A DNA stretch of 64,000 nt, taken from positions 124,001-188,000 of the forward strand of contig NZ_JALXFV010000002.1 in NCBI RefSeq assembly GCF_023699475.1, read 5' to 3'. The notes beneath the pieces are model-generated. The model did not search any database, had not been told where the DNA came from, and saw only the letters and a program-made list of their open reading frames with translations. Both the position numbers and the translations under genes were made by a program. Shown one piece after another: positions 1-64,000 of this stretch. The stretch is from Halomarina rubra. Its GTDB lineage: Archaea > Halobacteriota > Halobacteria > Halobacteriales > Haloarculaceae. Positions within the stretch are counted from its first letter, which is position 1. The number at the start of each line of letters is the position of its first letter.

Positions 1-2
1 TC

Positions 3-338
3 TCCGAGGAGACGCTGACCGCCCTGGCGAGTCCCGCCGCGTTCGTCGTCGAGTCGGTCGAAGTCCCCGAGACGGCCGAACCGGCGTCGTTCGAGGCGTC
101 GGTCACGGTCCGCAATGAGGGGTCGGGAGACGGGGTCTTCCTCGCGGAGTTCGGTGCGGCCGTCGTCTCTGACGTGGCCGAAGTCGAGTTCGCGGTTCCG
201 GCGGGCGAGTCGGTCACTCACACGGAGACGATACCGACGGAGGGCGTCGAATCGGTCGATGGCGACGTACTCCCAGTCGTGTACGACGACGGGTACTCAC
301 GCCGTCGACGGGAGGTCACCGTCGAAGCCGGCGGGTAG
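3..338 (+). CDS. C-terminal part of a CARDB-like secreted/surface protein (5' end outside window)
   Basis: The frame is open from base 3 to the TAG at 336-338 and gives 111 residues with no start, so the gene begins left of the window. The residues alternate short hydrophobic stretches with Gly, Asp and Glu. Pieces such as SFEASVTVRNEGSGDG and PAGESVTHTETIP are typical of CARDB/DUF11-like beta-sandwich repeats in archaeal surface proteins ('new force opposing field' style repeats). No membrane anchor is visible at this end. Its last 42 bases overlap the convergent gene at 297-866. The function of the whole protein cannot be told from this piece. Confidence 0.7.
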   Translation, partial: SEETLTALASPAAFVVESVEVPETAEPASFEASVTVRNEGSGDGVFLAEFGAAVVSDVAEVEFAVPAGESVTHTETIPTEGVESVDGDVLPVVYDDGYSRRRREVTVEAGG

Positions 339-866
339 CGCGACCAGTCGCGGGAACGGCAGACAGCACAGCCCCAGGACGAGCGTGTCGGCGGCGAGCG
401 CCAGCCACCACGTCGTCGCGACGACCCGCGGCCCGAGCGCGAACAGCACGCTGCACGCCAGCAGCGCGGGCCAGAGCCAGCGGTGCCGTCGCATCACGAC
501 GCCCCACGCCGAGACGATGCGGGCGCTCGTCGCGGGCCACGTCCGAGGCGTCGCGAGGTCGTAGTGCAACGCCCGGTCGTCGGGGTACGAGCGCATCCGG
601 GCGGCCGCGACGAACAGGTCGACGTGCGCGAACGCGAGGAGGCCGAACGTGGCGAGCGCCCACCCGAACCAGAACGGTATCGCCGGGCCGCCCCCGTTCG
701 CTGCCCCGAGCGTGAGCACGCCGACGCCCGCCCCGACCAGCGCGGCGACCCGGTGCCAGCCGCGGTCGGCGGCGGCGACCGCCCGATGGCGGACCCGGGC
801 GCTCCGAGTCGCCCAGAGCGTCGCGTACGGGAGGCCGACCGCACCGACGACGAGGGAGAGCAGCAT
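297..866 (-). CDS. Polytopic membrane protein, function unknown
   Basis: This 189-residue protein starts MLLSLVVGAVGLPYATLW and has about five hydrophobic segments (near residues 1-20, 35-55, 65-85, 120-145 and 150-175), with Arg/His-rich loops such as RMRSYPDD between. This points to an integral membrane protein of four or five helices. I do not recognise a family. Its 3' end overlaps the end of the convergent partial gene by 42 bp. Codon pattern and length favour a real gene over the longer shadow frames on either strand. Confidence 0.65.
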   Translation of the reverse strand: MLLSLVVGAVGLPYATLWATRSARVRHRAVAAADRGWHRVAALVGAGVGVLTLGAANGGGPAIPFWFGWALATFGLLAFAHVDLFVAAARMRSYPDDRALHYDLATPRTWPATSARIVSAWGVVMRRHRWLWPALLACSVLFALGPRVVATTWWLALAADTLVLGLCCLPFPRLVALPAGFDGDLPSTA

Positions 867-1064
867 CTACGTGGCTCCTCGTCGGCCACCGACAAACGCC
901 CTCCGGCGGAGCGGGTCGCGCCCCGTTCGACCGGTCCGTCACCGGGGTCGCCACGCAGTGGCAGGCACCAGTGACACTCCCCGTCGGCGAGTCGTCCGCG
1001 GTGGATGACCGAATACACGCTGCACGTCCCCTCGATTCGTGGCACGACGAAGAACGCACCCGAC

Positions 1065-1349
1065 ATGCCGTACCAGGAAGACGACTTCGCGACCGACGAC
1101 CTCGCGGACATCGACGACTACTTCCTGCTGTCGACGTCCGACATCCCCCCGGAGGGGTTCGACGACCTCTACATCCCGGTCGCACACCTCGACCAGCGAC
1201 TCAGCCTGCCGCTCCTCCGCCGGGCGGTCGAGGAGCTGGACACGCTCGAAGACCTCGACGCCGAGACGAAGAAGGCGACCATCGACATGATTCACGACCT
1301 CGCCGAGTGCTTCCCCGACGAGGGGCTCGACGCCGGCTACGACGGCTAA
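1065..1349 (+). CDS. Small acidic protein, function unknown
   Basis: The product is 94 residues from the ATG at 1065 (MPYQEDDFATDDLADIDDYF). An upstream in-frame ATG at 1005 would add 20 less acidic residues. The protein is very rich in Asp and Glu and has no transmembrane segment. The middle (LSLPLLRRAVEELDTLEDLD) looks helical and amphipathic. It is compatible with a small conserved haloarchaeal protein, but I recognise no domain. It stands alone between the membrane protein gene and purNH. Confidence 0.55.
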   Translation: MPYQEDDFATDDLADIDDYFLLSTSDIPPEGFDDLYIPVAHLDQRLSLPLLRRAVEELDTLEDLDAETKKATIDMIHDLAECFPDEGLDAGYDG

Positions 1350-1454
1350 CCGAGGTCTCAGACGGTCGATGTTGGCGGTCGAGTCGGTCGTACTCGAACC
1401 CCCGTCCGACTCGTAGCACTCACCCGACGAACGTCTGGAACTGCGTCGCTTCGC

Positions 1455-3068
1455 TCAGTCGTGCCGGAAACTCCGCTGTCCGGTGAACGCCATCGCGATG
1501 CCGAGTTCGTCGCACGTCTCGATCACGTCGTCGTCGTTGACGCTCCCGCCGGGCTGGACGACGGCCTCGATACCGGCGTCGGCCGCCTCCTCGACGCCGT
1601 CGGGGAACGGGAAGAACGCGTCCGAGGCCATCACGGCACCGGCAGCGTCCTTCCCCTCGGCGTGCTCGTCGGCCTTCATCGCCGCGAGGCGGACCGCGTC
1701 GACCCGGGAGACCTGTCCCATCCCGACGCCGACCGTCTCGGTGCCGTCGGCGAACACGATGGCGTTGGACTTGACGTGCTTAGCGACCTGCCAGGCGAAC
1801 AGCATCGTCTCGACCTGCTCGTCGGTCGGTTCTTGCTCGGTGACGAACTCCAGGTCCGCGCGGGTGAGACGCTGCTCGTCGCGCTCCTGGACCAGTCGCC
1901 CGCCCGTGACGGGTTTCACCGTGTAGTGCTCCCCCGCTGCTTCGGGGGTGTCGAGTGAACCAACGTCCAGCACGCGCAGGTTCTCCTTCTCGCGGAGCAC
2001 CGCGAGCGCGTCGTCGCTGTAGCCCGGCGCGACGACGACCTCCTTGAACGAGTCGACGACCAGTTCGGCGGTCGCGGCGTCACACTCGCGGTTGAGCGCG
2101 ACGATGCCGCCGAAGGCGCTCATCGGGTCCGTCGAGAGCGCGTCGGCGTAGGCGTCGGCGAGCGTCTCGGCGGTCGCACAGCCCGCGGGGTTGGTGTGTT
2201 TGATGACGGCGGCGGCGGGCGCGTCGAACTCCGCCGCGAGCGCGAGCGCGGCGTCGGCGTCGTTGTAGTTGTTGTAGCCCATCCCCTTCGCGCCCTCGTT
2301 CAACTGCTCGGCGTGGACGACGCTCGCCTCGTCGGTCGGGGTCGCGTACAGCGCGGCGTCCTGGTGGGGGTTCTCGCCGTAGCGCAGGGTCTCGACGCGG
2401 TCCGCGGAGGCGAGGTCCCGGGCGGGGAACGTCCCGTCGTCGTCGCCCTCGACGGTCACGTCGCCCCTTTCGACGGTGACGCTGTCCTCGGCGAACCACC
2501 GGACGGCGCGCGGGTACGCCCGGAACTCGCCCTCGTAGAGGACGCGCTCTTTCAGGTCGGCCTCGTCGTCGCCCTCGTAGACGGGGACCGGCTCCTGCGT
2601 GACGATGGGGCCGCCGTCGACCTCGCTCTCGACGACGTCGCCCGCCTCGTCGACGGCGTCCGTGACGACGTGGACGGTACAGCCGGTGACGCGAGCGCCG
2701 GCGTCGAGCGCGTCGCCCCAGGCGTCCGTGCCGGGGAACGACGGGAGCAGGGAGGGGTGGACGTTCAGCGTCGTCGGCGCGGCGTCGAGGAACGTCTCCG
2801 AGAGCACGCGCATGTAGCCGTCGAGACAGACCAGCTCGAAGTCGTAGCCGTCGAGCGCGTCGAGGACGCGTCGTTCGTGGTCGCGGCGGTCCTCGCCCTC
2901 GCGCGGCGGGACCGTCTCGGTCGGAATCCCGCGTTCGGCCGCCGCGTCCAGCACCGGCGCGTCCTCGCTCGTCGCGAGGACGACGGCCAGTTCCGCGCCG
3001 CCCGGCGCGCGGTCGGCGATGTTCAGGAGGTTGCGCCCACGGTTGCCCGCCATCCCGGCGATGTGCAT
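1455..3068 (-). CDS. purNH: Bifunctional GAR transformylase / AICAR transformylase (PurN-PurH fusion)
   Basis: The protein has about 537 residues in two catalytic parts. The N-terminal ~190 residues are a PurN-type formyltransferase: MHIAGMAGNRGRNLL at the start and the HPSLLPSFPGTDAW motif with its catalytic His. The C-terminal ~330 residues are the AICAR transformylase part of PurH: RYGENPHQ, KHTNPAGCA, SAFGGIVALNRE, KSNAIVF and GMGQVSRVDA. The MGS-like IMP cyclohydrolase domain that precedes this part in bacterial PurH is absent; many archaea use a separate PurO for that step (established knowledge). The enzyme would act at steps 3 and 9 of purine synthesis. The ATG at 3068 is preferred over the upstream in-frame start at 3095 because the PurN fold begins there. 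It is divergent from purB, a purine pathway neighbour. Confidence 0.92.
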   Translation of the reverse strand: MHIAGMAGNRGRNLLNIADRAPGGAELAVVLATSEDAPVLDAAAERGIPTETVPPREGEDRRDHERRVLDALDGYDFELVCLDGYMRVLSETFLDAAPTTLNVHPSLLPSFPGTDAWGDALDAGARVTGCTVHVVTDAVDEAGDVVESEVDGGPIVTQEPVPVYEGDDEADLKERVLYEGEFRAYPRAVRWFAEDSVTVERGDVTVEGDDDGTFPARDLASADRVETLRYGENPHQDAALYATPTDEASVVHAEQLNEGAKGMGYNNYNDADAALALAAEFDAPAAAVIKHTNPAGCATAETLADAYADALSTDPMSAFGGIVALNRECDAATAELVVDSFKEVVVAPGYSDDALAVLREKENLRVLDVGSLDTPEAAGEHYTVKPVTGGRLVQERDEQRLTRADLEFVTEQEPTDEQVETMLFAWQVAKHVKSNAIVFADGTETVGVGMGQVSRVDAVRLAAMKADEHAEGKDAAGAVMASDAFFPFPDGVEEAADAGIEAVVQPGGSVNDDDVIETCDELGIAMAFTGQRSFRHD

Positions 3069-3244
3069 GTGCGAACACCCCCGGGGGAGACCCAAAGCGG
3101 TGTCGGTTCGAGGGCACGGTCGTGGCCGAAAATGCCGGTGAGGGCCGACAGTTTGTGCACGTTAGTGGGTATATCGGCGTCGTCTCGGACGACGGCCGCG
3201 GGTCGACACTGACAGTCGTTCACGCGCGTTCGCCGGTTCGACAC

Positions 3245-3252
3245 GCTTTTTC
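3245..3252 (+). promoter_or_regulatory. TATA-like element of purB
   Basis: The sequence gcttttt lies about 27 bp before the purB ATG at 3276, the spacing expected for a leaderless haloarchaeal transcript. This is inferred from position and composition only. Confidence 0.5.
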
Positions 3253-3275
3253 GGGGACCGTCCAGTACCTCGCGT

Positions 3276-4640
3276 ATGGAATCCCCACTCGACGCCATCT
3301 CGCCGCTCGACGGCCGGTACTCGACGTACACGGCCCCGCTGGCTCCCTACGCCAGCGAGGCGGGCCTGATGCGCGCTCGTGTCCACGTCGAGGTGGAGTA
3401 CCTCGTCGCGCTCGCGGACCTCGACGCCACGCCGCTGTCGATTCCCGAGTCCGACCGCGAGGGACTCCGCTCGCTCTACGAGTCGTTCGGCTACGAGGAC
3501 GCCACGCTCGTCAAGAAGTTCGAGACCGAGGGCCACGGCGAGTTCTCGGCGACCAACCACGACGTGAAGGCCGTGGAGTACTTCGTCCGCGACTCGTTCC
3601 CCGAGTACGCCCCGTGGATTCACTTCGGCCTCACGAGCGAGGACGTCAACAACCTCGCCCACCGCCTGCTCGTCCGCGACGCCGTCGAGGAGGTGCTCGT
3701 CCCACAGCTGCGCTCGGTGCGCGACGACCTCGCCGAGATGGCCCGTGAACACCGCGACGTCCCGATGCTCGCGCGAACGCACGGCCAGCCGGCCACGCCG
3801 ACGACGTTCGGCAAGGAGATGGCCGTCTACGCCGCCCGTCTCGGGAAGGCGCTCGGTGCTATCGAGACGACCGCCCTCGCCGGGAAACTGGCGGGTGCGT
3901 CGGGAACCTACGCCGCTCACCGAGCGGCCTATCCCGACGTCGACTGGCGCGAGTTCTCTCGGGCGTTCGTCCACTCGCTCGGCTTCGAACACGTCTCGCT
4001 GACCACGCAGGTCAACCCGTGTGACGACCTCGCCGAACTGTTCGACGCGTTCCGCCGCGCGAACGACGTGTTGCTCGACCTGGACCTCGACGTCTGGCTC
4101 TACGTCAGTCAGCGCTACCTCGGGCAGGAGGCGGCCGCGGGCGAGACGGGCAGTTCGACGATGCCCCACAAGGTCAACCCCATCGACTTCGAGAACAGCG
4201 AGGGAAACCTCTCGAAGGCGAACTCGGACCTGCAGTTCCTCGCGGACTACGTCACCACCTCGCGCCTCCAGCGCGACCTCTCGGACTCGACGGTCAAACG
4301 CACCATCGGGAGCGCGCTCGCCCACTGTCTGCTCGGCTACCAGAAGACCCAGAACGGACTCGGGAAGGTCGTCCCCAACGAGCAGGTGATGCGCGAGGAC
4401 CTCGACGCCAACCCCGCGGTCATCGGCGAGGCCGTCCAGACCATCCTCCGTCGGGAGGGCCACGCCGACGCCTACGAGCGCGTCAAGGAGGCGACGCGCG
4501 GTCGGGAGGTCACCATCGAGGACTTCCACGAGATGATTCGCGCACTCGACGTGGACGAAGCCGTCCGCGAGGAACTGCTCGCTCTCACGCCCGCCGGCTA
4601 CACCGGCTACGGCGCGGAACTGGTCGACGAACTGGACTGA
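3276..4640 (+). CDS. purB: Adenylosuccinate lyase
   Basis: This 454-residue protein matches the fumarase/aspartase superfamily at family length. The signature GSSTMPHKVNPIDFEN is the superfamily loop with the catalytic Ser, and LARTHGQPATP supplies the conserved His region. It cleaves SAICAR to AICAR plus fumarate and adenylosuccinate to AMP plus fumarate, so it feeds the AICAR transformylase of the divergent purNH gene. The start MESPLDAISPLDGRY is typical of archaeal and Bacillus-type PurB. A T-rich box 27 bp upstream supports this ATG. Confidence 0.95.
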   Translation: MESPLDAISPLDGRYSTYTAPLAPYASEAGLMRARVHVEVEYLVALADLDATPLSIPESDREGLRSLYESFGYEDATLVKKFETEGHGEFSATNHDVKAVEYFVRDSFPEYAPWIHFGLTSEDVNNLAHRLLVRDAVEEVLVPQLRSVRDDLAEMAREHRDVPMLARTHGQPATPTTFGKEMAVYAARLGKALGAIETTALAGKLAGASGTYAAHRAAYPDVDWREFSRAFVHSLGFEHVSLTTQVNPCDDLAELFDAFRRANDVLLDLDLDVWLYVSQRYLGQEAAAGETGSSTMPHKVNPIDFENSEGNLSKANSDLQFLADYVTTSRLQRDLSDSTVKRTIGSALAHCLLGYQKTQNGLGKVVPNEQVMREDLDANPAVIGEAVQTILRREGHADAYERVKEATRGREVTIEDFHEMIRALDVDEAVREELLALTPAGYTGYGAELVDELD

Positions 4641-4683
4641 CGCACGCGTCCCTTTTCTCGCTCGACCGCCGAGGTCGAGTGTC

Positions 4684-5376
4684 ATGTTCACGGACCGCAC
4701 GAACGCCGGCGAGCGACTCGGTCGGGTGCTCCGCGAGCGCGGGACGACCGCGGACGTGGTCCTCGCCATCCCACGCGGTGGCCTCCCGGTCGGCCGGGCC
4801 GTCGCGGACGCGCTCTCGACGCCCGACCACCCGGTCCCGCTCGACGTGGTCGTCGCGCGGAAACTCGGCGCGCCGGGCAACCCCGAACTCGCCGTCGGCG
4901 CGGTCGGGGCCGACGGTGCAGTCTGGCTGAACGATGCCCTCGTCGAGCGACTCGGCGTCTCCGAGGGCTACCTGGAGCGCGAACGCGACCGGCAGGAGGC
5001 GGCCGTCCGCGAGAAACTGACCCGGTACAGAGCGGGTCGACCCCCACTCGACCTCGCGGGGAAGACCGTCCTCGTCGTCGACGACGGCGTCGCCACCGGC
5101 GCGACCGCCATCGCCTGTCTCCGGACCGTCCGCGAGGCGGGGGCCGACCGCGTCGTCCTCGCCGTCCCGGTCGCCTCCCCCGACACCGTCGACCGTCTCC
5201 GGTCGGTTGGCGACCAGGGACCGACCGCCAGCGGTGCGTCGCACCGCCCCGTCGCGGACGAGGTAATCGCCGTCGAGACGCCGCCGTACTTCGGCGCTGT
5301 CGGCCAGTACTACCGCTCGTTCGCACAGGTCGGGGACGCCGAGGCGCGGACGTACCTCGACAGGTCACCCGACTGA
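4684..5376 (+). CDS. Phosphoribosyltransferase family protein
   Basis: The product is 230 residues. The PRPP-binding motif VLVVDDGVATGATA sits near residue 120, the classic two-acid/Gly/Thr loop of type I PRTases. An N-terminal segment AIPRGGLPVGRAVADAL resembles the pyrophosphate loop region. It fits the broad family of predicted phosphoribosyltransferases annotated in haloarchaea, whose substrate is not established. It lies 43 bp after purB on the same strand, so co-transcription and a purine salvage role are possible but only inferred. Confidence 0.8.
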   Translation: MFTDRTNAGERLGRVLRERGTTADVVLAIPRGGLPVGRAVADALSTPDHPVPLDVVVARKLGAPGNPELAVGAVGADGAVWLNDALVERLGVSEGYLERERDRQEAAVREKLTRYRAGRPPLDLAGKTVLVVDDGVATGATAIACLRTVREAGADRVVLAVPVASPDTVDRLRSVGDQGPTASGASHRPVADEVIAVETPPYFGAVGQYYRSFAQVGDAEARTYLDRSPD

Positions 5377-5411
5377 ACACTTTTGTACTCGTAGGTGGAC
5401 AGTCGAACCGA

Positions 5412-5624
5412 ATGTCCTCCAACGACGAGAACGGCTGTCCGAAGTGCGGTCACACCGAGGTCGACGTCGGTGAGATATCGACGACCGGCGGCGGTCTGAG
5501 CAAGATGTTCGACATCCAGACGAACAAGTTCCGGGTCGTCTCCTGTACGAACTGCGGCTACTCCGAACTGTACCGCGACGTGGGGTCCCGTGGCAGCGAC
5601 CTCGCCGACGTCTTCTTCGGGTGA
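5412..5624 (+). CDS. Small zinc-ribbon protein
   Basis: This 70-residue protein has two Cys pairs, CPKCGHTEVD near residue 9 and CTNCGYSELYRD near residue 50, forming a rubredoxin-like/zinc-ribbon knuckle pair. The spacer carries GGGLSKMFDIQTNKF. The pattern matches small zinc-ribbon nucleic-acid-binding proteins found in many archaea and bacteria. No substrate can be given. It is followed 4 bp later by the small membrane protein gene, suggesting one transcript. Confidence 0.75.
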   Translation: MSSNDENGCPKCGHTEVDVGEISTTGGGLSKMFDIQTNKFRVVSCTNCGYSELYRDVGSRGSDLADVFFG

Positions 5625-5628
5625 GTCG

Positions 5629-5970
5629 ATGGCGAACAGCTACTCGCGGCGTCACCAGTCGACGCCCCTCGGCATCTGGCTCGTCGCCGGCCTCGCCATC
5701 GTCGGCGGCCTGTCGAGCGTCGCTGCCGGCCTCGGCCACATCGCCTCGGTGTGGGGAATCCCCATCGGCGTCCTCGTCCTCGCGTTCGGAGTCGCCGAAC
5801 TGCTCGTCGGCCTCGGCCTGCTGACCCGCAGTCGCACCGCCTACCGCTGGGCGCTCACCATCCACGCCGTCGGCGGCCTGCTCGACCTGGTCGGCGGGAA
5901 CCTCCTCGGGGTGCTGTTCTCGGTGGTCGTCGTCGGCTACCTGCTGACGAAGTCGGCGTACTTCCGCTGA
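5629..5970 (+). CDS. Small four-helix membrane protein
   Basis: From the ATG at 5629 the product has 113 residues, MANSYSRRHQSTPLGIW onward. Four hydrophobic stretches are clear: around 15-35, 42-62, 70-88 and 92-110. An upstream GTG at 5590 would overlap the zinc-ribbon gene and is less likely. The positive N-terminus suggests it faces the cytoplasm. The overall shape resembles DoxX-like or other four-helix membrane families, but no diagnostic residues are seen. Confidence 0.65.
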   Translation: MANSYSRRHQSTPLGIWLVAGLAIVGGLSSVAAGLGHIASVWGIPIGVLVLAFGVAELLVGLGLLTRSRTAYRWALTIHAVGGLLDLVGGNLLGVLFSVVVVGYLLTKSAYFR

Positions 5971-5994
5971 GCCACCCGGTCGCTGACTTCCGAC

Positions 5995-7128
5995 TCAACG
6001 GTCGCCGAGCGCCGCCAGCGCACCCTGGAGCACCTCGCTCGCTCGCTCCACGTCGCTCCGGCGGACGTACTCCCGGCGCGCGTGAGCGACCGGTCCCACC
6101 TCGTCGACGAGGACGCCCGGCCCGAAGACGACGACCGGGGCGGGCGCGAAGTACGACGCCTCGGTCGCCGCGGTGAACGGTCGAGGCGCGTCCGCCCCTG
6201 CCGCCTCGAACGCCGCCACGAGCGGGTGGTCGGTCGGCGTCGCGAACGCTTCGAGGAACGGCGTCGGGCGCTCGGTCAGCGAGAACGACACCTCGGCGTC
6301 GGGGACCGGTCCGTCGGCGAGCGCCGTCCGGAGGTGCTCGTTCAGCGCCCGTTCGTACCCGGCGGCGGTCTCGGGCGGGACGCTCCGTCGGTCGACGGTC
6401 ACCGTCGCCCGTTCGGGGAGTTGGTTGGCGGCTTCACCCCCCGCGAGGACGGTCGGAGTGAGCGTCGGCGCGCCCAACTGCTCGTCTGTTCCAGGGCCGT
6501 GTTCGTCGTCGAACGTCCGGAGCGCACCCAGCACCGACTCCATCGCGGCGGTCGCGTTCACGCCATCGTCGGGGTGGGCGGCGTGGGCGGCCTCGCCCGT
6601 TACCGCTACGGCTCCCTCGAATCGACCCTTCGCGGCGGTGCAGACCGCCAGGTCGGTCGGTTCGCCGACGACGTAGCAGTCGGCGTCCAGGTCGAGTGCG
6701 TGCGCGCCGGCGCTCGTCGTCTCCTCGTCGGGCGTCAACGCGAGCGTGAGGCGGCCCGGCGGGTCGACGTGGAGGAACGCGTCGAGCAGCGCCGCCAGCG
6801 GTCCCTTCGCGTCGCACGCGCCACGGCCGAGGACCACGTCCCCCTCGGGGTCGCTCGGCGCGGCCCCGTCGGCGTCGGGCGGTGAACTCGCTCGTTCGAA
6901 CGGGACGTGCGGCGGGACGGTGTCGAGATGGGTGTTGAGTACGACGTGCGGGTCCCCCGCCCCACGGGTGGCGAGGACGTTGCCCGCGTCGTCCACGTCG
7001 GGGTCGTGGCCCCATCCAGTGAGCGTCTCGACCACGAGGTCGCGCATCGCGCCGGGCGACTCGTGAGAAGCGGTCCGGACCGCGCGTTCGTGGAACGCGA
7101 GCGGGTCGAACTGGTCGCTCCCGGTCAT
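5995..7128 (-). CDS. dapE: Succinyl-diaminopimelate desuccinylase (M20 family)
   Basis: The product is 377 residues, starting MTGSDQFDPLAFHERAVRT. M20 metallopeptidase metal-site motifs are present: VLNTHLDTVPPHV (His, Asp), GRGACDAKGPLAAL (bridging Asp), PDEETTSAG (catalytic Glu pair) and VGEPTDL. A dimerisation lid lies between. Within the lysine operon it would remove succinate from N-succinyl-LL-DAP. The start is fixed by the 4-bp ATGA overlap with dapF. A much longer frame upstream is an artefact that runs through dapF out of frame. It is the last gene of the operon. An ArgE/ORN-deacetylase role is the alternative, made less likely by context. Confidence 0.88.
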   Translation of the reverse strand: MTGSDQFDPLAFHERAVRTASHESPGAMRDLVVETLTGWGHDPDVDDAGNVLATRGAGDPHVVLNTHLDTVPPHVPFERASSPPDADGAAPSDPEGDVVLGRGACDAKGPLAALLDAFLHVDPPGRLTLALTPDEETTSAGAHALDLDADCYVVGEPTDLAVCTAAKGRFEGAVAVTGEAAHAAHPDDGVNATAAMESVLGALRTFDDEHGPGTDEQLGAPTLTPTVLAGGEAANQLPERATVTVDRRSVPPETAAGYERALNEHLRTALADGPVPDAEVSFSLTERPTPFLEAFATPTDHPLVAAFEAAGADAPRPFTAATEASYFAPAPVVVFGPGVLVDEVGPVAHARREYVRRSDVERASEVLQGALAALGDR

Positions 7129-8006
7129 CGCTGGACCGGAACCGTCGTCTCGAACTCGCGGACCGCCGGGCCGCGCAGGAACGCCTCGTCGTCGGTGACG
7201 CGAATCGACAGCGGGCCGCCGGGGGGTCGGACCGTCACCCACTCGTCGTCGACGAGACCGCGTCGTCGGGCGACCGCACCGATGGCAACCGCGCCGGTCC
7301 CGCAGGCGTCCGTCTCGCCCTCGACGCCGCGTTCGTAGGTCCGTTGTGCGAACCCCTCCGCCGTGGCCGTGGCGAGGACGACGTTCGTCCCCTCGGGGAA
7401 GGCGTCGGCGTGGCGGACCGCCGGCGCGACCGCGTCGAGGTCGACCGTGTCCGCATCTTCCACGAACGCGACGGCGTGCGGGACGCCGGTGTTCACGGCC
7501 GTCACAGTCAGTCCCTCGACGGTCTCCTCGACGAGCGGGTCGGTACGGTCGGGAGCGAGCGGCACGTCTTCCGGCGCGAACGACGGGCGGCCCATCGCGA
7601 CGGTCACCGTCGCGTCGTTCTCCTCGGTGCTCTCGACCACGGTCGAGGGCCGCTCTCCCGCTGGTGTGACGACCACCACCTCGGCCGGTTCGTCCCGTCC
7701 GACGCCGAGTTCGCGAGCGCCCCACAGCGCCGCACAGCGGACGCCGTTGCCACACATCTCGGCGATAGAGCCGTCCGGTTGGTGGTGGGTCATCTCGACG
7801 CGAGGTGGGTCGGCCTCGTCGTCCACCCGTAAGAACAACAATCCGTCCGCGCCCGTCCGCTTGGATTCGGGGTGTGAGACGCCCGTCTCTCGGTCACAGT
7901 GGTCGGCGGTGAACGCGAACCGGTCGTCGACGGGTGCGTCGCTCTCGACGACGAGGAAGTCGTTGCCCGCGCCGTGGTACTTCTCGACCCGAATCGCGTC
8001 GCTCAC
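7125..8006 (-). CDS. dapF: Diaminopimelate epimerase
   Basis: The protein has 293 residues. It starts MSDAIRVEKYHGAGNDF, the standard DapF opening. The two catalytic Cys regions are present: AEMCGNGVRC and ETDACGTGAVA. It converts LL-DAP to meso-DAP, the substrate of LysA, whose gene lies just upstream in the same operon. Both ends show 4-bp ATGA overlaps (with lysA upstream and dapE downstream), consistent with coupled translation. Confidence 0.95.
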   Translation of the reverse strand: MSDAIRVEKYHGAGNDFLVVESDAPVDDRFAFTADHCDRETGVSHPESKRTGADGLLFLRVDDEADPPRVEMTHHQPDGSIAEMCGNGVRCAALWGARELGVGRDEPAEVVVVTPAGERPSTVVESTEENDATVTVAMGRPSFAPEDVPLAPDRTDPLVEETVEGLTVTAVNTGVPHAVAFVEDADTVDLDAVAPAVRHADAFPEGTNVVLATATAEGFAQRTYERGVEGETDACGTGAVAIGAVARRRGLVDDEWVTVRPPGGPLSIRVTDDEAFLRGPAVREFETTVPVQR

Positions 8007-9259
8007 GACTGCTCACCTCCCTCCAGTCGAGTCAGGTCCGCCAGCGTCTCCCGACGTGCGACCGTCTCGCCGTCGAGCGTGACGACGGCGGGGCGCGGTC
8101 GGGAGTTGTACGTCGAGGCCATCTCGTAGCCGTACGCGCCGGTCGTCCCCACCGAGAGCAGGTCGCCGCGCTTCGGTTCGGGCAGCACGCGCTCTTCGCC
8201 GAGGACGTCCGCGGTCTCACAGACCGGGCCGGCGACGAGACACGACGTCGGCACGCGGTCGTCGATGGACGCCGAGAGACTGCGAACCTCGTGGTAGGCG
8301 TCGTACAGCGCCGGCCGGAGCAGCGTCGTCATCCCGGCGTCGACGCCGACGACGGTCGTCTCGGCGGTCTCCTTGACCGCCGTCACCTCTGTCAGTAGGA
8401 TGCCCGCGTCGGCGACGACGTACCGGCCCGGTTCGACGACGAGGCGCGCGTCACAGTCGAACGCCGCGCGGGTGGCGTCTGCGACCGCGTCGAGGTCGAG
8501 CGGCGGGTCCTCTCGACGGTACGGCACGCCGAACCCACCGCCGACCGAGACGAACTCGGGTGACTCGTCGAGTTCGTCGGCTAGCATCGCCATCCGTCCG
8601 ACCAGCACCTCGTGGGCCGACAGGTCGTCGCCCGAGACGCCGCTACCGACGTGGGCGTGGAGGCCGACGAACTCGCCGACCTCGCTCGCGGCGCTCGCCG
8701 CGTCGGTCGCGTCGTCGAACGGGACGCCGAACTGCGGGGCGTCGCCGGTGGTCACCTTCGCGTGGTGCCCTGCCCCGACCTCGGGGTTGACCCGGACGCA
8801 GAGCCGTCCGTCGTAGCCCCGCTCGGCGAGTGCGTCGAGCGTCGTGCGTGCGCCGACGGTGACCGTCAGGTCCGCACCCTCGCGCCACCACTCGACGACC
8901 GCGTCGAGGTCGGCGGCGGGCGGGTTGACGGCGGTGTAGCGCACCTCCTCGGGGGCGAACCCAGCGTCGAGCGCGCGCCGGACCTCCCCGGCGGAGGCAC
9001 ACTCCGCGCCCAGTCCCGCGTCCTCGACGGTCTCGAGGACCGTCCGGGCGGTGTTGGCCTTCACCGCGTAGTCGACCGTGGCGTCGGGGAACGCACCCAG
9101 GAGGCGCTCGCAGTTCTGTCGGACCCGGTCGGGGTCGACGACGTACAGCGGCGTCCCGAACTCGCTCGCGAGGTCCCGAAGGCGGTCGGCCTCCCAGTCG
9201 GCAGGTCGACGGACGGCCGAGTTCTCGGTAGTCCCGTCACCGGTGTTCGACTCGCTCAT
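8003..9259 (-). CDS. lysA: Diaminopimelate decarboxylase
   Basis: The protein has 418 residues, starting MSESNTGDGTTENSAV. The PLP lysine lies in DYAVKANTARTV near residue 60. The alanine-racemase-type barrel shows HAHVGSGVSG and VSVGGGFGVPY, and the C-terminal beta domain shows GPVCETADVL, with the Cys that contributes across the dimer interface. It makes lysine from meso-DAP, the last step. The ATG at 9259 overlaps the dapD stop as ATGA, which decides against a longer frame reaching 9652. Confidence 0.95.
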   Translation of the reverse strand: MSESNTGDGTTENSAVRRPADWEADRLRDLASEFGTPLYVVDPDRVRQNCERLLGAFPDATVDYAVKANTARTVLETVEDAGLGAECASAGEVRRALDAGFAPEEVRYTAVNPPAADLDAVVEWWREGADLTVTVGARTTLDALAERGYDGRLCVRVNPEVGAGHHAKVTTGDAPQFGVPFDDATDAASAASEVGEFVGLHAHVGSGVSGDDLSAHEVLVGRMAMLADELDESPEFVSVGGGFGVPYRREDPPLDLDAVADATRAAFDCDARLVVEPGRYVVADAGILLTEVTAVKETAETTVVGVDAGMTTLLRPALYDAYHEVRSLSASIDDRVPTSCLVAGPVCETADVLGEERVLPEPKRGDLLSVGTTGAYGYEMASTYNSRPRPAVVTLDGETVARRETLADLTRLEGGEQS

Positions 9260-10101
9260 TCGCGCAGTGCGCCCTCCCGTTCGGTGGCCTCCAGCGTCTC
9301 CTCCTCGACGTGGGTCGCGACGACGGCGGGCTTGTACGCCCCACCGCCGTCGAACAGGTCGTGGTCGGCGACGCTGGACTCGACGTAGCGCGTGAACGCC
9401 CGCCGTTCGGGTGGGAGGTGGCCGTAGACGACCTCCTCCTCGACGAGGTCGTACACCGGGATACGCGGCGTGAGGAGTGTGTTCTCGCCGACGACGCTTC
9501 CCTCGCCGACGACGAACCCGGAGGTGACCCGACAGCCAGCGCCGAGCGAGACGTCGTCCTCGACGACGACGGGTGCGCTCTCGACCGGTTCGAGGACGCC
9601 CCCCAGGAGCGTGTTCGCACCGAGTTTCACGTCGTCGCCGACCTGCGCACACGACCCGACGGTGTCACAGGAGTCGACGAGCGTCCGGTCGCCGACGTAC
9701 GCGCCGACGTTGACGAAGCTCGGACTCATCATGATGGCGTCGTCGCCGAGGTACGCACCCCGGCGAATCACGGTGCCGTCGGGCGTGTTGCGCGTGCCAC
9801 GCCGGGCGAGGTCGGCGGTGTCGCGCAGCGGGAGCACGTCGTTGTAGCCGACGTCGCCGTACGTGCGCTGTCGGGACCGACGGAGTGCGAAGTTGAGCAG
9901 GATGCCGCGCTTGACCCACTCGTTGGCGGTCCACTCCCCGCCACTGCTCTCCGCGGCCCTGACCTCGCCCGCCTCCAGCGCGTCGAGGAACGCGTCGAGC
10001 GTCGCGAGGTGTGCGTGGGTCGCGTCGCTCGCCGTCAGGCCGTCCTCTCGTCGCTGCCACAGGTCCTCGACGTCGGCTTCGAGCGCGTTCGTGTTCGTCA
10101 T
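9256..10101 (-). CDS. dapD: Tetrahydrodipicolinate N-succinyltransferase
   Basis: The protein has 281 residues. An N-terminal helical part (about 100 residues) precedes a left-handed beta-helix of hexapeptide repeats: GDDAIMMSPSFVNVGAYVG, DSCDTVGSCAQVG, GANTLLGGVLEPV. It uses succinyl-CoA to acylate tetrahydrodipicolinate. Its presence with dapE shows the succinylase variant of the DAP route rather than the acetylase or dehydrogenase routes. No aminotransferase gene (DapC/ArgD type) lies in the operon, so that step must be supplied from elsewhere. ATGA overlaps join it to dapB and lysA. Confidence 0.93.
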   Translation of the reverse strand: MTNTNALEADVEDLWQRREDGLTASDATHAHLATLDAFLDALEAGEVRAAESSGGEWTANEWVKRGILLNFALRRSRQRTYGDVGYNDVLPLRDTADLARRGTRNTPDGTVIRRGAYLGDDAIMMSPSFVNVGAYVGDRTLVDSCDTVGSCAQVGDDVKLGANTLLGGVLEPVESAPVVVEDDVSLGAGCRVTSGFVVGEGSVVGENTLLTPRIPVYDLVEEEVVYGHLPPERRAFTRYVESSVADHDLFDGGGAYKPAVVATHVEEETLEATEREGALRE

Positions 10102-10874
10102 TCCAGCACCTCCGCGAAGTCGTACCAGCCGGCGTCACGACCGACGAGCCACTCGGCGGCGTCGAGCGCGCCGGCGGCGAACACCCGCCGACTGCCGGCG
10201 CGGTGGGTGAGCGTCAGCGTCTCGTCGTCGCCGGCGAACAGCACCTCGTGTTCGCCGCGGATGTCGCCAGCACGCCGAGCGTGGACGCCGACGTCGCCGT
10301 CGCGTCGGGGGGCGACGCCCTCTCGCCCGTGGACCCGCTCGCCGTCGGCGTGTGCGCCGTGGCGCTCGGGGTCGCGTGCGCCCTCGATGGCGTCGAGCAG
10401 GGCGTTGGCGGTGCCACTCGGGGCGTCGCGCTTCTCGCGGTGGTGGGTCTCGGTCAGTTCGACGTCGTGGTCGGGGAGCATCCGGGTCGCTCGCTCGGTG
10501 AGGTCGGTGAGCACCGCGACACCGCGCGAGAAGTTCGGGGCGTGGAGCACCGGCGTCCGCTCGCTGGCCCGCCGGAGCGACTCGAACTGCTCGTCGGAGA
10601 AGCCAGTCGTGCCGACGACGGCGGGGACGCCCGCTTCGGCACACGCGGCGGCGTAGTCGACGCTGCCCTCGGGGGCGGTGAAGTCGACCAGTCCGTCGGG
10701 TCGCTGGTCGGCCAGGACTGCGGCGAGGTTGTTCGCGGGGTAGGCGTCGAACCCGTCGATGCGTTCGGAGACGCGCGAGACGGGCAGAACCTCGTGGCCG
10801 CGCTCTTCGGCGATGGCGACGACCTGCTGGGGCATCCGCCCCGTCGCGCCCGTGATAGCGAGTCGCAGACTCAT
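10098..10874 (-). CDS. dapB: 4-Hydroxy-tetrahydrodipicolinate reductase
   Basis: The protein has 258 residues. The N-terminal Rossmann fold begins MSLRLAITGATGRM, and the active-site motif ETHHREKRDAPSGTA contains the catalytic His-His and Lys. VDFTAPEGS and VVGTTGFS are also conserved. The Gly that usually follows GRM (as in GRMG) is Pro here (residue 15), a change in the nucleotide-binding loop. It reduces the DapA product using NAD(P)H. It is translationally coupled to dapA and dapD by ATGA overlaps. Confidence 0.93.
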   Translation of the reverse strand: MSLRLAITGATGRMPQQVVAIAEERGHEVLPVSRVSERIDGFDAYPANNLAAVLADQRPDGLVDFTAPEGSVDYAAACAEAGVPAVVGTTGFSDEQFESLRRASERTPVLHAPNFSRGVAVLTDLTERATRMLPDHDVELTETHHREKRDAPSGTANALLDAIEGARDPERHGAHADGERVHGREGVAPRRDGDVGVHARRAGDIRGEHEVLFAGDDETLTLTHRAGSRRVFAAGALDAAEWLVGRDAGWYDFAEVLE

Positions 10875-11782
10875 ACGTCCGCTTCGGGGGCCTGCGTGGT
10901 ATCGCTATCGAGCGCGGCGAACGCTTCGCGGAGCTGCTCGCGACCGGCCTCGCCCAGCGGCGACAGCGGCGAGCGAAGGCGTTCGGGGTACTCCCGGCGC
11001 ATCGCGAGTGCGGTCTTCAGCGGGATGGGGTTCGTCTCGGCGAACAGCGCCCGCGACAGCGGGCCGAGGTCGTGGTGGTACTCGCGGGCCGCGGCGAACT
11101 CGTCGTCGAGCGCCGCCTCGACCATCGCGACGACGCGTTCGGGGTCGACGTTGGCGGTGACGCTGATACACCCCGTCGCGCCGACCGAGAGCAACGGCAG
11201 GTTCAGCCCGTCTTCCCCCGAGAGGACCGAGAACGCCTCGTCGCGGGTCTGTTCGATGATCTCGCTGGCCCGGCCGACGTCGCCGCTGGCGGCCTTGTAG
11301 CCGACGACGTTCGGGTGGGAGGACAGCGAGACGGCCGTCTCGACGGCGATGTTCCGGCCCGTTCGTGAGGGGACGTTGTAGATCACTTGGGGCACGTCGA
11401 AGGCGTCCGCGATGGTCCGGAAGTGGCGCTCCATCCCGGCCGGTTCCGGGCGGTTGTAGTACGGTGAGATGAGCAACAGGCCGTCCGCACCCGCCTCGAT
11501 GGAGCGTTCGGCGAGGTCGAGCGCTTCGTGGGTGGCGTTCGACCCAGCCCCCGCGACGACGGGGACGGAGACGGCCTCGGCGACCGTCTCGACGACCGCG
11601 ACGTGTTCGTCGTGGGTGAGCGTCGCGCTCTCGCCGGTCGTCCCGACGGGGACGACGCCCGCCACGCCCGCGTCTTCGAGCGAATGGGCGTGGTCGGCGA
11701 GGGTCTCGTGGTCGATGCTCTCGTCGTCGTGGAACGGTGTCGGCAGGGCCGGGTAGACGCCGGCGTACGGTTCGTGTGTCAT
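10871..11782 (-). CDS. dapA: 4-Hydroxy-tetrahydrodipicolinate synthase
   Basis: The protein has 303 residues, starting MTHEPYAGVYPALPTPFHDD. Class I aldolase barrel motifs are visible: GTTGESATLTHDE, VVAGAGSNAT, SPYYNRP, the Tyr of QVIYNVPSRTG, and the Schiff-base Lys in VVGYKAASGD. It condenses pyruvate with aspartate semialdehyde, the committed lysine step. It is the first gene of the operon. The longer frame to 12514 is rejected because the family start is at 11782. Regulation is not evident: the upstream ~350 bp show no clear leader peptide. Confidence 0.95.
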   Translation of the reverse strand: MTHEPYAGVYPALPTPFHDDESIDHETLADHAHSLEDAGVAGVVPVGTTGESATLTHDEHVAVVETVAEAVSVPVVAGAGSNATHEALDLAERSIEAGADGLLLISPYYNRPEPAGMERHFRTIADAFDVPQVIYNVPSRTGRNIAVETAVSLSSHPNVVGYKAASGDVGRASEIIEQTRDEAFSVLSGEDGLNLPLLSVGATGCISVTANVDPERVVAMVEAALDDEFAAAREYHHDLGPLSRALFAETNPIPLKTALAMRREYPERLRSPLSPLGEAGREQLREAFAALDSDTTQAPEADV

Positions 11783-12130
11783 GTGGTGTGGTGGTGTGGT
11801 GTCGTCCACAGCGCCGTGCTGTGGGTCGTGAATCGCGTGGTCGCGTCGCTGTCCGGTCTGGAACAGAGAACAGCCCGCGACGGGTCGCCAGCCCGCCGTG
11901 AACCGACAGCTACGCGCGTTTACCGCGGTGGAGTCGAACACACCCGTCCGCGGAGGTGAGACGCATACACGCAGACCGGTCCCGTGCGGACTTAGGGGTT
12001 GCGCCGCGCGCGACACCTGCCGGAACCTGCGGGCGTCACACGCCCCTCTCCGCCGGCGACCGCGAGCGGCGGCCGCCCGAAGGACTCCCCGGATACCAAA
12101 CGCTTTGACCCAGGACACACGACTCGGCGT
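11783..12130. other. 348-bp gap between divergent dapA and the NYN gene
   Basis: No gene is supported here. Next to dapA there is a run of gtggtgtggtggtgtggtgt-type repeats (11783-11803). Further right, a short ccaaacgctttgaccc stretch near 12097-12111 is a possible TATA region for the NYN-domain gene, about 25-30 bp before its ATG. No lysine riboswitch or leader-peptide pattern could be recognised by eye. Confidence 0.5.
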
Positions 12131-12628
12131 ATGCCACCGTTGCATCCCGACCAGCGCGTCGCGGTTCTCGCCGACTCGCGCAACCTCTACCACTCCTCTC
12201 ACAGTCTCTACTCGCGGAACGTCGACTACACCGCGCTGCTCGACACCGCGGTCCAGGACCGGAAACTGATCCGTGCTATCGCCTACGTCGTCCGGGCGTC
12301 CGCACCCGAAGAGGAGTCGTTCTTCGACGCGCTCGACGACATCGGTTTCGAGACGCGCATCAAGGACCTCCAGACGTTCCCCGACGGGACGAAGAAGGCC
12401 GACTGGGACGTCGGCATCAGTCTCGACGCCGTGACGCTCGCCGAGAAGGTCGACACCATCGTCGTCTGCTCGGGCGACGGCGACTTCAGCCGCCTCTGTT
12501 CGCACGTCCGCCACGAGGGCACTCGCGTCGAGGTGATGGCGTTCGGCCCCTCGACCTCCGACTCGCTCGTCGCCGCCGCCGACTCGTTCGTCGACCTCAG
12601 CGAGCAGAAAGAGAAGTTCCTGTTGTAG
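12131..12628 (+). CDS. NYN-domain (LabA/DUF88-like) protein, predicted RNase
   Basis: The product has 165 residues from the ATG at 12131 (MPPLHPDQRVAVLADSRNLYH). The fold signature is the PIN-like NYN domain: VAVLADSRNLY at the N-terminus, KKADWDVGISLDAV in the middle, and VVCSGDGDFSRLCSHVR. The acidic residues line up with the metal-binding Asp set of NYN/PIN nucleases. Nuclease activity is inferred from the family. An upstream TTG/GTG extension to 11999 is poor coding sequence. It is monocistronic here. Confidence 0.8.
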   Translation: MPPLHPDQRVAVLADSRNLYHSSHSLYSRNVDYTALLDTAVQDRKLIRAIAYVVRASAPEEESFFDALDDIGFETRIKDLQTFPDGTKKADWDVGISLDAVTLAEKVDTIVVCSGDGDFSRLCSHVRHEGTRVEVMAFGPSTSDSLVAAADSFVDLSEQKEKFLL

Positions 12629-12673
12629 CGCTCGGTCGTCTCGAATCGACCCGAAGCGGCGGGGTCGGCGCGT

Positions 12674-12868
12674 TCAGACGCCCGAACCCTGTTCGGACAG
12701 GCCGACGAGCAGCGCGCCCGCGGCCATCGCGAGCGACGCGATTCCACCGACCGCGTCGAGGACGGGGGTGTTCGCGTAGATGTCGCCGGCGGCGACGAGG
12801 AGGACCGCGACCGTGCTGAGGAGCAACAGCGCCGCACCGAGACCGAGCTTTCTGGTGTCAGTCGTCAT
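12674..12868 (-). CDS. Small two-helix membrane protein
   Basis: The product has 64 residues from the ATG at 12868 (MTTDTRKLGLGAALLLLS). Two hydrophobic segments are visible, near residues 8-27 and 36-57, joined by AGDIYANTPVLDAV. A ggtttatgtg box about 27 bp upstream on this strand supports the start. The function is unknown. It is divergent from the PUA-domain gene. Confidence 0.55.
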   Translation of the reverse strand: MTTDTRKLGLGAALLLLSTVAVLLVAAGDIYANTPVLDAVGGIASLAMAAGALLVGLSEQGSGV

Positions 12869-12994
12869 CGGCGGGCGATACGAAACACGGCACATAAACC
12901 CCGTCGAAACGTCACGGCACTGGTACGGTCTCGCGTGCCACGCCCCCGGCCGGACTCGGGGCGCTTTTCCCCGCCGACCCCAGACCTCGCTCTC

Positions 12995-13456
12995 ATGGAC
13001 GCGGACGCGCGAGAACGACTGCAGGCGGTCGCCGACTACCAGTTCGGCGCGGGAGCGGGAACGGCGCTGTTCCCCGACGACGAACCACTGACCGTCCTCC
13101 GGACCTCGACGGGCCGGCCCCAGCAGGTGTTGACCGACGAGGAGGAGCGACTGGTCTCGTACACCGTCGAAGGGCGGTTCACCCTCGCCGTCGCCGGCGG
13201 GCGGCGACTGTACGAGGTCCTCGGCGGCCCCGCCGTCGAAGTCGGCGACGAGTCCGTCGAGTTCGTCCGCGACGGGAAGAACGCGTTCGCGAAGTTCGTC
13301 CGGGCGGTCGACGACGCGGTCCGTCCCGGTGACGAGGTCGCAGTGACCTACGACGATGACGTGCTCGCGGTCGGGCGCGCCGAACTCCCCGCCGACGGGA
13401 TGCGCGACTTCCAGTCCGGCGTCGCCGTGAAGGTCAGGGCGGGCGCGGACGCCTGA
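12995..13456 (+). CDS. PUA-domain RNA-binding protein
   Basis: The product has 153 residues from the ATG at 12995 (MDADARERLQAVADYQFGAG). The C-terminal half fits a PUA domain: KNAFAKFVRAVDDAVRPGDEV followed by DVLAVGRAELPADGM. The N-terminal half (GTALFPDDEPLTVLRTSTGR) resembles the pre-PUA part of archaeal PUA proteins. A gcgctttt box about 30 bp upstream supports the ATG. It sits directly before NAC and a tRNA methyltransferase, so a role in RNA modification or translation is likely but unproven. Confidence 0.8.
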   Translation: MDADARERLQAVADYQFGAGAGTALFPDDEPLTVLRTSTGRPQQVLTDEEERLVSYTVEGRFTLAVAGGRRLYEVLGGPAVEVGDESVEFVRDGKNAFAKFVRAVDDAVRPGDEVAVTYDDDVLAVGRAELPADGMRDFQSGVAVKVRAGADA

Positions 13457-13505
13457 GGGGTCCGAGACGGCGGGCGACGGCGGGGTCGCGCGGGCGAGTG
13501 CGCTG

Positions 13506-13513
13506 GGTTTTTG
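13506..13513 (+). promoter_or_regulatory. TATA-like element of nac
   Basis: The sequence ggtttttg is placed about 28 bp before the NAC ATG at 13538. The spacing suggests a leaderless mRNA and supports this ATG over the TTG at 13511. Confidence 0.5.
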
Positions 13514-13537
13514 AGGCCTGCTGACGACGATGCGCGT

Positions 13538-13966
13538 ATGTTTGGAGGAGGCGGCGGACTCGACCCGCGCAAGATGAAGCAGATGATGAAGCAGATGGGC
13601 ATCGAGGTCACCGAGATCGAGGCCAACGAGATCGTCATCCGGACCGACGACGAGGAGCTCGTGTTCACCGACGTCGACGTCCAGCGGATGGACGCCCAGG
13701 GCCAGGCGACGTACCAGATCGTCGGCGACCCCGAGATCCGAGCGCTCGGCGAGGGCGGTGCCACGGCCGACGACGCCGGCGTCGGCGAGGGCGCGACCGA
13801 GAAGTCCGGCGGTGCCGACGAGGTCGACGTCGGGGCGGCCGACGAGATTCCCGACGCCGACGTCGAGATCGTCGCCCAGCGGACGGGTGCCACCGAGGAG
13901 GCCGCCCGCGAAGCGCTCGAAGCCGAAGGCGGCGACCTCGCCGCGGCCGTCTCGCGTCTGGAGTGA
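13538..13966 (+). CDS. nac: Nascent polypeptide-associated complex protein
   Basis: The product has 142 residues from [20 protein letters not shown]. The NAC domain follows ([20 protein letters not shown], then QATYQIVG). The C-terminal UBA domain ([20 protein letters not shown]) is typical of archaeal alpha-NAC. It binds nascent chains at the ribosome exit. An acidic linker of about 50 residues separates the two domains. Its TGA overlaps the GTG start of the next gene, coupling it to the tRNA methyltransferase. Confidence 0.92.
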
Positions 13967-14688
13967 TACTCCTCGTCCACGAGGACCGCGAGTACTGCCG
14001 CGAGCGCGGCGACACGCTGGAGACCGACCTCGGCGTCCTCGAGATTCCCGAGGACGTGAACGCCGGCGAGACCCTGGAGACGCATCTGGGCGAACCGTTC
14101 GAGGTCCGCGAGATGCGCGGTCCCGACCTGTTCAACCACCTCGACCGCACGGGCGCGCCGATGATGCCCCGCGACATCGGTCTCATCATCGGCCACACCG
14201 GCATCGCGGCGGGCGACCGAGTGCTCGACGCCGGCACCGGGACGGGTATCCTGAGCGCGTACCTCGGGCGGGTCGGGGCGAACGTGACGACCTACGAAAT
14301 CGACCCGGAGTTCGCGGAGGTGGCCCGCTCGAACATGGAGACCGCCGAAGTCGCCGACCACGTCGACGTCCGCGTGGGCGACCTCGCCGAGACGGTCGAC
14401 GACCTCGTCGCCGACGGTGAGCGCTTCGACGTGCTGACGCTCGACACCGAGGACGCACCCGAGGTCGCCGCCCGTGCCGACGACCTGCTCGTCCCTGGCG
14501 GGTACCTCGTCGCGTACGTCCCGTTCGTCGAGGGGACGCGCGCGGTCGTCGAGGCGGCCCGAGAGTCGCTGGGCGACGTCGAGACGTTCGAGACCATCCA
14601 GCGCCGGATGGACGTCGGCGACCGAGGGACCCGTCCCTCGACGGCCGGCGTCGGACACACCGGCTACCTCGTGTTCGCGCGGGCCTGA
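13963..14688 (+). CDS. trmI: tRNA (adenine-N1)-methyltransferase, TrmI type
   Basis: The product has 241 residues and a GTG start at 13963 overlapping the nac stop (GTGA). An N-terminal beta domain precedes the Rossmann methyltransferase: [19 protein letters not shown] is SAM motif I, and [14 protein letters not shown] follows. [20 protein letters not shown] near the start of the catalytic part is characteristic of the TrmI/Trm61 family. In archaea TrmI makes m1A at tRNA positions 57/58 (established for Pyrococcus). The nac overlap suggests co-expression with the translation machinery. Confidence 0.88.
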
Positions 14689-14781
14689 GACCGGTAGTCG
14701 CGACGGTCGACCGTCCGACGAACCGGCAAGCGCGAGGGCCGCGCGTACTCTTAAGCTGACGACGAGCGTACCTTTTCTCGC

Positions 14782-15003
14782 ATGAGCGACTCAGAACCCG
14801 AAGAGCGAATGGACGAGACGACGACGTGGCCGGACCTCGGTATCGCGCTGTACGACCGACTGACCGGCCGGAACGCGGTCATCGAGTACGAGTTCGAGGA
14901 CATGAACGTCTACGTCCCGAGTCGAGCGGGCGAGGACGCCGACCACGCCCACTGGCGTCTCGACGGGACGCTCACCATCTCGACGCGGGAGAAAGGCGAT
15001 TGA
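14782..15003 (+). CDS. Small conserved protein, function unknown
   Basis: The product has 73 residues, MSDSEPEERMDETTTWPDLG at the start. It is acidic with an alternating-strand pattern (NAVIEYEFEDMNVYVPS) and a His-rich DADHAHWRLDG. No signal or membrane segment is seen. An actcttaagctg box around 14749-14760 lies 25-30 bp before the ATG. Its TGA is overlapped by the TTG start of the next gene, so the two are probably translated together. I do not recognise the family. Confidence 0.6.
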   Translation: MSDSEPEERMDETTTWPDLGIALYDRLTGRNAVIEYEFEDMNVYVPSRAGEDADHAHWRLDGTLTISTREKGD

Positions 15004-15338
15004 GCACCCAGCGCGCCCCCATCGACGTCGAGGCCGACCTGACGCTCACCATCGACGGTCAGCCCATCGCCATCGAGTCGTACACCGACACGGTGCTGGT
15101 GGACTTCCCGTCGGTCCGAGCGCTCGTCGCCGTCGCGCGGACCGAACGCGGTCGACTCCCGTCGCTCGAGCGCCTGCTCTCGGAGGCGGACCTGACGGTC
15201 GTCGTCCTCGTCGACGGCACCGCGGTCGGCACGCTGGGGGCGCGCGCTCGACCACAGTCGCGTCGGCTCCCGGTCGAGGTCGACGCCGGCGGCACGCTCC
15301 GTGCGGCGGTCGCCGCGCCGCTGCGATTCTTCAACTGA
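15000..15338 (+). CDS. Small protein with TTG start, coupled to the preceding gene
   Basis: The product has 112 residues, starting with TTG at 15000, four bases (TTGA) across the stop of the upstream 73-residue gene. The protein begins (M)STQRAPIDVEADLTLTIDG. It has beta-strand character (TLTIDGQPIAIESYTDTVLV) and ends with LRAAVAAPLRFFN. An upstream in-frame ORF reading to 14826 is a shadow. No domain is recognised; the pair looks like a small two-gene unit. Its last 8 bp overlap the convergent gene at 15331-15927. Confidence 0.55.
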   Translation: MSTQRAPIDVEADLTLTIDGQPIAIESYTDTVLVDFPSVRALVAVARTERGRLPSLERLLSEADLTVVVLVDGTAVGTLGARARPQSRRLPVEVDAGGTLRAAVAAPLRFFN

Positions 15339-15927
15339 CCGCGCGGACGATTCTGAGCAGTTCGTCGCGACACTCGCCGGCGTCCGGGACGGCCGTCTCC
15401 GCGCCGACGAACGCGTCGAGGTCGGTGGGGTAGGCTCCCCCGGCGATGCGGAACTCGCCGTCGACCGACCAGACGCCGAGCCACCCTTCGACGGCCAGCG
15501 CGTCGTCGTCGACGGGCAGGCGGCCGCGATACGAGCGCAGGCGGATACGCTCGCCCGACGTCGACCGGACCCGTTCGCTGCGGCCGCGCGAGACGTTGAC
15601 GACGCCGCGCCGTTCGAGGTCGTCGACGAACGCGCGGTGGGCCTCGCCCGAGACCATCGGCAGAACCATGGCGGTCCCGATACCGGGTGCCAGCGGCGGG
15701 ACGAACGCGACGCGTGTCGCGAAGACGAACCGCCAGGTCCGGTCGACACCCGTCGCGTCCGCGACACGCTCGCGGAGCGCCTCGTCCTCGTAGACGTGCG
15801 TCACCCCCTGAACGCGGGCGGCGGGCAGCGTCGCCAGCGTCTCCTCGCGTGCTTCGAGGAGGTCCCAGCCGTTCTCCGAGCGCAGTCGCTCAGGAAGGTC
15901 CGGCGGCCGCAGACGGTCGGGGGCCAT
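15331..15927 (-). CDS. Conserved protein, function unknown
   Basis: The product has 198 residues, starting MAPDRLRPPDLPERLRSENG. It is soluble and mixed alpha/beta, with RFVFATRVAFVPPLAPGIG as a conserved-looking hydrophobic core and SFSE-type residues absent. An Arg-rich stretch (RRGVVNVSRGRSERVRSTSG) could bind nucleic acid, but no known motif confirms that. It is convergent with the TTG-started gene. Confidence 0.6.
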   Translation of the reverse strand: MAPDRLRPPDLPERLRSENGWDLLEAREETLATLPAARVQGVTHVYEDEALRERVADATGVDRTWRFVFATRVAFVPPLAPGIGTAMVLPMVSGEAHRAFVDDLERRGVVNVSRGRSERVRSTSGERIRLRSYRGRLPVDDDALAVEGWLGVWSVDGEFRIAGGAYPTDLDAFVGAETAVPDAGECRDELLRIVRAVS

Positions 15928-16284
15928 TAGTACACCCCAGGGCGGCCAGACTAATCAGTCCGTGTACTGAGGCGAACAGGCGACATTCTCTTCGACGAAG
16001 CGCCGCGTCGCGCTCCCGCTGAACGCTTCGTGATGACTCGTCAGTTCACCCGAAAGCGTGCTCACTCGATACTATTTGAACGGTCGCGGTGCGGTGGTGT
16101 GGCAGTGCGTACTGTGCGGTTGGTTCGTCAGTCGTACCGCGAGCGAAAGGAGTGAGCGAGCGGGCTGACGAGCGACCATCGGGAGCGAGGAAGCTTTTGG
16201 TCCAGATTTTGCCAGTGAGCCGTCAGCAGGAGCGAGCGGCAGCGAGCGTCCTGCTGACAGGCGAACGCAGCAAAAGGTGGGTTC
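15928..16284. other. 357-bp gene-free region 3' of tfs, with nested inverted repeats
   Basis: No coding sequence is supported. The left part (15928-16070) is unremarkable. From 16130 the DNA consists of repeated gagcgag/gagtgagcg words. It ends in a pair of nested inverted repeats (see the separate repeat entry) just after the tfs stop. Composition differs from neighbouring genes, and short ORFs here are not credible. Confidence 0.55.
16207..16275. repeat. Nested inverted repeat downstream of tfs
   Basis: The outer arms are ttttgc (16207-16212) and gcaaaa (16270-16275). The inner arms are gtcagcagga (16222-16231) and tcctgctgac (16249-16258), a perfect 10-bp pair around a 17-base loop rich in gcgagc. 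It lies 10-80 bp beyond the tfs stop on the minus strand. It could be a 3'-end processing or termination structure of the tfs mRNA, a small RNA, or a dispersed haloarchaeal repeat. Confidence 0.65.
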
Positions 16285-16605
16285 TTAGTGGTCGTCCTCG
16301 CGCCACTTGTGTTCGCACTCGGTGCAGATGAAGAAGCGCGTCTCGGACTCGTCGGCCGAGCGGATCTGTTGCATGTAGTAGTACGCGCGGTCGTTCTCGC
16401 AGTTCGGGCACTTCACCTTCGTCGTCGGGAGGCCGTTGTCCTCGGCGTCGCTCACGTCGACGACCTCGGACGTCTCTTGGCCCTGCGTCGTGACCATGCT
16501 GGCTTCGTTCTCGCTGTCGCGAGCCTTCTCGTAGCCACAGCTACCGCAGGTCCAGACGCCTCCCTCGACTTTCATCATCGAGCCGCACTCGTCGCAGAAC
16601 TCCAT
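16285..16605 (-). CDS. tfs: Transcription factor S (TFIIS-like cleavage factor)
   Basis: The product has 106 residues, the usual TFS length. The N-terminal zinc ribbon is MEFCDECGSMMKVE...CGSCGY. The C-terminal zinc ribbon is CPNCENDRAYYYMQQIRSAD...CTECEHKW. The acidic pair in RSADESE corresponds to the catalytic Asp-Glu hairpin of TFIIS. It stimulates transcript cleavage by backtracked RNA polymerase. A cgcttatgcg box about 27 bp upstream supports a leaderless start. Confidence 0.95.
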   Translation of the reverse strand: MEFCDECGSMMKVEGGVWTCGSCGYEKARDSENEASMVTTQGQETSEVVDVSDAEDNGLPTTKVKCPNCENDRAYYYMQQIRSADESETRFFICTECEHKWREDDH

Positions 16606-16627
16606 AGCGGGCCAAATCGGTTCGGAC

Positions 16628-16637
16628 GCATAAGCGG
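16628..16637 (-). promoter_or_regulatory. TATA-like element of tfs
   Basis: On the minus strand the sequence is cgcttatgcg, centred about 27 bp before the tfs ATG. It is identified by position and composition. Confidence 0.45.
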
Positions 16638-16688
16638 CGTGGTTGACGGTTCGCGCAGCGGGTCTCGGTGTGGGTGACCCGTCGCGGA

Positions 16689-16946
16689 TTACCCTTCGCC
16701 CTCCGACTGGTAGGGTTCGCCGACGGCGTTGCGCGGGAGCGTGCTGTACACTTCGGCTTCGAGGTCCTCGGCGCTGTCGAACTCCTCCGTCGAGAGGTCC
16801 CGCACCGCCGTTCCGAGGTTGGTCTCGCCGTCGGCCAGCAGGAGCGTCACGTCGTCGAACGCGCTGGCGGCCGTCTCGCGGCTGGCGGGGTACTCCACTT
16901 CGGCGAGGACGGCCTGGACACGGCTGAGTTTGACGTCACGAGACAT
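16689..16946 (-). CDS. Small protein, DUF5789-like
   Basis: The product has 85 residues from MSRDVKLSRVQAVLAEVEYP. It contains PASRETAASAFDDVTLLLAD and NLGTAVRDLSTEEFDSAEDL, a pattern I associate with the haloarchaeal DUF5789 family; this is from memory and unchecked. It is predicted to be a small helical protein with no membrane segment. A longer frame up to 17090 overlaps the divergent MFS start and is rejected. Confidence 0.7.
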   Translation of the reverse strand: MSRDVKLSRVQAVLAEVEYPASRETAASAFDDVTLLLADGETNLGTAVRDLSTEEFDSAEDLEAEVYSTLPRNAVGEPYQSEGEG

Positions 16947-17029
16947 GCGCTGGTGTTGGTTCGCTGATGGCTTGAGCGTACCGCCGCGAGGAGAAACGGT
17001 ATTGCACCGACGCCCGTACCCCGTACTGA

Positions 17030-18367
17030 ATGGTTTTAGGGACGGACAACCGTGTCCTGACGCTCGGCATCGCTCGGATGGCGGACGCATTGGGCAACTC
17101 GTTTCTCATCATCGTCCTCCCGCTGTACATCGAGAGCGGGCAGATCGACCTCTCCGGCATCGTGGGGGGCAGCCTGTTCGGCGTCGAGTTGACGACGGCG
17201 TTCCTCATCGGTCTCGTGCTGTCGCTGTTCGGCTTCCTCAACAGCTTCGGCCAGCCCATCACGGGACGGTTCTCCGACCGCGTCGGGAAGCGCCGGGTGT
17301 TCGTGCTGTTCGGGTTGGGGCTGTTCGGGGTCGCCAGCGCGGCCTACCCGTTCGTCGAGCAGTACGAGTACGTCCTGCTCATCCGCGCGTTCCAGGGGCT
17401 GGGGGCGGCGTTCACCATCCCCGCGACCATCGCGCTGGTCAACGAGTTCGCCGCCGGAGACACCGAACGCGGGGGGAACTTCGGCGTGTTCAACACGTTC
17501 CGTCTCATCGGGTTCGGGTTCGGCCCCATCGTCGCCGGACTCGTCGTGGACGGCGGTTCCTACGCGACGCCGTGGGGGGAACTCACTGGGTACAACGCCG
17601 CGTTCGGCATCGCCGTCCTCGGGGCCATCGTCAGCTTCGCGCTGGTGACGCTGCTCATCGAGGACCCCCCGCGGCCCGACAACGAGGCGAGCGACGACCT
17701 CTCGTTCCGAGTGTTCGACCGGACCGGCGACACGCTGTTGGACCCGGTGTTCACTCTCGGCGTCGGGACGCTGTTCATGGCGACGACCATCGCGCTGTTC
17801 GCGACGCTCCAAGCCGACATCACCGACGCGCTGGGTGAGGGGTCGTTCCTGTTCAGCGTCCAGTTCGCCGCCGTCGTCATCGCGAACGTCCTGTTCCAGG
17901 TGCCCATCGGCCGCGCGAGCGACGAGTACGGTCGGCGACCGTTCATCGTCGCCGGGTTCGCGCTGCTCGTCCCCTCGGTGTTCCTCCAGGGGTACGTCCC
18001 GGGCATCGCCGAGACGTGGGCGGGCCTCGTCCCGGCGGACAGCGCCGGCCTGGTCGCGCCGTTGTTGATGCTCTTCTTCCGCCTGCTCCAGGGAGTCGCC
18101 GTCGCGCTCGTGTTCGCCCCGTCGCTCGCGCTCGCGGGTGACCTCGCGGGAGCGGGTCGTTCGGGGACCACGCTGTCGGTGCTGACGACGGCGTTCGGTC
18201 TCGGCGTCGCCATCGGGCCGCTCGCGGCGGGCTACTTCATCCGTTTCGGCTTCGCCGCCCCGTTCACGTTCGGAGCGGTCATCGCCGCCCTCGCGCTGGT
18301 GTTGGTCTACTCGCAGGTCGAGGACTCGCTGGGGACGACGGCCGGGGAGCCGACCCCACAGGACTGA
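17030..18367 (+). CDS. Major facilitator superfamily transporter
   Basis: The product has 445 residues and about 12 hydrophobic segments. The MFS loop 2-3 motif is recognisable as GQPITGRFSDRVGKRRVFVL, and a second copy IGRASDEYGRRPFIVA lies after the central loop. The substrate is unknown; the general architecture is drug/metabolite exporter-like. It stands as a single gene, divergent from the DUF5789-like gene. Confidence 0.88.
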   Translation: MVLGTDNRVLTLGIARMADALGNSFLIIVLPLYIESGQIDLSGIVGGSLFGVELTTAFLIGLVLSLFGFLNSFGQPITGRFSDRVGKRRVFVLFGLGLFGVASAAYPFVEQYEYVLLIRAFQGLGAAFTIPATIALVNEFAAGDTERGGNFGVFNTFRLIGFGFGPIVAGLVVDGGSYATPWGELTGYNAAFGIAVLGAIVSFALVTLLIEDPPRPDNEASDDLSFRVFDRTGDTLLDPVFTLGVGTLFMATTIALFATLQADITDALGEGSFLFSVQFAAVVIANVLFQVPIGRASDEYGRRPFIVAGFALLVPSVFLQGYVPGIAETWAGLVPADSAGLVAPLLMLFFRLLQGVAVALVFAPSLALAGDLAGAGRSGTTLSVLTTAFGLGVAIGPLAAGYFIRFGFAAPFTFGAVIAALALVLVYSQVEDSLGTTAGEPTPQD

Positions 18368-18414
18368 CCGACGCGTGCGAACCGGGCCGGGTGTCGTGTT
18401 CACATAGGCCATAT

Positions 18415-18422
18415 CGTTTAAC
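18415..18422 (+). promoter_or_regulatory. TATA-like element of the sppA-like gene
   Basis: The sequence cgtttaac lies about 27 bp before the ATG at 18446 and supports that start over the GTG at 18437. Confidence 0.45.
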
Positions 18423-18445
18423 CCGTCGCCGGCCGCGTGGTCGGT

Positions 18446-19444
18446 ATGGTCGAAGTTGACAGCAGGGAACGCGCGCTCGGGCACCTCGCCGTGGTGCTCG
18501 TCGGCGCGCTGGTCGGTCTCGTCGTCGGGTGGCTGTTGTTCGTCGAGTGGATCGGCGAGTACACCATCCTCGGCGCACTCCTGATGCTCCTCGCGGGTCT
18601 CGTCGGTCTCCGACTCGCCGGGCCGGTCGCCTCGCGACTCCAGCCGCGGTACAACGTCGCGGAGGTCGCCGTCGAGGGACCCATCACCCGCAACGGCGGC
18701 GGCGGGCCGGTCCCGGGTGGCGTGCGGGGGACGCCGGCCGACGACGTCGTCGAGCAGATCGAGGCGGCCGACGCCGACGACAACGTCGACGCGCTGCTCG
18801 TGAAGCTGAACACACCCGGCGGGGAGGTGGTCCCCAGCGACGACATCCGGAACGCGGCGCTGGCGTTCGAGGGGCCGACGGTCGCGTACACGACCGACAC
18901 CTGCGCCAGCGGCGGCTACTGGATAGCCAGCGGCTGTGACGAACTGTGGGCACGAGACACGAGCATCGTCGGCTCCATCGGCGTCATCGGGTCGCGGGTC
19001 AACGCCACGGACCTCGCCGACCAGTTGGGTCTCTCCTACGAGCGCTTCGCCGCCGGAAAGTACAAGGACGCGGGCACCGCGCTCCGCGAACTCGAACCCG
19101 AGGAGCGCGAGTACCTCCAGGGTATCATCGACGACTACTACCAGCACTTCGTCGAGCGGGTCGCTCAGGGACGGGGGATGGCCCCCGGCGACATCCGCCA
19201 GACCGAGGCGCGAGTCTACATCGGCGAACGCGCCTACGACCTCGGTCTCGTCGACGCGCTGGGGACCCGCGACGACGCACTCGACCACGTCGAGGAGATT
19301 CTCGGAGCGGCCGTCAGCGCCGTCGAGTTCCGACCGTCGCGTTCGCCGATGCAGCGACTCTCGCGGGGGGCCAGTCGGACCGCCTACGCCTTCGGCGCGG
19401 GCATCGCCAGCCGTGTCGACGACGACCTCTCGATTCGGCTCTGA
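18446..19444 (+). CDS. sppA: Signal peptide peptidase SppA (S49 serine protease)
   Basis: The product has 332 residues from the ATG at 18446. Two transmembrane helices span about residues 12-33 and 40-58, placing the catalytic domain outside or at the membrane. The S49 fold follows: LLVKLNTPGGEVVPSDDI, the nucleophile Ser155 in DTCASGGYWIASG, and the general base Lys in AAGKYKDAG (Lys205 or Lys207; spacing to the known Bacillus SppA dyad favours 207). It degrades cleaved signal peptides or membrane-associated peptides. The single S49 domain is like Bacillus SppA, not the tandem E. coli form. Confidence 0.9.
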   Translation: MVEVDSRERALGHLAVVLVGALVGLVVGWLLFVEWIGEYTILGALLMLLAGLVGLRLAGPVASRLQPRYNVAEVAVEGPITRNGGGGPVPGGVRGTPADDVVEQIEAADADDNVDALLVKLNTPGGEVVPSDDIRNAALAFEGPTVAYTTDTCASGGYWIASGCDELWARDTSIVGSIGVIGSRVNATDLADQLGLSYERFAAGKYKDAGTALRELEPEEREYLQGIIDDYYQHFVERVAQGRGMAPGDIRQTEARVYIGERAYDLGLVDALGTRDDALDHVEEILGAAVSAVEFRPSRSPMQRLSRGASRTAYAFGAGIASRVDDDLSIRL

Positions 19445-19492
19445 GACGGTCGACGGAGCGGGCAGGGGCGACCGGGGGCGAGACCGTCTACA

Positions 19493-19502
19493 GGTTATTT
19501 AC
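19493..19502 (+). promoter_or_regulatory. TATA-like element of the DUF373 gene
   Basis: The sequence ggttatttac is centred about 28 bp before the GTG at 19526, supporting GTG initiation of a leaderless transcript. Confidence 0.5.
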
Positions 19503-19525
19503 CCCGGGAGGGCCTCCTCGGAACC

Positions 19526-20656
19526 GTGAGTACGCTCGTCCTCTGTCTCGACCGCGACGGCCGTGTCGCGGCCGACCGCGACCCTCCGCTGGTCGGTGAC
19601 GACCACGTCGAGCGCCTCGTCACCGAGGTCGGCGTCGCGGACCCCGAGGACGCCCGCGTCAACAGCCTCCTCGAAGCGCTCCGGGTCGCCCGCGACGTCC
19701 GCGCGGAGGGCGAGGAGGCCGTCGTCGCCGTTGTCTCCAGCCGCGGGGACACCGTCGACGGCGACCGGACCATCGCCCGGCAGGTCGAGGCGCTCGTCGC
19801 CGACCACCGTCCCGACGCGGCGGTCATCGTCGTCGACAGCGCCGAGGACGAACAGATCGTCCCCATCGTCGAGAGTCGTGTCCGCGTCGACGCCGTCGAC
19901 CGCGTCGTCGTCCGACAGGCCCGCGACATCGAGTCGACGTACTACCTCCTCAAGCAGTTCCTCGGCGACGAGGAGTTGCGCGCGGCCGTCCTCATCCCGC
20001 TGGGGGCGGCGCTCGTCGCCTTCCCCGTCTTGCTGGCGGTCGCCGACAGCGTCGCCGTCGCGCTGTCGGTCGTCGCCGGCGTCGTCGGGACGTTCTTCCT
20101 CTACAAGGGTCTCGGCGTCGACGACCTCCTGAAGAGCCTCCCGCAGGCGGTCAGCGACGCGTTCTACGCCGGGCAGGTGTCGTTCGTCACCTACGTCGTC
20201 GCCGCCGGACTCGCGCTGGTCGGCGCGTTCGTCGGCGTGCTCGCCGCCTCCGAGATGGACGAGGGGCCGCTGCTGGCCGCGATGCGCTTCTGTTACGAGA
20301 GCGTCCCGTGGCTCTCGTTGGCGGCGCTCGCAGCCGCGACGGGGCGTCTCCTCGACGAGATGCTCCGCGAGGAGCGCATCCGGAGCGCGCTGATGACCCT
20401 GCCGTTCGGCATCGTCGCCATCGGGTTCGTCGTTCGCGGGTTCACCGCGTACTTCCTGGAGAACGCGGGCGTCGTCGCCCCGCTGGTCGTCCCGGCGGCG
20501 GAACTCGGCGCGCTCACCGTCCAGCGTGTCCAGTTGACGGCGGAAGCGCGACTCGTCGTCTTCGTCGTCCTGGGGGTGTTCGTCAGCCTCGTCGGCGTCG
20601 TGGTCTCCTCGTTCATGGACGGTCTCTCCGTCGAAGAGTACGAGACCCGACCGTGA
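19526..20656 (+). CDS. DUF373 family membrane protein
   Basis: The product has 376 residues with a GTG start at 19526. The N-terminal ~130 residues are a soluble alpha/beta domain (MSTLVLCLDRDGRVAADRDPP and AAVIVVDSAEDEQIVPIVES). The C-terminal part has about six or seven hydrophobic helices. This two-part layout and the LCLDRD opening match archaeal DUF373 proteins, whose function is unknown. It is convergent with arsC, 18 bp apart. Confidence 0.85.
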   Translation: MSTLVLCLDRDGRVAADRDPPLVGDDHVERLVTEVGVADPEDARVNSLLEALRVARDVRAEGEEAVVAVVSSRGDTVDGDRTIARQVEALVADHRPDAAVIVVDSAEDEQIVPIVESRVRVDAVDRVVVRQARDIESTYYLLKQFLGDEELRAAVLIPLGAALVAFPVLLAVADSVAVALSVVAGVVGTFFLYKGLGVDDLLKSLPQAVSDAFYAGQVSFVTYVVAAGLALVGAFVGVLAASEMDEGPLLAAMRFCYESVPWLSLAALAAATGRLLDEMLREERIRSALMTLPFGIVAIGFVVRGFTAYFLENAGVVAPLVVPAAELGALTVQRVQLTAEARLVVFVVLGVFVSLVGVVVSSFMDGLSVEEYETRP

Positions 20657-20674
20657 GGGCGTGTGCGGCTACGT

Positions 20675-21103
20675 CTACGTCTCTCGTTCGTCGAACAGCG
20701 CGACGACCCGCGCTTCGACGTCGTCGCGTATCTCCCGGACGCGTTCGGGGTCCTGCCCGTGGGGGTCGTCGAGGTCCCAGTCGCGCACCTCGACGCCCGC
20801 CGCCGTGTCGAGGCTGAGCGTCGAACAACCCATCGTCGCGACCAGGTCGCAGGCTTCGAGGTCGTCGGTCGACACTGCTCGTGGCGTCCGGCCGGCGAGG
20901 TCGAACCCCGCTTCGCCCATCACCTCGATTACGACGTCGTGGACGTCGTCGGCGGGGTGGGTGCCGCCGGTCAGGATCTCGACGCGGTCACCGAGGTCGC
21001 GTCGGTCGCGTTCTCGCTCGGCGAAGGCGGTCGCCATCTGGGAGCGACCGGCGTTCTGGACACAGACGAAGGCGATACGGGTCGGGTCGGTGGTGTCGGT
21101 CAT
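20675..21103 (-). CDS. arsC: Arsenate reductase-like low-molecular-weight phosphatase
   Basis: The product has 142 residues. The P-loop FVCVQNAGRSQMATAF follows the CX5R(S/T) signature of the LMW-PTP/ArsC (thioredoxin-coupled) family near residue 14. A DP pair in VRDWDLDDPHGQDP is the general acid region. A further Cys in ATMGCSTL is available for the redox relay. It is the third gene of an arsR-acr3-arsC operon, so reduction of arsenate to arsenite for export is the natural role. Confidence 0.88.
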   Translation of the reverse strand: MTDTTDPTRIAFVCVQNAGRSQMATAFAERERDRRDLGDRVEILTGGTHPADDVHDVVIEVMGEAGFDLAGRTPRAVSTDDLEACDLVATMGCSTLSLDTAAGVEVRDWDLDDPHGQDPERVREIRDDVEARVVALFDERET

Positions 21104-21149
21104 GGTGGTCTGTCGGTGGTGAGGTGTCGGTCGGTGGTCTGTTCCTCGG

Positions 21150-22310
21150 TCAGTCGTCGGTCGTCGTATCGGTGGCGGTGCGGGCGGTCCCTCCGCCGGA
21201 GGTGCCCCAGTCGAGTCGCCGCTGGAAGTACAGCGCGACGTTGACCAGCGCGAGCAGGACGGGCACCTCGATGAGCGGGCCGACGACGGTGGTGAACGCG
21301 ACGCCAGACCCGACGCCGAAGACGGCGACGGCGACGGCGATGGCCAACTCGAAGTTGTTCGAGGCGGCGGTGAAGCCGATGGCCGTCGTCGTCGAGTAGT
21401 CCGCGCCGACGCCCCGGCCCATTCCGAAGCTCACGAGGAACATCACGACGAAGTAGACGGTGAGCGGGACGGCGATGAGCAGCACGTCGCCCGGCGCGGC
21501 GACGATGGTCTCGCCCTGGGTGGCGAACATCACGACGATGGTGAACAGCAACGCGACGAGCGTCAGCGGGTCGATGCGCGGGACGAACGACTCCTCGTAC
21601 CACTCCTCGCTCCTCGCTCGCGTCCCGACGTACCGACTGAGGAAGCCCGCCGCGAAGGGGATGCCGAGGAAGACGACGATGGCCTCGAACACCTGTGTCG
21701 TCGAGATATCGAACGTGGTGACGCCGGCGACTAGCGACTCCATGCCCAGCGCGGGCGGGAGCACCAGCGCGAAGAACCAGACGTAGACGCCGTACGTGAG
21801 GATCTGGAACAGACTGTTGAACGCGACGAGTCCGGTGACGTACTCCGTCGACCCGTCGGCGAGGTCGTTCCAGACGAGCACCATCGCGATACACCGTGCC
21901 ATCCCGATGAACACGAGACCGAGGAAGAACTCGGGGCGTGCGGGGAGACCGGGGACGACCCCGCCGAAGAAGACGACCGCCAGCCCGAACATCAGCGTCG
22001 GGCCGATGAGCCAGTTCTGGACGAGGCTCAACCCGAGCACGCGCCAGTTGCCGAACACCGTCCGGAGCTGTGAGTAGTCGGCTTTCGCCAGCGGCGGGTA
22101 CATCATCGCGACCAGCCCGATTTCGACGAGACGCAGGTCCCGAATCGGCTCGGTCACCGACGGGGCGACGGAGCCCAGTCCGACGCCCAGCGCCATCGCG
22201 CCGAGAATCCAGACGGTGAGATACTTGTCGAGGAAGTCCATCGAGCGCGGGTCGCCACAGCTCGCACAGTCGCAGTTCGGGCCGTGGTCGTGGTCGGTCG
22301 CGGCGCTCAT
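21150..22310 (-). CDS. arsB: Arsenite efflux transporter, ACR3 family
   Basis: The product has 386 residues from the ATG at 22310 (MSAATDHDHGPNCDCASCG). It has ten hydrophobic segments. The conserved Cys of ACR3 transporters lies in IGMARCIAMVLVWNDLA, and a second conserved region is FTAASNNFELAIAVAVA. The N-terminal extension carries three Cys and two His before the first helix and may bind metalloid. The start overlaps the arsR stop (ATGA). The symbol arsB is commonly used for this gene in archaeal operons, though acr3 is more exact. Confidence 0.92.
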   Translation of the reverse strand: MSAATDHDHGPNCDCASCGDPRSMDFLDKYLTVWILGAMALGVGLGSVAPSVTEPIRDLRLVEIGLVAMMYPPLAKADYSQLRTVFGNWRVLGLSLVQNWLIGPTLMFGLAVVFFGGVVPGLPARPEFFLGLVFIGMARCIAMVLVWNDLADGSTEYVTGLVAFNSLFQILTYGVYVWFFALVLPPALGMESLVAGVTTFDISTTQVFEAIVVFLGIPFAAGFLSRYVGTRARSEEWYEESFVPRIDPLTLVALLFTIVVMFATQGETIVAAPGDVLLIAVPLTVYFVVMFLVSFGMGRGVGADYSTTTAIGFTAASNNFELAIAVAVAVFGVGSGVAFTTVVGPLIEVPVLLALVNVALYFQRRLDWGTSGGGTARTATDTTTDD

Positions 22311-22696
22311 CGGCTCACCGTCCCGTCGAGTGCGACCAGCAGCGCCGTCCCGCGCGGCGTGATACGGTACATCCGCCACCGTCCGTCCTTGCGCTTGGTG
22401 ACGACGCCCGCCTCCGCCAGCGTCGACAGCGCGTGGCTGACCGCGCTCTCGCTCACGTCGACCAGCGGCACGAGTTCACAGACACACAGTTCGCCGTCGG
22501 CGGCGTGGAGCGCACGCCCGAGCCGATAGCGCGTGTCGTTCGCCAGCGCCGACAGCGCCCCGAGGTCCGTCTCGACGCGGTCGTCGTCGCCGAGGTCGAA
22601 CGCCTCGAGTTCCGCGAGGCGCTGGTCGACGTCCTCCTCGCAACACTCCCCGAGTTCGTCTTCGAGGTACCGTCTGAGCCGAGTCGATTGAGGCAC
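22307..22696 (-). CDS. arsR: ArsR-family arsenic-responsive repressor
   Basis: The product has 129 residues with a GTG start at 22696. The winged helix contains ELCVCELVPLVDVSESAVSH, the classic As(III)-binding Cys-x-Cys in the DNA-recognition region. An additional N-terminal Cys pair in ELGECCEED could complete a three-coordinate site. It would repress its own operon until arsenite binds. It is the first gene of arsR-acr3-arsC and is divergent from the dph6-like gene. Confidence 0.93.
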   Translation of the reverse strand: MPQSTRLRRYLEDELGECCEEDVDQRLAELEAFDLGDDDRVETDLGALSALANDTRYRLGRALHAADGELCVCELVPLVDVSESAVSHALSTLAEAGVVTKRKDGRWRMYRITPRGTALLVALDGTVSR

Positions 22697-22720
22697 TGTT
22701 CAACCGTCTTCGGCGATGGA

Positions 22721-22728
22721 TATTAGTA
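22721..22728 (-). promoter_or_regulatory. TATA-like element of the ars operon
   Basis: On the minus strand the sequence is tactaata, about 28 bp before the arsR GTG, consistent with a leaderless start. Confidence 0.5.
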
Positions 22729-22797
22729 GTGCCGTTCGAGAGTGGCCGAGAGAGGTTCGAAAGGTCACCTACTTCTCCACTGGGGGCCTCGATGTAT

Positions 22798-22820
22798 GAA
22801 CACTAATTGAATTGATGTTC
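22798..22820. promoter_or_regulatory. 23-bp imperfect palindrome, possible operator
   Basis: The sequence reads gaacactaattgaattgatgttc (arms gaaca/tgttc and aatt/aatt around a central g). It lies about 100 bp upstream of arsR and about 58 bp before the dph6-like ATG. ArsR-family operators are often AT-rich palindromes like this, but which gene it controls is not shown. Confidence 0.5.
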
Positions 22821-22878
22821 GTACCGGGAACCGCTCGGAGACCGGAGGCGCTAACCGGGCGCACTCGGTAGCGAGGGT

Positions 22879-23592
22879 ATGCAACCGTGGGTCAGCCTCT
22901 TCTCGGGCGGGAAGGACTCCTCGTGGGCGCTGTATCGCGCGCTCGAAGCGGGCCACCCCGTCGAGCGCCTCGTCACCGTCCACCCGCAGGGCGACTCGTA
23001 CATGTACCACACCCCGGCGACGACGCTGGCGAGTCTCGCGGCCGAGTCGACCGGTATCGAGTTGCTCGACGTCCGCCCCGACGACTTCGGGGCCGAGGAC
23101 GCCGAGGACTCGGGGGCACAGGGCGACGCCGAACTCGAACCGCTCGAACGCGCCCTCGAATCGCTCGCCGAGGAGTGGGGCGGCATCGGCGGCGTCACGG
23201 CTGGTGCGGTCGAGAGCACGTTCCAGACCTCCCGTATCGAGGCGATGTGCGACCGTCTCGACGCCGAGTTGTTCGCGCCGCTCTGGCAGCGGGACCCCCA
23301 CGACCTCGCCGACGCGATGCTCGACGCCGGGTTCGAGATCACGATCGTCCAGGTCGCCGCTCACGGTCTCGACGAGTCGTGGCTGGGCCGCACGCTCGAC
23401 CGCGAGGCCATCGAGGAACTCACCGCGCTCAACGAGGAGTACGGCGTCCACGTCCTGGGGGAAGGCGGCGAGTTCGAGACGTTGGTCGTCGACGCCCCAC
23501 ACATGGACCGGCGCATCGAGTTGGAGTACGGCACGGTGTGGGAGGGGACGCGCGGTCACCTCCGCATCGAAGACGCCTGGCTGGCGGACTGA
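22879..23592 (+). CDS. dph6: Dph6-like diphthine-ammonia ligase (ATP-PPase)
   Basis: The product has 237 residues. The PP-loop FSGGKDSSWALYRAL near residue 8 is the ATP pyrophosphatase signature. AEEWGGIGGVTAGAVESTFQ and LGEGGEFETLVVDAP are hallmarks of the MJ0570/Dph6 family. It would perform the last step of diphthamide synthesis on translation elongation factor 2 (established for the eukaryotic homologue; inferred here). The gene starts on the other side of the ars promoter region. Confidence 0.88.
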   Translation: MQPWVSLFSGGKDSSWALYRALEAGHPVERLVTVHPQGDSYMYHTPATTLASLAAESTGIELLDVRPDDFGAEDAEDSGAQGDAELEPLERALESLAEEWGGIGGVTAGAVESTFQTSRIEAMCDRLDAELFAPLWQRDPHDLADAMLDAGFEITIVQVAAHGLDESWLGRTLDREAIEELTALNEEYGVHVLGEGGEFETLVVDAPHMDRRIELEYGTVWEGTRGHLRIEDAWLAD

Positions 23593-23598
23593 GCGGTC

Positions 23599-24342
23599 TT
23601 ACAACTCCACCGTCTCGCCGTCGTCGGGAATCTCGACCTGCCCGTCGTGGGCCGTCTCCGCGAGCGCCTGTGCTAACCCGTCGCGAGTCAGCAGGCAGTG
23701 GTTGATCGCCTCCATGTGGACCGCGACGACGGGCGCGTCGGTGTGCTCACACACCGCGGTCACGTCTTCGGCGGCCATCGTGATGGGGCGACTCTCCTCG
23801 AACTGCGCCGCGCCGGCGTTGACGACGACTGCTGTCGGGTCGTGGTCGTCGAGCGTCTCCGCCACGGCGTCGTACCAGACCGTGTCGCCCGCGAGGTAGA
23901 GGCGTTCGTCGCTCGCTTCGACGACGAACCCACAGACGGGGGCCATCCGCTCGGCCCACTCGCCGTGGCCGTGGCGGGCGGGCGTTCGGGTGAGCGTCAG
24001 TCCGTCGAACTCGACGGACTCCGCGACGACGCGGACGTCCTCGAACGTCTCCGACAGCGACGCCTCGTCCTCGGGTTGGCAGAACACCGGGAGACCGGCG
24101 TCGGCGAACCGTTCGCGCGCCGGGTCGTCGAGGTGGTCGTGGTGCAGGTGAGTGAGGACGATAGCGTCGGCGTCCCACTCGACGTCCTCCGGCAGGTCAC
24201 AGAGCGGGTTCCGTCGGTCGTTGGGCGAACCGTCGATGGGTGGGTTGACGCCGCTGTCGCTGCACATCGGGTCGACGAGCAGGCGGGTGTCGCCGAGGTC
24301 GACGAGGAGCGTCGCGTGTCGGACGAGGGTGACCGAGACCAT
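23599..24342 (-). CDS. Metallo-beta-lactamase fold hydrolase
   Basis: The product has 247 residues, starting MVSVTLVRHATLLVDLGD. The metal motif VLTHLHHDHLDDP supplies the HxHxDH set. Further ligands are present as ARHGHGEW, LAGDTVWYD and VAVHMEAINHC. This arrangement matches the UlaG-like/L-ascorbate lactonase-like branch of MBL proteins. The substrate is unknown. The next gene on this strand is gltB, 91 bp upstream. Confidence 0.85.
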   Translation of the reverse strand: MVSVTLVRHATLLVDLGDTRLLVDPMCSDSGVNPPIDGSPNDRRNPLCDLPEDVEWDADAIVLTHLHHDHLDDPARERFADAGLPVFCQPEDEASLSETFEDVRVVAESVEFDGLTLTRTPARHGHGEWAERMAPVCGFVVEASDERLYLAGDTVWYDAVAETLDDHDPTAVVVNAGAAQFEESRPITMAAEDVTAVCEHTDAPVVAVHMEAINHCLLTRDGLAQALAETAHDGQVEIPDDGETVEL

Positions 24343-24433
24343 AGCGTCGTCTCACGGGCGAGGAGCAAACCGGTTGTGACGCCGGCAGGAGAGGGGCCGA
24401 GCGGGTGTGCACCTCCGTCCGGTGGGGGTCCGC

Positions 24434-27400
24434 TCAGTCCGACGCGCCGTAGAGGGGTTGGCGGTCCTCGCCGTCACCCCTCGCGGTCGCGGCCGCGGGC
24501 AGTTCCCGGCGGACGTCGAACTCCTCGTTCTCCGCGACCACGTCGGCGTACGGGTCGGGAACGACCTTCACGAACGCGTCGAGCGCGGCGTCCCAGTCCG
24601 CCAGCAGGTCGGCGGCGCGGGCGGAGTCGGTGTACTCGCGGTGGTTCTCGACGAGGCGACGCAGCAGGTCGCGGTCCCGGTCGTCGAGCGACCGCTCGGT
24701 GGTGACGAGTCCCGGGTTGAGGCCGCCCTCGAACGTCCCCTCGGGGTCGTAGACGTACGCCAAGCCGCCGGACATCCCCGCGGCGAAGTTCCGGCCCGTT
24801 TCGCCGAGGACGGCGACGACGCCGCCGGTCATGTACTCACAGCCGTGGTCGCCGACACCCTCGACGACCGCGGTCGCTCCGGAGTTCCGCACGGCGAACC
24901 GTTCGCCGGCGACGCCGTTGACGTAGCACGCGCCGTCGGTCGCGCCGTACAGCGCGACGTTGCCGACGGCGACGCTGTCGGTCGGGTCGTACCCCGCGTC
25001 GCCGGGCGTCTCGACCACGAGTCGTCCACCGGAGAGGCCCTTCCCGACGTAGTCGTTGGCCGTGCCGGTGAGGTGCAGCGAGAGGCCGCCCGCGAGGAAC
25101 GCGCCGAAGCTCTGGCCGGCGACGCCGTGGAGGTCGACGTCCACGGTGTCGTCCGGCAACCCCTCGGGGCCGTGGCGCTTCGCGACGTGGTACGACAGTG
25201 TCGACCCGACGGCGCGGTCCGTGTTCGCCACGTCCGCCGCCAGTGCGACCGGTTCGCCCCGTTCGAGTGCGGGTTCGACCTCGTCGAGCAGGGCGTCGTC
25301 GAACCGCTCGTCGGTGAACTGCTCGCGGGTCTTGCGGCGCGGCCCCGTCGACTCGGCGAGCAGCGCCGAGCAGTCGAGCGCCGCGCGGTTGTCGACCTGC
25401 TGGTCCTCGCGCTGGGAGAGCAGGTCGACGCGCCCGACGAGTTCGTCGACGCTCCGCAGGCCCAGTTCTGCGAGCCGTTCGCGGAGGTCCTGCGCGATGA
25501 ACGTCATGTAGTTGAGGACGTGTTCGGGGCGGCCGGGGAACCGCTCGCGCAGTTCCTCGCGTTGGGTGGCGATGCCGACCGGACAGGTGTTGGCGTGGCA
25601 CTTCCGGGCCATCACGCAGCCAGCGGTGACGAGCGCGGCGGTGCCGAACACGTACTCCTCCGCACCGAGTGCGGCGGCGACGGCGACGTCCCGACCGGTC
25701 TTCAGACCGCCGTCGGTCCCGAGACGGACCCGGTCGCGCAGACCGGTGTGGCGGAGCATCTGGTTGGCCTCGGCGACGCCGAGTTCCCACGGCAGACCGG
25801 CGTGTTTGATGCTCGTCTTCGGCGACGCGCCCGTCCCTCCGGAGTGCCCGGAGATGTGGATGGCGTCCGCCCCGGCCTTGGCGACGCCGGCGGCGATGGT
25901 CCCGATGCCCGACCCGGCGACGAGTTTGACGTTGACGTCCGCCTCCGGGTTGACGGCCTTCAGGTCGAAGATGAGCTGTTTCAGGTCCTCGATGGAGTAG
26001 ATGTCGTGGAGCGGTGGCGGCGAGATGAGACCGACGCCCGGCGTCGAACACCGAACGTGCGCGATGTACTCGTTGACCTTCGAGCCCGGAAGCTGGCCCC
26101 CCTCGCCGGGCTTCGACCCCTGAGCCATCTTTATCTGTATCTCCTCGGCGTTCGCGAGGTACGCCGCGGTCACGCCGAAGCGCCCGGACGCGACCTGCTT
26201 GACGTTACACTCGCGAGGCGTGCCGAACCGCTCGGGCGGTTCGCCGCCCTCGCCGGTGTTGGACTTCGCGCCGAGCCAGTTCATCGCGATGGCGTTGGTC
26301 TCGTGGGCCTCCGGGGAGAGACTCCCCAGACTCATCGCCGCGGTGGAGAACCGCTCGGCGACGTCCGCGACCGACTCGACCTCCTCGACGGGAATCGGGT
26401 CGTTCTCCGAGGCGAACGTCAGCCGACCGCGGAGCGTCCCGCGCTCGGCGTCGCCGTCCGAGATGGCGGCGAACTCGTCGTACTGCTCGGGGTCGCCGTT
26501 GCGGACCGCCTGCTGGAGCGTCCCGACGGTCTCGGGGTTCCAGTCGTGGCGCATCCCCGTCTTGCGGTGGGCGAACTCGCCCTGCCGTTCGAGTTCGGGG
26601 TCGCTCGCCGCGAGGTCGGCGCGAGACCGGACCTGCTCTTCGACGGCGTCGAGGTCGAACCCGCCGGTTCGGGCGGGCGTCCCCTCGAAGTACTCCGCGA
26701 CGAAGTCGGCGTCCAGGCCGACGGCCTCGAACGCCTGCGCGCCGCGGTAGCTCTCGACCGTCGAGATGCCGAGGCGAGCCATCGTCTTCAGCAGGCCGTG
26801 TTCGAGCGCGTGGTGGTACGCCTCGACCGCGTCTTCCTCGTCGGCCCCGTCCGGACCGGCGACGAGGTCCTCGACCGTCTGGACGGCGAGGTACGGACAG
26901 ACTGCGCCCGCGCCGTAGCCGACGAGCGTGGCGAACTGGTGGACCGTGCGGACGTCGCCCGCCTCGACGACGAGGCCGACGAGTTCGCGGTCGCCCGTCC
27001 GGACGAGGTGGTGGTGGACCGCGGCGGTCGCCAGCAGACTGGGAATCGCGAGGCGACCGTCGCGTACGGCGCGGTCCGAGAGCACTAGGACGTCGGCCTC
27101 CGCGGTCGCCACGCGGGCGCGCTCGCGGAGGTCCTCGATGGCGTCGACCATCGGCGTCCCCGCCTCGAACGTGGTGTCGAGCGTCGTCACCGGAACGTCG
27201 CCGTCGAGCGCCTTCAGCTCCGACAGCTCCGCGTCCGAAATCGCGGGCGAGTCGAGGACGACCTGTCGGGCGTGTTCGGGCGTCTCCGCCAGCAGGTTGC
27301 GCTGGTGACCCAGGCGACACTCCAGCGAGGTGACGAGGTCCTCACGCAGGTAGTCGAGCGGTGGGTTGGTGACCTGCGCGAACCCCTGTCGGAAGTGACT

Positions 27401-28939
27401 CGCCAGCGGGCGGTCCGAACCTTCGAGACCGACGAGCGGCGTGTCGTCGCCCATCGAGCCGACGGGGTCCTTCCCGTCGGTCGCCATCGGTTCGAGCAGT
27501 TCGTCGAGTTCGTCGTGGCTGTAGCCGTGGCGCGTCTGGTGGACCCGCAGGTCCTCGACGGGGTCCTGGCTCGTCACCGTCTCGGGGTCGTCCAACCGGA
27601 CCTGTCCCTCGGCGACCCACTCGCCGTAGTGGTCGTCGACGAGGCCCTCGAACGCCTCCTCGTCGGGGACGACCCGGCCCTCGTTCGGGTCCGCGAGGAA
27701 CAGTTGCCCGGGGGACAGTCGCCCGCGCTCTTTCACCTCGCTGGCGTCGTACTCCAGCGCGCCCACCTCGCTGGCGAGGACGAGCGTGTCGTCCTCCAAC
27801 ACGTCGTAGCGACACGGGCGCAGGCCGTTGCGGTCGAGCACCGCCCCGACGCGCTCGCCGTCGGTGGCGGCGACGAACGCGGGGCCGTCCCACGGCTCCA
27901 TCAGCGAGGCGTGGTAGTCGTAGAACTCGCGACGTGCGCCGGTGACGCCGGTCGCCTCGTCGCGCCACGCCTCCGGGACGAGCATCCGCAGGGCGTGGGG
28001 GAGGTCACGGCCGCCTTCGAGCAGGAGTTCGAGCGAGGCGTCGATGCAGGCGGTGTCGGAGGCGGTGGGGTCGACGATGGGCCGGAGGGTGTCGAAGTCG
28101 TCCGCGGAGAAGTCGGGGTGGTCGAGGTTCGCCTCCCGCGCCCGCATCCAGTTGACGTTCCCCTGGAGCGTGTTGAACTCGCCGTTGTGGATGATGCGGC
28201 GGTGGGGGTGGGCGAGGTGCCACTTGCCGAGCGTGTTCGTCGAGAACCGGGCGTGGACCATCGCGAAGTTCGAGACGACGCGCTCGTCGCGCAGGTCGGG
28301 GTAGTACTCCCGGAGTCCCTCTGCGGTGAGCATCCCCTTGTAGACGACGACCTGGCGGTCGAGCGAGCAGACGTAGTTGCGCTCCTCGTCCATCCCGGCG
28401 TCGCGGACGGCCGACTCGAAGGCGTTGCGCGCGACGTAGAGACGACGGTCGAAGGTCGCGTCGTCGTCGGCTGCGGGCGTCCCCTCGTGGGGGGCGACGG
28501 CGACCTGTACCACCGACGGCTCGGCGTCGAGGGCGGTCTCGCCGATGCCGTCGTTGTCGGTGGGGACGTCCCGCCAGCCGACGACCGCGAGGTCGTTTGC
28601 CGCGGCGCTCGCCTCGAACAGCGACCGCGCTCGCTGCCGGCGCTCCTCGCTCTGCGGGAGGAACAGCGTCCCGACCGCCGAGCGCTCGGGCAGGCCCTCG
28701 AAGACGTCGTCGAAGAACCCGTGGGGCGTCTGGAGCATGATACCCGCCCCGTCGCCCGTCTCGTCGGCCGTCGCGCCGCGGTGTTCGAGGTTGTACAGGA
28801 GTTCGATCGCGTCCGCGACGACGTCGTGTGACCGCCCGCCGTCGAGGTCCATCACGACCCCGACGCCACAGCTCCCTCGGTCGTCGTCGGGCGGGGCGAG
28901 ACCGCCGCCGCTCGCGACGTCCGGTTGGTTCCCAGTCAT
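24434..28939 (-). CDS. gltB: Glutamate synthase large subunit
   Basis: The product has 1501 residues, the normal size. The class II glutaminase domain begins after a short propeptide, with nucleophile Cys24 in DDRGSCGVGVV. The FMN barrel shows PLHDIYSIEDLKQLIFDLK and AGSGIGTIAAGVAKAGAD. The [3Fe-4S] ligands lie in CVMARKCHANTCPVG (C-x5-C-x4-C). The C-terminal GXGXG helix domain shows GVAGQSFGAFLAGGLSLH. It transfers glutamine amide nitrogen to 2-oxoglutarate. No gltD lies adjacent, so the electron donor (ferredoxin or a distant small subunit) is open. A cccttttggg box 28 bp upstream supports the start. Confidence 0.96.
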   Translation of the reverse strand: MTGNQPDVASGGGLAPPDDDRGSCGVGVVMDLDGGRSHDVVADAIELLYNLEHRGATADETGDGAGIMLQTPHGFFDDVFEGLPERSAVGTLFLPQSEERRQRARSLFEASAAANDLAVVGWRDVPTDNDGIGETALDAEPSVVQVAVAPHEGTPAADDDATFDRRLYVARNAFESAVRDAGMDEERNYVCSLDRQVVVYKGMLTAEGLREYYPDLRDERVVSNFAMVHARFSTNTLGKWHLAHPHRRIIHNGEFNTLQGNVNWMRAREANLDHPDFSADDFDTLRPIVDPTASDTACIDASLELLLEGGRDLPHALRMLVPEAWRDEATGVTGARREFYDYHASLMEPWDGPAFVAATDGERVGAVLDRNGLRPCRYDVLEDDTLVLASEVGALEYDASEVKERGRLSPGQLFLADPNEGRVVPDEEAFEGLVDDHYGEWVAEGQVRLDDPETVTSQDPVEDLRVHQTRHGYSHDELDELLEPMATDGKDPVGSMGDDTPLVGLEGSDRPLASHFRQGFAQVTNPPLDYLREDLVTSLECRLGHQRNLLAETPEHARQVVLDSPAISDAELSELKALDGDVPVTTLDTTFEAGTPMVDAIEDLRERARVATAEADVLVLSDRAVRDGRLAIPSLLATAAVHHHLVRTGDRELVGLVVEAGDVRTVHQFATLVGYGAGAVCPYLAVQTVEDLVAGPDGADEEDAVEAYHHALEHGLLKTMARLGISTVESYRGAQAFEAVGLDADFVAEYFEGTPARTGGFDLDAVEEQVRSRADLAASDPELERQGEFAHRKTGMRHDWNPETVGTLQQAVRNGDPEQYDEFAAISDGDAERGTLRGRLTFASENDPIPVEEVESVADVAERFSTAAMSLGSLSPEAHETNAIAMNWLGAKSNTGEGGEPPERFGTPRECNVKQVASGRFGVTAAYLANAEEIQIKMAQGSKPGEGGQLPGSKVNEYIAHVRCSTPGVGLISPPPLHDIYSIEDLKQLIFDLKAVNPEADVNVKLVAGSGIGTIAAGVAKAGADAIHISGHSGGTGASPKTSIKHAGLPWELGVAEANQMLRHTGLRDRVRLGTDGGLKTGRDVAVAAALGAEEYVFGTAALVTAGCVMARKCHANTCPVGIATQREELRERFPGRPEHVLNYMTFIAQDLRERLAELGLRSVDELVGRVDLLSQREDQQVDNRAALDCSALLAESTGPRRKTREQFTDERFDDALLDEVEPALERGEPVALAADVANTDRAVGSTLSYHVAKRHGPEGLPDDTVDVDLHGVAGQSFGAFLAGGLSLHLTGTANDYVGKGLSGGRLVVETPGDAGYDPTDSVAVGNVALYGATDGACYVNGVAGERFAVRNSGATAVVEGVGDHGCEYMTGGVVAVLGETGRNFAAGMSGGLAYVYDPEGTFEGGLNPGLVTTERSLDDRDRDLLRRLVENHREYTDSARAADLLADWDAALDAFVKVVPDPYADVVAENEEFDVRRELPAAATARGDGEDRQPLYGASD

Positions 28940-28962
28940 ATGCGAACATCCGACACTGAATG

Positions 28963-28972
28963 CCCAAAAGGG
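28963..28972 (-). promoter_or_regulatory. TATA-like element of gltB
   Basis: On the minus strand the sequence is cccttttggg, about 28 bp before the gltB ATG, as expected for leaderless initiation. Confidence 0.45.
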
Positions 28973-29065
28973 TCTCCCTGAAGGTATCGAGTCGTGAGGA
29001 AGCGATAATAGGACCTTAAGATGATGGTTCGTGAAGGTCCGCGCCGCCGTAGTGATTCGGCCCCT

Positions 29066-30532
29066 TCAGTACGACTTCGCGAAGTACGCCGTCGTCACGC
29101 TCTCCTCGCCACAGACGCCGCAGGTGTCGTGAACGGGGGTCTCGTGTTCTTCGTCGTCCTCCATGGGGACGGCGACGATCTCGGCGGCGATCTGGTCTTT
29201 GATCTCCGTCTCACAGGACTCCTCGCCACACCAGCCGGTCTTGACGTAGCCGCCGTGCTGGCCGATGGTGCCGAGGATGTCGGCGCGACCGTGGGCCTCG
29301 CGGACACCCTCTTCGAGGCGTTCTTCGCTCGCGGCGAACAGTTTGGCGTGGACGGTGTCGAGCGCGTCCTCGACGGCCGAGACGAGGTCCGCGCGGTCGG
29401 CGACGACGTTCTCGCCGTCGGGGCGGTGGACCATCGTGACCTCCTCGTCGTCGACCTCGTTGGGGCCGACCTCGATGCGGAGGGGGATGCCCTTCAGCTC
29501 CCACTCGTTGAACTTGAAGCCGGGGTTGCGCTCGTCGCGGTCGTCGAGGTTCACGCTCAGGCCGGTCGCTTCGAGGTCGCTCTGGAGTCCCTCACAGTAC
29601 TCCAGGACCTCCTCGCGGGTGTCCTCCTGCCAGATGGGGACGATGACGACCTGCTCGGGGGCGATGGCGGGGGGCAACACGAGCCCCTGGTCGTCGGAGT
29701 GGCTCATGATGAGCGCCCCGAGCGCGCGCCACGACGTCCCCCACGAGGTGGTGTGGGCCAACTGCTCCTCCTCGTCCTCGTCGGCGTAGGTGACGTCGTA
29801 CGCCTCCGCGAAGCCGGTGCCGAGGTAGTGGGACGTGCCGCCCTGGACGGACTTGCCGTCGGGCATCAGCGCCTCGACGGACGTCGTGGTGTCAGCACCG
29901 GGGAACTTGTCGTGGTCGGGCTTGCGCCCGGTGAGCACGTCGATGGCCAGCACGTCCTCGTAGAGGCGCTCGTACTGGTCGAGGCGGGTCATCGTCTCGT
30001 CCCACGCGCCTTCCCGGTCGCGGTGAGCGGTGTGGCCCTCCTGCCAGAGGAACTCCTTCGTGCGGAAGAACGGCTTCGTGTCCGTCGCCTCCCAGCGGAT
30101 GACCGAACACCACTGGTTCAGGCGCATGGGCAGGTCGCGGTGGCTGCGGATCCACTGGCTCATGAACGGCGTGATGATGGACTCGCTGGTGGGCCGGACC
30201 GCGAGGCGCTCTTCGAGTTCCTCGTGACCGCCGTGGGTGACCCACGCTACCTCGGGGTCGAACCCCTCGACGATGTCCTTCTCGGCTTCGAGGTAGCTCT
30301 CGGGGATGAGCATGGGGAAGTAGGCGTTCTGGACGCCGGTCTGTTTGAACCACCCGTCGAGGTGGTTCTGGAGGCCCTCCCAGAGGGCGTACCCGCGGGG
30401 ACGGGTGACGATGAACCCGCCCATGGGGGCGTAGTCCGCGAGGCCGGCTTTCTGTACCACTTCGGCGTACCACTCGCCGGGGCTGTGCTCCTTCGACTCG
30501 GTGATGCCGAGTTCCTGTGTCTCGTCGCTCAT
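29066..30532 (-). CDS. proS: Prolyl-tRNA synthetase (archaeal/eukaryal type)
   Basis: The product has 488 residues, starting MSDETQELGITESKEHSPGE. Class II motifs are visible: RPTSESIITPFMSQWI, RLNQWCSVIRWE, FFRTKEFLWQEGHTAH and GTSWRALGALIMSHSD. The C-terminal anticodon-binding domain (VVIVPIWQED) and zinc-binding-like tail with GEESCETE and CGVCGEESVTTAYFAKSY are typical of the archaeal form. The aligned C-terminal Tyr ending (FAKSY) is a ProS family feature. Confidence 0.96.
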   Translation of the reverse strand: MSDETQELGITESKEHSPGEWYAEVVQKAGLADYAPMGGFIVTRPRGYALWEGLQNHLDGWFKQTGVQNAYFPMLIPESYLEAEKDIVEGFDPEVAWVTHGGHEELEERLAVRPTSESIITPFMSQWIRSHRDLPMRLNQWCSVIRWEATDTKPFFRTKEFLWQEGHTAHRDREGAWDETMTRLDQYERLYEDVLAIDVLTGRKPDHDKFPGADTTTSVEALMPDGKSVQGGTSHYLGTGFAEAYDVTYADEDEEEQLAHTTSWGTSWRALGALIMSHSDDQGLVLPPAIAPEQVVIVPIWQEDTREEVLEYCEGLQSDLEATGLSVNLDDRDERNPGFKFNEWELKGIPLRIEVGPNEVDDEEVTMVHRPDGENVVADRADLVSAVEDALDTVHAKLFAASEERLEEGVREAHGRADILGTIGQHGGYVKTGWCGEESCETEIKDQIAAEIVAVPMEDDEEHETPVHDTCGVCGEESVTTAYFAKSY

Positions 30533-30553
30533 ACGTGCTGGTGAGTTGCGGGT

Positions 30554-30564
30554 CGCTTAAACGC
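30554..30564 (-). promoter_or_regulatory. TATA-like element of proS
   Basis: On the minus strand the sequence is gcgtttaagcg, centred about 27 bp before the proS ATG. Confidence 0.5.
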
Positions 30565-30610
30565 GGTGCGTTTCGGTCGGGGGTCGAGAAGTGGAGTGGT
30601 GGCTCAGGAG

Positions 30611-30662
30611 CCACCCGGCGGGAGCGGCGAGGGTGCGACCACGACGCGGGCTCGCCGGGTGG
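30611..30662. repeat. GC-rich inverted repeat upstream of proS
   Basis: The arm ccacccggcg (30611-30620) pairs with cgccgggtgg (30653-30662). Allowing a 2-base bulge, the pairing extends by four bases (gagc with gctc), leaving a loop of about 24. It lies 80-130 bp upstream of the proS start, outside the expected transcript, so it is not an obvious terminator of any annotated gene. Confidence 0.6.
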
Positions 30663-30883
30663 CGAGACGGGCGCGACGGTCGGTCATACTCGAACCGAAC
30701 GCGGCGGGCGACAAGTCACCTCCGGTGGTGTGTCGGTAGGTCACGTGCTTCGATGGGCCGTCATCACTCGCTGTATGTCTCCGCGAGCCACGCTAACTGT
30801 TAACTCTGCTGACAGCCACGGGACGACCGAGCACTCCCGGCGAGCGTAGCCGTCGGGCTGTCGAGCCGGACGGAGTGCGAACG

Positions 30884-30891
30884 AGGTGAGA
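30884..30891 (+). promoter_or_regulatory. Shine-Dalgarno-like site before the SnoaL-like gene
   Basis: The sequence gaggtgag matches the complement of the archaeal 16S 3' end and ends a few bases before the ATG at 30894. This suggests a transcript with a 5' leader, unlike many neighbours. Confidence 0.5.
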
Positions 30892-30893
30892 CG

Positions 30894-31325
30894 ATGCCAA
30901 CGCTAGAAGCACCCACAGAGACCGTCCGAAGCTACCTGAACGCGTTCAACGACCGCGACTACGACCGTCTCTCGGAACTCCTCGCGGCGGACGTCATCGA
31001 ACACGGGATCCACGACGAACTCCACGGTCCCGACGAGATCACCGGCTTCCTCGACGCCCACTTCGAGGCGTTCCCGGACTACTCCGGGGAGACCGACGCG
31101 ATGGTCGCGGCGGACGACACGGTCACCGTCCGGTACACGGTCCGCGGGACGCACACGGGCGAGTTCGAGGACATCGAACCGACCGGACGGACCGCCGAGT
31201 GGACGGGGATGGCGATGTATCGCGTCGAAGACGGGAAGATAGCGGAGGTGTGGCTCGAGGAGAACCGACTCGGACTCCTCGAACAACTGGAGGTCGTCGA
31301 CCCGCCTGCACACCTGCGAATCTGA
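30894..31325 (+). CDS. SnoaL-like / ester-cyclase family protein
   Basis: The product has 143 residues and an NTF2-like fold: TVRSYLNAFNDRDYDRLSEL at the start, then EHGIHDELHGPDEITGFL, then VTVRYTVRGTHTGEFEDIEP and GMAMYRVEDGKIAEVWLEE. This is the SnoaL-like polyketide-cyclase/ester-cyclase pattern, a fold used by many small enzymes and binding proteins, so the reaction is unknown. A Shine-Dalgarno-like site precedes the ATG. Confidence 0.8.
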   Translation: MPTLEAPTETVRSYLNAFNDRDYDRLSELLAADVIEHGIHDELHGPDEITGFLDAHFEAFPDYSGETDAMVAADDTVTVRYTVRGTHTGEFEDIEPTGRTAEWTGMAMYRVEDGKIAEVWLEENRLGLLEQLEVVDPPAHLRI

Positions 31326-31339
31326 CCGTTCGTCCCCGA

Positions 31340-31392
31340 TTTCTCACCTCCCCTCTTCTCTCCTCGTCTCCCCCTCTCCTTCCTCCCTTCTC
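31340..31392 (+). terminator. 53-nt pyrimidine tract after the SnoaL-like gene
   Basis: Only two purines interrupt 53 bases of C and T (31346 and 31366). It begins 14 bp after the stop codon at 31323-31325, between convergent genes. T-rich and pyrimidine-rich tracts are associated with archaeal termination, so a transcript end is plausible. Its unusual length may also allow triplex DNA. Confidence 0.45.
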
Positions 31393-31449
31393 GTCGGCGC
31401 GTTCACGTCGTCGAGTACGGCGAACGGACGGACGAGGAGACCGAGCGGC

Positions 31450-31797
31450 TCAGACCGCGCCGCCGACCAGCGTCTCCAGGACGACCAGCGCGACCAGCCC
31501 CGAGAGGATGGTCCACAGCACCGACTCGGTGCGCCACGCGACGGCCGCGGCGACCAGTCCCGCGACCGTCCGCAGCGGCGTCACCGCGCCCGCACCACCC
31601 TCTCCACCGAAGACGAGCGCCGGGAACACGAGCGCGGCGAGGACGGCCGGCGGGACGTACCGGAGTGCCTGTCTGAGACGGGGTGGGACGCTCCCGGCGC
31701 GCTCGAACACCGCCAGGAACGAGTAGCGGATGGCGAACGTGCCGACGCCGGCGACGAGCACGATGGCCCAGAGCGTCGCCTCACGCACGGTCGTCAC
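31450..31797 (-). CDS. azlD: AzlD-family branched-chain amino acid exporter subunit
   Basis: The product has about 115 residues from a GTG at 31797; another in-frame GTG at 31788 is possible. It has four hydrophobic segments, with LWAIVLVAGVGTFAIRYSF and LRYVPPAVLAALVFPALVF matching the AzlD pattern. It is the small partner of AzlC, encoded immediately upstream with an overlap of about 17 bp. The two form a membrane complex exporting branched-chain amino acids or analogues (known in Bacillus; inferred here). Confidence 0.85.
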   Translation of the reverse strand: MTTVREATLWAIVLVAGVGTFAIRYSFLAVFERAGSVPPRLRQALRYVPPAVLAALVFPALVFGGEGGAGAVTPLRTVAGLVAAAVAWRTESVLWTILSGLVALVVLETLVGGAV

Positions 31798-32485
31798 CTC
31801 CCGCGTCGGTCCCGACGACGCGCTCGGCGAGCAGGCCGGCGACGACACCCGCCAGCGCGCCGAGGACGAGGCCGAGGTTGAACGGGGCGGTCGTGAGCGC
31901 CAGCGCGACGCCACCGCCGACGAGCGCCGCGGTGCCCGACGCCCGGCCCTTCACCGCGGGGACCAGCAACGCGAGGAACGTCAGCGGGACGGCGAAGTCG
32001 AGCGGGATGCCCGCCGGGACGCTGGCTCCGACGACCACGCCGACGACGGTACAGACCTGCCAGACGACCCACAGCGACAGCGCGACGCCGAGGTAGTACC
32101 ACCGCCGGACGACGTCGTCGGTCTCGAAACGAGTGACGGAGAGCGCGAACGCCTGGTCGGTCAGGAGGTAGGCGACCGGGGCGCGCTCGGCCAGCGAGAG
32201 GCGGTCGAGGTACGGCGCGAGCGACGCCGAGTACATCATCATCCGCAGGTTGATGACCAGCACGGTGAGGACGACGACGGCGGCGTTGGCGTCCGCCTGC
32301 AGCAGGTCGATAGCCGCCAGTTGCGACGCGCCCGCGAACACGACGACCGACAACCCGACGGCGAGTTCGGGCGGCAACCCGGCGGCGACGACGGCCGCCC
32401 CCGCGACCAGACCGAACGGGACGACACCCAACAGGAACGGGGCGACGTCACGCATACCGGCGACGACGGAGGCACGACGGTCCAT
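31781..32485 (-). CDS. azlC: AzlC-family branched-chain amino acid exporter subunit
   Basis: The product has 234 residues and about seven or eight hydrophobic segments. AzlC motifs are present: PFLLGVVPFGLVAGAAVVAAG, VVFAGASQLAAIDLL, NLRMMMYSASLAPYL and LLTDQAFALSVTRF. It is the large subunit of the AzlCD exporter. It overlaps azlD at its 3' end, ensuring coupled synthesis. Confidence 0.92.
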   Translation of the reverse strand: MDRRASVVAGMRDVAPFLLGVVPFGLVAGAAVVAAGLPPELAVGLSVVVFAGASQLAAIDLLQADANAAVVVLTVLVINLRMMMYSASLAPYLDRLSLAERAPVAYLLTDQAFALSVTRFETDDVVRRWYYLGVALSLWVVWQVCTVVGVVVGASVPAGIPLDFAVPLTFLALLVPAVKGRASGTAALVGGGVALALTTAPFNLGLVLGALAGVVAGLLAERVVGTDAGGDDRA

Positions 32486-32561
32486 GGTGTCTCGGGGCGG
32501 CGGCGACGGAAACCCGGTTCGGTTCGCGCAACGGTCACGGACCCGTCGTGTCGCGCGCGCT

Positions 32562-33044
32562 TCACTCGGGGTGAATCGCGAACGGACTCGCCGACTCCCG
32601 CCACTCCCACCCGGGGAGGCGGGTCTGGAACCCCGCCGCGAGCGCGGCGTCGAGGTCGTCGAGGCCAGCGCCCTCGGTCTCGTCGCCGTGGACGTGGACG
32701 TCGGCGTAGTGGAACGTGGCCTCCGCGAGCGTCCGCAGCGGTTGACCGCCGGCGACGGTCGCCGCGAGCGCGCGCCCCAACTGCTCGTCGACGACGAACC
32801 CGGGGTAGTCGCCCGCGACGTCCAACTCGCGCAGGATGGCGACGAGCGCGGCGACGTTGACCGCGCGGTCGCCGTCGGCGAACACGACGTCCACCTCGCG
32901 GCGGTACTGACCGGCCGAGACGGGAGCGACGTCGGTGTCGAACAGCTCTCCGAGCCCGTCGCGAACCTCGGTGATGAGGGGTGCTATCGGTCGGTCACGG
33001 ACGAACTCGTACTCCTCGCGAACGCGCTCGGGTGTGACGTTCAT
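32562..33044 (-). CDS. Conserved protein of unknown function, divergent from aCPSF1
   Basis: The product has 160 residues from the ATG at 33044 (MNVTPERVREEYEFVRDRPI). It is acidic and soluble. The middle part (REVDVVFADGDRAVNVAALV) and VDEQLGRALAATVAGGQPLR look like a compact alpha/beta domain. A His-rich patch, FHYADVHVHGDE, could bind metal. It shares a single TATA-like element with the aCPSF1 gene on the other strand. No family is recognised. Confidence 0.6.
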   Translation of the reverse strand: MNVTPERVREEYEFVRDRPIAPLITEVRDGLGELFDTDVAPVSAGQYRREVDVVFADGDRAVNVAALVAILRELDVAGDYPGFVVDEQLGRALAATVAGGQPLRTLAEATFHYADVHVHGDETEGAGLDDLDAALAAGFQTRLPGWEWRESASPFAIHPE

Positions 33045-33084
33045 ACCCCTCGCAGGCGACGGAACTACGTCGGCTTTGCGAAGG

Positions 33085-33094
33085 CTTTTATAAT
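33085..33094. promoter_or_regulatory. Shared TATA-like element between the 160-residue gene and aCPSF1
   Basis: The sequence cttttataat reads as attataaaag on the other strand, so it can serve both directions. Rightward it predicts a start near 33116-33120 and thus an mRNA leader of about 140 bases before aCPSF1. Leftward it predicts a very short leader before the ATG at 33044. Confidence 0.5.
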
Positions 33095-33256
33095 CGTGCA
33101 GGTATACCCCCAGATAACGCGGGTTTTCCGGACCGTCCCCACGGTCACGACTCCCTAGCATGACGTACTGCTTCATCCAGACGCCGGCCACCCCCCGGAA
33201 CTCGGTGGGGGCCCTGTCGGCCGTGCGTCACGGAACCCCGCCCGTCTGCGCCAGCT

Positions 33257-35176
33257 ATGAGCACGGTAGAGAAGCAACTCGACGACCTGAAAGCACAGAT
33301 AGCCGACGAGGTACCCGACGACATCTCCATCTCGGACGTCAGTTACGAGGGCCCGGAACTGGTCATCTACACGCGCGACCCGAAGAAGTTCGCGCAGAAC
33401 GGTGACCTCATCCGAACCCTCGCGGGCCGCCTCCGAAAGCGCATCACCGTCCGCCCCGACCCGGACGTCCTCTCGCGCCCCACCGACGCCGAGAAAGAGA
33501 TTCGAAGCGTCATCCCCGAGGAAGCGGGCGTCACGGACCTCGACTTCCACGCCGACACCGGCGAGGTGGTCATCGAGGCCCAGAAACCCGGCATGGTCAT
33601 CGGTCGCCACGGCTCGACCCTCCGCGAGATAACCCAGAAGGTCGGCTGGACGCCCGAAGTCGTCCGGACGCCGCCCATCGAGTCCTCGACGGTGTCGAAC
33701 GTCCGCAACTTCCTCAAACAGGAACGCGAGGACCGCCGCGACATCCTCGAACGCGTCGGCCGGCAGATCCACCGCAAGGAGATGTCCGACGACGAGTGGG
33801 TCCGTATCTCGACGCTCGGCTGCTGTCGAGAGGTCGGGCGCGCTTCGTTCGTCCTCAACACGCCCGAGACGCGCATCCTCATCGACTGTGGGGACAAACC
33901 CGGCGCGGAGGGCGAGGTGCCGTACCTCCAGGTGCCCGAGGCGCTCGGCGCGGGCGCACAGAACATCGACGCCGTGGTCCTCACCCACGCCCACCTCGAC
34001 CACTCGGCGCTCATCCCGCTGCTGTTCAAGTACGGCTACGACGGTCCCATCTACTGCACCGAACCGACACGGGACCTGATGGGTCTGCTCACCCTCGACT
34101 ACCTCGACGTCGCGGCCAAGGAGGGGCGTGCGCCACCGTACGAGTCCGAGATGGTCCGCGAGGCCATCAAGCACACAATCCCGCTGGAGTACGGCGACGT
34201 CACCGACATCGCTCCGGACATCAAACTCACCTTCCACAACGCGGGCCACATCCTCGGGTCGGCCGTCTCGCACTTCCACATCGGCGACGGTCTCTACAAC
34301 GTCGCGTTCTCCGGCGACATCCACTACGACGACACCCGCCTGTTCAACGGCGCGGTCAACGAGTTCCCCCGCGTCGAGACGCTCGTCATGGAGTCGACGT
34401 ACGGCGGGCGCAACGACTACCAGACCGACCAGGAGGACTCCGAGCGCAAACTCGTCGAGGTCATCAACGAGACCTACGAGAAGGGCGGGAAGGTCGTCAT
34501 CCCCGCCTTCGCGGTGGGTCGCTCTCAGGAGATTATGCTCGTCCTCGAAGAGGCGATGCGGAAGGGCAAGATACCGGAGATGCCGGTCCACTTAGACGGG
34601 ATGATCTGGGAGGCGACGGCCATCCACACCACCTACCCCGAGTACCTCCGCGACGACCTGCGCGACCGCATCTTCCACGAGGACGCCAACCCGTTCCTCT
34701 CCGAGCAGTTCAACCACATCGACGGCGGCGAGGAGGAGCGCCAAGACGTCGCCGACGGCGACCAGTGTATCATCCTCTCGACCTCCGGGATGGTCACCGG
34801 CGGCCCCATCATGTCGTGGCTCGAACACGTCGGTCCCGACGAGAAGTCCCGGATGGTGTTCGTCGGCTACCAGGCCCAGGGGACGCTCGGCCGTCGTATC
34901 CAGAACGGCTGGGACGAGATTCCCATCAACGGCCGCGGCGGGCGCTCGAACACGCTGCAGTTGAAGATGGACGTCGAGACGGTCGACGGGTTCTCCGGCC
35001 ACGCCGACCGCCAGGGGCTGATGAACTTCGTCCGGACGATGAACCCCCGTCCCGAGAAGGTGTTGTGTGTCCACGGCGACGAGTCCTCGGTGCAGGACCT
35101 CTCCAGCGCGCTGTACCACGAGTTCAACATGCGGACGTTCGCGCCGAAGAACCTCGAGACGTTCCGCTTCCGATAG
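33257..35176 (+). CDS. aCPSF1 / FttA beta-CASP ribonuclease
   Basis: The product has 639 residues, the usual length. Two N-terminal KH-like regions occupy about residues 1-145 (PGMVIGRHGSTLREITQK is a KH GxxG loop). The metallo-beta-lactamase core has HAHLDHSALIP. The beta-CASP motifs follow: AFSGDIHYDDTRL, VMESTYGG, PAFAVGRSQEIMLVLEE, ILSTSGMVTGGPIMSWLE and DGFSGHADRQGL. It is the archaeal transcription termination and RNA-processing nuclease (established for FttA/aCPSF1). A uORF-like ATG at 33160 lies in the leader. Confidence 0.96.
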   Translation: MSTVEKQLDDLKAQIADEVPDDISISDVSYEGPELVIYTRDPKKFAQNGDLIRTLAGRLRKRITVRPDPDVLSRPTDAEKEIRSVIPEEAGVTDLDFHADTGEVVIEAQKPGMVIGRHGSTLREITQKVGWTPEVVRTPPIESSTVSNVRNFLKQEREDRRDILERVGRQIHRKEMSDDEWVRISTLGCCREVGRASFVLNTPETRILIDCGDKPGAEGEVPYLQVPEALGAGAQNIDAVVLTHAHLDHSALIPLLFKYGYDGPIYCTEPTRDLMGLLTLDYLDVAAKEGRAPPYESEMVREAIKHTIPLEYGDVTDIAPDIKLTFHNAGHILGSAVSHFHIGDGLYNVAFSGDIHYDDTRLFNGAVNEFPRVETLVMESTYGGRNDYQTDQEDSERKLVEVINETYEKGGKVVIPAFAVGRSQEIMLVLEEAMRKGKIPEMPVHLDGMIWEATAIHTTYPEYLRDDLRDRIFHEDANPFLSEQFNHIDGGEEERQDVADGDQCIILSTSGMVTGGPIMSWLEHVGPDEKSRMVFVGYQAQGTLGRRIQNGWDEIPINGRGGRSNTLQLKMDVETVDGFSGHADRQGLMNFVRTMNPRPEKVLCVHGDESSVQDLSSALYHEFNMRTFAPKNLETFRFR

Positions 35177-35286
35177 CCCGGCACCGCTCCCGGGTCGTCT
35201 CCGTCCGACCCCCACCGACCTGGCTCCTTCGCGTCGACCGTCTCCACCCCGGTAGCCCGAGCGCCGACCGGCGAACCACCCACTAC

Positions 35287-35297
35287 AGATATATTCC
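35287..35297 (+). promoter_or_regulatory. TATA-like element of the RecA-like gene
   Basis: The sequence agatatattcc ends about 20 bp before the ATG at 35318, giving a leaderless start. Confidence 0.5.
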
Positions 35298-35317
35298 ATT
35301 AGGTTGTCAACTCTCCC

Positions 35318-35938
35318 ATGGACAATCTGTCGACCGGGAACAGTCTCCTCGACGAACAGCTTCGGGGCGGTGTGCCTCCCGGCAGTGTCGTCGCACTTCG
35401 GTCGCGACCCGCCAGTCAGGCCGAACTACTCCTCTACGAACTGGCGACGGTCCGCGAGACGCTGTACCTCACCTTCGACCGGACCGAGGCGGCGGTCCAG
35501 AGCACACTCGACGCAGTGCCCGGAGCGGCGGCCGACGTGACGATACGGCGTATCGGTGCCGACGCCACGGTCGACGACGTCGTCGCGGCGGTCGGGTCGC
35601 TCCCCGACGGCGGGACGCTGGTACTCGACCCAGTGACGCGGTTGGAGGCCGGCGACCGCGAGGCGTACGTCGGTATCCTCAACGAGGTCCGTGCGGCCGT
35701 CGAAGCCGCCGGGGGCGTCGCGGTGCTGAACGCTCCGGGGCAGACCGACGGAGCGGCCCACGAGACGACCGAGTACATGGCCGACGTCGTCTTCCAGGTC
35801 GCGACGTCGATGCGTGGCGAACAGATCGAGAACAAGCTCTCGGTGCCGAAGTTCCGCCGCGGGCGCGCGCTGACCGAGACCGTCAACCTCCGACTGACGG
35901 ACATCGTCGAGATCGACACCAGCCGCGACATCGGCTGA
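35318..35938 (+). CDS. RecA/KaiC-like protein with a degenerate P-loop
   Basis: The product has 206 residues, MDNLSTGNSLLDEQLRGGVP at the start, the opening of archaeal KaiC/RadB-like proteins. After the usual GGVPPGSVVALRS, the Walker A Lys-Thr is not present: RSRPASQAELLLYEL replaces GxxGxGKT. The Walker B-like strand GGTLVLDPVTRL and C-terminal VFQVATSMRGEQIENKLSVP keep the fold. Loss of the ATP-binding Lys suggests a regulatory or scaffolding paralogue. The gene is not clearly in an operon. Confidence 0.7.
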   Translation: MDNLSTGNSLLDEQLRGGVPPGSVVALRSRPASQAELLLYELATVRETLYLTFDRTEAAVQSTLDAVPGAAADVTIRRIGADATVDDVVAAVGSLPDGGTLVLDPVTRLEAGDREAYVGILNEVRAAVEAAGGVAVLNAPGQTDGAAHETTEYMADVVFQVATSMRGEQIENKLSVPKFRRGRALTETVNLRLTDIVEIDTSRDIG

Positions 35939-35954
35939 CCCGTCGAAGAACCGC

Positions 35955-36902
35955 TTACTGGCCGTCGTCGGAGTCCGACACGACCGCCTCGACCTCGGCG
36001 GGAGTGACGATACCGAGGTCTCCCGGGAGACTCCGCGTCAGCGCCGCCGTCGCTGCGCCGTACGTCAGCGCCGCGCCGACGTCCTCGTCGGCGAGCCACC
36101 GTGTGAGGAACCCCCCGACGAACGCGTCGTCGCTCCCTCCTGGTCGGCTGTGGGCCGTCTCGAACGCTGGCTGCTCGTATATCTGCTTCCGATGCGAGAC
36201 GAGCGCCCCCTGGTCGCCCCGGAGCAACAGCACCGTCTCGACGTCGAACTGGCTTCGCACACCGTGTGCGACCTCGGTGGCGTCACCGTCGTAGTCGAAC
36301 AGGACCTGGGCGTCGCGCGCGGTCACGACGAGCACGTCGACGTGTTCGACGAGCGCTTCGTAGTCTGCCCGTGCCTCCTCGACCGACCGGAGTTCCGGTC
36401 GGTGAGTCACGCCGAGGACGGTCCGTGTCTCCGCCTCCGCCGCCGTCGCGAGCACCGTGGCGGTCGTCTCCCTCGTCGTCTCCGACAGTGCGGCCGTGAC
36501 GCCGCTCGTGTAGAACAGTGCCGCGTCTTCGACCAGCGTGAGGTCCAGATCGTCCGGACGGACGGTCGCCATCGGCGCGCCCTCCCGGTTGGTCAGGACG
36601 GTCCGTGCACGCGGGGCGTTGCCCTCCTCGACGAACTGTGTCGGCTGGTGGCCGTCGGCGGTCCACGAGACCGCCGTTCGGACGCCGTGTGTCCGCAGGT
36701 CGTCGACGACCCGTCGCCCGAGCGGCGAGTCGGGGACCGCCGACAGCCAGGCGGCGTCGAGACCGAGCCGCGAGGCGGCGACGGCGACGTTGCTCTCCGA
36801 GCCGGTCGTTCGGACCGAGAGCTGTGGGGCGGTCTCCAGGCGGTTCCCGTGCTGGGGGCTGAGACGGAGCATCGTCTCGCCGAAGGTAGCGATGTCTACC
36901 AT
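35955..36902 (-). CDS. kdgK: PfkB-family sugar kinase, probably 2-keto-3-deoxygluconate kinase
   Basis: The product has 315 residues. The ribokinase fold starts MVDIATFGETMLRLSPQHG. The C-terminal catalytic loop is SRPGGSDDAFVGGF, with the general base Asp near residue 259. The GETMLRLSP opening is typical of KDG kinases. In haloarchaea this enzyme phosphorylates KDG in the semi-phosphorylative Entner-Doudoroff route (established knowledge); the assignment here rests on family resemblance. A fructokinase is the main alternative. Confidence 0.8.
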   Translation of the reverse strand: MVDIATFGETMLRLSPQHGNRLETAPQLSVRTTGSESNVAVAASRLGLDAAWLSAVPDSPLGRRVVDDLRTHGVRTAVSWTADGHQPTQFVEEGNAPRARTVLTNREGAPMATVRPDDLDLTLVEDAALFYTSGVTAALSETTRETTATVLATAAEAETRTVLGVTHRPELRSVEEARADYEALVEHVDVLVVTARDAQVLFDYDGDATEVAHGVRSQFDVETVLLLRGDQGALVSHRKQIYEQPAFETAHSRPGGSDDAFVGGFLTRWLADEDVGAALTYGAATAALTRSLPGDLGIVTPAEVEAVVSDSDDGQ

Positions 36903-37017
36903 CGGCGGCCTCCACGGCTGCGCGACGGCTGGCGGTCGGTGGTCGGTCGACCAGCGGGCGACCGGTCGGTTCGGTCCGAGTGTGGATGTGTGTGCATGAT
37001 GGTCGTTGGGTGGTCGG

Positions 37018-38646
37018 TCAGTACGGGCAGTTGCCGCCGGATTTCTTCGGGACGCCGATGAAGTACGTGTCAGTGAGCGACCCGCTCGTGCTGGTGTAGT
37101 GGACCTCCATGATGAGGAACCCGCCCTCGACGAAGTCGTCGTCCGTGCTGAGTTCTACCGTCGTCTGGCCCTGGGCCGGGACAGTGATCAACGTCTCCAG
37201 CGGCGTGAGGTCGCCGTTGAGTTCGACGGCCGTCATCGGTGGGCCGTTGCGCACCGTGATGTTCGAGATATCGGGGCCGCTCGCACCCTGCGAGAAGAAC
37301 CCGTTGATTCGCAGGTCGGTCGCGGTGACGTCGTCAGATCGGTCGTTGACGAACGTCAACTCGACGGTACACTTGTTGGGCGTGCTCGAGTCGATGAACA
37401 CCTGGATGGGGAAGCCGTTGTTGATGCCACCACCGCTCCCGTTGTCGCCGCCCGTACCGACCGCGTCGTCCGTCGCGACGATCTCGTAGGTGACCGTGTT
37501 GACCGACGAGTCGCCGTCGGGGGCGGTCAGCGTGACGGTGTACGTCCCCACTTCGAGCGGCGTGAACCGAACCGTCGCGCGGCCAGCCTCGTTCGTACCG
37601 ACGGTCGCGTTGTCGGTCCCGGACTCCGCGAAGTTCGCGTTGGGGCCGCTGATGTTCGCCTCGACGGTCGCACCGGCCTTCGTGTTCCCGAGGCGGTCAC
37701 GCGTGCTGACGGTCAGCGGAATCGACTGGCCGATCTCGACCGTCAGGTTCGTCGTCGGGTCGCGCGGCTCCTCGCTGGCGAGGTAGTGGACCGTCCGCTT
37801 GGGCGTGTCACTGAACGTCACCTCGGTGAGTCGAACCGTGTACAGGCGGTCGCCCTCCAGGTCCAACGTGACCGTGTCGCCGGCGACCGCCGCCGAGACG
37901 TGGCCCACACCGTCGAGCAACGCGTCCCAGCGCTCCTGACTCAGCGTCGTGGGTAGCGTGATGGCACCGCCACCGGGGGCCGTCCGTAGCTGCAGGAACT
38001 CCCGCGAGGTGCTCACGGGCTTGGCCGTCACACCTGCCGTGGTGACGCTCTCCTGGTAGGTGCCGTTGACGAACGTGATGTCGATCTGGTTCCCGTCGTC
38101 GGAGACGACGCTCCCGTCGGAGTGGACCAGCGACTCTCCGTTGTCGAACTCCTTGGTCACCATCCCGTTCTCGAACCGGATGATGGGGTCCTGACTGTAG
38201 ACGTTGTAGTTCGACTGGTACTCGAGCATCCTGGTGTCGAACGTCTTGTCGGTACCGTCCCAGTACTGCCCGTCGGCCGAACTGAGCCCCGACAGGGTCA
38301 CCGTCGCCGGGTCGGTCGTCCGGAGCGACGCGATGGGCTGGCCCGGGTTCACCGCGACGGCGCGGTCGGGGTACTCGGGTGCGAGGTCGAGGCTCACCGA
38401 CCGGGGCGAGCCGTCTGAACTGACCGCGCTGATGGCTCCCTGGAGTTCGTTCATCTCGGTCTCGACGACCTGGCTGTGTTTGAACTCCACCTGCTCGTTC
38501 TGCGCCGGGACGAGCTGTGACTGATACAGCGCCAGCGCTATGACGATGATGCCGAATATCAGCACGAACCCGACGACGGGCGAGACGCCTCGCTCGTCGT
38601 TCCAGTAGTCGGACAGCCCCTGCGTGATGTGTTTTGATAGTGTCAT
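37018..38646 (-). CDS. Large pilin-like protein with Ig-like domain
   Basis: The product has 542 residues. The N-terminus carries a class III (PibD-type) signal: DERG then VSPVVGFVLIFGIIVIALAL, with cleavage predicted before VSPV. A coiled segment follows (VPAQNEQVEFKHSQVVETEM). A central beta domain contains an Ig-like (Big/invasin) repeat near residues 320-410 with IPLTVSTRDRLGNTKAGATV and VRFTPLEVGTYTVTLTAPDG. The C-terminal third is Thr/Ser-rich with beta character. It is third in the pilB3-pilC3 operon, so it may be an adhesive minor pilin. Much longer frames upstream overlap pilC and are shadows. Confidence 0.82.
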   Translation of the reverse strand: MTLSKHITQGLSDYWNDERGVSPVVGFVLIFGIIVIALALYQSQLVPAQNEQVEFKHSQVVETEMNELQGAISAVSSDGSPRSVSLDLAPEYPDRAVAVNPGQPIASLRTTDPATVTLSGLSSADGQYWDGTDKTFDTRMLEYQSNYNVYSQDPIIRFENGMVTKEFDNGESLVHSDGSVVSDDGNQIDITFVNGTYQESVTTAGVTAKPVSTSREFLQLRTAPGGGAITLPTTLSQERWDALLDGVGHVSAAVAGDTVTLDLEGDRLYTVRLTEVTFSDTPKRTVHYLASEEPRDPTTNLTVEIGQSIPLTVSTRDRLGNTKAGATVEANISGPNANFAESGTDNATVGTNEAGRATVRFTPLEVGTYTVTLTAPDGDSSVNTVTYEIVATDDAVGTGGDNGSGGGINNGFPIQVFIDSSTPNKCTVELTFVNDRSDDVTATDLRINGFFSQGASGPDISNITVRNGPPMTAVELNGDLTPLETLITVPAQGQTTVELSTDDDFVEGGFLIMEVHYTSTSGSLTDTYFIGVPKKSGGNCPY

Positions 38647-38666
38647 TTGTCTCTCCTCGATGTGGG

Positions 38667-40715
38667 TCAGATGATCGCGAAGACGAGCAGTGAGACCGTC
38701 GGGAGGCTCACGGCGTACTTCGCGCCGGTCAGCAGGTCGCCGTTGCGGATGTACCCCGCCAGGAACCCCGAGATGACCGCGTAGAGGGTGACGGCGTGGA
38801 ACAACAGCAACGCCAGCAGGTCGGTGTCGATGTTGCCGGTGAGTTGTGTGGTCGCCGCCGTCCCACCGGAAGCGGTTTGTGACGCCGTGAGGTCGGCGAT
38901 GACGTCGACGAACCGCACCTTCAGGATGGCCATCACCGCGAGCAACACGAGGAACGTCATGACGATGATGGTCACCTGCATGCGGGCCTGCGTGCGCTGT
39001 TCGCGTTCGATGGCGTCCTGGTTCTCGCTCGCCCGTGCGGCCGTCGTCAGGACCTCGCTGATGTGGCTCGACGCCTCCTGTGCTTTCCTGATGACGTTCA
39101 CCGTCCGGGCGATTCGCGGGATGTGATACCGGTTGTTGAACTCGACGAGCGCCGAGTGGAGACTGACGCCGTAGTTCGCCTTCGCGTGCATCGTCTCGAA
39201 CTCGTCCGCGAGCCTCCCGGTCGAGGTGTCGGCGACGAGTCGCACCGACTCGAGCAGCGTCAACCCGGTGTTGTTCGCGCTCGATAGCTTCCGCAGCGTC
39301 TCGGAGAACTTTCGGGTGATGCGCTCGCGACTCAGCAGACTCCACTCGTAGAACACCGCGAGCGGTAGCAGGTTGACGTAGAGTGGCATGTACACCCAGA
39401 TGACGGTCCCGAGAACTGGCGCGTCGCTCAACTCGGCCGCCGACGTCGGGGCCGCACCACGCACCACGGCGAGGACGAGCAGCACCAGCGTCACGGGTAC
39501 CGTGACCGCAAGCACCGCCAGCGGGTGCTCACGGAAGAACACGTGCGGTTTCTCGAGCAGACGCGCCGTCTCGAAGGTCCCTTCACGGCTCTCGATGCGG
39601 TCGAAGATCGCCGCCGTTCCGACGTAGCGCTCGACGAGTCCGAGGTCCGAGATGCTCGCGACGCCGCTCTTCGCGCGCCAGTCGCCGGTCTCGTCTTCGG
39701 GGCGGAGGTAGCCCGACCCGACCTCGTCCTCTTTGACCGTCGAGACGAGGACGATGAACGCGACCCCGATGATGGGGATGATCCCATAGACGGTCAGGTA
39801 GAGCAGCGAGATCGGTGCCTCGCCGATCATCTGCATCACGACGAGGATGATGATGAGCAGCAGCGGGAACAGCGAGAGCGTGATGTACATCTCACCGAAG
39901 AGGTCGATCGTCTCGAGCGTCTCTAGCTGTTCTTCTTTCGCGGTCCGGAGGTGGTGGTCTTTCTTGTCGTTCAGGAACTCGGTCATGTCGCCGCCGGAGT
40001 CGATGATCGAGAGCATGTCCGTGAGGAACTCGCTCAACTCCTTGCTCGGCGTGCGGATGGACTGGTTCCGAATCGCAGACCGGTAGTCCGTCCCGAAGTA
40101 CTCGGTCTCGAGCATGACCGACTGGAACTCCCGAGAGACCTCGCCGTACGTGTCGTCGGCTTCGGCCATCGCCCGCAGAATCTCCAGTTGGTTCATCCCG
40201 CCGATCGACAGCGCGTACATGAACGAGACCGCGTCCGCGAGCAGGATGTTGATCTCGCGGCGACGAGCGCCGGCCGTCAGCCGTGGGCGGACGACGAACA
40301 CGCCGAACCCGACGAACAGTCCGACGACCCCCGACAACACCCCGACGATGACGACCAGCAAGGGGATCTTTATCGCGTCGAACAGGGTGAGGAGCGGTCC
40401 CGCCGGGAGTATCGATATCGACGTCAGCTTCGGGGTGCCCTGGACGTACAGTTCGATGTAGGCGAACCCGAGCAGGGTGATCACGAGACCGAGGAACGCG
40501 CCGACGAGCGCACCCGCACCGATTCCGCGCGAGAGGTAGTGGTCGACGGTCTCGGGGATGCGTGCCTCGGCGAGCGTCTTCTCCATGTCACCGACGAAGT
40601 CGTCGTCCTCGTCGAACACCCGCCGGTATATCGGGTGGAAGAGGTCGGCGAGGGTGTCCCCACGCTCCTGGTACTCGCCACTGCCACCGATGAGGTCGGA
40701 GCGCTCGACGCTCAT
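38667..40715 (-). CDS. pilC: Type IV pilus assembly platform protein (PilC/FlaJ-like)
   Basis: The product has 682 residues with two GspF-type domains and about eight membrane segments. Features include DAVSFMYALSIGGMNQLEIL, the paired FLTDMLSIIDSGGDMTEFLN segment, and the repeat-like SETLRKLSSANNTGLTLLES in the second half. It anchors the pilus ATPase in the membrane. Its start overlaps the pilB stop (40712-40715, ATGA). It is most like the haloarchaeal PilC3 by context. Confidence 0.9.
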   Translation of the reverse strand: MSVERSDLIGGSGEYQERGDTLADLFHPIYRRVFDEDDDFVGDMEKTLAEARIPETVDHYLSRGIGAGALVGAFLGLVITLLGFAYIELYVQGTPKLTSISILPAGPLLTLFDAIKIPLLVVIVGVLSGVVGLFVGFGVFVVRPRLTAGARRREINILLADAVSFMYALSIGGMNQLEILRAMAEADDTYGEVSREFQSVMLETEYFGTDYRSAIRNQSIRTPSKELSEFLTDMLSIIDSGGDMTEFLNDKKDHHLRTAKEEQLETLETIDLFGEMYITLSLFPLLLIIILVVMQMIGEAPISLLYLTVYGIIPIIGVAFIVLVSTVKEDEVGSGYLRPEDETGDWRAKSGVASISDLGLVERYVGTAAIFDRIESREGTFETARLLEKPHVFFREHPLAVLAVTVPVTLVLLVLAVVRGAAPTSAAELSDAPVLGTVIWVYMPLYVNLLPLAVFYEWSLLSRERITRKFSETLRKLSSANNTGLTLLESVRLVADTSTGRLADEFETMHAKANYGVSLHSALVEFNNRYHIPRIARTVNVIRKAQEASSHISEVLTTAARASENQDAIEREQRTQARMQVTIIVMTFLVLLAVMAILKVRFVDVIADLTASQTASGGTAATTQLTGNIDTDLLALLLFHAVTLYAVISGFLAGYIRNGDLLTGAKYAVSLPTVSLLVFAII

Positions 40716-42931
40716 TCAGACCCTCTCACACCGTGCGACGTCGGGGCCGGGTCCGGTGACTCGTCGATGCCGTCGCCACCGTCGGCCTCCGCTCGCATCT
40801 CCGCCCCGGTCGCCGGTGGCGTCCGGTCGACCTGTGGAAGTGCGGCCGCCAGCCCCGGTGCGGTCTTGCCCCGGAAGGTCGCGAGCACCTCCTCGCCCTC
40901 GGCCAGCACGGCAGCGACGAGTTCTCGGAGCCGGTCGTCGGGTTCCGGGCGCGGAACCATCGCCTCCTTCTCGGAGGCGGTGTCGATCATGACGCTCTCC
41001 ATCTCGCGCAGGCTGTCGAAGCTCTCTTCGAGTTCGTCGTTCGCGATGAGCGTCAACACCGTCTCGTGGTCGTTGATGAACGCCTGGAGGGTCGCGGCGA
41101 CCTCCGTGTACGTGTTGAACCCCCGGTCGATGAGGTACGCGAGCACGAGTCTGCGGAGGAACAGTTCGCCCTGCAGGCGCTCTTCGTCCCATCCGCGGTC
41201 GAACATGATGTCCTCCAGGGTGTTCGACCGACCGCGTTGCAGGAACTCGTCGGTCGAGGCCTGCCACTGGAAGACGTCCTGGACGTTGATCTCGTCTTGC
41301 TCGCTGTTGTAGTAGTTGACCTCGGTGAGCACCTTCGAGCGGCGAACCTTCCTCCCGTGAATCCGGGTCGCCGTCTGGACGCTGATGAGGTCGAGCGCCG
41401 TGAACAGCGTCTTCGAGACGTTGATGGGGTCGGTCGTGAACCGTTTGATGACCTCCCCGACGTTGTCGGCGTGGAACGTCGTGTGGCTGGTGTGGCCGGT
41501 CGACATGACCTGGAACAGCGTCCGTCCCTCCTCACCGCGGACCTCCCCCATGATGAGGTGCTCGGGGCGCTGGCGCAGTGCGGCTTCGAGCAGGTCGTAG
41601 TCGTCGATGTCGCCGGCACCGTCGTGCGAGAACGACGGCCGGGTGACGCTCGCCACCCAGTTGCGCTGGGGTATCTCCAGTTCGCGGGTGTCCTCGATGG
41701 AGACGATCTTCGCCGTGCTGGGGATGAACAGACTCATCGCGTTGAGCGAGGTCGTCTTCCCCGACGCCGTCCCGCCCGCGAACAGCACCGAGCGGTCGTT
41801 CTCGATGCAGAGCCAGAGGAATGCCATCATGTCCAGGCTGAACGTGTGCCAGTTGATGAGGTCGACGGGCGTGTACGGGACGTCCTTGAACTGTCGAATC
41901 GTGTAGTTCGTTCCGTGACCAGAGACCTCTCGGCCCAGCGTGAGTTGCGCACGCGACCCGTCGGCGAGCGTGGCGTCGACCTGTGGCTGGCGCTTTGAGA
42001 TACCCTTGTTCGAACGCTGGGCGAGCTTCACGACGAAGTCGTCGAGTTCCTGCTCGCCGTGGCTGACGTTCGTGATCAGCTGTTCGTGGTCGGAGTGGTA
42101 GACGAAGACGGGACTGTTGTACCCGTCACAGGAGATGTCCTCGACGTTGACGTCGTGTTTGATGCCGTCGATTCGTTCGTAGCCGACGAAGTCGCGAAGG
42201 AGCTGGCGGTGGATCTTCGCCACCTGGTACTCCGTCAGGCTCGTCGCGTCCTCCTCGATGACCGCTGGCTCCGGCCGAGCGGCGATACCCTGGATATTCT
42301 CGCCTTCGACGGTCGGCTCGGCGGTCATCCCGAAGAGCCCCTTGACTCGACCGAACAGCGCTGACTCGCTGTCGACGAAGGTCCCGCGGTAGAGGTCGTA
42401 CCGGTCGAGCAGGCGCTCGGTCTCCTCTCGGATGATTGCTGCCCGTTCCTCCCCGCCACCCTTGACGATGAACCGGTCGCTGGAGTAGGTGATCGCGGTG
42501 CGGAGCTTCCCGGTGAGGAACTCGACGAGGTTGCGCTCGGTCGAGTTGAGGTGCGGTTCGACGAGGTAGTACTTGCGCTCGTTCTCCTTCTCGGAGTGGA
42601 AGATGACGACGAACGCGTAGGGTTTGTCGACCCAGTAGCGCGTCACCTCGCGGAAGTACCGCTTCTTCTCCATCGAGACGGCCTTCTCCAGGTCGTACCG
42701 GTTGACGATGGTGGTCCGGCCGTCCGGCATCGAGAAGAACTCGTCCTCGTCGACCGACTCGTCGACCGAGACCGTCCGCTCGTCGACGAGCGCTGAGAGG
42801 GTCTCCCCCGCTCCGGCCGCGGCCCCGAGCAGCTCCGACACGTCACTGCCGTCGACTAGGTCATCGCGCGTGAGGGCCGCACCTTCACTTCCGGCGTCGT
42901 CACCAGGGGGGGCGTCAGCCGCCATCGTCAT
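40712..42931 (-). CDS. pilB: Type IV pilus assembly ATPase (PilB3-like)
   Basis: From the ATG at 42931 the product has 739 residues. The GspE core shows Walker A LFAGGTASGKTTSLN (about residues 384-397), Walker B HLIMGEVRGEEGRT and the His box STGHTSHTTFHADN. A TATA-like acataaac on the minus strand (tttatgt) lies 50-57 bp before this ATG, so a start at an upstream ATG (42994) inside the promoter is less likely; 42925 is also possible. A C-terminal tail of 80 residues is Pro/Glu-rich. It powers pilin assembly. Confidence 0.9.
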   Translation of the reverse strand: MTMAADAPPGDDAGSEGAALTRDDLVDGSDVSELLGAAAGAGETLSALVDERTVSVDESVDEDEFFSMPDGRTTIVNRYDLEKAVSMEKKRYFREVTRYWVDKPYAFVVIFHSEKENERKYYLVEPHLNSTERNLVEFLTGKLRTAITYSSDRFIVKGGGEERAAIIREETERLLDRYDLYRGTFVDSESALFGRVKGLFGMTAEPTVEGENIQGIAARPEPAVIEEDATSLTEYQVAKIHRQLLRDFVGYERIDGIKHDVNVEDISCDGYNSPVFVYHSDHEQLITNVSHGEQELDDFVVKLAQRSNKGISKRQPQVDATLADGSRAQLTLGREVSGHGTNYTIRQFKDVPYTPVDLINWHTFSLDMMAFLWLCIENDRSVLFAGGTASGKTTSLNAMSLFIPSTAKIVSIEDTRELEIPQRNWVASVTRPSFSHDGAGDIDDYDLLEAALRQRPEHLIMGEVRGEEGRTLFQVMSTGHTSHTTFHADNVGEVIKRFTTDPINVSKTLFTALDLISVQTATRIHGRKVRRSKVLTEVNYYNSEQDEINVQDVFQWQASTDEFLQRGRSNTLEDIMFDRGWDEERLQGELFLRRLVLAYLIDRGFNTYTEVAATLQAFINDHETVLTLIANDELEESFDSLREMESVMIDTASEKEAMVPRPEPDDRLRELVAAVLAEGEEVLATFRGKTAPGLAAALPQVDRTPPATGAEMRAEADGGDGIDESPDPAPTSHGVRGSE

Positions 42932-42980
42932 CGCCCCCCGCCGTGTCGTTCGCCGCTCGGTCGGAATGTCTCGATTCTCG

Positions 42981-42988
42981 ACATAAAC
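42981..42988 (-). promoter_or_regulatory. TATA-like element of the pilus operon
   Basis: On the minus strand the sequence is gtttatgt. It is the only AT-rich box close before the pilB start and predicts an mRNA leader of 20-30 bases. Confidence 0.4.
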
Positions 42989-43128
42989 CGACATTGACAC
43001 TGAGCAGACACCAGCGTTCGAACTCCGCCTCGGTTCCAGAACGTCGGCGTCAGGACGCCTGGAGAGTTATCCTGAATCACACAGGCTGGTGAGAGTGTGG
43101 GGGCCTTTGCTAACGACCACTTGTAGAA

Positions 43129-43137
43129 TTTTTAATA
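43129..43137 (+). promoter_or_regulatory. TATA-like element of pilA
   Basis: The sequence tttttaata is the best TATA match between pilB and pilA and would place the transcript start near 43160, about 310 bases before the pilA ATG. Confidence 0.5.
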
Positions 43138-43155
43138 GTACCATTAGGATTGTAT

Positions 43156-43180
43156 ACTCAACCAGTTGTTCACTTTGAGT
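43156..43180. repeat. Inverted repeat at the predicted pilA transcription start
   Basis: The arms actcaa (43156-43161) and ttgagt (43175-43180) are 13 bases apart. With flanks (tat/gta) the match is 8 of 9. It coincides with the predicted transcript start, so it could be an operator or an RNA hairpin at the 5' end. Confidence 0.5.
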
Positions 43181-43470
43181 GTAATTTCCTAATACCCCCC
43201 ACATCCACCGGTTGGCCATGTGCCTCCGCGGGCTGGGACCGACGTCGGTCTCGGTCGACCCGGTCGACCAGCGCCCGAGGGAAGCGCATGTGCGGATGGG
43301 ACATCGGCCCGTCTCGCACCACAACCAAACCGACTCACGCATGCACACCACACCACAGGACCCGACGTTCGCCGGCATCGGCCGACGCGTCGGCCGACCC
43401 GACCTCGCCCCGACTCCCTCGGCCCGCGAGCAGGATGTGAGCACACGCGTGAGAGAGAACACTCAAACCA

Positions 43471-43869
43471 ATGTTCGAAAAACTCAAACAACTGTTCAGT
43501 GAGGACCGCGCGGTAAGCCCTGTCGTTGGTGTCATCTTGATGGTCGCCATCGCAGTCATTCTCGCCGCCGTCATCGGGTTCTTCGTGCTCGATCTCGGCA
43601 GTGACCAGGAAGAAGCGCCTCAGGCGTCCATCGCGTTCGACTACGACGGTACCAACGTCGTCGCGACCCACCAGGGCGGGGACACGTTCAACGGTGCCGA
43701 CGTCGAACTCCGCAACGGCGCAAACTCGGCGGCGTGGGGCACTGGTGCTGTTGATGCTGGCGACGCAAGTGGCACGATCGGTGCGACGGGTGGTGAGACG
43801 GTCAACGTCGTCTACACGTTCCCCAACGGCGACACGGCCATCCTCGGCTCCTACACGGTGCCCGCGTAA
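43471..43869 (+). CDS. pilA: Type IV pilin (PilA-like), PibD substrate
   Basis: The product has 132 residues. The class III signal reads MFEKLKQLFSEDRA then VSPVVGVILMVAIAVILAAV, with cleavage predicted before VSPV. The mature protein begins with the hydrophobic assembly helix and continues into a small beta domain (ASIAFDYDGTNVVATHQGGD, ending GSYTVPA). This matches haloarchaeal PilA adhesion pilins. It is divergent from pilB, so it probably supplies the major pilin for that machine. Confidence 0.92.
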   Translation: MFEKLKQLFSEDRAVSPVVGVILMVAIAVILAAVIGFFVLDLGSDQEEAPQASIAFDYDGTNVVATHQGGDTFNGADVELRNGANSAAWGTGAVDAGDASGTIGATGGETVNVVYTFPNGDTAILGSYTVPA

Positions 43870-44263
43870 ACCGACCACCTGACCTTCGGTCGGTCGCGGA
43901 CCGTCACCGTTCCACGCGACACCAATTTTCTGCGGACACGTACTCCACGACCTCCTCCGACACGAGTGCCGGGTTCGGCGCAGCCGTCGCTCTACGCGTG
44001 TGTTCTCGAACTCGCCCGTGACGAACGTGGCGACCGAGCAACTGGAGTCTCTGTCTCGGCAAAACGCTCCCCTTCGAGGCGCGGATGGCCGTCGGGTTCC
44101 GGGCCAAACCCGACGGCGTCGCGGCGGCGGCCGATTGGATTCTGCCGGTGTAGACGAGAAAAGCGTCGTTTGCCGGCATTAGATAGTACGAGGCTCCTCA
44201 TATAAACATGATGGGGTCTACGTCGGGAAACGACCTATGGGGGTCGTGGCCGTCGGTGTCGCC
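43870..44263. other. 394-bp region between pilA and the sugar dehydrogenase gene
   Basis: No confident gene. Open frames of 60-91 codons exist on both strands (for example minus 43904-44179), but none shows a recognisable domain or convincing start. A catataaac box at 44195-44203 is the likely promoter of the dehydrogenase gene. The sequence may include a decayed gene remnant. Confidence 0.45.
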
Positions 44264-45361
44264 ATGCACATTCGAGACGACCTGCGTTCGTTCGGCGACC
44301 GCGACTGGGACACCGACGTCGACACCACCCTGCGATTCGCGCTCGTCGGGCTCGGCGGGTTCGCGAAGAAGGCGGCGCTCCCGGCCATCGCCGACGCCGA
44401 CTACTGCGACCCGACCGTGTTCGTCACCGGGTCGGCCGACGAGGTCCGTGACCTCGCCGCCGACCACGACGTCGACCACGTCGTCGACTACGACGCCTTC
44501 GCCGACGGCGAGGCGAGCGACGCCTACGACGCGGTGTACGTCGCCACGCCCAACGCGCTCCACCGCGAGCACGTCGAGGCGGCCGCGAACCTCGGGAAAG
44601 CAGTCGTCTCGGAGAAGCCGCTGGCCGACACCGTCGCCGACGCCGAAGCAGTCGTCGCCGCCTGCGAGGACGCCGGCGTCCCGCTGATGACGGCCTATCG
44701 GATGCAACTCGACCCCGCGATGCGTCGCCTGCGTGACTCCCTCGACGACCTCGTCGGCGACCCCGTCCAGTTCCACGGCGACTTCACGTTCGACGTGATG
44801 GGCGGGTCGCGCGGCCCCGACCAGTGGCGCATCGACCCCGACCTCGCCGGCGGCGGGGCGCTGTTCGACGTGGGCGTCTACCCGCTCAACACCGCTCGAT
44901 TCCTGCTCGGCGAGGACCCCGTCGCCGTCTGGGGGCGGACGCGCGGCGAGGACCCGTTCGACGGGACGCCCCGACAGGACGACGACGGCGCGTACCGCGC
45001 CGCGGACGAACACGTCGGCTTCGGCGTCGAGTGGGCCGACTGCACCGGCCTGTTCACGGCCAACTTCTCCGGACAGGCGGGGGCGACGCTCACCGTCGTC
45101 GGTAGCGAGGGACGCGTCCGTATCGAGGACGCCTTCCAGCCGAAACGCGAGCGCCAAATCACGGTCGAGCGCGACGACGGGACCGTCGAACTGACCGTCC
45201 CCGCCACCGATGAACTGCGCGAGGAGTTCGACTACTTCGCCCACCAGGTCGCCACCGACGGCGACGTCGAACCCGACGGCGAGGACGGCCTGACCGACGT
45301 GCGGGCGCTCGCCGGCGTGCTACAGTCGGCGGCGACGGGCCGCCGAGTCCCCCTCGACTGA
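44264..45361 (+). CDS. gfo6: Gfo/Idh/MocA oxidoreductase, probably D-xylose 1-dehydrogenase type
   Basis: The product has 365 residues from the ATG at 44264 (MHIRDDLRSFGDRDWDTD); an in-frame ATG at 44237 adds nine residues. The Rossmann motif is FALVGLGGFAKKAALPAI, and the Gfo catalytic region is VSEKPLADTV (the EKP motif) with GGGALFDVGVYPLNTARF. The N-terminal stretch before the Rossmann fold and the family resemble the NADP-dependent D-xylose dehydrogenases of haloarchaea. Xylose is a likely but unproven substrate. A catataaac TATA lies upstream. Confidence 0.82.
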   Translation: MHIRDDLRSFGDRDWDTDVDTTLRFALVGLGGFAKKAALPAIADADYCDPTVFVTGSADEVRDLAADHDVDHVVDYDAFADGEASDAYDAVYVATPNALHREHVEAAANLGKAVVSEKPLADTVADAEAVVAACEDAGVPLMTAYRMQLDPAMRRLRDSLDDLVGDPVQFHGDFTFDVMGGSRGPDQWRIDPDLAGGGALFDVGVYPLNTARFLLGEDPVAVWGRTRGEDPFDGTPRQDDDGAYRAADEHVGFGVEWADCTGLFTANFSGQAGATLTVVGSEGRVRIEDAFQPKRERQITVERDDGTVELTVPATDELREEFDYFAHQVATDGDVEPDGEDGLTDVRALAGVLQSAATGRRVPLD

Positions 45362-45522
45362 CTCGCCGTTCGCAGATTCAGACTGTTAACACGAAACAAA
45401 CTGTACCAACGTTCGAAAACAGTCCTCCGAACGTACCGAACGGTCACCGTTGCACCGGGTTAACTGACGGCAAACGAGAGTAACGGCGGAACAACTATGA
45501 TGTGTGGGAGATTCGTGAGGGT

Positions 45523-45774
45523 ATGGCGATTGGCCACACGAACGTCCGCTCGAAGTCCGAACGACTGTCCGAATGCGAGCGAATGCTCCGGACGTCGTTG
45601 TACATCACCACGTCAGACGTTGACACGGGGGCGGGCCGCTTCGAGGTTCACGACCCCGTGCCGTTGACGTTCGACGCCGACTCGTTCCGGTCGACCGTCG
45701 AGACGGTCGCGAGACGCCACGACCTCCGGGTCGAGTCGACCGACAGTCCGTTCCGACTCGTCGTCGCCGCCTGA
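45523..45774 (+). CDS. Small protein, function unknown
   Basis: The product has 83 residues from the ATG at 45523 (MAIGHTNVRSKSERLSECER). It is basic-acidic mixed, with beta-strand RFEVHDPVPLTFDADSF and helix FRSTVETVARRHDLRVE. The preceding 160 bp (45362-45522) are unusually AT-rich with gttcgaaaac- and gaacgtaccgaacg-like words, which may be regulatory. I do not recognise the family. Confidence 0.55.
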   Translation: MAIGHTNVRSKSERLSECERMLRTSLYITTSDVDTGAGRFEVHDPVPLTFDADSFRSTVETVARRHDLRVESTDSPFRLVVAA

Positions 45775-45849
45775 AGCGGGCGGACGTCGTTCCGGTCCAC
45801 GTTCTTCACGCGCTCGTCTCTTCCAGCGTCTGCTCCGACCGAGCGGCCG

Positions 45850-46647
45850 CTACAGTCGACGGTCCCCGAGCGCGGGGAACTCCGCGCGCACCGACGCGAC
45901 GCGTTCGGGGTCGCAGTCGGCGAGGACGACCGTCCCCTCGTCGTCGGAGGACGCCAGCGTCGTCCCCCACGGGTCGAACACCGTCGAGCGCCCGCAGAGA
46001 CGCGCGTCCTCGAACTGCCCGACCCCGTTGGCCGCACCGACGTACAGCAGGTTCTCGACGGCCCGTGCTCGCGGGAGGAGTCGCCAGTGTTCGACCCGTG
46101 GGTAGGGCCACGCGCTCGGGACGGCCACGAGCGTCGTGCCCGCGTCGACCAGCCGTCGGTACAACTCGGGGAATCGGAGGTCGTAGCAGGTCGTCGTCGC
46201 GACGGTGAACCCCTCGAACTCGACCGTCGGGAGCGACTCGCCGGCGACGAGCAGGTCGGACTCCGCCGAGTCGTACCCGAACAGGTGTCGCTTGCGGTAC
46301 ACCGCGCGGCGCTCGCCCGCACGGTCGAGGAACACCGAGGTGTTCGCGAGGCCCTCTTCGGCCGGTCCGTCGCTCGTCGTCGCGAGGTCCTCGACGATGC
46401 TCCCGGCGACGATTCCCACCTCGTGGTCGCGGGCGGCCTCCGCCAGTTCCGTCAGCGTCGGGCCGTCGAGCGACTCCGCGGTCCGGGCGTAGCTGTCGAA
46501 CGCGAAGTAGCCGACGGTGAACAGCTCCGGGAGGACGACGAGGTCAGCGCCGCGGTCGGCCGCGTCGGCGACGGCCGAGACGGCCCGCTCGACGTTCTCC
46601 CGAACGTCGGTCGGTTCCACGTCGAGTTGCGCGAGTGCCAGTCGCAT
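45850..46647 (-). CDS. Carbon-nitrogen hydrolase (nitrilase superfamily)
   Basis: The product has 265 residues. The catalytic triad is visible: Glu41 in LVVLPELFTVGYF, Lys119 in RAVYRKRHLFGYD, and Cys154 in TTTCYDLRFPELYR. The length matches the family. It hydrolyses an amide (for example an omega-amidase-type or related substrate) that cannot be identified here. It follows the SRPBCC gene by 4 bp on the same strand, so the two are probably co-transcribed. Confidence 0.9.
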   Translation of the reverse strand: MRLALAQLDVEPTDVRENVERAVSAVADAADRGADLVVLPELFTVGYFAFDSYARTAESLDGPTLTELAEAARDHEVGIVAGSIVEDLATTSDGPAEEGLANTSVFLDRAGERRAVYRKRHLFGYDSAESDLLVAGESLPTVEFEGFTVATTTCYDLRFPELYRRLVDAGTTLVAVPSAWPYPRVEHWRLLPRARAVENLLYVGAANGVGQFEDARLCGRSTVFDPWGTTLASSDDEGTVVLADCDPERVASVRAEFPALGDRRL

Positions 46648-46651
46648 GCGG

Positions 46652-47080
46652 TCACTCGGTCGTCGCGAGTTCGCGACGTAACGCGGCTTCGAGGTTGTCG
46701 AGTTCGCCGTCGAGGTTGCGCTCGAAGTACTTCTCGACGCCCGGAAGCTTCCCGTCGACGGTGAAGCGGTTGACGAGTCTGGTGCCGTTCTCGTGGAGGA
46801 CCAACTCGTGCTCCCCGACGACGCGCATCACCTTCGAGCGGCCGACGAACCGGACGTACTCGGGTGGCTCGACGTCCGTCTCGCGGGTCTCGACGGTCGC
46901 GGTCCGGTTGATCAGCGGGATGGGGAGTTTCACGTGCCACGTCGCGGTCCCCTCACCGGTCTCCTCGAACTCGTCGACGACGCTGATGGGTTCGGCGCGC
47001 TTGCGCGGGTCGGCGATGAACGCCCACACCGCCTCGGGGGCGGCGTCGAGGTCGAACGTCCGCTCGACTCGTACGGTCAT
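46652..47080 (-). CDS. SRPBCC-fold protein
   Basis: The product has 142 residues. START/Bet v1-like pattern: MTVRVERTFDLDAAPEAVWA at the N-terminus, then FIADPRKRAEPISVVDEFEE, GEHELVLHENGTRLVNRFTV and a C-terminal helix ELDNLEAALRREL. Such proteins bind small hydrophobic ligands. The short 4-bp gap to the nitrilase-family gene suggests a shared operon. Confidence 0.85.
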   Translation of the reverse strand: MTVRVERTFDLDAAPEAVWAFIADPRKRAEPISVVDEFEETGEGTATWHVKLPIPLINRTATVETRETDVEPPEYVRFVGRSKVMRVVGEHELVLHENGTRLVNRFTVDGKLPGVEKYFERNLDGELDNLEAALRRELATTE

Positions 47081-47124
47081 ACCGACCCTACGGACCGCAG
47101 GTAAAAACTACAGTGGGGTTGCGG

Positions 47125-47352
47125 CTAGGCACCGGGGGTGACGCGCCACGTCGTCGACTTCGCGCGACCCCACTTCTCTATCTCGACGTCGTCGGCGCTG
47201 TCGGCGAGTCGTGGCAGGCGCGCGCCGACCTGCTTCGCGGTGAGTCCGACCCCCTTCGCGATACGTTTAGCGCGGAAGTACTGATCGCCTTTCGCGACGC
47301 TGTCGCGAAGGTAATCGAGAATCTGCTGGTCTTCCTCGCTCATCTCTGCCAT
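47125..47352 (-). CDS. Small winged-helix protein (DUF7123-like)
   Basis: The product has 75 residues from the ATG at 47352 (MAEMSEEDQQILDYLRDSVA). A winged-helix layout is visible: YFRAKRIAKGVGLTAKQVGA as helix-turn-helix, then a wing VEIEKWGRAKSTTWRVT. I recall related haloarchaeal proteins under DUF7123; this is unchecked. It is likely a DNA-binding protein. A GTG two codons upstream is an alternative start. Confidence 0.75.
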   Translation of the reverse strand: MAEMSEEDQQILDYLRDSVAKGDQYFRAKRIAKGVGLTAKQVGARLPRLADSADDVEIEKWGRAKSTTWRVTPGA

Positions 47353-47413
47353 AGCCACCGCTAAGCGACTCGGCGGATTAACGGTTACGGCCGGCGGTCG
47401 GCGTCCGCGAGCG

Positions 47414-47602
47414 TCACTCCGCGAGGTGCAGCGCCGCGATGAGAATCGCGCCGGCGACCATCGCCGCGGCGAACCCCCACCCCGACAGCACCTTCATCTC
47501 GTCGAACGCGGCGACGAGCATCACGAGCGCCCCGCCGAACCCGAGCGCACCGAACAGCAACCCGAGGCCGAGGCCCATGTCCGAACCCGTAGACGTGTCC
47601 AT
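47414..47602 (-). CDS. Small two-helix membrane protein
   Basis: The product has 62 residues from the ATG at 47602 (MDTSTGSDMGLGLGLLFGAL). Two hydrophobic segments are visible (LGLGLLFGALGFGGALVML and WGFAAAMVAGAILIAALHL). A ggggtttatccgg box on this strand lies about 25 bp upstream of the ATG. The function is unknown. Confidence 0.65.
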   Translation of the reverse strand: MDTSTGSDMGLGLGLLFGALGFGGALVMLVAAFDEMKVLSGWGFAAAMVAGAILIAALHLAE

Positions 47603-47774
47603 ACCGGTGGGTCGGGGAGCGACCGGATAAACCCCGTCGGTTCGCGTGAGCGTCCGCCGACCTGCGTCACTCCCCGGGCGTGACGCCTCGTGAACCCGAC
47701 CTCGAGTTCCGAATCGTTCCCGATCGCGACCTGTTGAACACAAAGCACATTACACCCTCCTTCAGTGTCGAGGC

Positions 47775-48779
47775 ATGGACAGGAACCTGGTCCTCGCCGG
47801 CGGCCTCGTCGCGGTGGCGCTGGTCGCCGCCCTCGGGATGGCGGTCGTTCCGGGGATCATCGCGGCCCCACCACAGGACCCCGAACCCCCCAGTTCGCTC
47901 GCCGTGAGCGACCTCGCCATCGCGACCGGAGCGGTCACCGGCGAGACGGCGACCTTCCGCGTCGAGACCCGCCTCGAACACCGCCGCGGTCCCGCCGAGA
48001 ACGTCACCGTCCGGGTGCGTGCGGTCGACGCCACGTCCGGCCTCGTCGCGACCGACGAGACCGTCGACGTCGGCACGCTCGACGGCGACCGCGAGTACGC
48101 GGTGGCCGCGAACGTCACCGTCCCGCGCTCGGGTGACTACCGCATCGAGTCGGTCGTCTACGAGGACGACCGTCGCGTCGTCGAGAGCGCACGGTCCGTG
48201 GCGGGCGTCGGGTCGCTCGAACCGGCGTACACGCGGAGCGACCTCCGCTTCCACCGGTTCGACGGGCCGATGCCGGCCGTCGAGTTCGAGATTGCCTCCA
48301 GCGCCGACAATCGGACCACGCTCACCGTCGACGCGCTGGTGACTAACACCGGCGACGAGTCCGCCGGCGACGTCGAACTGCTGGTCAAGGCCCGGCAGGT
48401 CGACTCCGGTATCGTCGCGGACCGGACCCGCGTCGGTGTGAGCGAGGTCCGGCCCGGTCGCACCGCGACCGCGTCGCTGGACCTCACCGTCCCCACCGAG
48501 TACAACTACTACCTCGACGCCGTGTTGCTGCGCGACGGCGTCGTCGTCGACACCGTCCGCGCCCCCGCGGCGCTCGACCCCACGAAGACCGTCCCCATGA
48601 ACCAGACCACCACCGACACCGGCCTCGAAGTGAGCGACTTCGAGTCCGACGACGCACCGAACCGACAGACAGCACCCGCGACCCCCGCCGACGACGGCGG
48701 GCAACCCGGCTTCGGCGTCGGCGTCGCGCTCGTCGCACTCGTCGCCACGGCGCTGCTCGCCCGGAGGCGGTCGGCGTGA
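47775..48779 (+). CDS. Secreted/surface protein with PGF-CTERM sorting signal
   Basis: The product has 334 residues. An N-terminal hydrophobic segment (LVLAGGLVAVALVAALGMAV) acts as signal peptide or anchor. Two beta-sandwich-like regions follow, with FRVETRLEHRRGPAENVTVR and TLTVDALVTNTGDESAGDVE. The C-terminus DDGGQPGFGVGVALVALVAT followed by ALLARRRSA is a PGF-CTERM archaeosortase A signal with a basic tail. The protein would be cleaved and lipid-attached to the cell surface. The downstream gene overlaps its stop (GTGA). Confidence 0.85.
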   Translation: MDRNLVLAGGLVAVALVAALGMAVVPGIIAAPPQDPEPPSSLAVSDLAIATGAVTGETATFRVETRLEHRRGPAENVTVRVRAVDATSGLVATDETVDVGTLDGDREYAVAANVTVPRSGDYRIESVVYEDDRRVVESARSVAGVGSLEPAYTRSDLRFHRFDGPMPAVEFEIASSADNRTTLTVDALVTNTGDESAGDVELLVKARQVDSGIVADRTRVGVSEVRPGRTATASLDLTVPTEYNYYLDAVLLRDGVVVDTVRAPAALDPTKTVPMNQTTTDTGLEVSDFESDDAPNRQTAPATPADDGGQPGFGVGVALVALVATALLARRRSA

Positions 48780-49078
48780 GCTCCGAACCCTCCGGTGCCG
48801 GCGACGGCGAGGAGCCACGACCGAACACCGAGTACCGCGCGCCCGGCACACGGTCGACGCTCGACGGCGACGACCTGCGGACGTACCTGCTGTACGGCGC
48901 GCTCGGCGTCTGCGTCCTGCTGGCGCTGGTGGCGACGGTGAACTTCTACGGCAGCGCCTCGTCGGCCATCGACGTCTGGGTCAGCGAGCGCTACCAGCCG
49001 TTGTACCAGGCGGCGTTCAACCTCGCGGTCCTGCTGGCCACTGGCGTCGGCATCTCGCTGCTCGTCCACCGACTGTAG
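48776..49078 (+). CDS. Small membrane protein, GTG start
   Basis: The product has 100 residues with a GTG start at 48776 overlapping the previous stop. A charged N-terminus of about 37 residues is followed by two transmembrane segments (LLYGALGVCVLLALVATVNF and FNLAVLLATGVGISLLVHRL) with VWVSERYQPLYQA between. Coupling to the PGF-CTERM gene suggests a partner or accessory factor. Confidence 0.65.
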   Translation: MSSEPSGAGDGEEPRPNTEYRAPGTRSTLDGDDLRTYLLYGALGVCVLLALVATVNFYGSASSAIDVWVSERYQPLYQAAFNLAVLLATGVGISLLVHRL

Positions 49079-49126
49079 TCTCGCTAGTCATACACCCTTT
49101 TGTGGCGGGGCCGTGAACTCCGCGCC

Positions 49127-49621
49127 ATGAGCGACGACGACCCCACAGAGGAGACGCCGGAGGAATCGGCGGCGGACGAGGAACCGGCCGACGAGAGCGC
49201 GGACGCGGGCGAGGAGAAGTCGTTCCGCGAGCGCGTCGAGGAGATCCGACAACAGCGCGCCGAACAGCGCGAGGGAGAGGAGGGCGAGCGCTCGCCCGAG
49301 GAACGTCTCGAAGAGGCGTTCGGCGGCGGTGGCGAGGGCGGCCCCGGCGGGATGGGCGGCGGCAACCCGTTCGCCCAGATGATGGGCGGCATGATGGGCG
49401 GCGGTGGCGGGATGGGCGGCGGCCCAGGCGGGATGGGCGGTGGCCCGCCCGGCATGGGCGGCGGTCCCGGCGGCATGGGCGGTCCCGACCCGCGCGAGCA
49501 GGGCGACAACGCTCGCGCCAACGAGGAACTCGTCCGCGAGGTCCGGAAGGTCCGCGACGAGGTCCACGACGTGCGCCGCGAACTCGAGCGCATCGCCGAC
49601 GCGCTCGAAGGCCGGAACTGA
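49127..49621 (+). CDS. Gly/Met-rich low-complexity protein
   Basis: The product has 164 residues. An acidic N-terminus (EETPEESAADEEPADESADA) leads to a helical segment (RERVEEIRQQRAEQREGEEG). About 50 residues of GGMGGG/GGPGGM repeats follow, and then a C-terminal coiled coil (ELVREVRKVRDEVHDVRREL). No domain is recognised. The Met-rich glycine tract might bind metal or drive assembly. A cccttttgtgg box near 49097 lies about 27 bp upstream of the ATG. The composition differs strongly from other genes here. Confidence 0.75.
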   Translation: MSDDDPTEETPEESAADEEPADESADAGEEKSFRERVEEIRQQRAEQREGEEGERSPEERLEEAFGGGGEGGPGGMGGGNPFAQMMGGMMGGGGGMGGGPGGMGGGPPGMGGGPGGMGGPDPREQGDNARANEELVREVRKVRDEVHDVRRELERIADALEGRN

Positions 49622-49691
49622 GCCGACGACCGCGTTCTTTCCGTTCTCTCGTCGACGAGTAGCGACGCGACTCCGTCCGACCTGGTGAGCC

Positions 49692-50417
49692 TCAGAAGCT
49701 CCCGAGACTCGACTGGAGCGTCCGGTCGTCGGCCCCCTCGCGGAGGTCGTAGCCCAACAGGTCGCGGAGGTCGACGGCGTAGGTCGTCCCGTCGCGGTCG
49801 AGCAGTAGCAGGCGGCCCTTCGTCGTCCGGACGGTGCCCGTCAGGAGCGTCTCGGCGACGGGCCGGGCGTCGAGGTCGGTGCCGTAGTCGAACTCGAAAC
49901 GCTCGATGACGCGGTGGTCCGCGAGAAGCGACTCCCACGCCGCCTCGTCGACGGACTCGTGGAGACCCGCGACCTTCGTCGCGACCCGGACCTGGTCGCC
50001 GACGGTCTCGGCGATGTCGGCCTCGAGGTCACGGGCGATGCGTCCGTCGGAGACGGTGTGGATCTGGGCGGCGCGGTCCGCACCCTGCTCGCGCAGGCGG
50101 GTCTCCAGTCGCCACGAGCGGGTGACGCCGACCTTGAACACGTCGGGGGCGAACGCGGCGAGGTAGACGGCGTGCTCCTCGGTGGAGTCGGCGTTCGACT
50201 GCACCGACCACGGAGTCGTGTGGACGGGACAGTACGGCGTTCGCGGGTCGGAACACGACTCGTGACCCTCGGTCTCGTAGTCGACGCGTCCGGCGCAGTG
50301 GCGCTCGCCGAGCGCGTACGCGAGGTCGGTCCCGGGTGCGAGTGACAGACGGCTGATGTCGCCGTCGCTGGCGAGTCGGAGGGCGGGGTCGGCGCGGTCG
50401 TAGCCCACGACTTGCAC
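49692..50417 (-). CDS. DUF2797 family protein
   Basis: The product has 241 residues with a GTG start at 50417 (VQVVGYDRADPALRLAS). The gttttgc box 24-32 bp upstream supports it over the TTG at 50444. Cys-rich loops RHCAGRVDYE and CPVHTTPW bind zinc. YLAAFAPDVFKVGVTRSWRL is a GIY-YIG-like core motif of DUF2797. Nuclease or RNA-modifying activity is speculative. Confidence 0.85.
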   Translation of the reverse strand: MQVVGYDRADPALRLASDGDISRLSLAPGTDLAYALGERHCAGRVDYETEGHESCSDPRTPYCPVHTTPWSVQSNADSTEEHAVYLAAFAPDVFKVGVTRSWRLETRLREQGADRAAQIHTVSDGRIARDLEADIAETVGDQVRVATKVAGLHESVDEAAWESLLADHRVIERFEFDYGTDLDARPVAETLLTGTVRTTKGRLLLLDRDGTTYAVDLRDLLGYDLREGADDRTLQSSLGSF

Positions 50418-50440
50418 GCTCGGTGGTTCGATTCGAGGGA

Positions 50441-50449
50441 GCAAAACGC
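50441..50449 (-). promoter_or_regulatory. TATA-like element of the DUF2797 gene
   Basis: On the minus strand the sequence is gcgttttgc, centred about 28 bp before the GTG at 50417. Confidence 0.45.
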
Positions 50450-50548
50450 TGTCTCGCTCGCCGTGCGACGTGTGCGCCTTCGTCGCGTGTGAACCGGTAT
50501 CGAGTGCGAGTTAATGACGGCATAACTGGAAGTAAAGCGATAAGACAA

Positions 50549-50557
50549 GATTTTTAG
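50549..50557 (+). promoter_or_regulatory. TATA-like element of the PAP2 gene
   Basis: The sequence gatttttag lies about 35 bp before the ATG at 50588 and indicates a very short leader. Confidence 0.5.
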
Positions 50558-50587
50558 CCTCTATTGGGCTACGTAGGACTCGCAATC

Positions 50588-51397
50588 ATGGTCCCCCTCC
50601 AACCGGAGACGCAGTACATGGTGGGTATGACAGCGGCCGCGCTGCTCGCCTTCCTCGTCGGTGCTCGCGTCTTCCTCCCCGACTTGCGCCCTATGGCGTT
50701 CATCAGAGAGTTCCTCCGAACCGACTGGCGGTACATCGGCCTCGCGTGGGTCGTCACGTTCTGCGTCAACGAACTCGCCCACCGGTTCCACGCCGACCGC
50801 ACGTTCACGAACTACGTCTACGAACTCGAAGGCCCCGCCGTCGCGACGTTCCAGTCGGTGACGGCCGTCGTCCCCGAGTGGGTAGCGTTCGGGCTGACGG
50901 CGTTCTTCACCGTCGCGTACCTCGTCGCCTTCCCGTTCATCGTGCTGTTCACGTACTTCAAACTGAAGGCACACGACGAACAGCAGGCCCGACGCTACGC
51001 GATGGCGTACTGTGCGCTCGTCATCCTCGCCGTGCCGTTCTTCCTGCTGTTCCCGGTCGGGATTCCGGGGCTGTACCTGCTGGAAGTGCGGCCGCTGATG
51101 CTGGACTTCAACCCCATCATCCGCGCCGGCGTGATGGCGACGGACACGCTCGTCAAGGCGTTCCCCAGCCTCCACACCGGTCTGTCGGTGCTCGCGGCGC
51201 TGTACGCCCGCAACGCGACCGAGAAGTACGCTCGGGTCGTCGGCGCGCTGGCGTTCATCATCGTGCTGTCGACGCTGTACCTCGGCATCCACTGGCTGAC
51301 CGACGCGGTGGCCGCCGCCGTCTTCGCCGCCGGCGTCTACTGGGTCACCCAGCGCGTCGACCCCGACCGGGTCAACCCCATCGCCCGCGGGAACTGA
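50588..51397 (+). CDS. PAP2-superfamily membrane phosphatase (AUR1-like)
   Basis: The product has 269 residues from the ATG at 50588 (MVPLQPETQYMVGM). About six or seven membrane helices are visible. PAP2 motifs two and three are present (AFPSLHTGLSVLAALYAR and LGIHWLTDAVAA), giving the catalytic His pair and Asp. The classical KX6RP first motif is not seen, as in AUR1-like branches. It probably acts on lipid phosphates. Confidence 0.85.
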   Translation: MVPLQPETQYMVGMTAAALLAFLVGARVFLPDLRPMAFIREFLRTDWRYIGLAWVVTFCVNELAHRFHADRTFTNYVYELEGPAVATFQSVTAVVPEWVAFGLTAFFTVAYLVAFPFIVLFTYFKLKAHDEQQARRYAMAYCALVILAVPFFLLFPVGIPGLYLLEVRPLMLDFNPIIRAGVMATDTLVKAFPSLHTGLSVLAALYARNATEKYARVVGALAFIIVLSTLYLGIHWLTDAVAAAVFAAGVYWVTQRVDPDRVNPIARGN

Positions 51398-51524
51398 CTC
51401 GCGCACCCCTTCTACTCGTGACTCCCGCTCGACTGCCGAGCGGTCGTCGTACCGGTCACCCTCGCGTCACCCGATGTCACCGCCGTCCGCGAACGCTTTT
51501 GCCCGACTCGTGCGTCGGAGTCCC

Positions 51525-51707
51525 ATGGCCTGCCCGTATCTGGAGTACCGCGACGCGGACGAGGCGCACTCGTTCGACACCGAGCGCGCGTACTGCACCG
51601 CCGTCGACGCGTTCGTCCAGCCGATGCGCGCCGACATCTGTAACGACCGCTACGACCTCCACCACGAGACCGACTGCGAGTTCTACCGCGAGGCGGAAGG
51701 GCTGTGA
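51525..51707 (+). CDS. Small Cys-containing protein
   Basis: The product has 60 residues from the ATG at 51525 (MACPYLEYRDADEAHSFDTE). Four Cys (positions 3, 24, 40 and 52) plus two His suggest a zinc site. A gaacgctttt box about 28 bp upstream supports this start. Its TGA overlaps the GTG start of the BKACE gene, indicating a two-gene unit. Confidence 0.7.
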   Translation: MACPYLEYRDADEAHSFDTERAYCTAVDAFVQPMRADICNDRYDLHHETDCEFYREAEGL

Positions 51708-52549
51708 GCTACCAGTCGTTCCTCGACGGCGACCCCGCCATCGTCACCGCGGCGCTCACCGGCGGCATCCACGGTAAGGAGGCCAACCCGAACCTCCCCG
51801 AGACGCCCGAAGAGATCGGCGAGGCCGCCGCCGCCTGTCGCGAGGCGGGGGCGAGCGTGGTCCACGTCCACGCCCGCGAGGACGACGGCGAGCGCTCCTT
51901 CTCGACCGAGCGTTTCCAGGAGATAGACGACGAGATTCGCGCTCGCGCACCGGACCTCGTGATTCAGCACTCGACGGGTGCGACGGGTGCGCCCGACGAG
52001 AAGCGCCTCCAACCGCTCCGCACCGACCCCGCCCCGGAGATGGCGAGTCTCGACATGGGGCCGGTCAACCGCTACCACCACCTCACCAGCGAGAACACGC
52101 GGGCGACGGTCGACACGCTGTACGACGAGATGGCCGAGCGGGAAATCAAACCCGAACTCGAACTGTTCAACGGCGGGCAGGTGACCGAAACCTACCAGCT
52201 TCTCGAACGGCGTGACCTGGCCGACCCGGTCCACGCGACGCTCATCTTCGGGTCCGGCAGTCTGACGCGCCCGACACCCGAAAACTTCCTCGCGCTCATC
52301 CACGACCTGCCCGAGGGCGCGACGTTCAACACGCTCGGGTTCGGCCCGCACCAACTGCCGTTCGCGACGATGGGGCTGTTGTTCGGCGGGCACGTCCGCG
52401 TCGGGTTGGAGGACAACGTCTACTACCGCCGTGGCGAGCTCGCTCAGAGCAACGCACAACTCGTCGAGCGGGTCGTCTCGGTCGCCGAGACGCTCGGTCG
52501 GCCGGTCGCGACGCCCGACGAAGCCCGCGACGTCCTGAACCTCGGGTGA
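51704..52549 (+). CDS. BKACE-family (DUF849) beta-keto acid cleavage enzyme
   Basis: The product has 281 residues with a GTG start overlapping the previous gene. TIM-barrel motifs of the beta-keto acid cleavage family are present: IVTAALTGGIHGKEANPNLP, ASVVHVHAREDDG (metal His pair), GFGPHQLPFATMGLLFGGHV and VRVGLEDNVYY. These enzymes cleave beta-keto acids with acetyl-CoA. The substrate is not identifiable here. Confidence 0.88.
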   Translation: MSYQSFLDGDPAIVTAALTGGIHGKEANPNLPETPEEIGEAAAACREAGASVVHVHAREDDGERSFSTERFQEIDDEIRARAPDLVIQHSTGATGAPDEKRLQPLRTDPAPEMASLDMGPVNRYHHLTSENTRATVDTLYDEMAEREIKPELELFNGGQVTETYQLLERRDLADPVHATLIFGSGSLTRPTPENFLALIHDLPEGATFNTLGFGPHQLPFATMGLLFGGHVRVGLEDNVYYRRGELAQSNAQLVERVVSVAETLGRPVATPDEARDVLNLG

Positions 52550-52583
52550 GAGGGCCGGAGTCGGCGCGCTGTCGGGGTGCGCA

Positions 52584-52601
52584 GGTGACACGCGTGTCAC
52601 C
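52584..52601. promoter_or_regulatory. Perfect 18-bp palindrome upstream of the VOC gene, candidate operator
   Basis: The sequence ggtgacacgcgtgtcacc is identical to its reverse complement. It ends about 23 bp before the TATA-like ggctatacac. Its half-site tgtcacc also occurs at 54295-54301, just upstream of the HxlR regulator's ATG. An operator for the HxlR protein is inferred. Confidence 0.6.
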
Positions 52602-52624
52602 CGCTGACTGCCGCGTCCGCGGGA

Positions 52625-52634
52625 GGCTATACAC
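52625..52634 (+). promoter_or_regulatory. TATA-like element of the VOC-flavin reductase unit
   Basis: The sequence ggctatacac is centred about 27 bp before the GTG at 52656 and supports that start. Confidence 0.55.
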
Positions 52635-52655
52635 CCCCGGCACGTACGTGAACAC

Positions 52656-53279
52656 GTGACCGACGACATCGCCGTCAGCGCGGACCGACCGGACAGCACC
52701 GTCCACGTCGAGGGGACCGACCACGTCACGCTCGTCGGGTCGAACGTCGAGGACACCGTCGCGTTCTACCGCGACGTGCTCGGGATGCGCCTCGTGATGC
52801 GCCAGCCGAACCTCGACCGCTCGGAGGTGACCCACCTCTTCTTCGACGCGGGCGACGGCCGCATGGTGACGTTCTTCTGCGAGGAGGACCGCGAGTCCGC
52901 CGACGACCAGGACCCCGGCGTCGGCGCGGTCCACCACCTCGCGTTCCGTCTCGACCCGGACCGGTTCCGCGAGACCCGCGAGAACCTGAAGGAGTCGGGA
53001 CGGCGGTTCTCGGAGTTCGACCGCGGGGCGTTCCACAGCCTCTACACGAAAGACCACAACGGCCTCATCGTCGAACTGGTCGCGGACAAGTTCGTCGTCC
53101 CCGACGACCGCCGCGCCGAGATTCTCGCTCGTGCCCACGCCCTGCGCGTCGAGGCGGGCGCGGAGTTCGTCCGCGGCGAGGACCTGCGAGCGGCGCTGGA
53201 GGCGCTCGACCTCCCCGTCGAGGCCAACGACCTGCCCGACGCGCCGACCGGGACGGACGTCTCGCCGGAGCGAGACTGA
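52656..53279 (+). CDS. VOC (glyoxalase/dioxygenase) family protein
   Basis: The product has 207 residues with a GTG start. It contains paired beta-alpha-beta-beta-beta modules: GTDHVTLVGSNVEDTVAFYR, then VGAVHHLAFRLDPDRFRET and the metal Glu in NGLIVELVADKF. An extra C-terminal part of about 60 residues follows. The pattern resembles ring-cleaving dioxygenase-like VOC proteins (MhqO/CatE class), although it is shorter than MhqO. It leads a flavin-reductase unit under a palindromic operator. Confidence 0.82.
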   Translation: MTDDIAVSADRPDSTVHVEGTDHVTLVGSNVEDTVAFYRDVLGMRLVMRQPNLDRSEVTHLFFDAGDGRMVTFFCEEDRESADDQDPGVGAVHHLAFRLDPDRFRETRENLKESGRRFSEFDRGAFHSLYTKDHNGLIVELVADKFVVPDDRRAEILARAHALRVEAGAEFVRGEDLRAALEALDLPVEANDLPDAPTGTDVSPERD

Positions 53280-53324
53280 ATGGAGGGTCGCTGAATGGAG
53301 GGTCGCTGAATGGAGGGGCCACCC
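53277..53324 (+). repeat. Triplicated 15-bp start region creating two four-codon minicistrons
   Basis: The unit tgaatggagggtcgc occurs at 53277-53291 and 53292-53306 with a partial third copy at 53307 onward. Each unit carries a stop, an ATG and a ggagg Shine-Dalgarno. The result is two minicistrons, ATG-GAG-GGT-CGC-TGA (MEGR), at 53280 and 53295. Then the true flavin reductase start at 53310 follows in the same frame. Confidence 0.85.
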
Positions 53325-53894
53325 GAGGAGTTCGGGTCGGGCTACCGCCTGCTGTCGAGCGTCGTCGTCCCCCGGCCAATCGCGTGGGTCGGCAGTTACG
53401 ACGCCGACGGCACGCCGAACCTCGCACCGTACTCGTTCTTCAACGTCGTCTCGTCGTCGCCACCGGTCGTCTACTTCGCGCCCGGCGGCACCGGCGAGCA
53501 CCGCAAGGACAGCGCGAACAACGCCATCGAGAGCGAGGCGTTCACCGTCCACGTCGTCACCCGCGCGTTCGCCGAGGCGATGAACGCGACGAGCGCGACG
53601 CTCGCGCCCGAGGAAGACGAGTTCGAACACGCCGACCTCGACCGGGTCGACGCGACCCACGTCGACGCCCCGCGCATCGCGGACGCGCCGGTCGTCCTGG
53701 AGTGTGACCTGTACGACACCCAGGAGATCGGCGCACAGACCCTCGTCTTCGGCGAGGTGGTGTACGCCCACGTCGACGACGACCTGCTCACCGACGGGAA
53801 GCCGGACGTCAGAGAACTCGACGCGGTCGGGCGACTCGCCGGGAACTACTACGCCAGCACCGACGACCGGTTCCGACTCGAACGCCCGGAGTGA
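53310..53894 (+). CDS. Flavin reductase-like FMN-binding protein
   Basis: The product has 194 residues, MEGPPEEFGSGYRLLSSVVV at the start. The flavin reductase split-barrel shows PRPIAWVGSYDADGTPNLAP, YSFFNVVSSSPPVVYF and DSANNAIESEAFTVHVV. It would bind FMN and reduce flavin or act on a flavin-dependent substrate. The start region is triplicated (see the repeat). Co-transcribed with the VOC gene. Confidence 0.87.
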   Translation: MEGPPEEFGSGYRLLSSVVVPRPIAWVGSYDADGTPNLAPYSFFNVVSSSPPVVYFAPGGTGEHRKDSANNAIESEAFTVHVVTRAFAEAMNATSATLAPEEDEFEHADLDRVDATHVDAPRIADAPVVLECDLYDTQEIGAQTLVFGEVVYAHVDDDLLTDGKPDVRELDAVGRLAGNYYASTDDRFRLERPE

Positions 53895-53907
53895 GCGACC
53901 GAGACGC

Positions 53908-54291
53908 TCACTCGGCGGTGATGTCGGCCTCGGCTTCGGGGTCCGCCGGCGGCGTCTCCGGGTCGACGACGCTCCCGTCGAGCCACTCGTCGGCCCAGCA
54001 CTCGATCTCCTCGAACACCGGTTTGAGCGAACAGCCCTTCTCGGTCAGCGAGTAGAACGTCGCCACCGGCGCGTCCTCTTCGAGTCGCCGGTCGACGAAG
54101 TTCGTCTCCTGGAGGTCGTCCAGTACGCGCGACAGCGTCCGTGAGGACGCCCCCGTCGACCGCTTGAGTTCGTTGAACCGTTTCTCGCCGTCCTGCAGGT
54201 CGTGCAGGACGATGAGTCGCCACTGCGACCCGATCTGCTCTATCGAGTCGATGACCACACACGCCTCCTCGTTGTACCGCTCACCTGACAT
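53908..54291 (-). CDS. HxlR-family transcriptional regulator, candidate redox sensor
   Basis: The product has 127 residues from the ATG at 54291. HxlR winged-helix motifs are present: QWRLIVLHDLQDGEKRFNEL, TGASSRTLSRVLDDLQE and FYSLTEKGCSL. A single N-terminal Cys11 (RYNEEACVVIDSI) sits where thiol-sensing HxlR proteins such as YodB carry their redox Cys. Two more Cys are in the C-terminal half. It is convergent with the flavin reductase and divergent from the esterase. Confidence 0.87.
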   Translation of the reverse strand: MSGERYNEEACVVIDSIEQIGSQWRLIVLHDLQDGEKRFNELKRSTGASSRTLSRVLDDLQETNFVDRRLEEDAPVATFYSLTEKGCSLKPVFEEIECWADEWLDGSVVDPETPPADPEAEADITAE

Positions 54292-54297
54292 CGATGT

Positions 54298-54353
54298 CAC
54301 CTGGTGTCCGTTCGTTCGCGAGTCGTTAAAGCAGTTCGGCTGGTAACCAGGTG
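54298..54353. promoter_or_regulatory. Inverted repeats around a shared TATA between the HxlR gene and the esterase
   Basis: The arms cacctggt (54298-54305) and accaggtg (54346-54353) flank the TATA-like gttaaag (54325-54331) almost symmetrically. A further small palindrome ctggtaaccag lies at 54340-54350. The layout suits a repressor that controls both directions. Confidence 0.55.
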
Positions 54354-54424
54354 TACCGATGCAACTACGACGCCGACCGGTCGCCACCGTCGCTCGTGTC
54401 ACTGCCCGCTCCACGCTATCGACC

Positions 54425-54430
54425 GAGGTG
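54425..54430 (+). promoter_or_regulatory. Shine-Dalgarno-like site before the esterase
   Basis: The sequence gaggtg ends 8 bases before the ATG at 54439, implying a transcript with a leader starting near 54355 from the shared TATA element. Confidence 0.5.
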
Positions 54431-54438
54431 CGTGCCCG

Positions 54439-55086
54439 ATGACAGACGCCGACGGTCCCCACCAGTCCCAGCAACTCGTCACCGCGGGACTCGACCCCGC
54501 CGACGCCGACGTGGCCGTCGTCGCGCTCCACGGCCGCGGCGCGACCGCACGCAGCATCGTCGATTTGGCGAAGCAGGTGAGTCGAGGGCGCGACGACGCG
54601 ACACTGCTCGCGCCACAGGCCGCCCGCAACACCTGGTACCCCAACTCGTTCATGGCTCCGATGGCGTCGAACCAGCCCCACCTCGACTCGGCGCTCCGGG
54701 CGCTCGGCGACGCCGTCGCGACGGCCACGGACGCCGGTATCCCGACCGAGCGCATCGTGACCGTCGGCTTCTCGCAGGGCGCGTGTCTCGCCAGCGAGTT
54801 CCTGGCGCGCAACGCCACCCGCTACGGCGGGCACGCCGCGCTCTCCGGCGGCGTCATCGGTCCCGAGGGGACGCCCCGAGAGTACGAGGGGTCGTTCGAC
54901 GGGACGCCCGTCTTCCTCGGCTGTTCGGACCGTGACCCGCACATCCCGCTCGAACGGGTCCACGAGACCCGCGACGTGTTCGCGGACCTCGGCGCGGACG
55001 TCGACGAGCGCATCTACGAGGGGATGGGCCACGGCGTCAACGAGGAGGAGGTCGCCGTCGTGAGCAACATGGTCGACGACCTCTGA
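54439..55086 (+). CDS. Phospholipase/carboxylesterase-type alpha/beta hydrolase (MhqD-like)
   Basis: The product has 215 residues from the ATG at 54439. The fold shows VAVVALHGRGATARSIVDL (oxyanion region), nucleophile Ser in VGFSQGACLASEF, VFLGCSDRDPHIPLERV (Asp) and EGMGHGVNEEEV (His). The family includes bacterial MhqD, induced by quinones. Its position beside the HxlR regulator suggests the same type of response. Confidence 0.87.
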   Translation: MTDADGPHQSQQLVTAGLDPADADVAVVALHGRGATARSIVDLAKQVSRGRDDATLLAPQAARNTWYPNSFMAPMASNQPHLDSALRALGDAVATATDAGIPTERIVTVGFSQGACLASEFLARNATRYGGHAALSGGVIGPEGTPREYEGSFDGTPVFLGCSDRDPHIPLERVHETRDVFADLGADVDERIYEGMGHGVNEEEVAVVSNMVDDL

Positions 55087-55202
55087 ACCGCCGACCGTCG
55101 ACCGTCGAGGGCGGTCCGTCGCCCCCACCGCGACGCCTCGCCTGCGCGTTCGACCGTCGAACCACAACCGGAATACCTCACGGTCACCTATCGACGCTAC
55201 CG

Positions 55203-55514
55203 ATGGGTGCAGGTCACGGGTCGGGGTTGGCGCTGTCGCTGATGCTCGCGGGGGGCGGGTCGGTGCTCCTCGTGGGGCTTGCGGCAGCGGCGTTCGTCCA
55301 GCGGCGCTCCCGGTCGTACCTGCTCGTCTTCCTCGCGCTGGCGACGCTGCTCGTCCGCAGCGCCACCGGCCTGTTGATGGTCAACGGACTCGTCGACGAC
55401 GCGGTCCACCACACGCTCGAACACGGTCTCGACGTGGCGCTCGTCGGGTTCCTCCTCGTCGCCGTCTACACGGTCCGCTCCGACCGCACGCGAGCGACGG
55501 GTGAGCGCCGATGA
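55203..55514 (+). CDS. Small membrane protein coupled to a winged-helix regulator
   Basis: The product has 103 residues. Three hydrophobic segments are visible: SLMLAGGGSVLLVGLAAAAF, YLLVFLALATLLVRSATGLL and HGLDVALVGFLLVAVYTV. A conserved-looking His in DDAVHHTLEHGLD could bind metal. Its stop overlaps the next gene (ATGA), indicating a membrane partner of the regulator. Confidence 0.7.
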   Translation: MGAGHGSGLALSLMLAGGGSVLLVGLAAAAFVQRRSRSYLLVFLALATLLVRSATGLLMVNGLVDDAVHHTLEHGLDVALVGFLLVAVYTVRSDRTRATGERR

Positions 55515-56023
55515 GCGACACCCGCAGTCGGGTCGCCGAGCGCGTCCACGCCACCCCCGGCATCCACTTCAACGAACTCGTGCGGGTGCTGGACCTTGCG
55601 CCCGGCCAGGTGCAGTACCACCTCGACCGCCTCCGGAAGACCGACAGCGTCGCCGAACTCCGCCTCTACGGGCGGACGCACTACTACCCGCCGTCGTACG
55701 ACCCCTGGGAGCGGCGGGCGCTGGCGTTGCTCGCCCGCGAGACGGCCGCCGACGTCGTCGCCGTGTTACTCGACGAGCGTCGGGCACGACCCGCAGACGT
55801 CGCCGAGACGGTCGGCATCGCCCGGAGCACGCTGGAGTGGCACCTCGGCCGCCTGGTCGAACAGGACCTCGTCCGGAAGGAGCGCGACGCGCGCAACCGG
55901 GTGACGCTCGTCCTCGCTCGACCGGAGGAGACGGCGTGGCTCCTCCGCCGGGCGACCTCGTCGCTGCCCGGCCGTCTGGTCGACCGGTTCACCCGCCTGG
56001 TCGACCGCCTGCTGGAGGAGTGA
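55511..56023 (+). CDS. Winged-helix transcriptional regulator
   Basis: The product has 170 residues. Two winged-helix modules are visible: VRVLDLAPGQVQYHLDRLRK in the first and VAETVGIARSTLEWHLGRLV in the second. The latter is followed by LVRKERDARNRVTLVLARPE. No ligand-binding domain is seen; the upstream membrane protein may sense the signal. Translation is coupled to it by an ATGA overlap. Confidence 0.82.
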   Translation: MSDTRSRVAERVHATPGIHFNELVRVLDLAPGQVQYHLDRLRKTDSVAELRLYGRTHYYPPSYDPWERRALALLARETAADVVAVLLDERRARPADVAETVGIARSTLEWHLGRLVEQDLVRKERDARNRVTLVLARPEETAWLLRRATSSLPGRLVDRFTRLVDRLLEE

Positions 56024-56126
56024 GGCGGGCGGACGGTGGGGCGGTGTGACACGCGCTCCGTCCCGAACGCCGGCGTTCGACGGTCGCACCACAACGCCCT
56101 TTCCTCCGAATCACCGAGTACGAACA

Positions 56127-57209
56127 ATGAGACGACGGACGTTCCTCCAGGCGGGTGCCGGGGTCGCGGGCGCGGCGTTGACCGCTGGCTGTCTCGGCGT
56201 GTTCGAGACGCAGGCCGCCGGCATCCCACCGATTCCCGAGAACCGCCCCGACGGCGTCTACATCCCCAGCCACGAGGAGGGGATGGGGATGCCGGGGATG
56301 GGGATGGCCGGCGACTACAAGTTCGGCCTGATGTACAGCTTCGCCCACCGGTTCTGGAACGTCAACGGCGACACCGTCGAGAAGACAGGTGTCGAGTCCA
56401 GCGGCGCGGACGCCGTCCACCTGATGGCGTCCGTCTGGGACCCCGAGACGAAACTCGCGCTCCCGGAGACCGGCCTGAGCGTCGACATCACGAAAGACGG
56501 CGACCCGGTGGGCCAACAGGAGGTCATCTACCCGATGCTCAGTCAGGTGATGGGGTTTCACTACGGGGCGAACTTCGAGTTCGACGGCGACGGCGTCTAC
56601 GAGGTCGAGGTGAGCGTCGGCGGGATGAGCACGCGTCGGACCGGGGCGTTCCAGGGACGGTTCGCCGACCCTGCGAGCGCGACCATCGAGTTCGATTACA
56701 GCCGCCAGCGCAAGGACAACCTCTCCTTCCAGATTCGAGACGACGCGGGCGAACCGGGGGCGCTCGAAGCGAACACGATGATGATGGAGGCCGACTCGAC
56801 GGCACCGGCCGTCGAGGACCTGCCGGGCCGCGTCGTCGGGGAGGGCAACAGCAACGACGCCGTCCTCGTCGCGACGGTCCTTGACGCCCCGCCCGAGGGC
56901 ATCGACGAGGACGGGGCCTACCTCGCGGTGTCGGCACGGACGCCGTACAACCGACTGGTCGTCCCCGCGATGGGCCTCACCGCGACGGTCGGTGGCGGTG
57001 GCGACCCGACGTTCGACGGCGACCTCGTCCGGACGTTCGACCCCGAGTTGGGCTACCACTACGGCGCGACCGTCGACGGGGTCGACGCCGGCGACGAGGT
57101 GACACTGTCGGTGACGACACAGCCCCAGACCGCCCGCCACGAGGGCTACGAGACGGCCTTCGGCGGCCTGATGGGCGGGATGCCCGACGTCACGTTCACC
57201 GCGCAGTAG
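56127..57209 (+). CDS. Tat-exported lipoprotein, P19/Tp34-like, Met-rich
   Basis: The product has 360 residues from the ATG at 56127. A twin-arginine signal MRRRTFLQAGAGVAGAAL ends in the lipobox TAGC, so it is probably a lipid-anchored cell-surface protein. A Met-rich stretch, EEGMGMPGMGMAGDYKFG, and the ensuing MYSFAHRFWN recall iron/copper-binding P19 (Tp34) proteins. Duplicated beta domains follow. A metal-uptake role is likely but not proven. Preceded by a membrane protein and regulator pair. Confidence 0.8.
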   Translation: MRRRTFLQAGAGVAGAALTAGCLGVFETQAAGIPPIPENRPDGVYIPSHEEGMGMPGMGMAGDYKFGLMYSFAHRFWNVNGDTVEKTGVESSGADAVHLMASVWDPETKLALPETGLSVDITKDGDPVGQQEVIYPMLSQVMGFHYGANFEFDGDGVYEVEVSVGGMSTRRTGAFQGRFADPASATIEFDYSRQRKDNLSFQIRDDAGEPGALEANTMMMEADSTAPAVEDLPGRVVGEGNSNDAVLVATVLDAPPEGIDEDGAYLAVSARTPYNRLVVPAMGLTATVGGGGDPTFDGDLVRTFDPELGYHYGATVDGVDAGDEVTLSVTTQPQTARHEGYETAFGGLMGGMPDVTFTAQ

Positions 57210-57240
57210 TCCTCGCTCGGTGGCCGTCTCCCCGCTCCGT

Positions 57241-57819
57241 TCACTCCTGCGGCGTGTAGACGCGCTCGATAGCGAGCAGGTCGCCGTCCTCGAACTGGGC
57301 CTCGTAGACGTCCGGCGTCGTCAGTTCCTCGCGCCAGAACGTCACGTCGAACCGGTCGTCGTAGCGGTTCAGCGTTGCCGTCAGTAGTTGGCCGTGTGTG
57401 CCGACGGCGACGGTCTCGCCGGCGTGGCGGTCGAGAGTACGCTCGACGGCCGCGACGCCGCGGGTCTGGGCCTCGTCGCTCGACTCGCCCGCCGGCCACG
57501 CGAACGACCAGTCGTCCCACACCGCGCGCACGGCACTCTCGAACGTCTCGCCGATGGTCTCGACGGGGCCGTCGGTCAACGCTCGCTCGCGGAAGCCGTC
57601 GTCGCGTTCGACGGCGAGGCCTCGACGCTCGGCCAGCGGTTCGACGGTCTGGACGGCGCGTTCGTATGGGCTGGAGACGACGGCGTCGACGGTGTGGTCG
57701 GCCAGTTGGTCGGCGACCCGTTCGGCGGCCGCGTAGCCGCTCGCGGACAGCGGTCGCTCGGCCTCGCGGTTCGGGACCCACGGCGAGTGTGCGTGGCGGA
57801 CGAACAGGAGCGTGGTCAC
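57241..57819 (-). CDS. Histidine phosphatase (phosphoglycerate mutase-like)
   Basis: The product has 192 residues. The RHA(H) motif lies at the N-terminus, TLLFVRHAHSPWVPNREAER, with the catalytic His. The second catalytic region is VGTHGQLLTATLNRYDDRFD. PLSASGYAAAERVADQLADH and VVSSPYERAVQTVEPLAERR support the family. Phosphatase activity is typical; the substrate is unknown. Confidence 0.88.
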   Translation of the reverse strand: MTTLLFVRHAHSPWVPNREAERPLSASGYAAAERVADQLADHTVDAVVSSPYERAVQTVEPLAERRGLAVERDDGFRERALTDGPVETIGETFESAVRAVWDDWSFAWPAGESSDEAQTRGVAAVERTLDRHAGETVAVGTHGQLLTATLNRYDDRFDVTFWREELTTPDVYEAQFEDGDLLAIERVYTPQE

Positions 57820-57903
57820 CCGTGACGGTTCCGCGGTCGGTGGGTTAGTCGTCCCGGTTCGACTCGGTGGTGACGACTCGTCTCGCCCGCGTCGCCGCCC
57901 GAC

Positions 57904-58866
57904 TCACGGTGGCGGTGAGACCGTGTACTCCGGCCCGACGCATACCCTGAGCGCGAGCGGTTCGGTGTGGATGGCGAGTCGGTCGTGGTATCGCGACTCG
58001 CCGTCGAGGCTGAACCCGATGGGGTCGCCGTCGGTGCTGCTGATCTCCAGTTGGGCGGCCTGCGTGTGGAACACGTTGTCCGTCGTCCGCCCGAGGACGC
58101 GCTGGATGAACGCTTCGGCGACGATGCTCCCCGCGGGCATGTGCTCGATGACGACGACTTCCAGTAGGCCGTCTTCGAGGTCGGCCTGCCCGCCCTCCTC
58201 GACGAACCGCCGGGAGTTACCGACCAGCGCACAGAGCGCGTCACCCGACCACGTCACCTCCTCGCCGTTCGAGATAGCGGTGAGGTCGATGTGCAACCCG
58301 TCGAACGAGGCCGCCTCCTGGACGCCGTTGGCGAGGAAGGCCAGCGACCCGAAGCGCTCTTTCAACTCGCTGGACGTCGAGACGCTGGCGTCGGCGACGA
58401 GTCCCGCGATGGAGGACATCACGAACGGTTCGCCGTCGGCCATCCCGACGTCCACGCGCCGCCGCGCTCCGGTCTCGACGACGTCGAAGGCGTGTTCGGC
58501 GTCCCGGATGCCGATGTTCGTCGCGAAGATGTTCTCGGTGCCGACCGGGACGACGGCGACGGTGGTCCGGTCCAGGGCGTCGGCGGCGGCGAGTCCCGCG
58601 ACGACCTCGTGGAGCGTCCCGTCGCCGCCCGCGACCGCGAGCAGGTTCACCCCCTCGTCGGCGGCGATGGTCGCGAGGTCTGTCGCGTGGCCTTCGCCCT
58701 GCGTCTCCTCGACGTGGTAGTCCCGTTCCTCGGCGAGCGACCGGACGTGGTCGGTGTGGTCTGCGCTCCCGCTCGTCGGGTTGAGGACGAGCCACCGCTG
58801 GCCGTCGGTCTGGGGCATCGCGCCGCCGACGGCCTCGTCGGCGACCGATATCGCCGTCTCCTGCAT
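57904..58866 (-). CDS. Diacylglycerol kinase/sphingosine kinase-like lipid kinase
   Basis: The product has 320 residues. The DAGK catalytic motif is VAGGDGTLHEVVAGL, and the nucleotide region is WLVLNPTSGSADHTDHV. NIGIRDAEHAFDVVE and the C-terminal beta domain (EISSTDGDPIGFSLDGESRY) complete the fold. It likely phosphorylates a lipid or a related polyol. An internal ATG at 58818 is an alternative start. Confidence 0.87.
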   Translation of the reverse strand: MQETAISVADEAVGGAMPQTDGQRWLVLNPTSGSADHTDHVRSLAEERDYHVEETQGEGHATDLATIAADEGVNLLAVAGGDGTLHEVVAGLAAADALDRTTVAVVPVGTENIFATNIGIRDAEHAFDVVETGARRRVDVGMADGEPFVMSSIAGLVADASVSTSSELKERFGSLAFLANGVQEAASFDGLHIDLTAISNGEEVTWSGDALCALVGNSRRFVEEGGQADLEDGLLEVVVIEHMPAGSIVAEAFIQRVLGRTTDNVFHTQAAQLEISSTDGDPIGFSLDGESRYHDRLAIHTEPLALRVCVGPEYTVSPPP

Positions 58867-58982
58867 TGGTAGCCACTTCGCGCGCCGAGACGGATAACTA
58901 CGCGGATACCGATTCGATTTGCTATCGTGGTATACGATTTACGACCCGTAACGGTTTCCCGGGGCGGCCGGTACGAGCGACC

Positions 58983-59312
58983 ATGCTCACAGGCGAGTTG
59001 GCCGTCGAGACCGGCGACAGCGTTCGGTTCCACTACACGGTCGAGAACACGGGCGAGGAGGCGGTCGAGTTGACGTTCCGCGACGGCGGGCACGCCGACT
59101 GTGCGGTGTTCGACGGCGAGGAGGAGGTGTGGCGCTGGTCGGCGGGCCGGATGTTCACGCAGGCGATCGGTCACGAGACGCTCGCGCCGGGCGACACCAG
59201 CGAGTTCGGCTTCGAGTGGGACGCTCCCGCCCCTGGCGAGTACACAGCGCGTGCGGAACTCCGGGCGCAAGAAGAGGCGTGCGAGTGCGAGACGACGTTC
59301 TCAGTCGAGTGA
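58983..59312 (+). CDS. BsuPI-domain protease-inhibitor-like protein
   Basis: The product has 109 residues from the ATG at 58983 (MLTGELAVETGDSVRFHYTV). The beta-sandwich shows VENTGEEAVELTFRDGGHAD, EEVWRWSAGRMFTQAI and FGFEWDAPAPGEYTARAELR. This matches the BsuPI family of small intracellular proteinase inhibitors. Divergent from the lipid kinase gene; its end overlaps the epimerase gene by 12 bp. Confidence 0.8.
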   Translation: MLTGELAVETGDSVRFHYTVENTGEEAVELTFRDGGHADCAVFDGEEEVWRWSAGRMFTQAIGHETLAPGDTSEFGFEWDAPAPGEYTARAELRAQEEACECETTFSVE

Positions 59313-60233
59313 GGCGAGTAGCTGGTCGGTGACCTTCCGGACGGCCTCGTCGGAGCCGTACTCGGGTTCGAAGCCGGTCGCGAGCAGTCTGTCGATGGGG
59401 AGGAAGACGACCGGGATGTCGCCGGTCCAGCCCCGGTCGCCGCCGGTGTACTCGTAGTCGGGGTCCAGCCCCATCTGCTCGCTGACGATGTCGGCGATGC
59501 GGTTGACGTCGGTCGTCTCGCGGGTGCCGAGGTTGAAGACGTTGTGTGCGTCGTCGGTGTGTTCGACGACGTGGCGCATCGCGGCGGTGCAGTCCGTGAC
59601 GTGCATGTAGGACTTCTCCTGTCGCCCGTTGCCGAGGATGGTGAGCGTCTCGGGGTTCTCGTCGAGTTTCTCGACGAAGTCCGGGACGACGCCCGCCCCG
59701 AAGCGCGGCCCGACGATGTTCGCGAAGCGGAACGTCCAGACGGTGAACTCGTTGGAGTGGGCGTACACCGAACAGACCGCTTCTTCGGCGAGTTTCGTCG
59801 CACCGTAGCTGCTGATGGGTTCGAGCGGGCCGTACTCCTCGGGGGTGGGTTCGCCGGCCTCGCCGTACACCGTACACGAGGAGGTGAACGCGAGGTTCGT
59901 GACGCCGACCTCGTCCATCCGTTCGAGGACGTTGTGGGTCATCCGCGTGTTCGCCTCGAACTGCCGTCGCGGCGAGTCGGTGTCGACGTACTTGTCGGCC
60001 GCGGCGAGGTGGAACACGGCGTCCACGTCCGGGGTGATGGCGCTCGCCACGTCCCGTTCGTCGAGCAGGTCGCCGTCGACGAACGTCGCGTCGTCGGGGA
60101 CGCTGTCGAGTCGGCCGTTCGAGAGGTCGTCGACGACGACGACGTCGTTCTCGGTGGCGAGGTCGCTCGCCAACTGCGAGCCGATGAGTCCCGCGCCGCC
60201 CGTGACGACGAGCCGTTTGTCCGCGAGTTGCAT
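59301..60233 (-). CDS. NAD-dependent sugar epimerase/dehydratase
   Basis: The product has 310 residues from the ATG at 60233 (MQLADKRLVVTGGAGLIGSQ). The extended SDR fold shows VVTGGAGLIGSQLASDL, and the catalytic region SSYGATKLAEEAVC gives the Ser-Tyr-Lys triad. DLSNGRLDSVPDDATFVDGD and the sugar-binding tail FEPEYGSDEAVRK fit UDP-glucose 4-epimerase-like enzymes. The exact sugar is unknown. Confidence 0.88.
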   Translation of the reverse strand: MQLADKRLVVTGGAGLIGSQLASDLATENDVVVVDDLSNGRLDSVPDDATFVDGDLLDERDVASAITPDVDAVFHLAAADKYVDTDSPRRQFEANTRMTHNVLERMDEVGVTNLAFTSSCTVYGEAGEPTPEEYGPLEPISSYGATKLAEEAVCSVYAHSNEFTVWTFRFANIVGPRFGAGVVPDFVEKLDENPETLTILGNGRQEKSYMHVTDCTAAMRHVVEHTDDAHNVFNLGTRETTDVNRIADIVSEQMGLDPDYEYTGGDRGWTGDIPVVFLPIDRLLATGFEPEYGSDEAVRKVTDQLLASLD

Positions 60234-60324
60234 GCGTGCGCTCGTCGGAGACGGGGCAAGTGCCTTCCGCTCGCCGGCGAGCGCGGAGTCGAAACCCCTT
60301 CCCGCCGCGACGCGAACGCGCGCT

Positions 60325-60867
60325 ATGGACGAACACGAGGTGTGGGTGCTCAGACTGGGCCACCGCCCGGGCCGCGACAACCGCATGACGACCCACGTCG
60401 GCCTCACCGCGCGGGCGCTCGGTGCCGACCGCGTGCTGCTGGCCGGCGACGCCACGAAGTCTCGCGACACCATCGAGGACATCACCGACCGCTTCGGCGG
60501 CCCGTTCACCGTCGAACAGACCGACGAACCCAACCGCGTCGTCCGGGAGTTCCCCGGAACGGTCGTCCACCTGACGATGTACGGCCTGCCCGTCCAGGAC
60601 GTCGAAGCCGAGATTCGCGAGGCGCACGCCGACGAAGCCGTCCTCGTCGTCGTCGGTGCGGAGAAGGTGACGTTCGACGTCTACGAGGCCGCCGACTACA
60701 ACGTCGGCGTGACGAACCAGCCCCACTCCGAGGTCGCCGGCCTCGCCGTCTTCCTCGACCGACTGTTCGATGGCCGGGAACTCGACCGCGAGTGGACCGA
60801 CGCGGACCGACGGGTCGTCCCCATGGCGACCGGCAAGAAGGTCGTCCCCACCGATTCGGAGGAGTAA
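60325..60867 (+). CDS. trm56: tRNA (cytidine-2'-O)-methyltransferase Trm56
   Basis: The product has 180 residues from the ATG at 60325. The SPOUT-type enzyme opens with EVWVLRLGHRPGRDNRMTTH, and TARALGADRVLLAG, VHLTMYGLPVQDVE and LVVVGAEKVTFDVYE are characteristic. It methylates the ribose of C56 in the T-loop of archaeal tRNA (established for Trm56). Confidence 0.93.
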   Translation: MDEHEVWVLRLGHRPGRDNRMTTHVGLTARALGADRVLLAGDATKSRDTIEDITDRFGGPFTVEQTDEPNRVVREFPGTVVHLTMYGLPVQDVEAEIREAHADEAVLVVVGAEKVTFDVYEAADYNVGVTNQPHSEVAGLAVFLDRLFDGRELDREWTDADRRVVPMATGKKVVPTDSEE

Positions 60868-61024
60868 GCCGTTCTCGACCCGTTCTCCGAACGACGAGCG
60901 ACGGCGTCGGTCGACGTGCCGTGAATCGGATACTGCTATACGAATCTCCCGGCGACGTGTCCGACCAGCGCGACTCGCGGGCGGCCTCGTGACACCTGTG
61001 GGTCGTCACCGGTAGCATGCCGTA

Positions 61025-61040
61025 CTGAAACATCCTTCAG
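61025..61040. repeat. Small inverted repeat before the HAD gene
   Basis: The arms ctgaa (61025-61029) and ttcag (61036-61040) are 6 bases apart. They lie just upstream of a TATA-like acgtattt (61045-61052), which is about 28 bp before the ATG at 61077. A weak operator candidate. Confidence 0.35.
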
Positions 61041-61076
61041 CACACGTATTTCACGGCGACCGTCCAACGCCCGGGT

Positions 61077-61601
61077 ATGGAATCGGACACACACGAGTAC
61101 GACGCGGTCGTCTACGACCTCGACGGGACGCTCGTGCGCCTCGCGGTCGACTGGGAGGCCGCTGCCGAGCCGATCAAGCCCATCGTCCGCGCTCACGGGG
61201 GCGACGCGTCGGCCGACGACGCGCTCGACCTGCTGCCCGTCGCCGAATCGCTCGGCGTCGCCGGCGAGGTCGAACCGCACCTCGCGCGCGCCGAGCGGGC
61301 CGGCGCGGCCGACGCCGAACGCCTCCCGCTGTTGACCGAGTTCGTCGAGGCGGACGTTCCGGTCGGCGTCTGCTCGCTCAACTGCGAGGCGGCCTGCCGG
61401 GAGGCGCTGGGTGCCCACGGCGTCACTGCCGAGGTCGTCGTCGGTCGTGACACCGTCGCCGAGCGCAAACCGCACCCTCGGCCCCTGCTGACGGCCGTCG
61501 AGCGTCTCGGGGCCAGTCCGGCGACGACCCTGTTCGTCGGTGACTCCGACAGCGACGCCGTGACCGCGCGACGGGCGGGAACCGCGTTCCGTCGCGTGTG
61601 A
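61077..61601 (+). CDS. HAD-superfamily hydrolase
   Basis: The product has 174 residues. HAD motif I is VVYDLDGTLVRLAVDW; motif III region is AERKPHPRPLLTAVERLG; motif IV is LFVGDSDSDAVTARRAG. It is a small phosphatase-like HAD, possibly phosphoglycolate-type, with no assigned substrate. Its stop overlaps the GTG start of the following regulator (GTGA). Confidence 0.87.
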   Translation: MESDTHEYDAVVYDLDGTLVRLAVDWEAAAEPIKPIVRAHGGDASADDALDLLPVAESLGVAGEVEPHLARAERAGAADAERLPLLTEFVEADVPVGVCSLNCEAACREALGAHGVTAEVVVGRDTVAERKPHPRPLLTAVERLGASPATTLFVGDSDSDAVTARRAGTAFRRV

Positions 61602-62587
61602 CTCCCGACGACACCGAGTCGGACCCGTCGCGCGACGGTGTGCCGACCGACGAGATGCTGTCGCCCGAGGAGGCGTTCGCGGTGCTCGGGAGCGACCACC
61701 GCATCGCGATGTTGCGCGCGCTCGGCGAAGCGGACGGACCGCTCGCGTTCTCGGACCTCCGGGCGGCCGTCGGCACCCGCGACAGCGGCCAGTTCAGCTA
61801 CCACCTGAACAAACTCGTCGGCCACTTCGTCCGGCAGACGCCCGACGGCTACGAGATTCGGCGGGCGGGCGAGCGGGTCATCGAGGCGGTCCTCTCGGGG
61901 GCGGTGACCGAGTCGCCCGTCCGCGACGCGACGGCGGTCGACCGGCCCTGTCACTACTGCGGCGCGCCCGTCGAGGTCCGGTACCACGAGGACCGAATTC
62001 GCGTCCACTGTACCGACTGCGAGGGTATCTACGGGGCCGACGAGCGGGCGGACGGCAACGGCCACCTCGGAACGCTCCCCCTGCCGCCCGCGGGCGTCCA
62101 GCACCGAACCCCCGCGGAGTCGCTCCAGGCGGCGTACGTCTGGGGTGAACTCACCGGGATGGCGTCGGCCAGCGGCGTCTGTCCACGGTGTTCGGCCGTC
62201 CTCGACGAGTCGGTCTCCGTCTGTGCGGACCACGAGGCGCGCTCCGAGCCGTGTGAGGAGTGTGTCGAACGGTACGCCGTCGGAATCCACTTCGAGTGCA
62301 CGAACTGTATCTACGACCGCGGCGGTGCGTTCGGGGTGAAACTCCTCACGAACACCGACCTCCTCGCGTTCCTCACCGCTCGGGGCATCAACCCGGTCGA
62401 ACCGTCGGCACGGTCGGCCATCGGCGCGATGGTCGACTACGAGGAGGAGGTGCTCTCGACCGACCCGTTCGAGGCTCGGTTCACGTTCGCGGTCGACGGC
62501 GACACGCTCTCGCTCCGCGTCGGCGACGACCTGGCCGTCGTCGAGACGACGGTCGATGAAGCCGGCGGCGAAGCACGCCGTGACTGA
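61598..62587 (+). CDS. ArsR-type helix-turn-helix protein with multiple zinc knuckles
   Basis: The product has 329 residues with a GTG start overlapping the HAD gene. The N-terminus carries a winged helix (FAVLGSDHRIAMLRALGEAD and TRDSGQFSYHLNKLVGHFVR). Zinc-like Cys sets follow: CHYCGAPVEV and HCTDCEG, then CPRCSAV and VCADH, then CEECVERY and CTNCIYD. A C-terminal beta region ends the protein. It resembles haloarchaeal HTH proteins with zinc ribbons; the ligand is unknown. Confidence 0.82.
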   Translation: MTPDDTESDPSRDGVPTDEMLSPEEAFAVLGSDHRIAMLRALGEADGPLAFSDLRAAVGTRDSGQFSYHLNKLVGHFVRQTPDGYEIRRAGERVIEAVLSGAVTESPVRDATAVDRPCHYCGAPVEVRYHEDRIRVHCTDCEGIYGADERADGNGHLGTLPLPPAGVQHRTPAESLQAAYVWGELTGMASASGVCPRCSAVLDESVSVCADHEARSEPCEECVERYAVGIHFECTNCIYDRGGAFGVKLLTNTDLLAFLTARGINPVEPSARSAIGAMVDYEEEVLSTDPFEARFTFAVDGDTLSLRVGDDLAVVETTVDEAGGEARRD

Positions 62588-62632
62588 CTCCGACCGTCGG
62601 GCCGACGGCTCTCGCGACGCTCGGTCGTCGTC

Positions 62633-62959
62633 CTACCCGTCTTCCCGACCGATGAGCGTCCAGCGGTGGCGGACCGTGCCGTCGGGGTGGCGCACGCGCG
62701 CGACGTGGTAGACGTACCGACCGCCGAGTGTGCCGTCCTCGCCGCGGTGGCGCTTGTGTACTTCGAGGTAGCCGTCGCGTTCGTCGACGCGGACGACCTC
62801 CTCACCCTCCTGTGGCTCGACGGTCGGAAGCGGCTCTTGACGGGCGCGCAACAGCTCCTGCGCGTAGACGATGGCTTCTCGCAGGTCGTGGCCGTCGAGA
62901 CCGCGGAGCGCGTCGGCAGCGTGGGTCGGGAGGTCCTCGGGCGGTGTCGGCTCGTCCAT
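62633..62959 (-). CDS. Conserved small protein, function unknown
   Basis: The product has 108 residues from the ATG at 62959 (MDEPTPPEDLPTHAADALRG). A helical part (DLREAIVYAQELLRARQEPL) precedes a beta-rich part (EEVVRVDERDGYLEVHKRHR and RYVYHVARVRHPDGTVRHRW). No known motif. Divergent from tfe, which suggests a housekeeping association only. Confidence 0.7.
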   Translation of the reverse strand: MDEPTPPEDLPTHAADALRGLDGHDLREAIVYAQELLRARQEPLPTVEPQEGEEVVRVDERDGYLEVHKRHRGEDGTLGGRYVYHVARVRHPDGTVRHRWTLIGREDG

Positions 62960-63084
62960 GCGGATAGTTGCCACTCGTCGGACAAAAACCGTCTCCCCGC
63001 TCCGGTCCGGTCGGGGCCGTCGCGTCGCGGGCCGCTCGTCGTCCGTACGGGCGACGCTGTGGCCGGTAGGCCCGCGAGAGCGCA

Positions 63085-63093
63085 ACCTTTAGG
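63085..63093 (+). promoter_or_regulatory. TATA-like element of tfe
   Basis: The sequence acctttagg is centred about 30 bp before the tfe ATG at 63119, consistent with a leaderless mRNA. Confidence 0.5.
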
Positions 63094-63118
63094 CACGAGT
63101 CTCGCGCACGTTTCCGTA

Positions 63119-63655
63119 ATGGCTTTCGAGGAGCTTCTGAACGACCCCGTCATCCAGAAATATCTTCACGAACTGGTCGGACCGACGGGGATGCCGGTCG
63201 CTGCTGCACCCCCGGACGGGGAGGTGACCGACGAGGAACTGGCCGAGGAACTGGGACTCGAACTCAACGACGTCCGCCGTGCGCTGTTCATCCTGTACGA
63301 GAACGACCTCGCGTCGTACCGCCGGGTGCGCGACGAGGACTCGGGGTGGCTGACGTACCTCTGGACGTTCGAGTACGACCAGATCCCCGAGGTGCTCGAA
63401 TCGGAGATGTACCGCCTGCTCGACGCGCTAGAGTCGCGTCGTCAGTACGAGGCGGACAACGAGTTCTACCTCTGCCCGGAGGAGTCCATCCGCTTCGAGT
63501 TCGGCGAGGCGATGGAGTTCACCTTCGAGTGCCCCTCCTGTGGGGCCGACCTGGAGTCGATGAGCAACGACCAGCTCGTCCGCGCGATGAACGAGCGCAT
63601 CGAGCAACTCCGCGACGAACTCAACGTCGAGTCCCAGGACGAGGCACCGGCGTAG
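63119..63655 (+). CDS. tfe: Transcription factor E, alpha subunit
   Basis: The product has 178 residues from MAFEELLNDPVIQKYLHELV. The N-terminal winged helix shows VTDEELAEELGLELNDVRRA and LASYRRVRDEDSGWLTYLWT. The C-terminal zinc ribbon is partly degenerate: the first knuckle reads LCPEESIRFEF where CxxC is expected, but the second CPSCG is intact. It aids open-complex formation with TBP and TFB. The next gene, DUF2110, follows directly. Confidence 0.95.
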   Translation: MAFEELLNDPVIQKYLHELVGPTGMPVAAAPPDGEVTDEELAEELGLELNDVRRALFILYENDLASYRRVRDEDSGWLTYLWTFEYDQIPEVLESEMYRLLDALESRRQYEADNEFYLCPEESIRFEFGEAMEFTFECPSCGADLESMSNDQLVRAMNERIEQLRDELNVESQDEAPA

Positions 63656-64000
63656 ATGGTCGTCCTCGCGACCAAGCTGTACGTCGAAGGTGACGCCCGC
63701 GAGCGAGCGCTCGACAGCCTCCGCTCGCTCGTCGGCAACGACCTCGCGGACCTCGACGTCGAGTGGACACTCGGACTGCGCGACGACGACTTCCCGTCGG
63801 TGACCATCGACGGTGAGGATAGCGTCGTCGCGCGCAACCTGCTCCGCGAGGAGTGGGGAGCCATCACGCCGAGCTTCGAGGCCGGCGAGGAGTACGTCGG
63901 GACCCTCGACCGCTGGGACGAGGAGGGGTTCGTCCTCGACGCGGGCGAGCGCGTCCGCATCCCCGCGAGCGAACTCGGTCTCGGTCAGGGGTCGCCCATC
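63656..64000 (+). CDS. DUF2110-like protein, N-terminal part (runs off window)
   Basis: The ATG at 63656 directly follows the tfe stop. The visible 115 residues begin MVVLATKLYVEGDARERALD and include LDRWDEEGFVLDAGERVRIP, typical of archaeal DUF2110 proteins, which commonly lie next to tfe. No stop is reached within the window. Confidence 0.8.
   Translation, partial: MVVLATKLYVEGDARERALDSLRSLVGNDLADLDVEWTLGLRDDDFPSVTIDGEDSVVARNLLREEWGAITPSFEAGEEYVGTLDRWDEEGFVLDAGERVRIPASELGLGQGSPI

Follow-up and report, generated by a model that had tools for sequence, protein, structure and literature searches.

A tripled stop-start junction, with two four-codon minicistrons, between a VOC-fold gene and a flavin reductase gene in a Halomarina genome

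In a haloarchaeon of the Halomarina group, a gene for a VOC (glyoxalase-fold) protein and a gene for a flavin reductase-like protein are separated by two minicistrons of four codons each, so placed that a stop codon abuts a start codon three times in succession. We put at about even the chances that these minicistrons act as stepping stones which keep translation of the second gene coupled to that of the first, with some loss at each step, the passage of ribosomes and the attenuation being what the arrangement of the letters leads us to propose. A grander role, as a relay that passes one and the same ribosome from minicistron to minicistron and whose unit count, open to change by slippage, fixes the ratio between the two gene products, seems to us quite improbable.

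The junction and the genes that it joins

Read directly from position 53277 on the forward strand of the window (the whole 64,000-nucleotide stretch that was analysed), the junction is TGA ATGGAGGGTCGC TGA ATGGAGGGTCGC TGA ATGGAGGGGCCACCC. The three TGAs share one frame, and translation through them gives ...VSPERD-stop-MEGR-stop-MEGR-stop-MEGPPEEF, which bears out the order of products in the preliminary description. At each of the three steps TGA and ATG abut with 0 nt between them, and the true gene-to-gene gap, from VOC stop to reductase start, is 30 nt. Minicistron 1 (53280..53294) and minicistron 2 (53295..53309) are both ATGGAGGGTCGCTGA. TRF reports a tandem repeat at 53276-53317 with a period of 15, 2.8 copies, 100% match and a score of 84; units 1 and 2 are identical and unit 3 matches at 12 of 15 positions.

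The description of each unit as supplying a stop, an ATG and a GGAGG suitably spaced for the next ATG also proved accurate. GGAGG lies 8 nt before ATG2 (53282..53286) and 8 nt before ATG3, the reductase start (53297..53301), while ATG1 is preceded only by a GGAG of ancestral type at 9 nt (53267..53270). In each ATG the final G is also the first letter of GGAGG, so that motif and start codon overlap, and the GGAGG serving ATG3 sits within minicistron 2, i.e., it is a Shine-Dalgarno (SD)-like motif inside a translated frame. The 16S tail in the host genome contains CACCTCC and ends ...GGCTGGATCACCTCC. Predicted pairing to the tail AUCACCUCC is -8.6 kcal/mol for the motif before ATG2 and likewise -8.6 kcal/mol for that before ATG3, against -4.4 kcal/mol in H. 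oriensis.

Are the flanking reading frames real genes? The upstream one (52656..53279, forward strand, 207 aa, stop TGA 53277-53279) matches Pfam PF00903 (E 8e-12), and the position of its GTG start is kept in sister species; the downstream one (53310..53894, forward strand, 194 aa) matches PF01613 (E 3.8e-28) and its MEG start is conserved there also. In both, against sister species, dN (~0.06-0.11) is well below dS (0.29-0.42), so that each has been a working gene throughout that span of evolution. A TATA-like element, CTATAC, stands on the same strand at 52627..52632, 29 nt ahead of the GTG that starts the VOC gene; it is common to both sister Halomarina, and in all three species lies 28-29 nt before that GTG. 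It is likely to be the promoter of a two-gene transcript that would be leaderless or nearly so. With that box before the VOC gene, and G+C-rich sequence before the reductase gene (A+T is just 31% over the preceding 90 nt), the two genes are likely to share a single transcript.

The neighbours examined were BKACE, VOC, flavin reductase and a helix-turn-helix regulator. The last (53911-54294, reverse strand) resembles RrpB/RrpA redox regulators at scores below the NCBIfam cut-offs, and an ORF from 54441 onward on the forward strand, near the VOC-reductase pair, looks like a phospholipase/carboxylesterase. We take the VOC and flavin reductase genes with these neighbours to recall bacterial quinone-detoxification clusters of the mhq/YodB type.

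Rarity and origin of the array

The host genome (4.07 Mb in 16 contigs; nearest named relative found, Halomarina oriensis) has other short tandem runs. With a threshold of 14 matched bases at periods of 5-60 bp, seven runs passed in 404 kb of it (~10% of the genome); the junction array was fourth by length, and the others we read as being for the most part simple repeats of low complexity. No comparable run occurred in five Markov shuffles of the window, against 27 matched bases at period 15 here, and the shuffles together with the 404-kb background rule out a chance origin of the repeat. Elsewhere in the window, a Gly/Met-rich repeat (GGMGGGP...) at 49379-49487 on the forward strand, within a 173-codon ORF (49100-49621), drew several overlapping tandem-repeat calls.

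TGAATG is rare in this G+C-rich genome, at 0.07 per kb for both strands together, and pairs of it with 3-33 bases between occur at two other sites genome-wide, neither of them a repeat. A dispersed repeat is ruled out, GGAGGN5TGAATGGAGG being present in the host genome at the junction alone. Among 392 genomes of the order the three-step chain with period 15 was found in one, and among 146 of the family so was the two-step form with its SD, in each case only at the Halomarina junction. A loose pattern of TGAATG with variable gaps has matches in 24 of the 392, but the six arrays inspected among them showed no chain of stop-starts joining two genes: five have a period that is not a multiple of 3 or an early in-frame stop, and the sixth (G369), with a 36-bp in-frame period, lies opposite a 496-codon ORF. 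Another haloarchaeon (L147, G184:C1, about 423600-423740) has, after a gene end, six TGAATGATTCGG units in tandem with a period of 20, and five of them are the full TGAATGATTCGGCGGTAGAG, each containing ATG ATT CGG CGG TAG.

That the array is an old conserved feature is ruled out by the orthologues, which carry one junction. Both sister Halomarina that hold the orthologous pair (H. oriensis and G006), whose reductases are 87-88% identical to that of the host, have a single TGA abutting ATGGAGGG with a gap of 0. A gap of 0 also occurs in Haloprofundus, in Halogranum (TAG abutting ATG), in Halobium (TGA abutting ATG) and Halalkalirubrum (TAA abutting ATG), and the remaining close pairs have a single junction with a gap of -1, -4 or +5 nt. 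Larger gaps at four loci (L019, L020, L025 and L039) are the product of an estimated start and not of direct reading, at two others (L021 and L024) the gene matched as VOC is a different one from the reductase's neighbour, and at L051, a locus further removed, the VOC and reductase genes overlap by more. From the single junction in the sisters and most orthologues it follows that this form is ancestral, and that, as the sequence comparison reads, the 30-bp insertion is derived and specific to the host lineage. The preliminary description thus counted correctly a 15-bp unit present twice; what it took for a third, diverged copy is the undiverged start region of the reductase gene, the two units being the insertion.

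In G006 the locus is present twice, at G006:C2:430082-444607 and about 470000-484500 (L094/L095), about 40 kb apart. The two copies match perfectly along 14.5 kb or more (one end was not reached), and the doubling reflects either a recent duplication of the segment or an artefact of assembly.

How did the tripling arise? Probably by a local DNA-slippage accident. The GGAG at 53267 and that at 53282 form a direct repeat spaced 15 bp, and in H. oriensis the GGAG beginning at the ATG likewise has another GGAG exactly 15 bp ahead of it; it is plausible that such a pair was the slippage seed of the duplication. The inserted units, however, though identical to each other, depart at 4 of 15 bases from GGAGCGAGACTGAAT, their presumed source, and this suggests that a first duplication was older and a second recent. 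The history is to that extent not clean, and this counts against the relay explanation.

Ribosomes at the tripled junction

In the relay explanation, slippage between GGAG motifs 15 bp apart would have tandemly expanded an ancestral zero-gap junction by 30 bp and, the unit being a multiple of 3 with a stop, a start and an SD, every copy would be a junction competent for reinitiation. Ribosomes finishing the VOC gene would restart at ATG1, make MEGR and stop, restart at ATG2 for a second MEGR, stop once more and begin the reductase at ATG3. The abutting stop-starts would in this way keep the genes coupled over a distance too long for a plain spacer, at the cost of some ribosomes per step. In Haloferax volcanii, where termination-reinitiation (TeRe) couples abutting genes, reinitiation is at 40-60% of native with a gap of +13/14 nt and absent once the gap reaches +22/23 nt (PMC10666635), and from that gap dependence one would expect 30 nt of plain spacer to leave the reductase uncoupled. 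The geometry on which chained coupling had been proposed is correct and the reading agrees with published haloarchaeal biology; the proposals that the chain tunes reductase translation and that its copy number could vary by slippage are the parts that found no support. Local RNA folding at the junction revealed no clear on/off switch. Reinitiation after as few as four codons is, to our knowledge, without an archaeal precedent, and ribosomes on very short ORFs may be lost by peptidyl-tRNA drop-off. A passage of PMC6728339 cites an adjacent UGAGUG pair of Sulfolobus that was not coupled in vitro.

The main rival to the relay is that the insertion is a neutral slippage accident, the minicistrons being idle and the level of reductase mattering little. 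Ribosomes would start at ATG3 directly, either de novo on its strong GGAGG or after sliding about 30 nt. This is possible, with clearly less than an even chance: the array is in one genome only and relatives manage without it, the host genome has other short tandem runs comparable in size, and through the insertion ATG3 has come to have a better SD than its H. oriensis counterpart. Both routes to ATG3 are, however, at odds with what is known from H. volcanii, where de novo initiation at the intragenic SD was not seen (PMC6728339) and gaps of at least 22 nt abolish reinitiation (PMC10666635). Moreover, a random 30-bp insert need not keep three abutting in-frame stop-starts, whereas duplication of the unit does so automatically.

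Or do the minicistrons act as decoys, with ribosomes lost at each TGA, reductase output lowered and the VOC:reductase ratio changed? Each has an SD-like motif before or after it, and three serial handovers multiply losses (as an arithmetic example, 0.7 per step leaves 0.34), but the orthologues give no sign of selection for a lower ratio and we consider decoys unlikely. A regulated or phase-variable element, in which slippage adds or removes 15-bp units and the reductase is thereby tuned between cells or strains, is very improbable; the perfect identity of the two units and a frame-neutral length of 15 bp would suit it, but just 2.8 copies of such a unit make an array of low mutability, the sister species are single-copy, and adaptive tuning or phase variation is unsupported. 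Assembly or sequencing error is scarcely credible even with the array known from one assembly, as 42 bp is shorter than ordinary sequencing reads and the flanking genes are intact. TGA read-through to a VOC-reductase fusion was judged unlikely, there being three TGAs to pass and orthologues that use TGA, TAG or TAA.

The locus is a natural construct for asking whether an archaeal post-termination ribosome can reinitiate repeatedly after only four codons, and whether stop-start abutment rescues coupling over a distance at which a plain spacer abolishes it, with the single-copy junction of the sister species as matched control. It also illustrates how coupled gene junctions could grow longer and yet stay coupled.

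Comparison with known coupling devices

A literature search for minicistron or tandem-repeat coupling found no archaeal example, in keeping with the initial remark that no haloarchaeal case was described, though devices in which a mini-ORF couples translation are known in bacteria (ORF-11, MIRUs). Closest in host are the TeRe pairs of H. volcanii (Huber et al. 2019, PMC6728339; 2023, PMC10666635), which likewise have abutting or overlapping stop and start codons and an SD inside the upstream reading frame. TeRe spacing is overlap or a separation within about 10 nt, and each Halomarina step is at 0 nt, with the GGAGG 8 nt before ATG3 inside minicistron 2 in the place of the TeRe SD. However, the known TeRe pairs have one junction, and here two four-codon ORFs intervene and put 30 nt between the upstream stop and the true start.

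The mycobacterial MIRUs (reviewed in PMC12548453) are also repeated small-ORF units at a gene start with stop-start coupling, and since they couple to the gene at the insertion site their insertion barely harms expression. They are dispersed in many copies, seemingly mobile, and have -4 nt spacing, whereas the Halomarina unit is of 15 bp, has 0 nt gaps and is at one site, where it was apparently made by local duplication. Very short ORFs that alter downstream translation are further exemplified by the two-codon minigene of axe-txe (PMC8708949) and by mgtQ between mgtC and mgtB (PMC8092293), but these are single units thought to act via mRNA stability, or RNA structure and ribosome abortion, and not by a stop-start chain. 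In ORF-11 / ORF-17 of integron attI1 (reviewed in PMC8876359) a mini-ORF whose ATG has a GGAG SD at 8 bp passes ribosomes on to the next gene; it is bacterial, stands ahead of the first cassette, helps cassettes without initiation signals of their own, and is not a tandem repeat between genes. Ribosome handover by mini-ORFs is already known in bacteria, and what the Halomarina junction brings is a very small, locally generated archaeal variant of it and not a new class.
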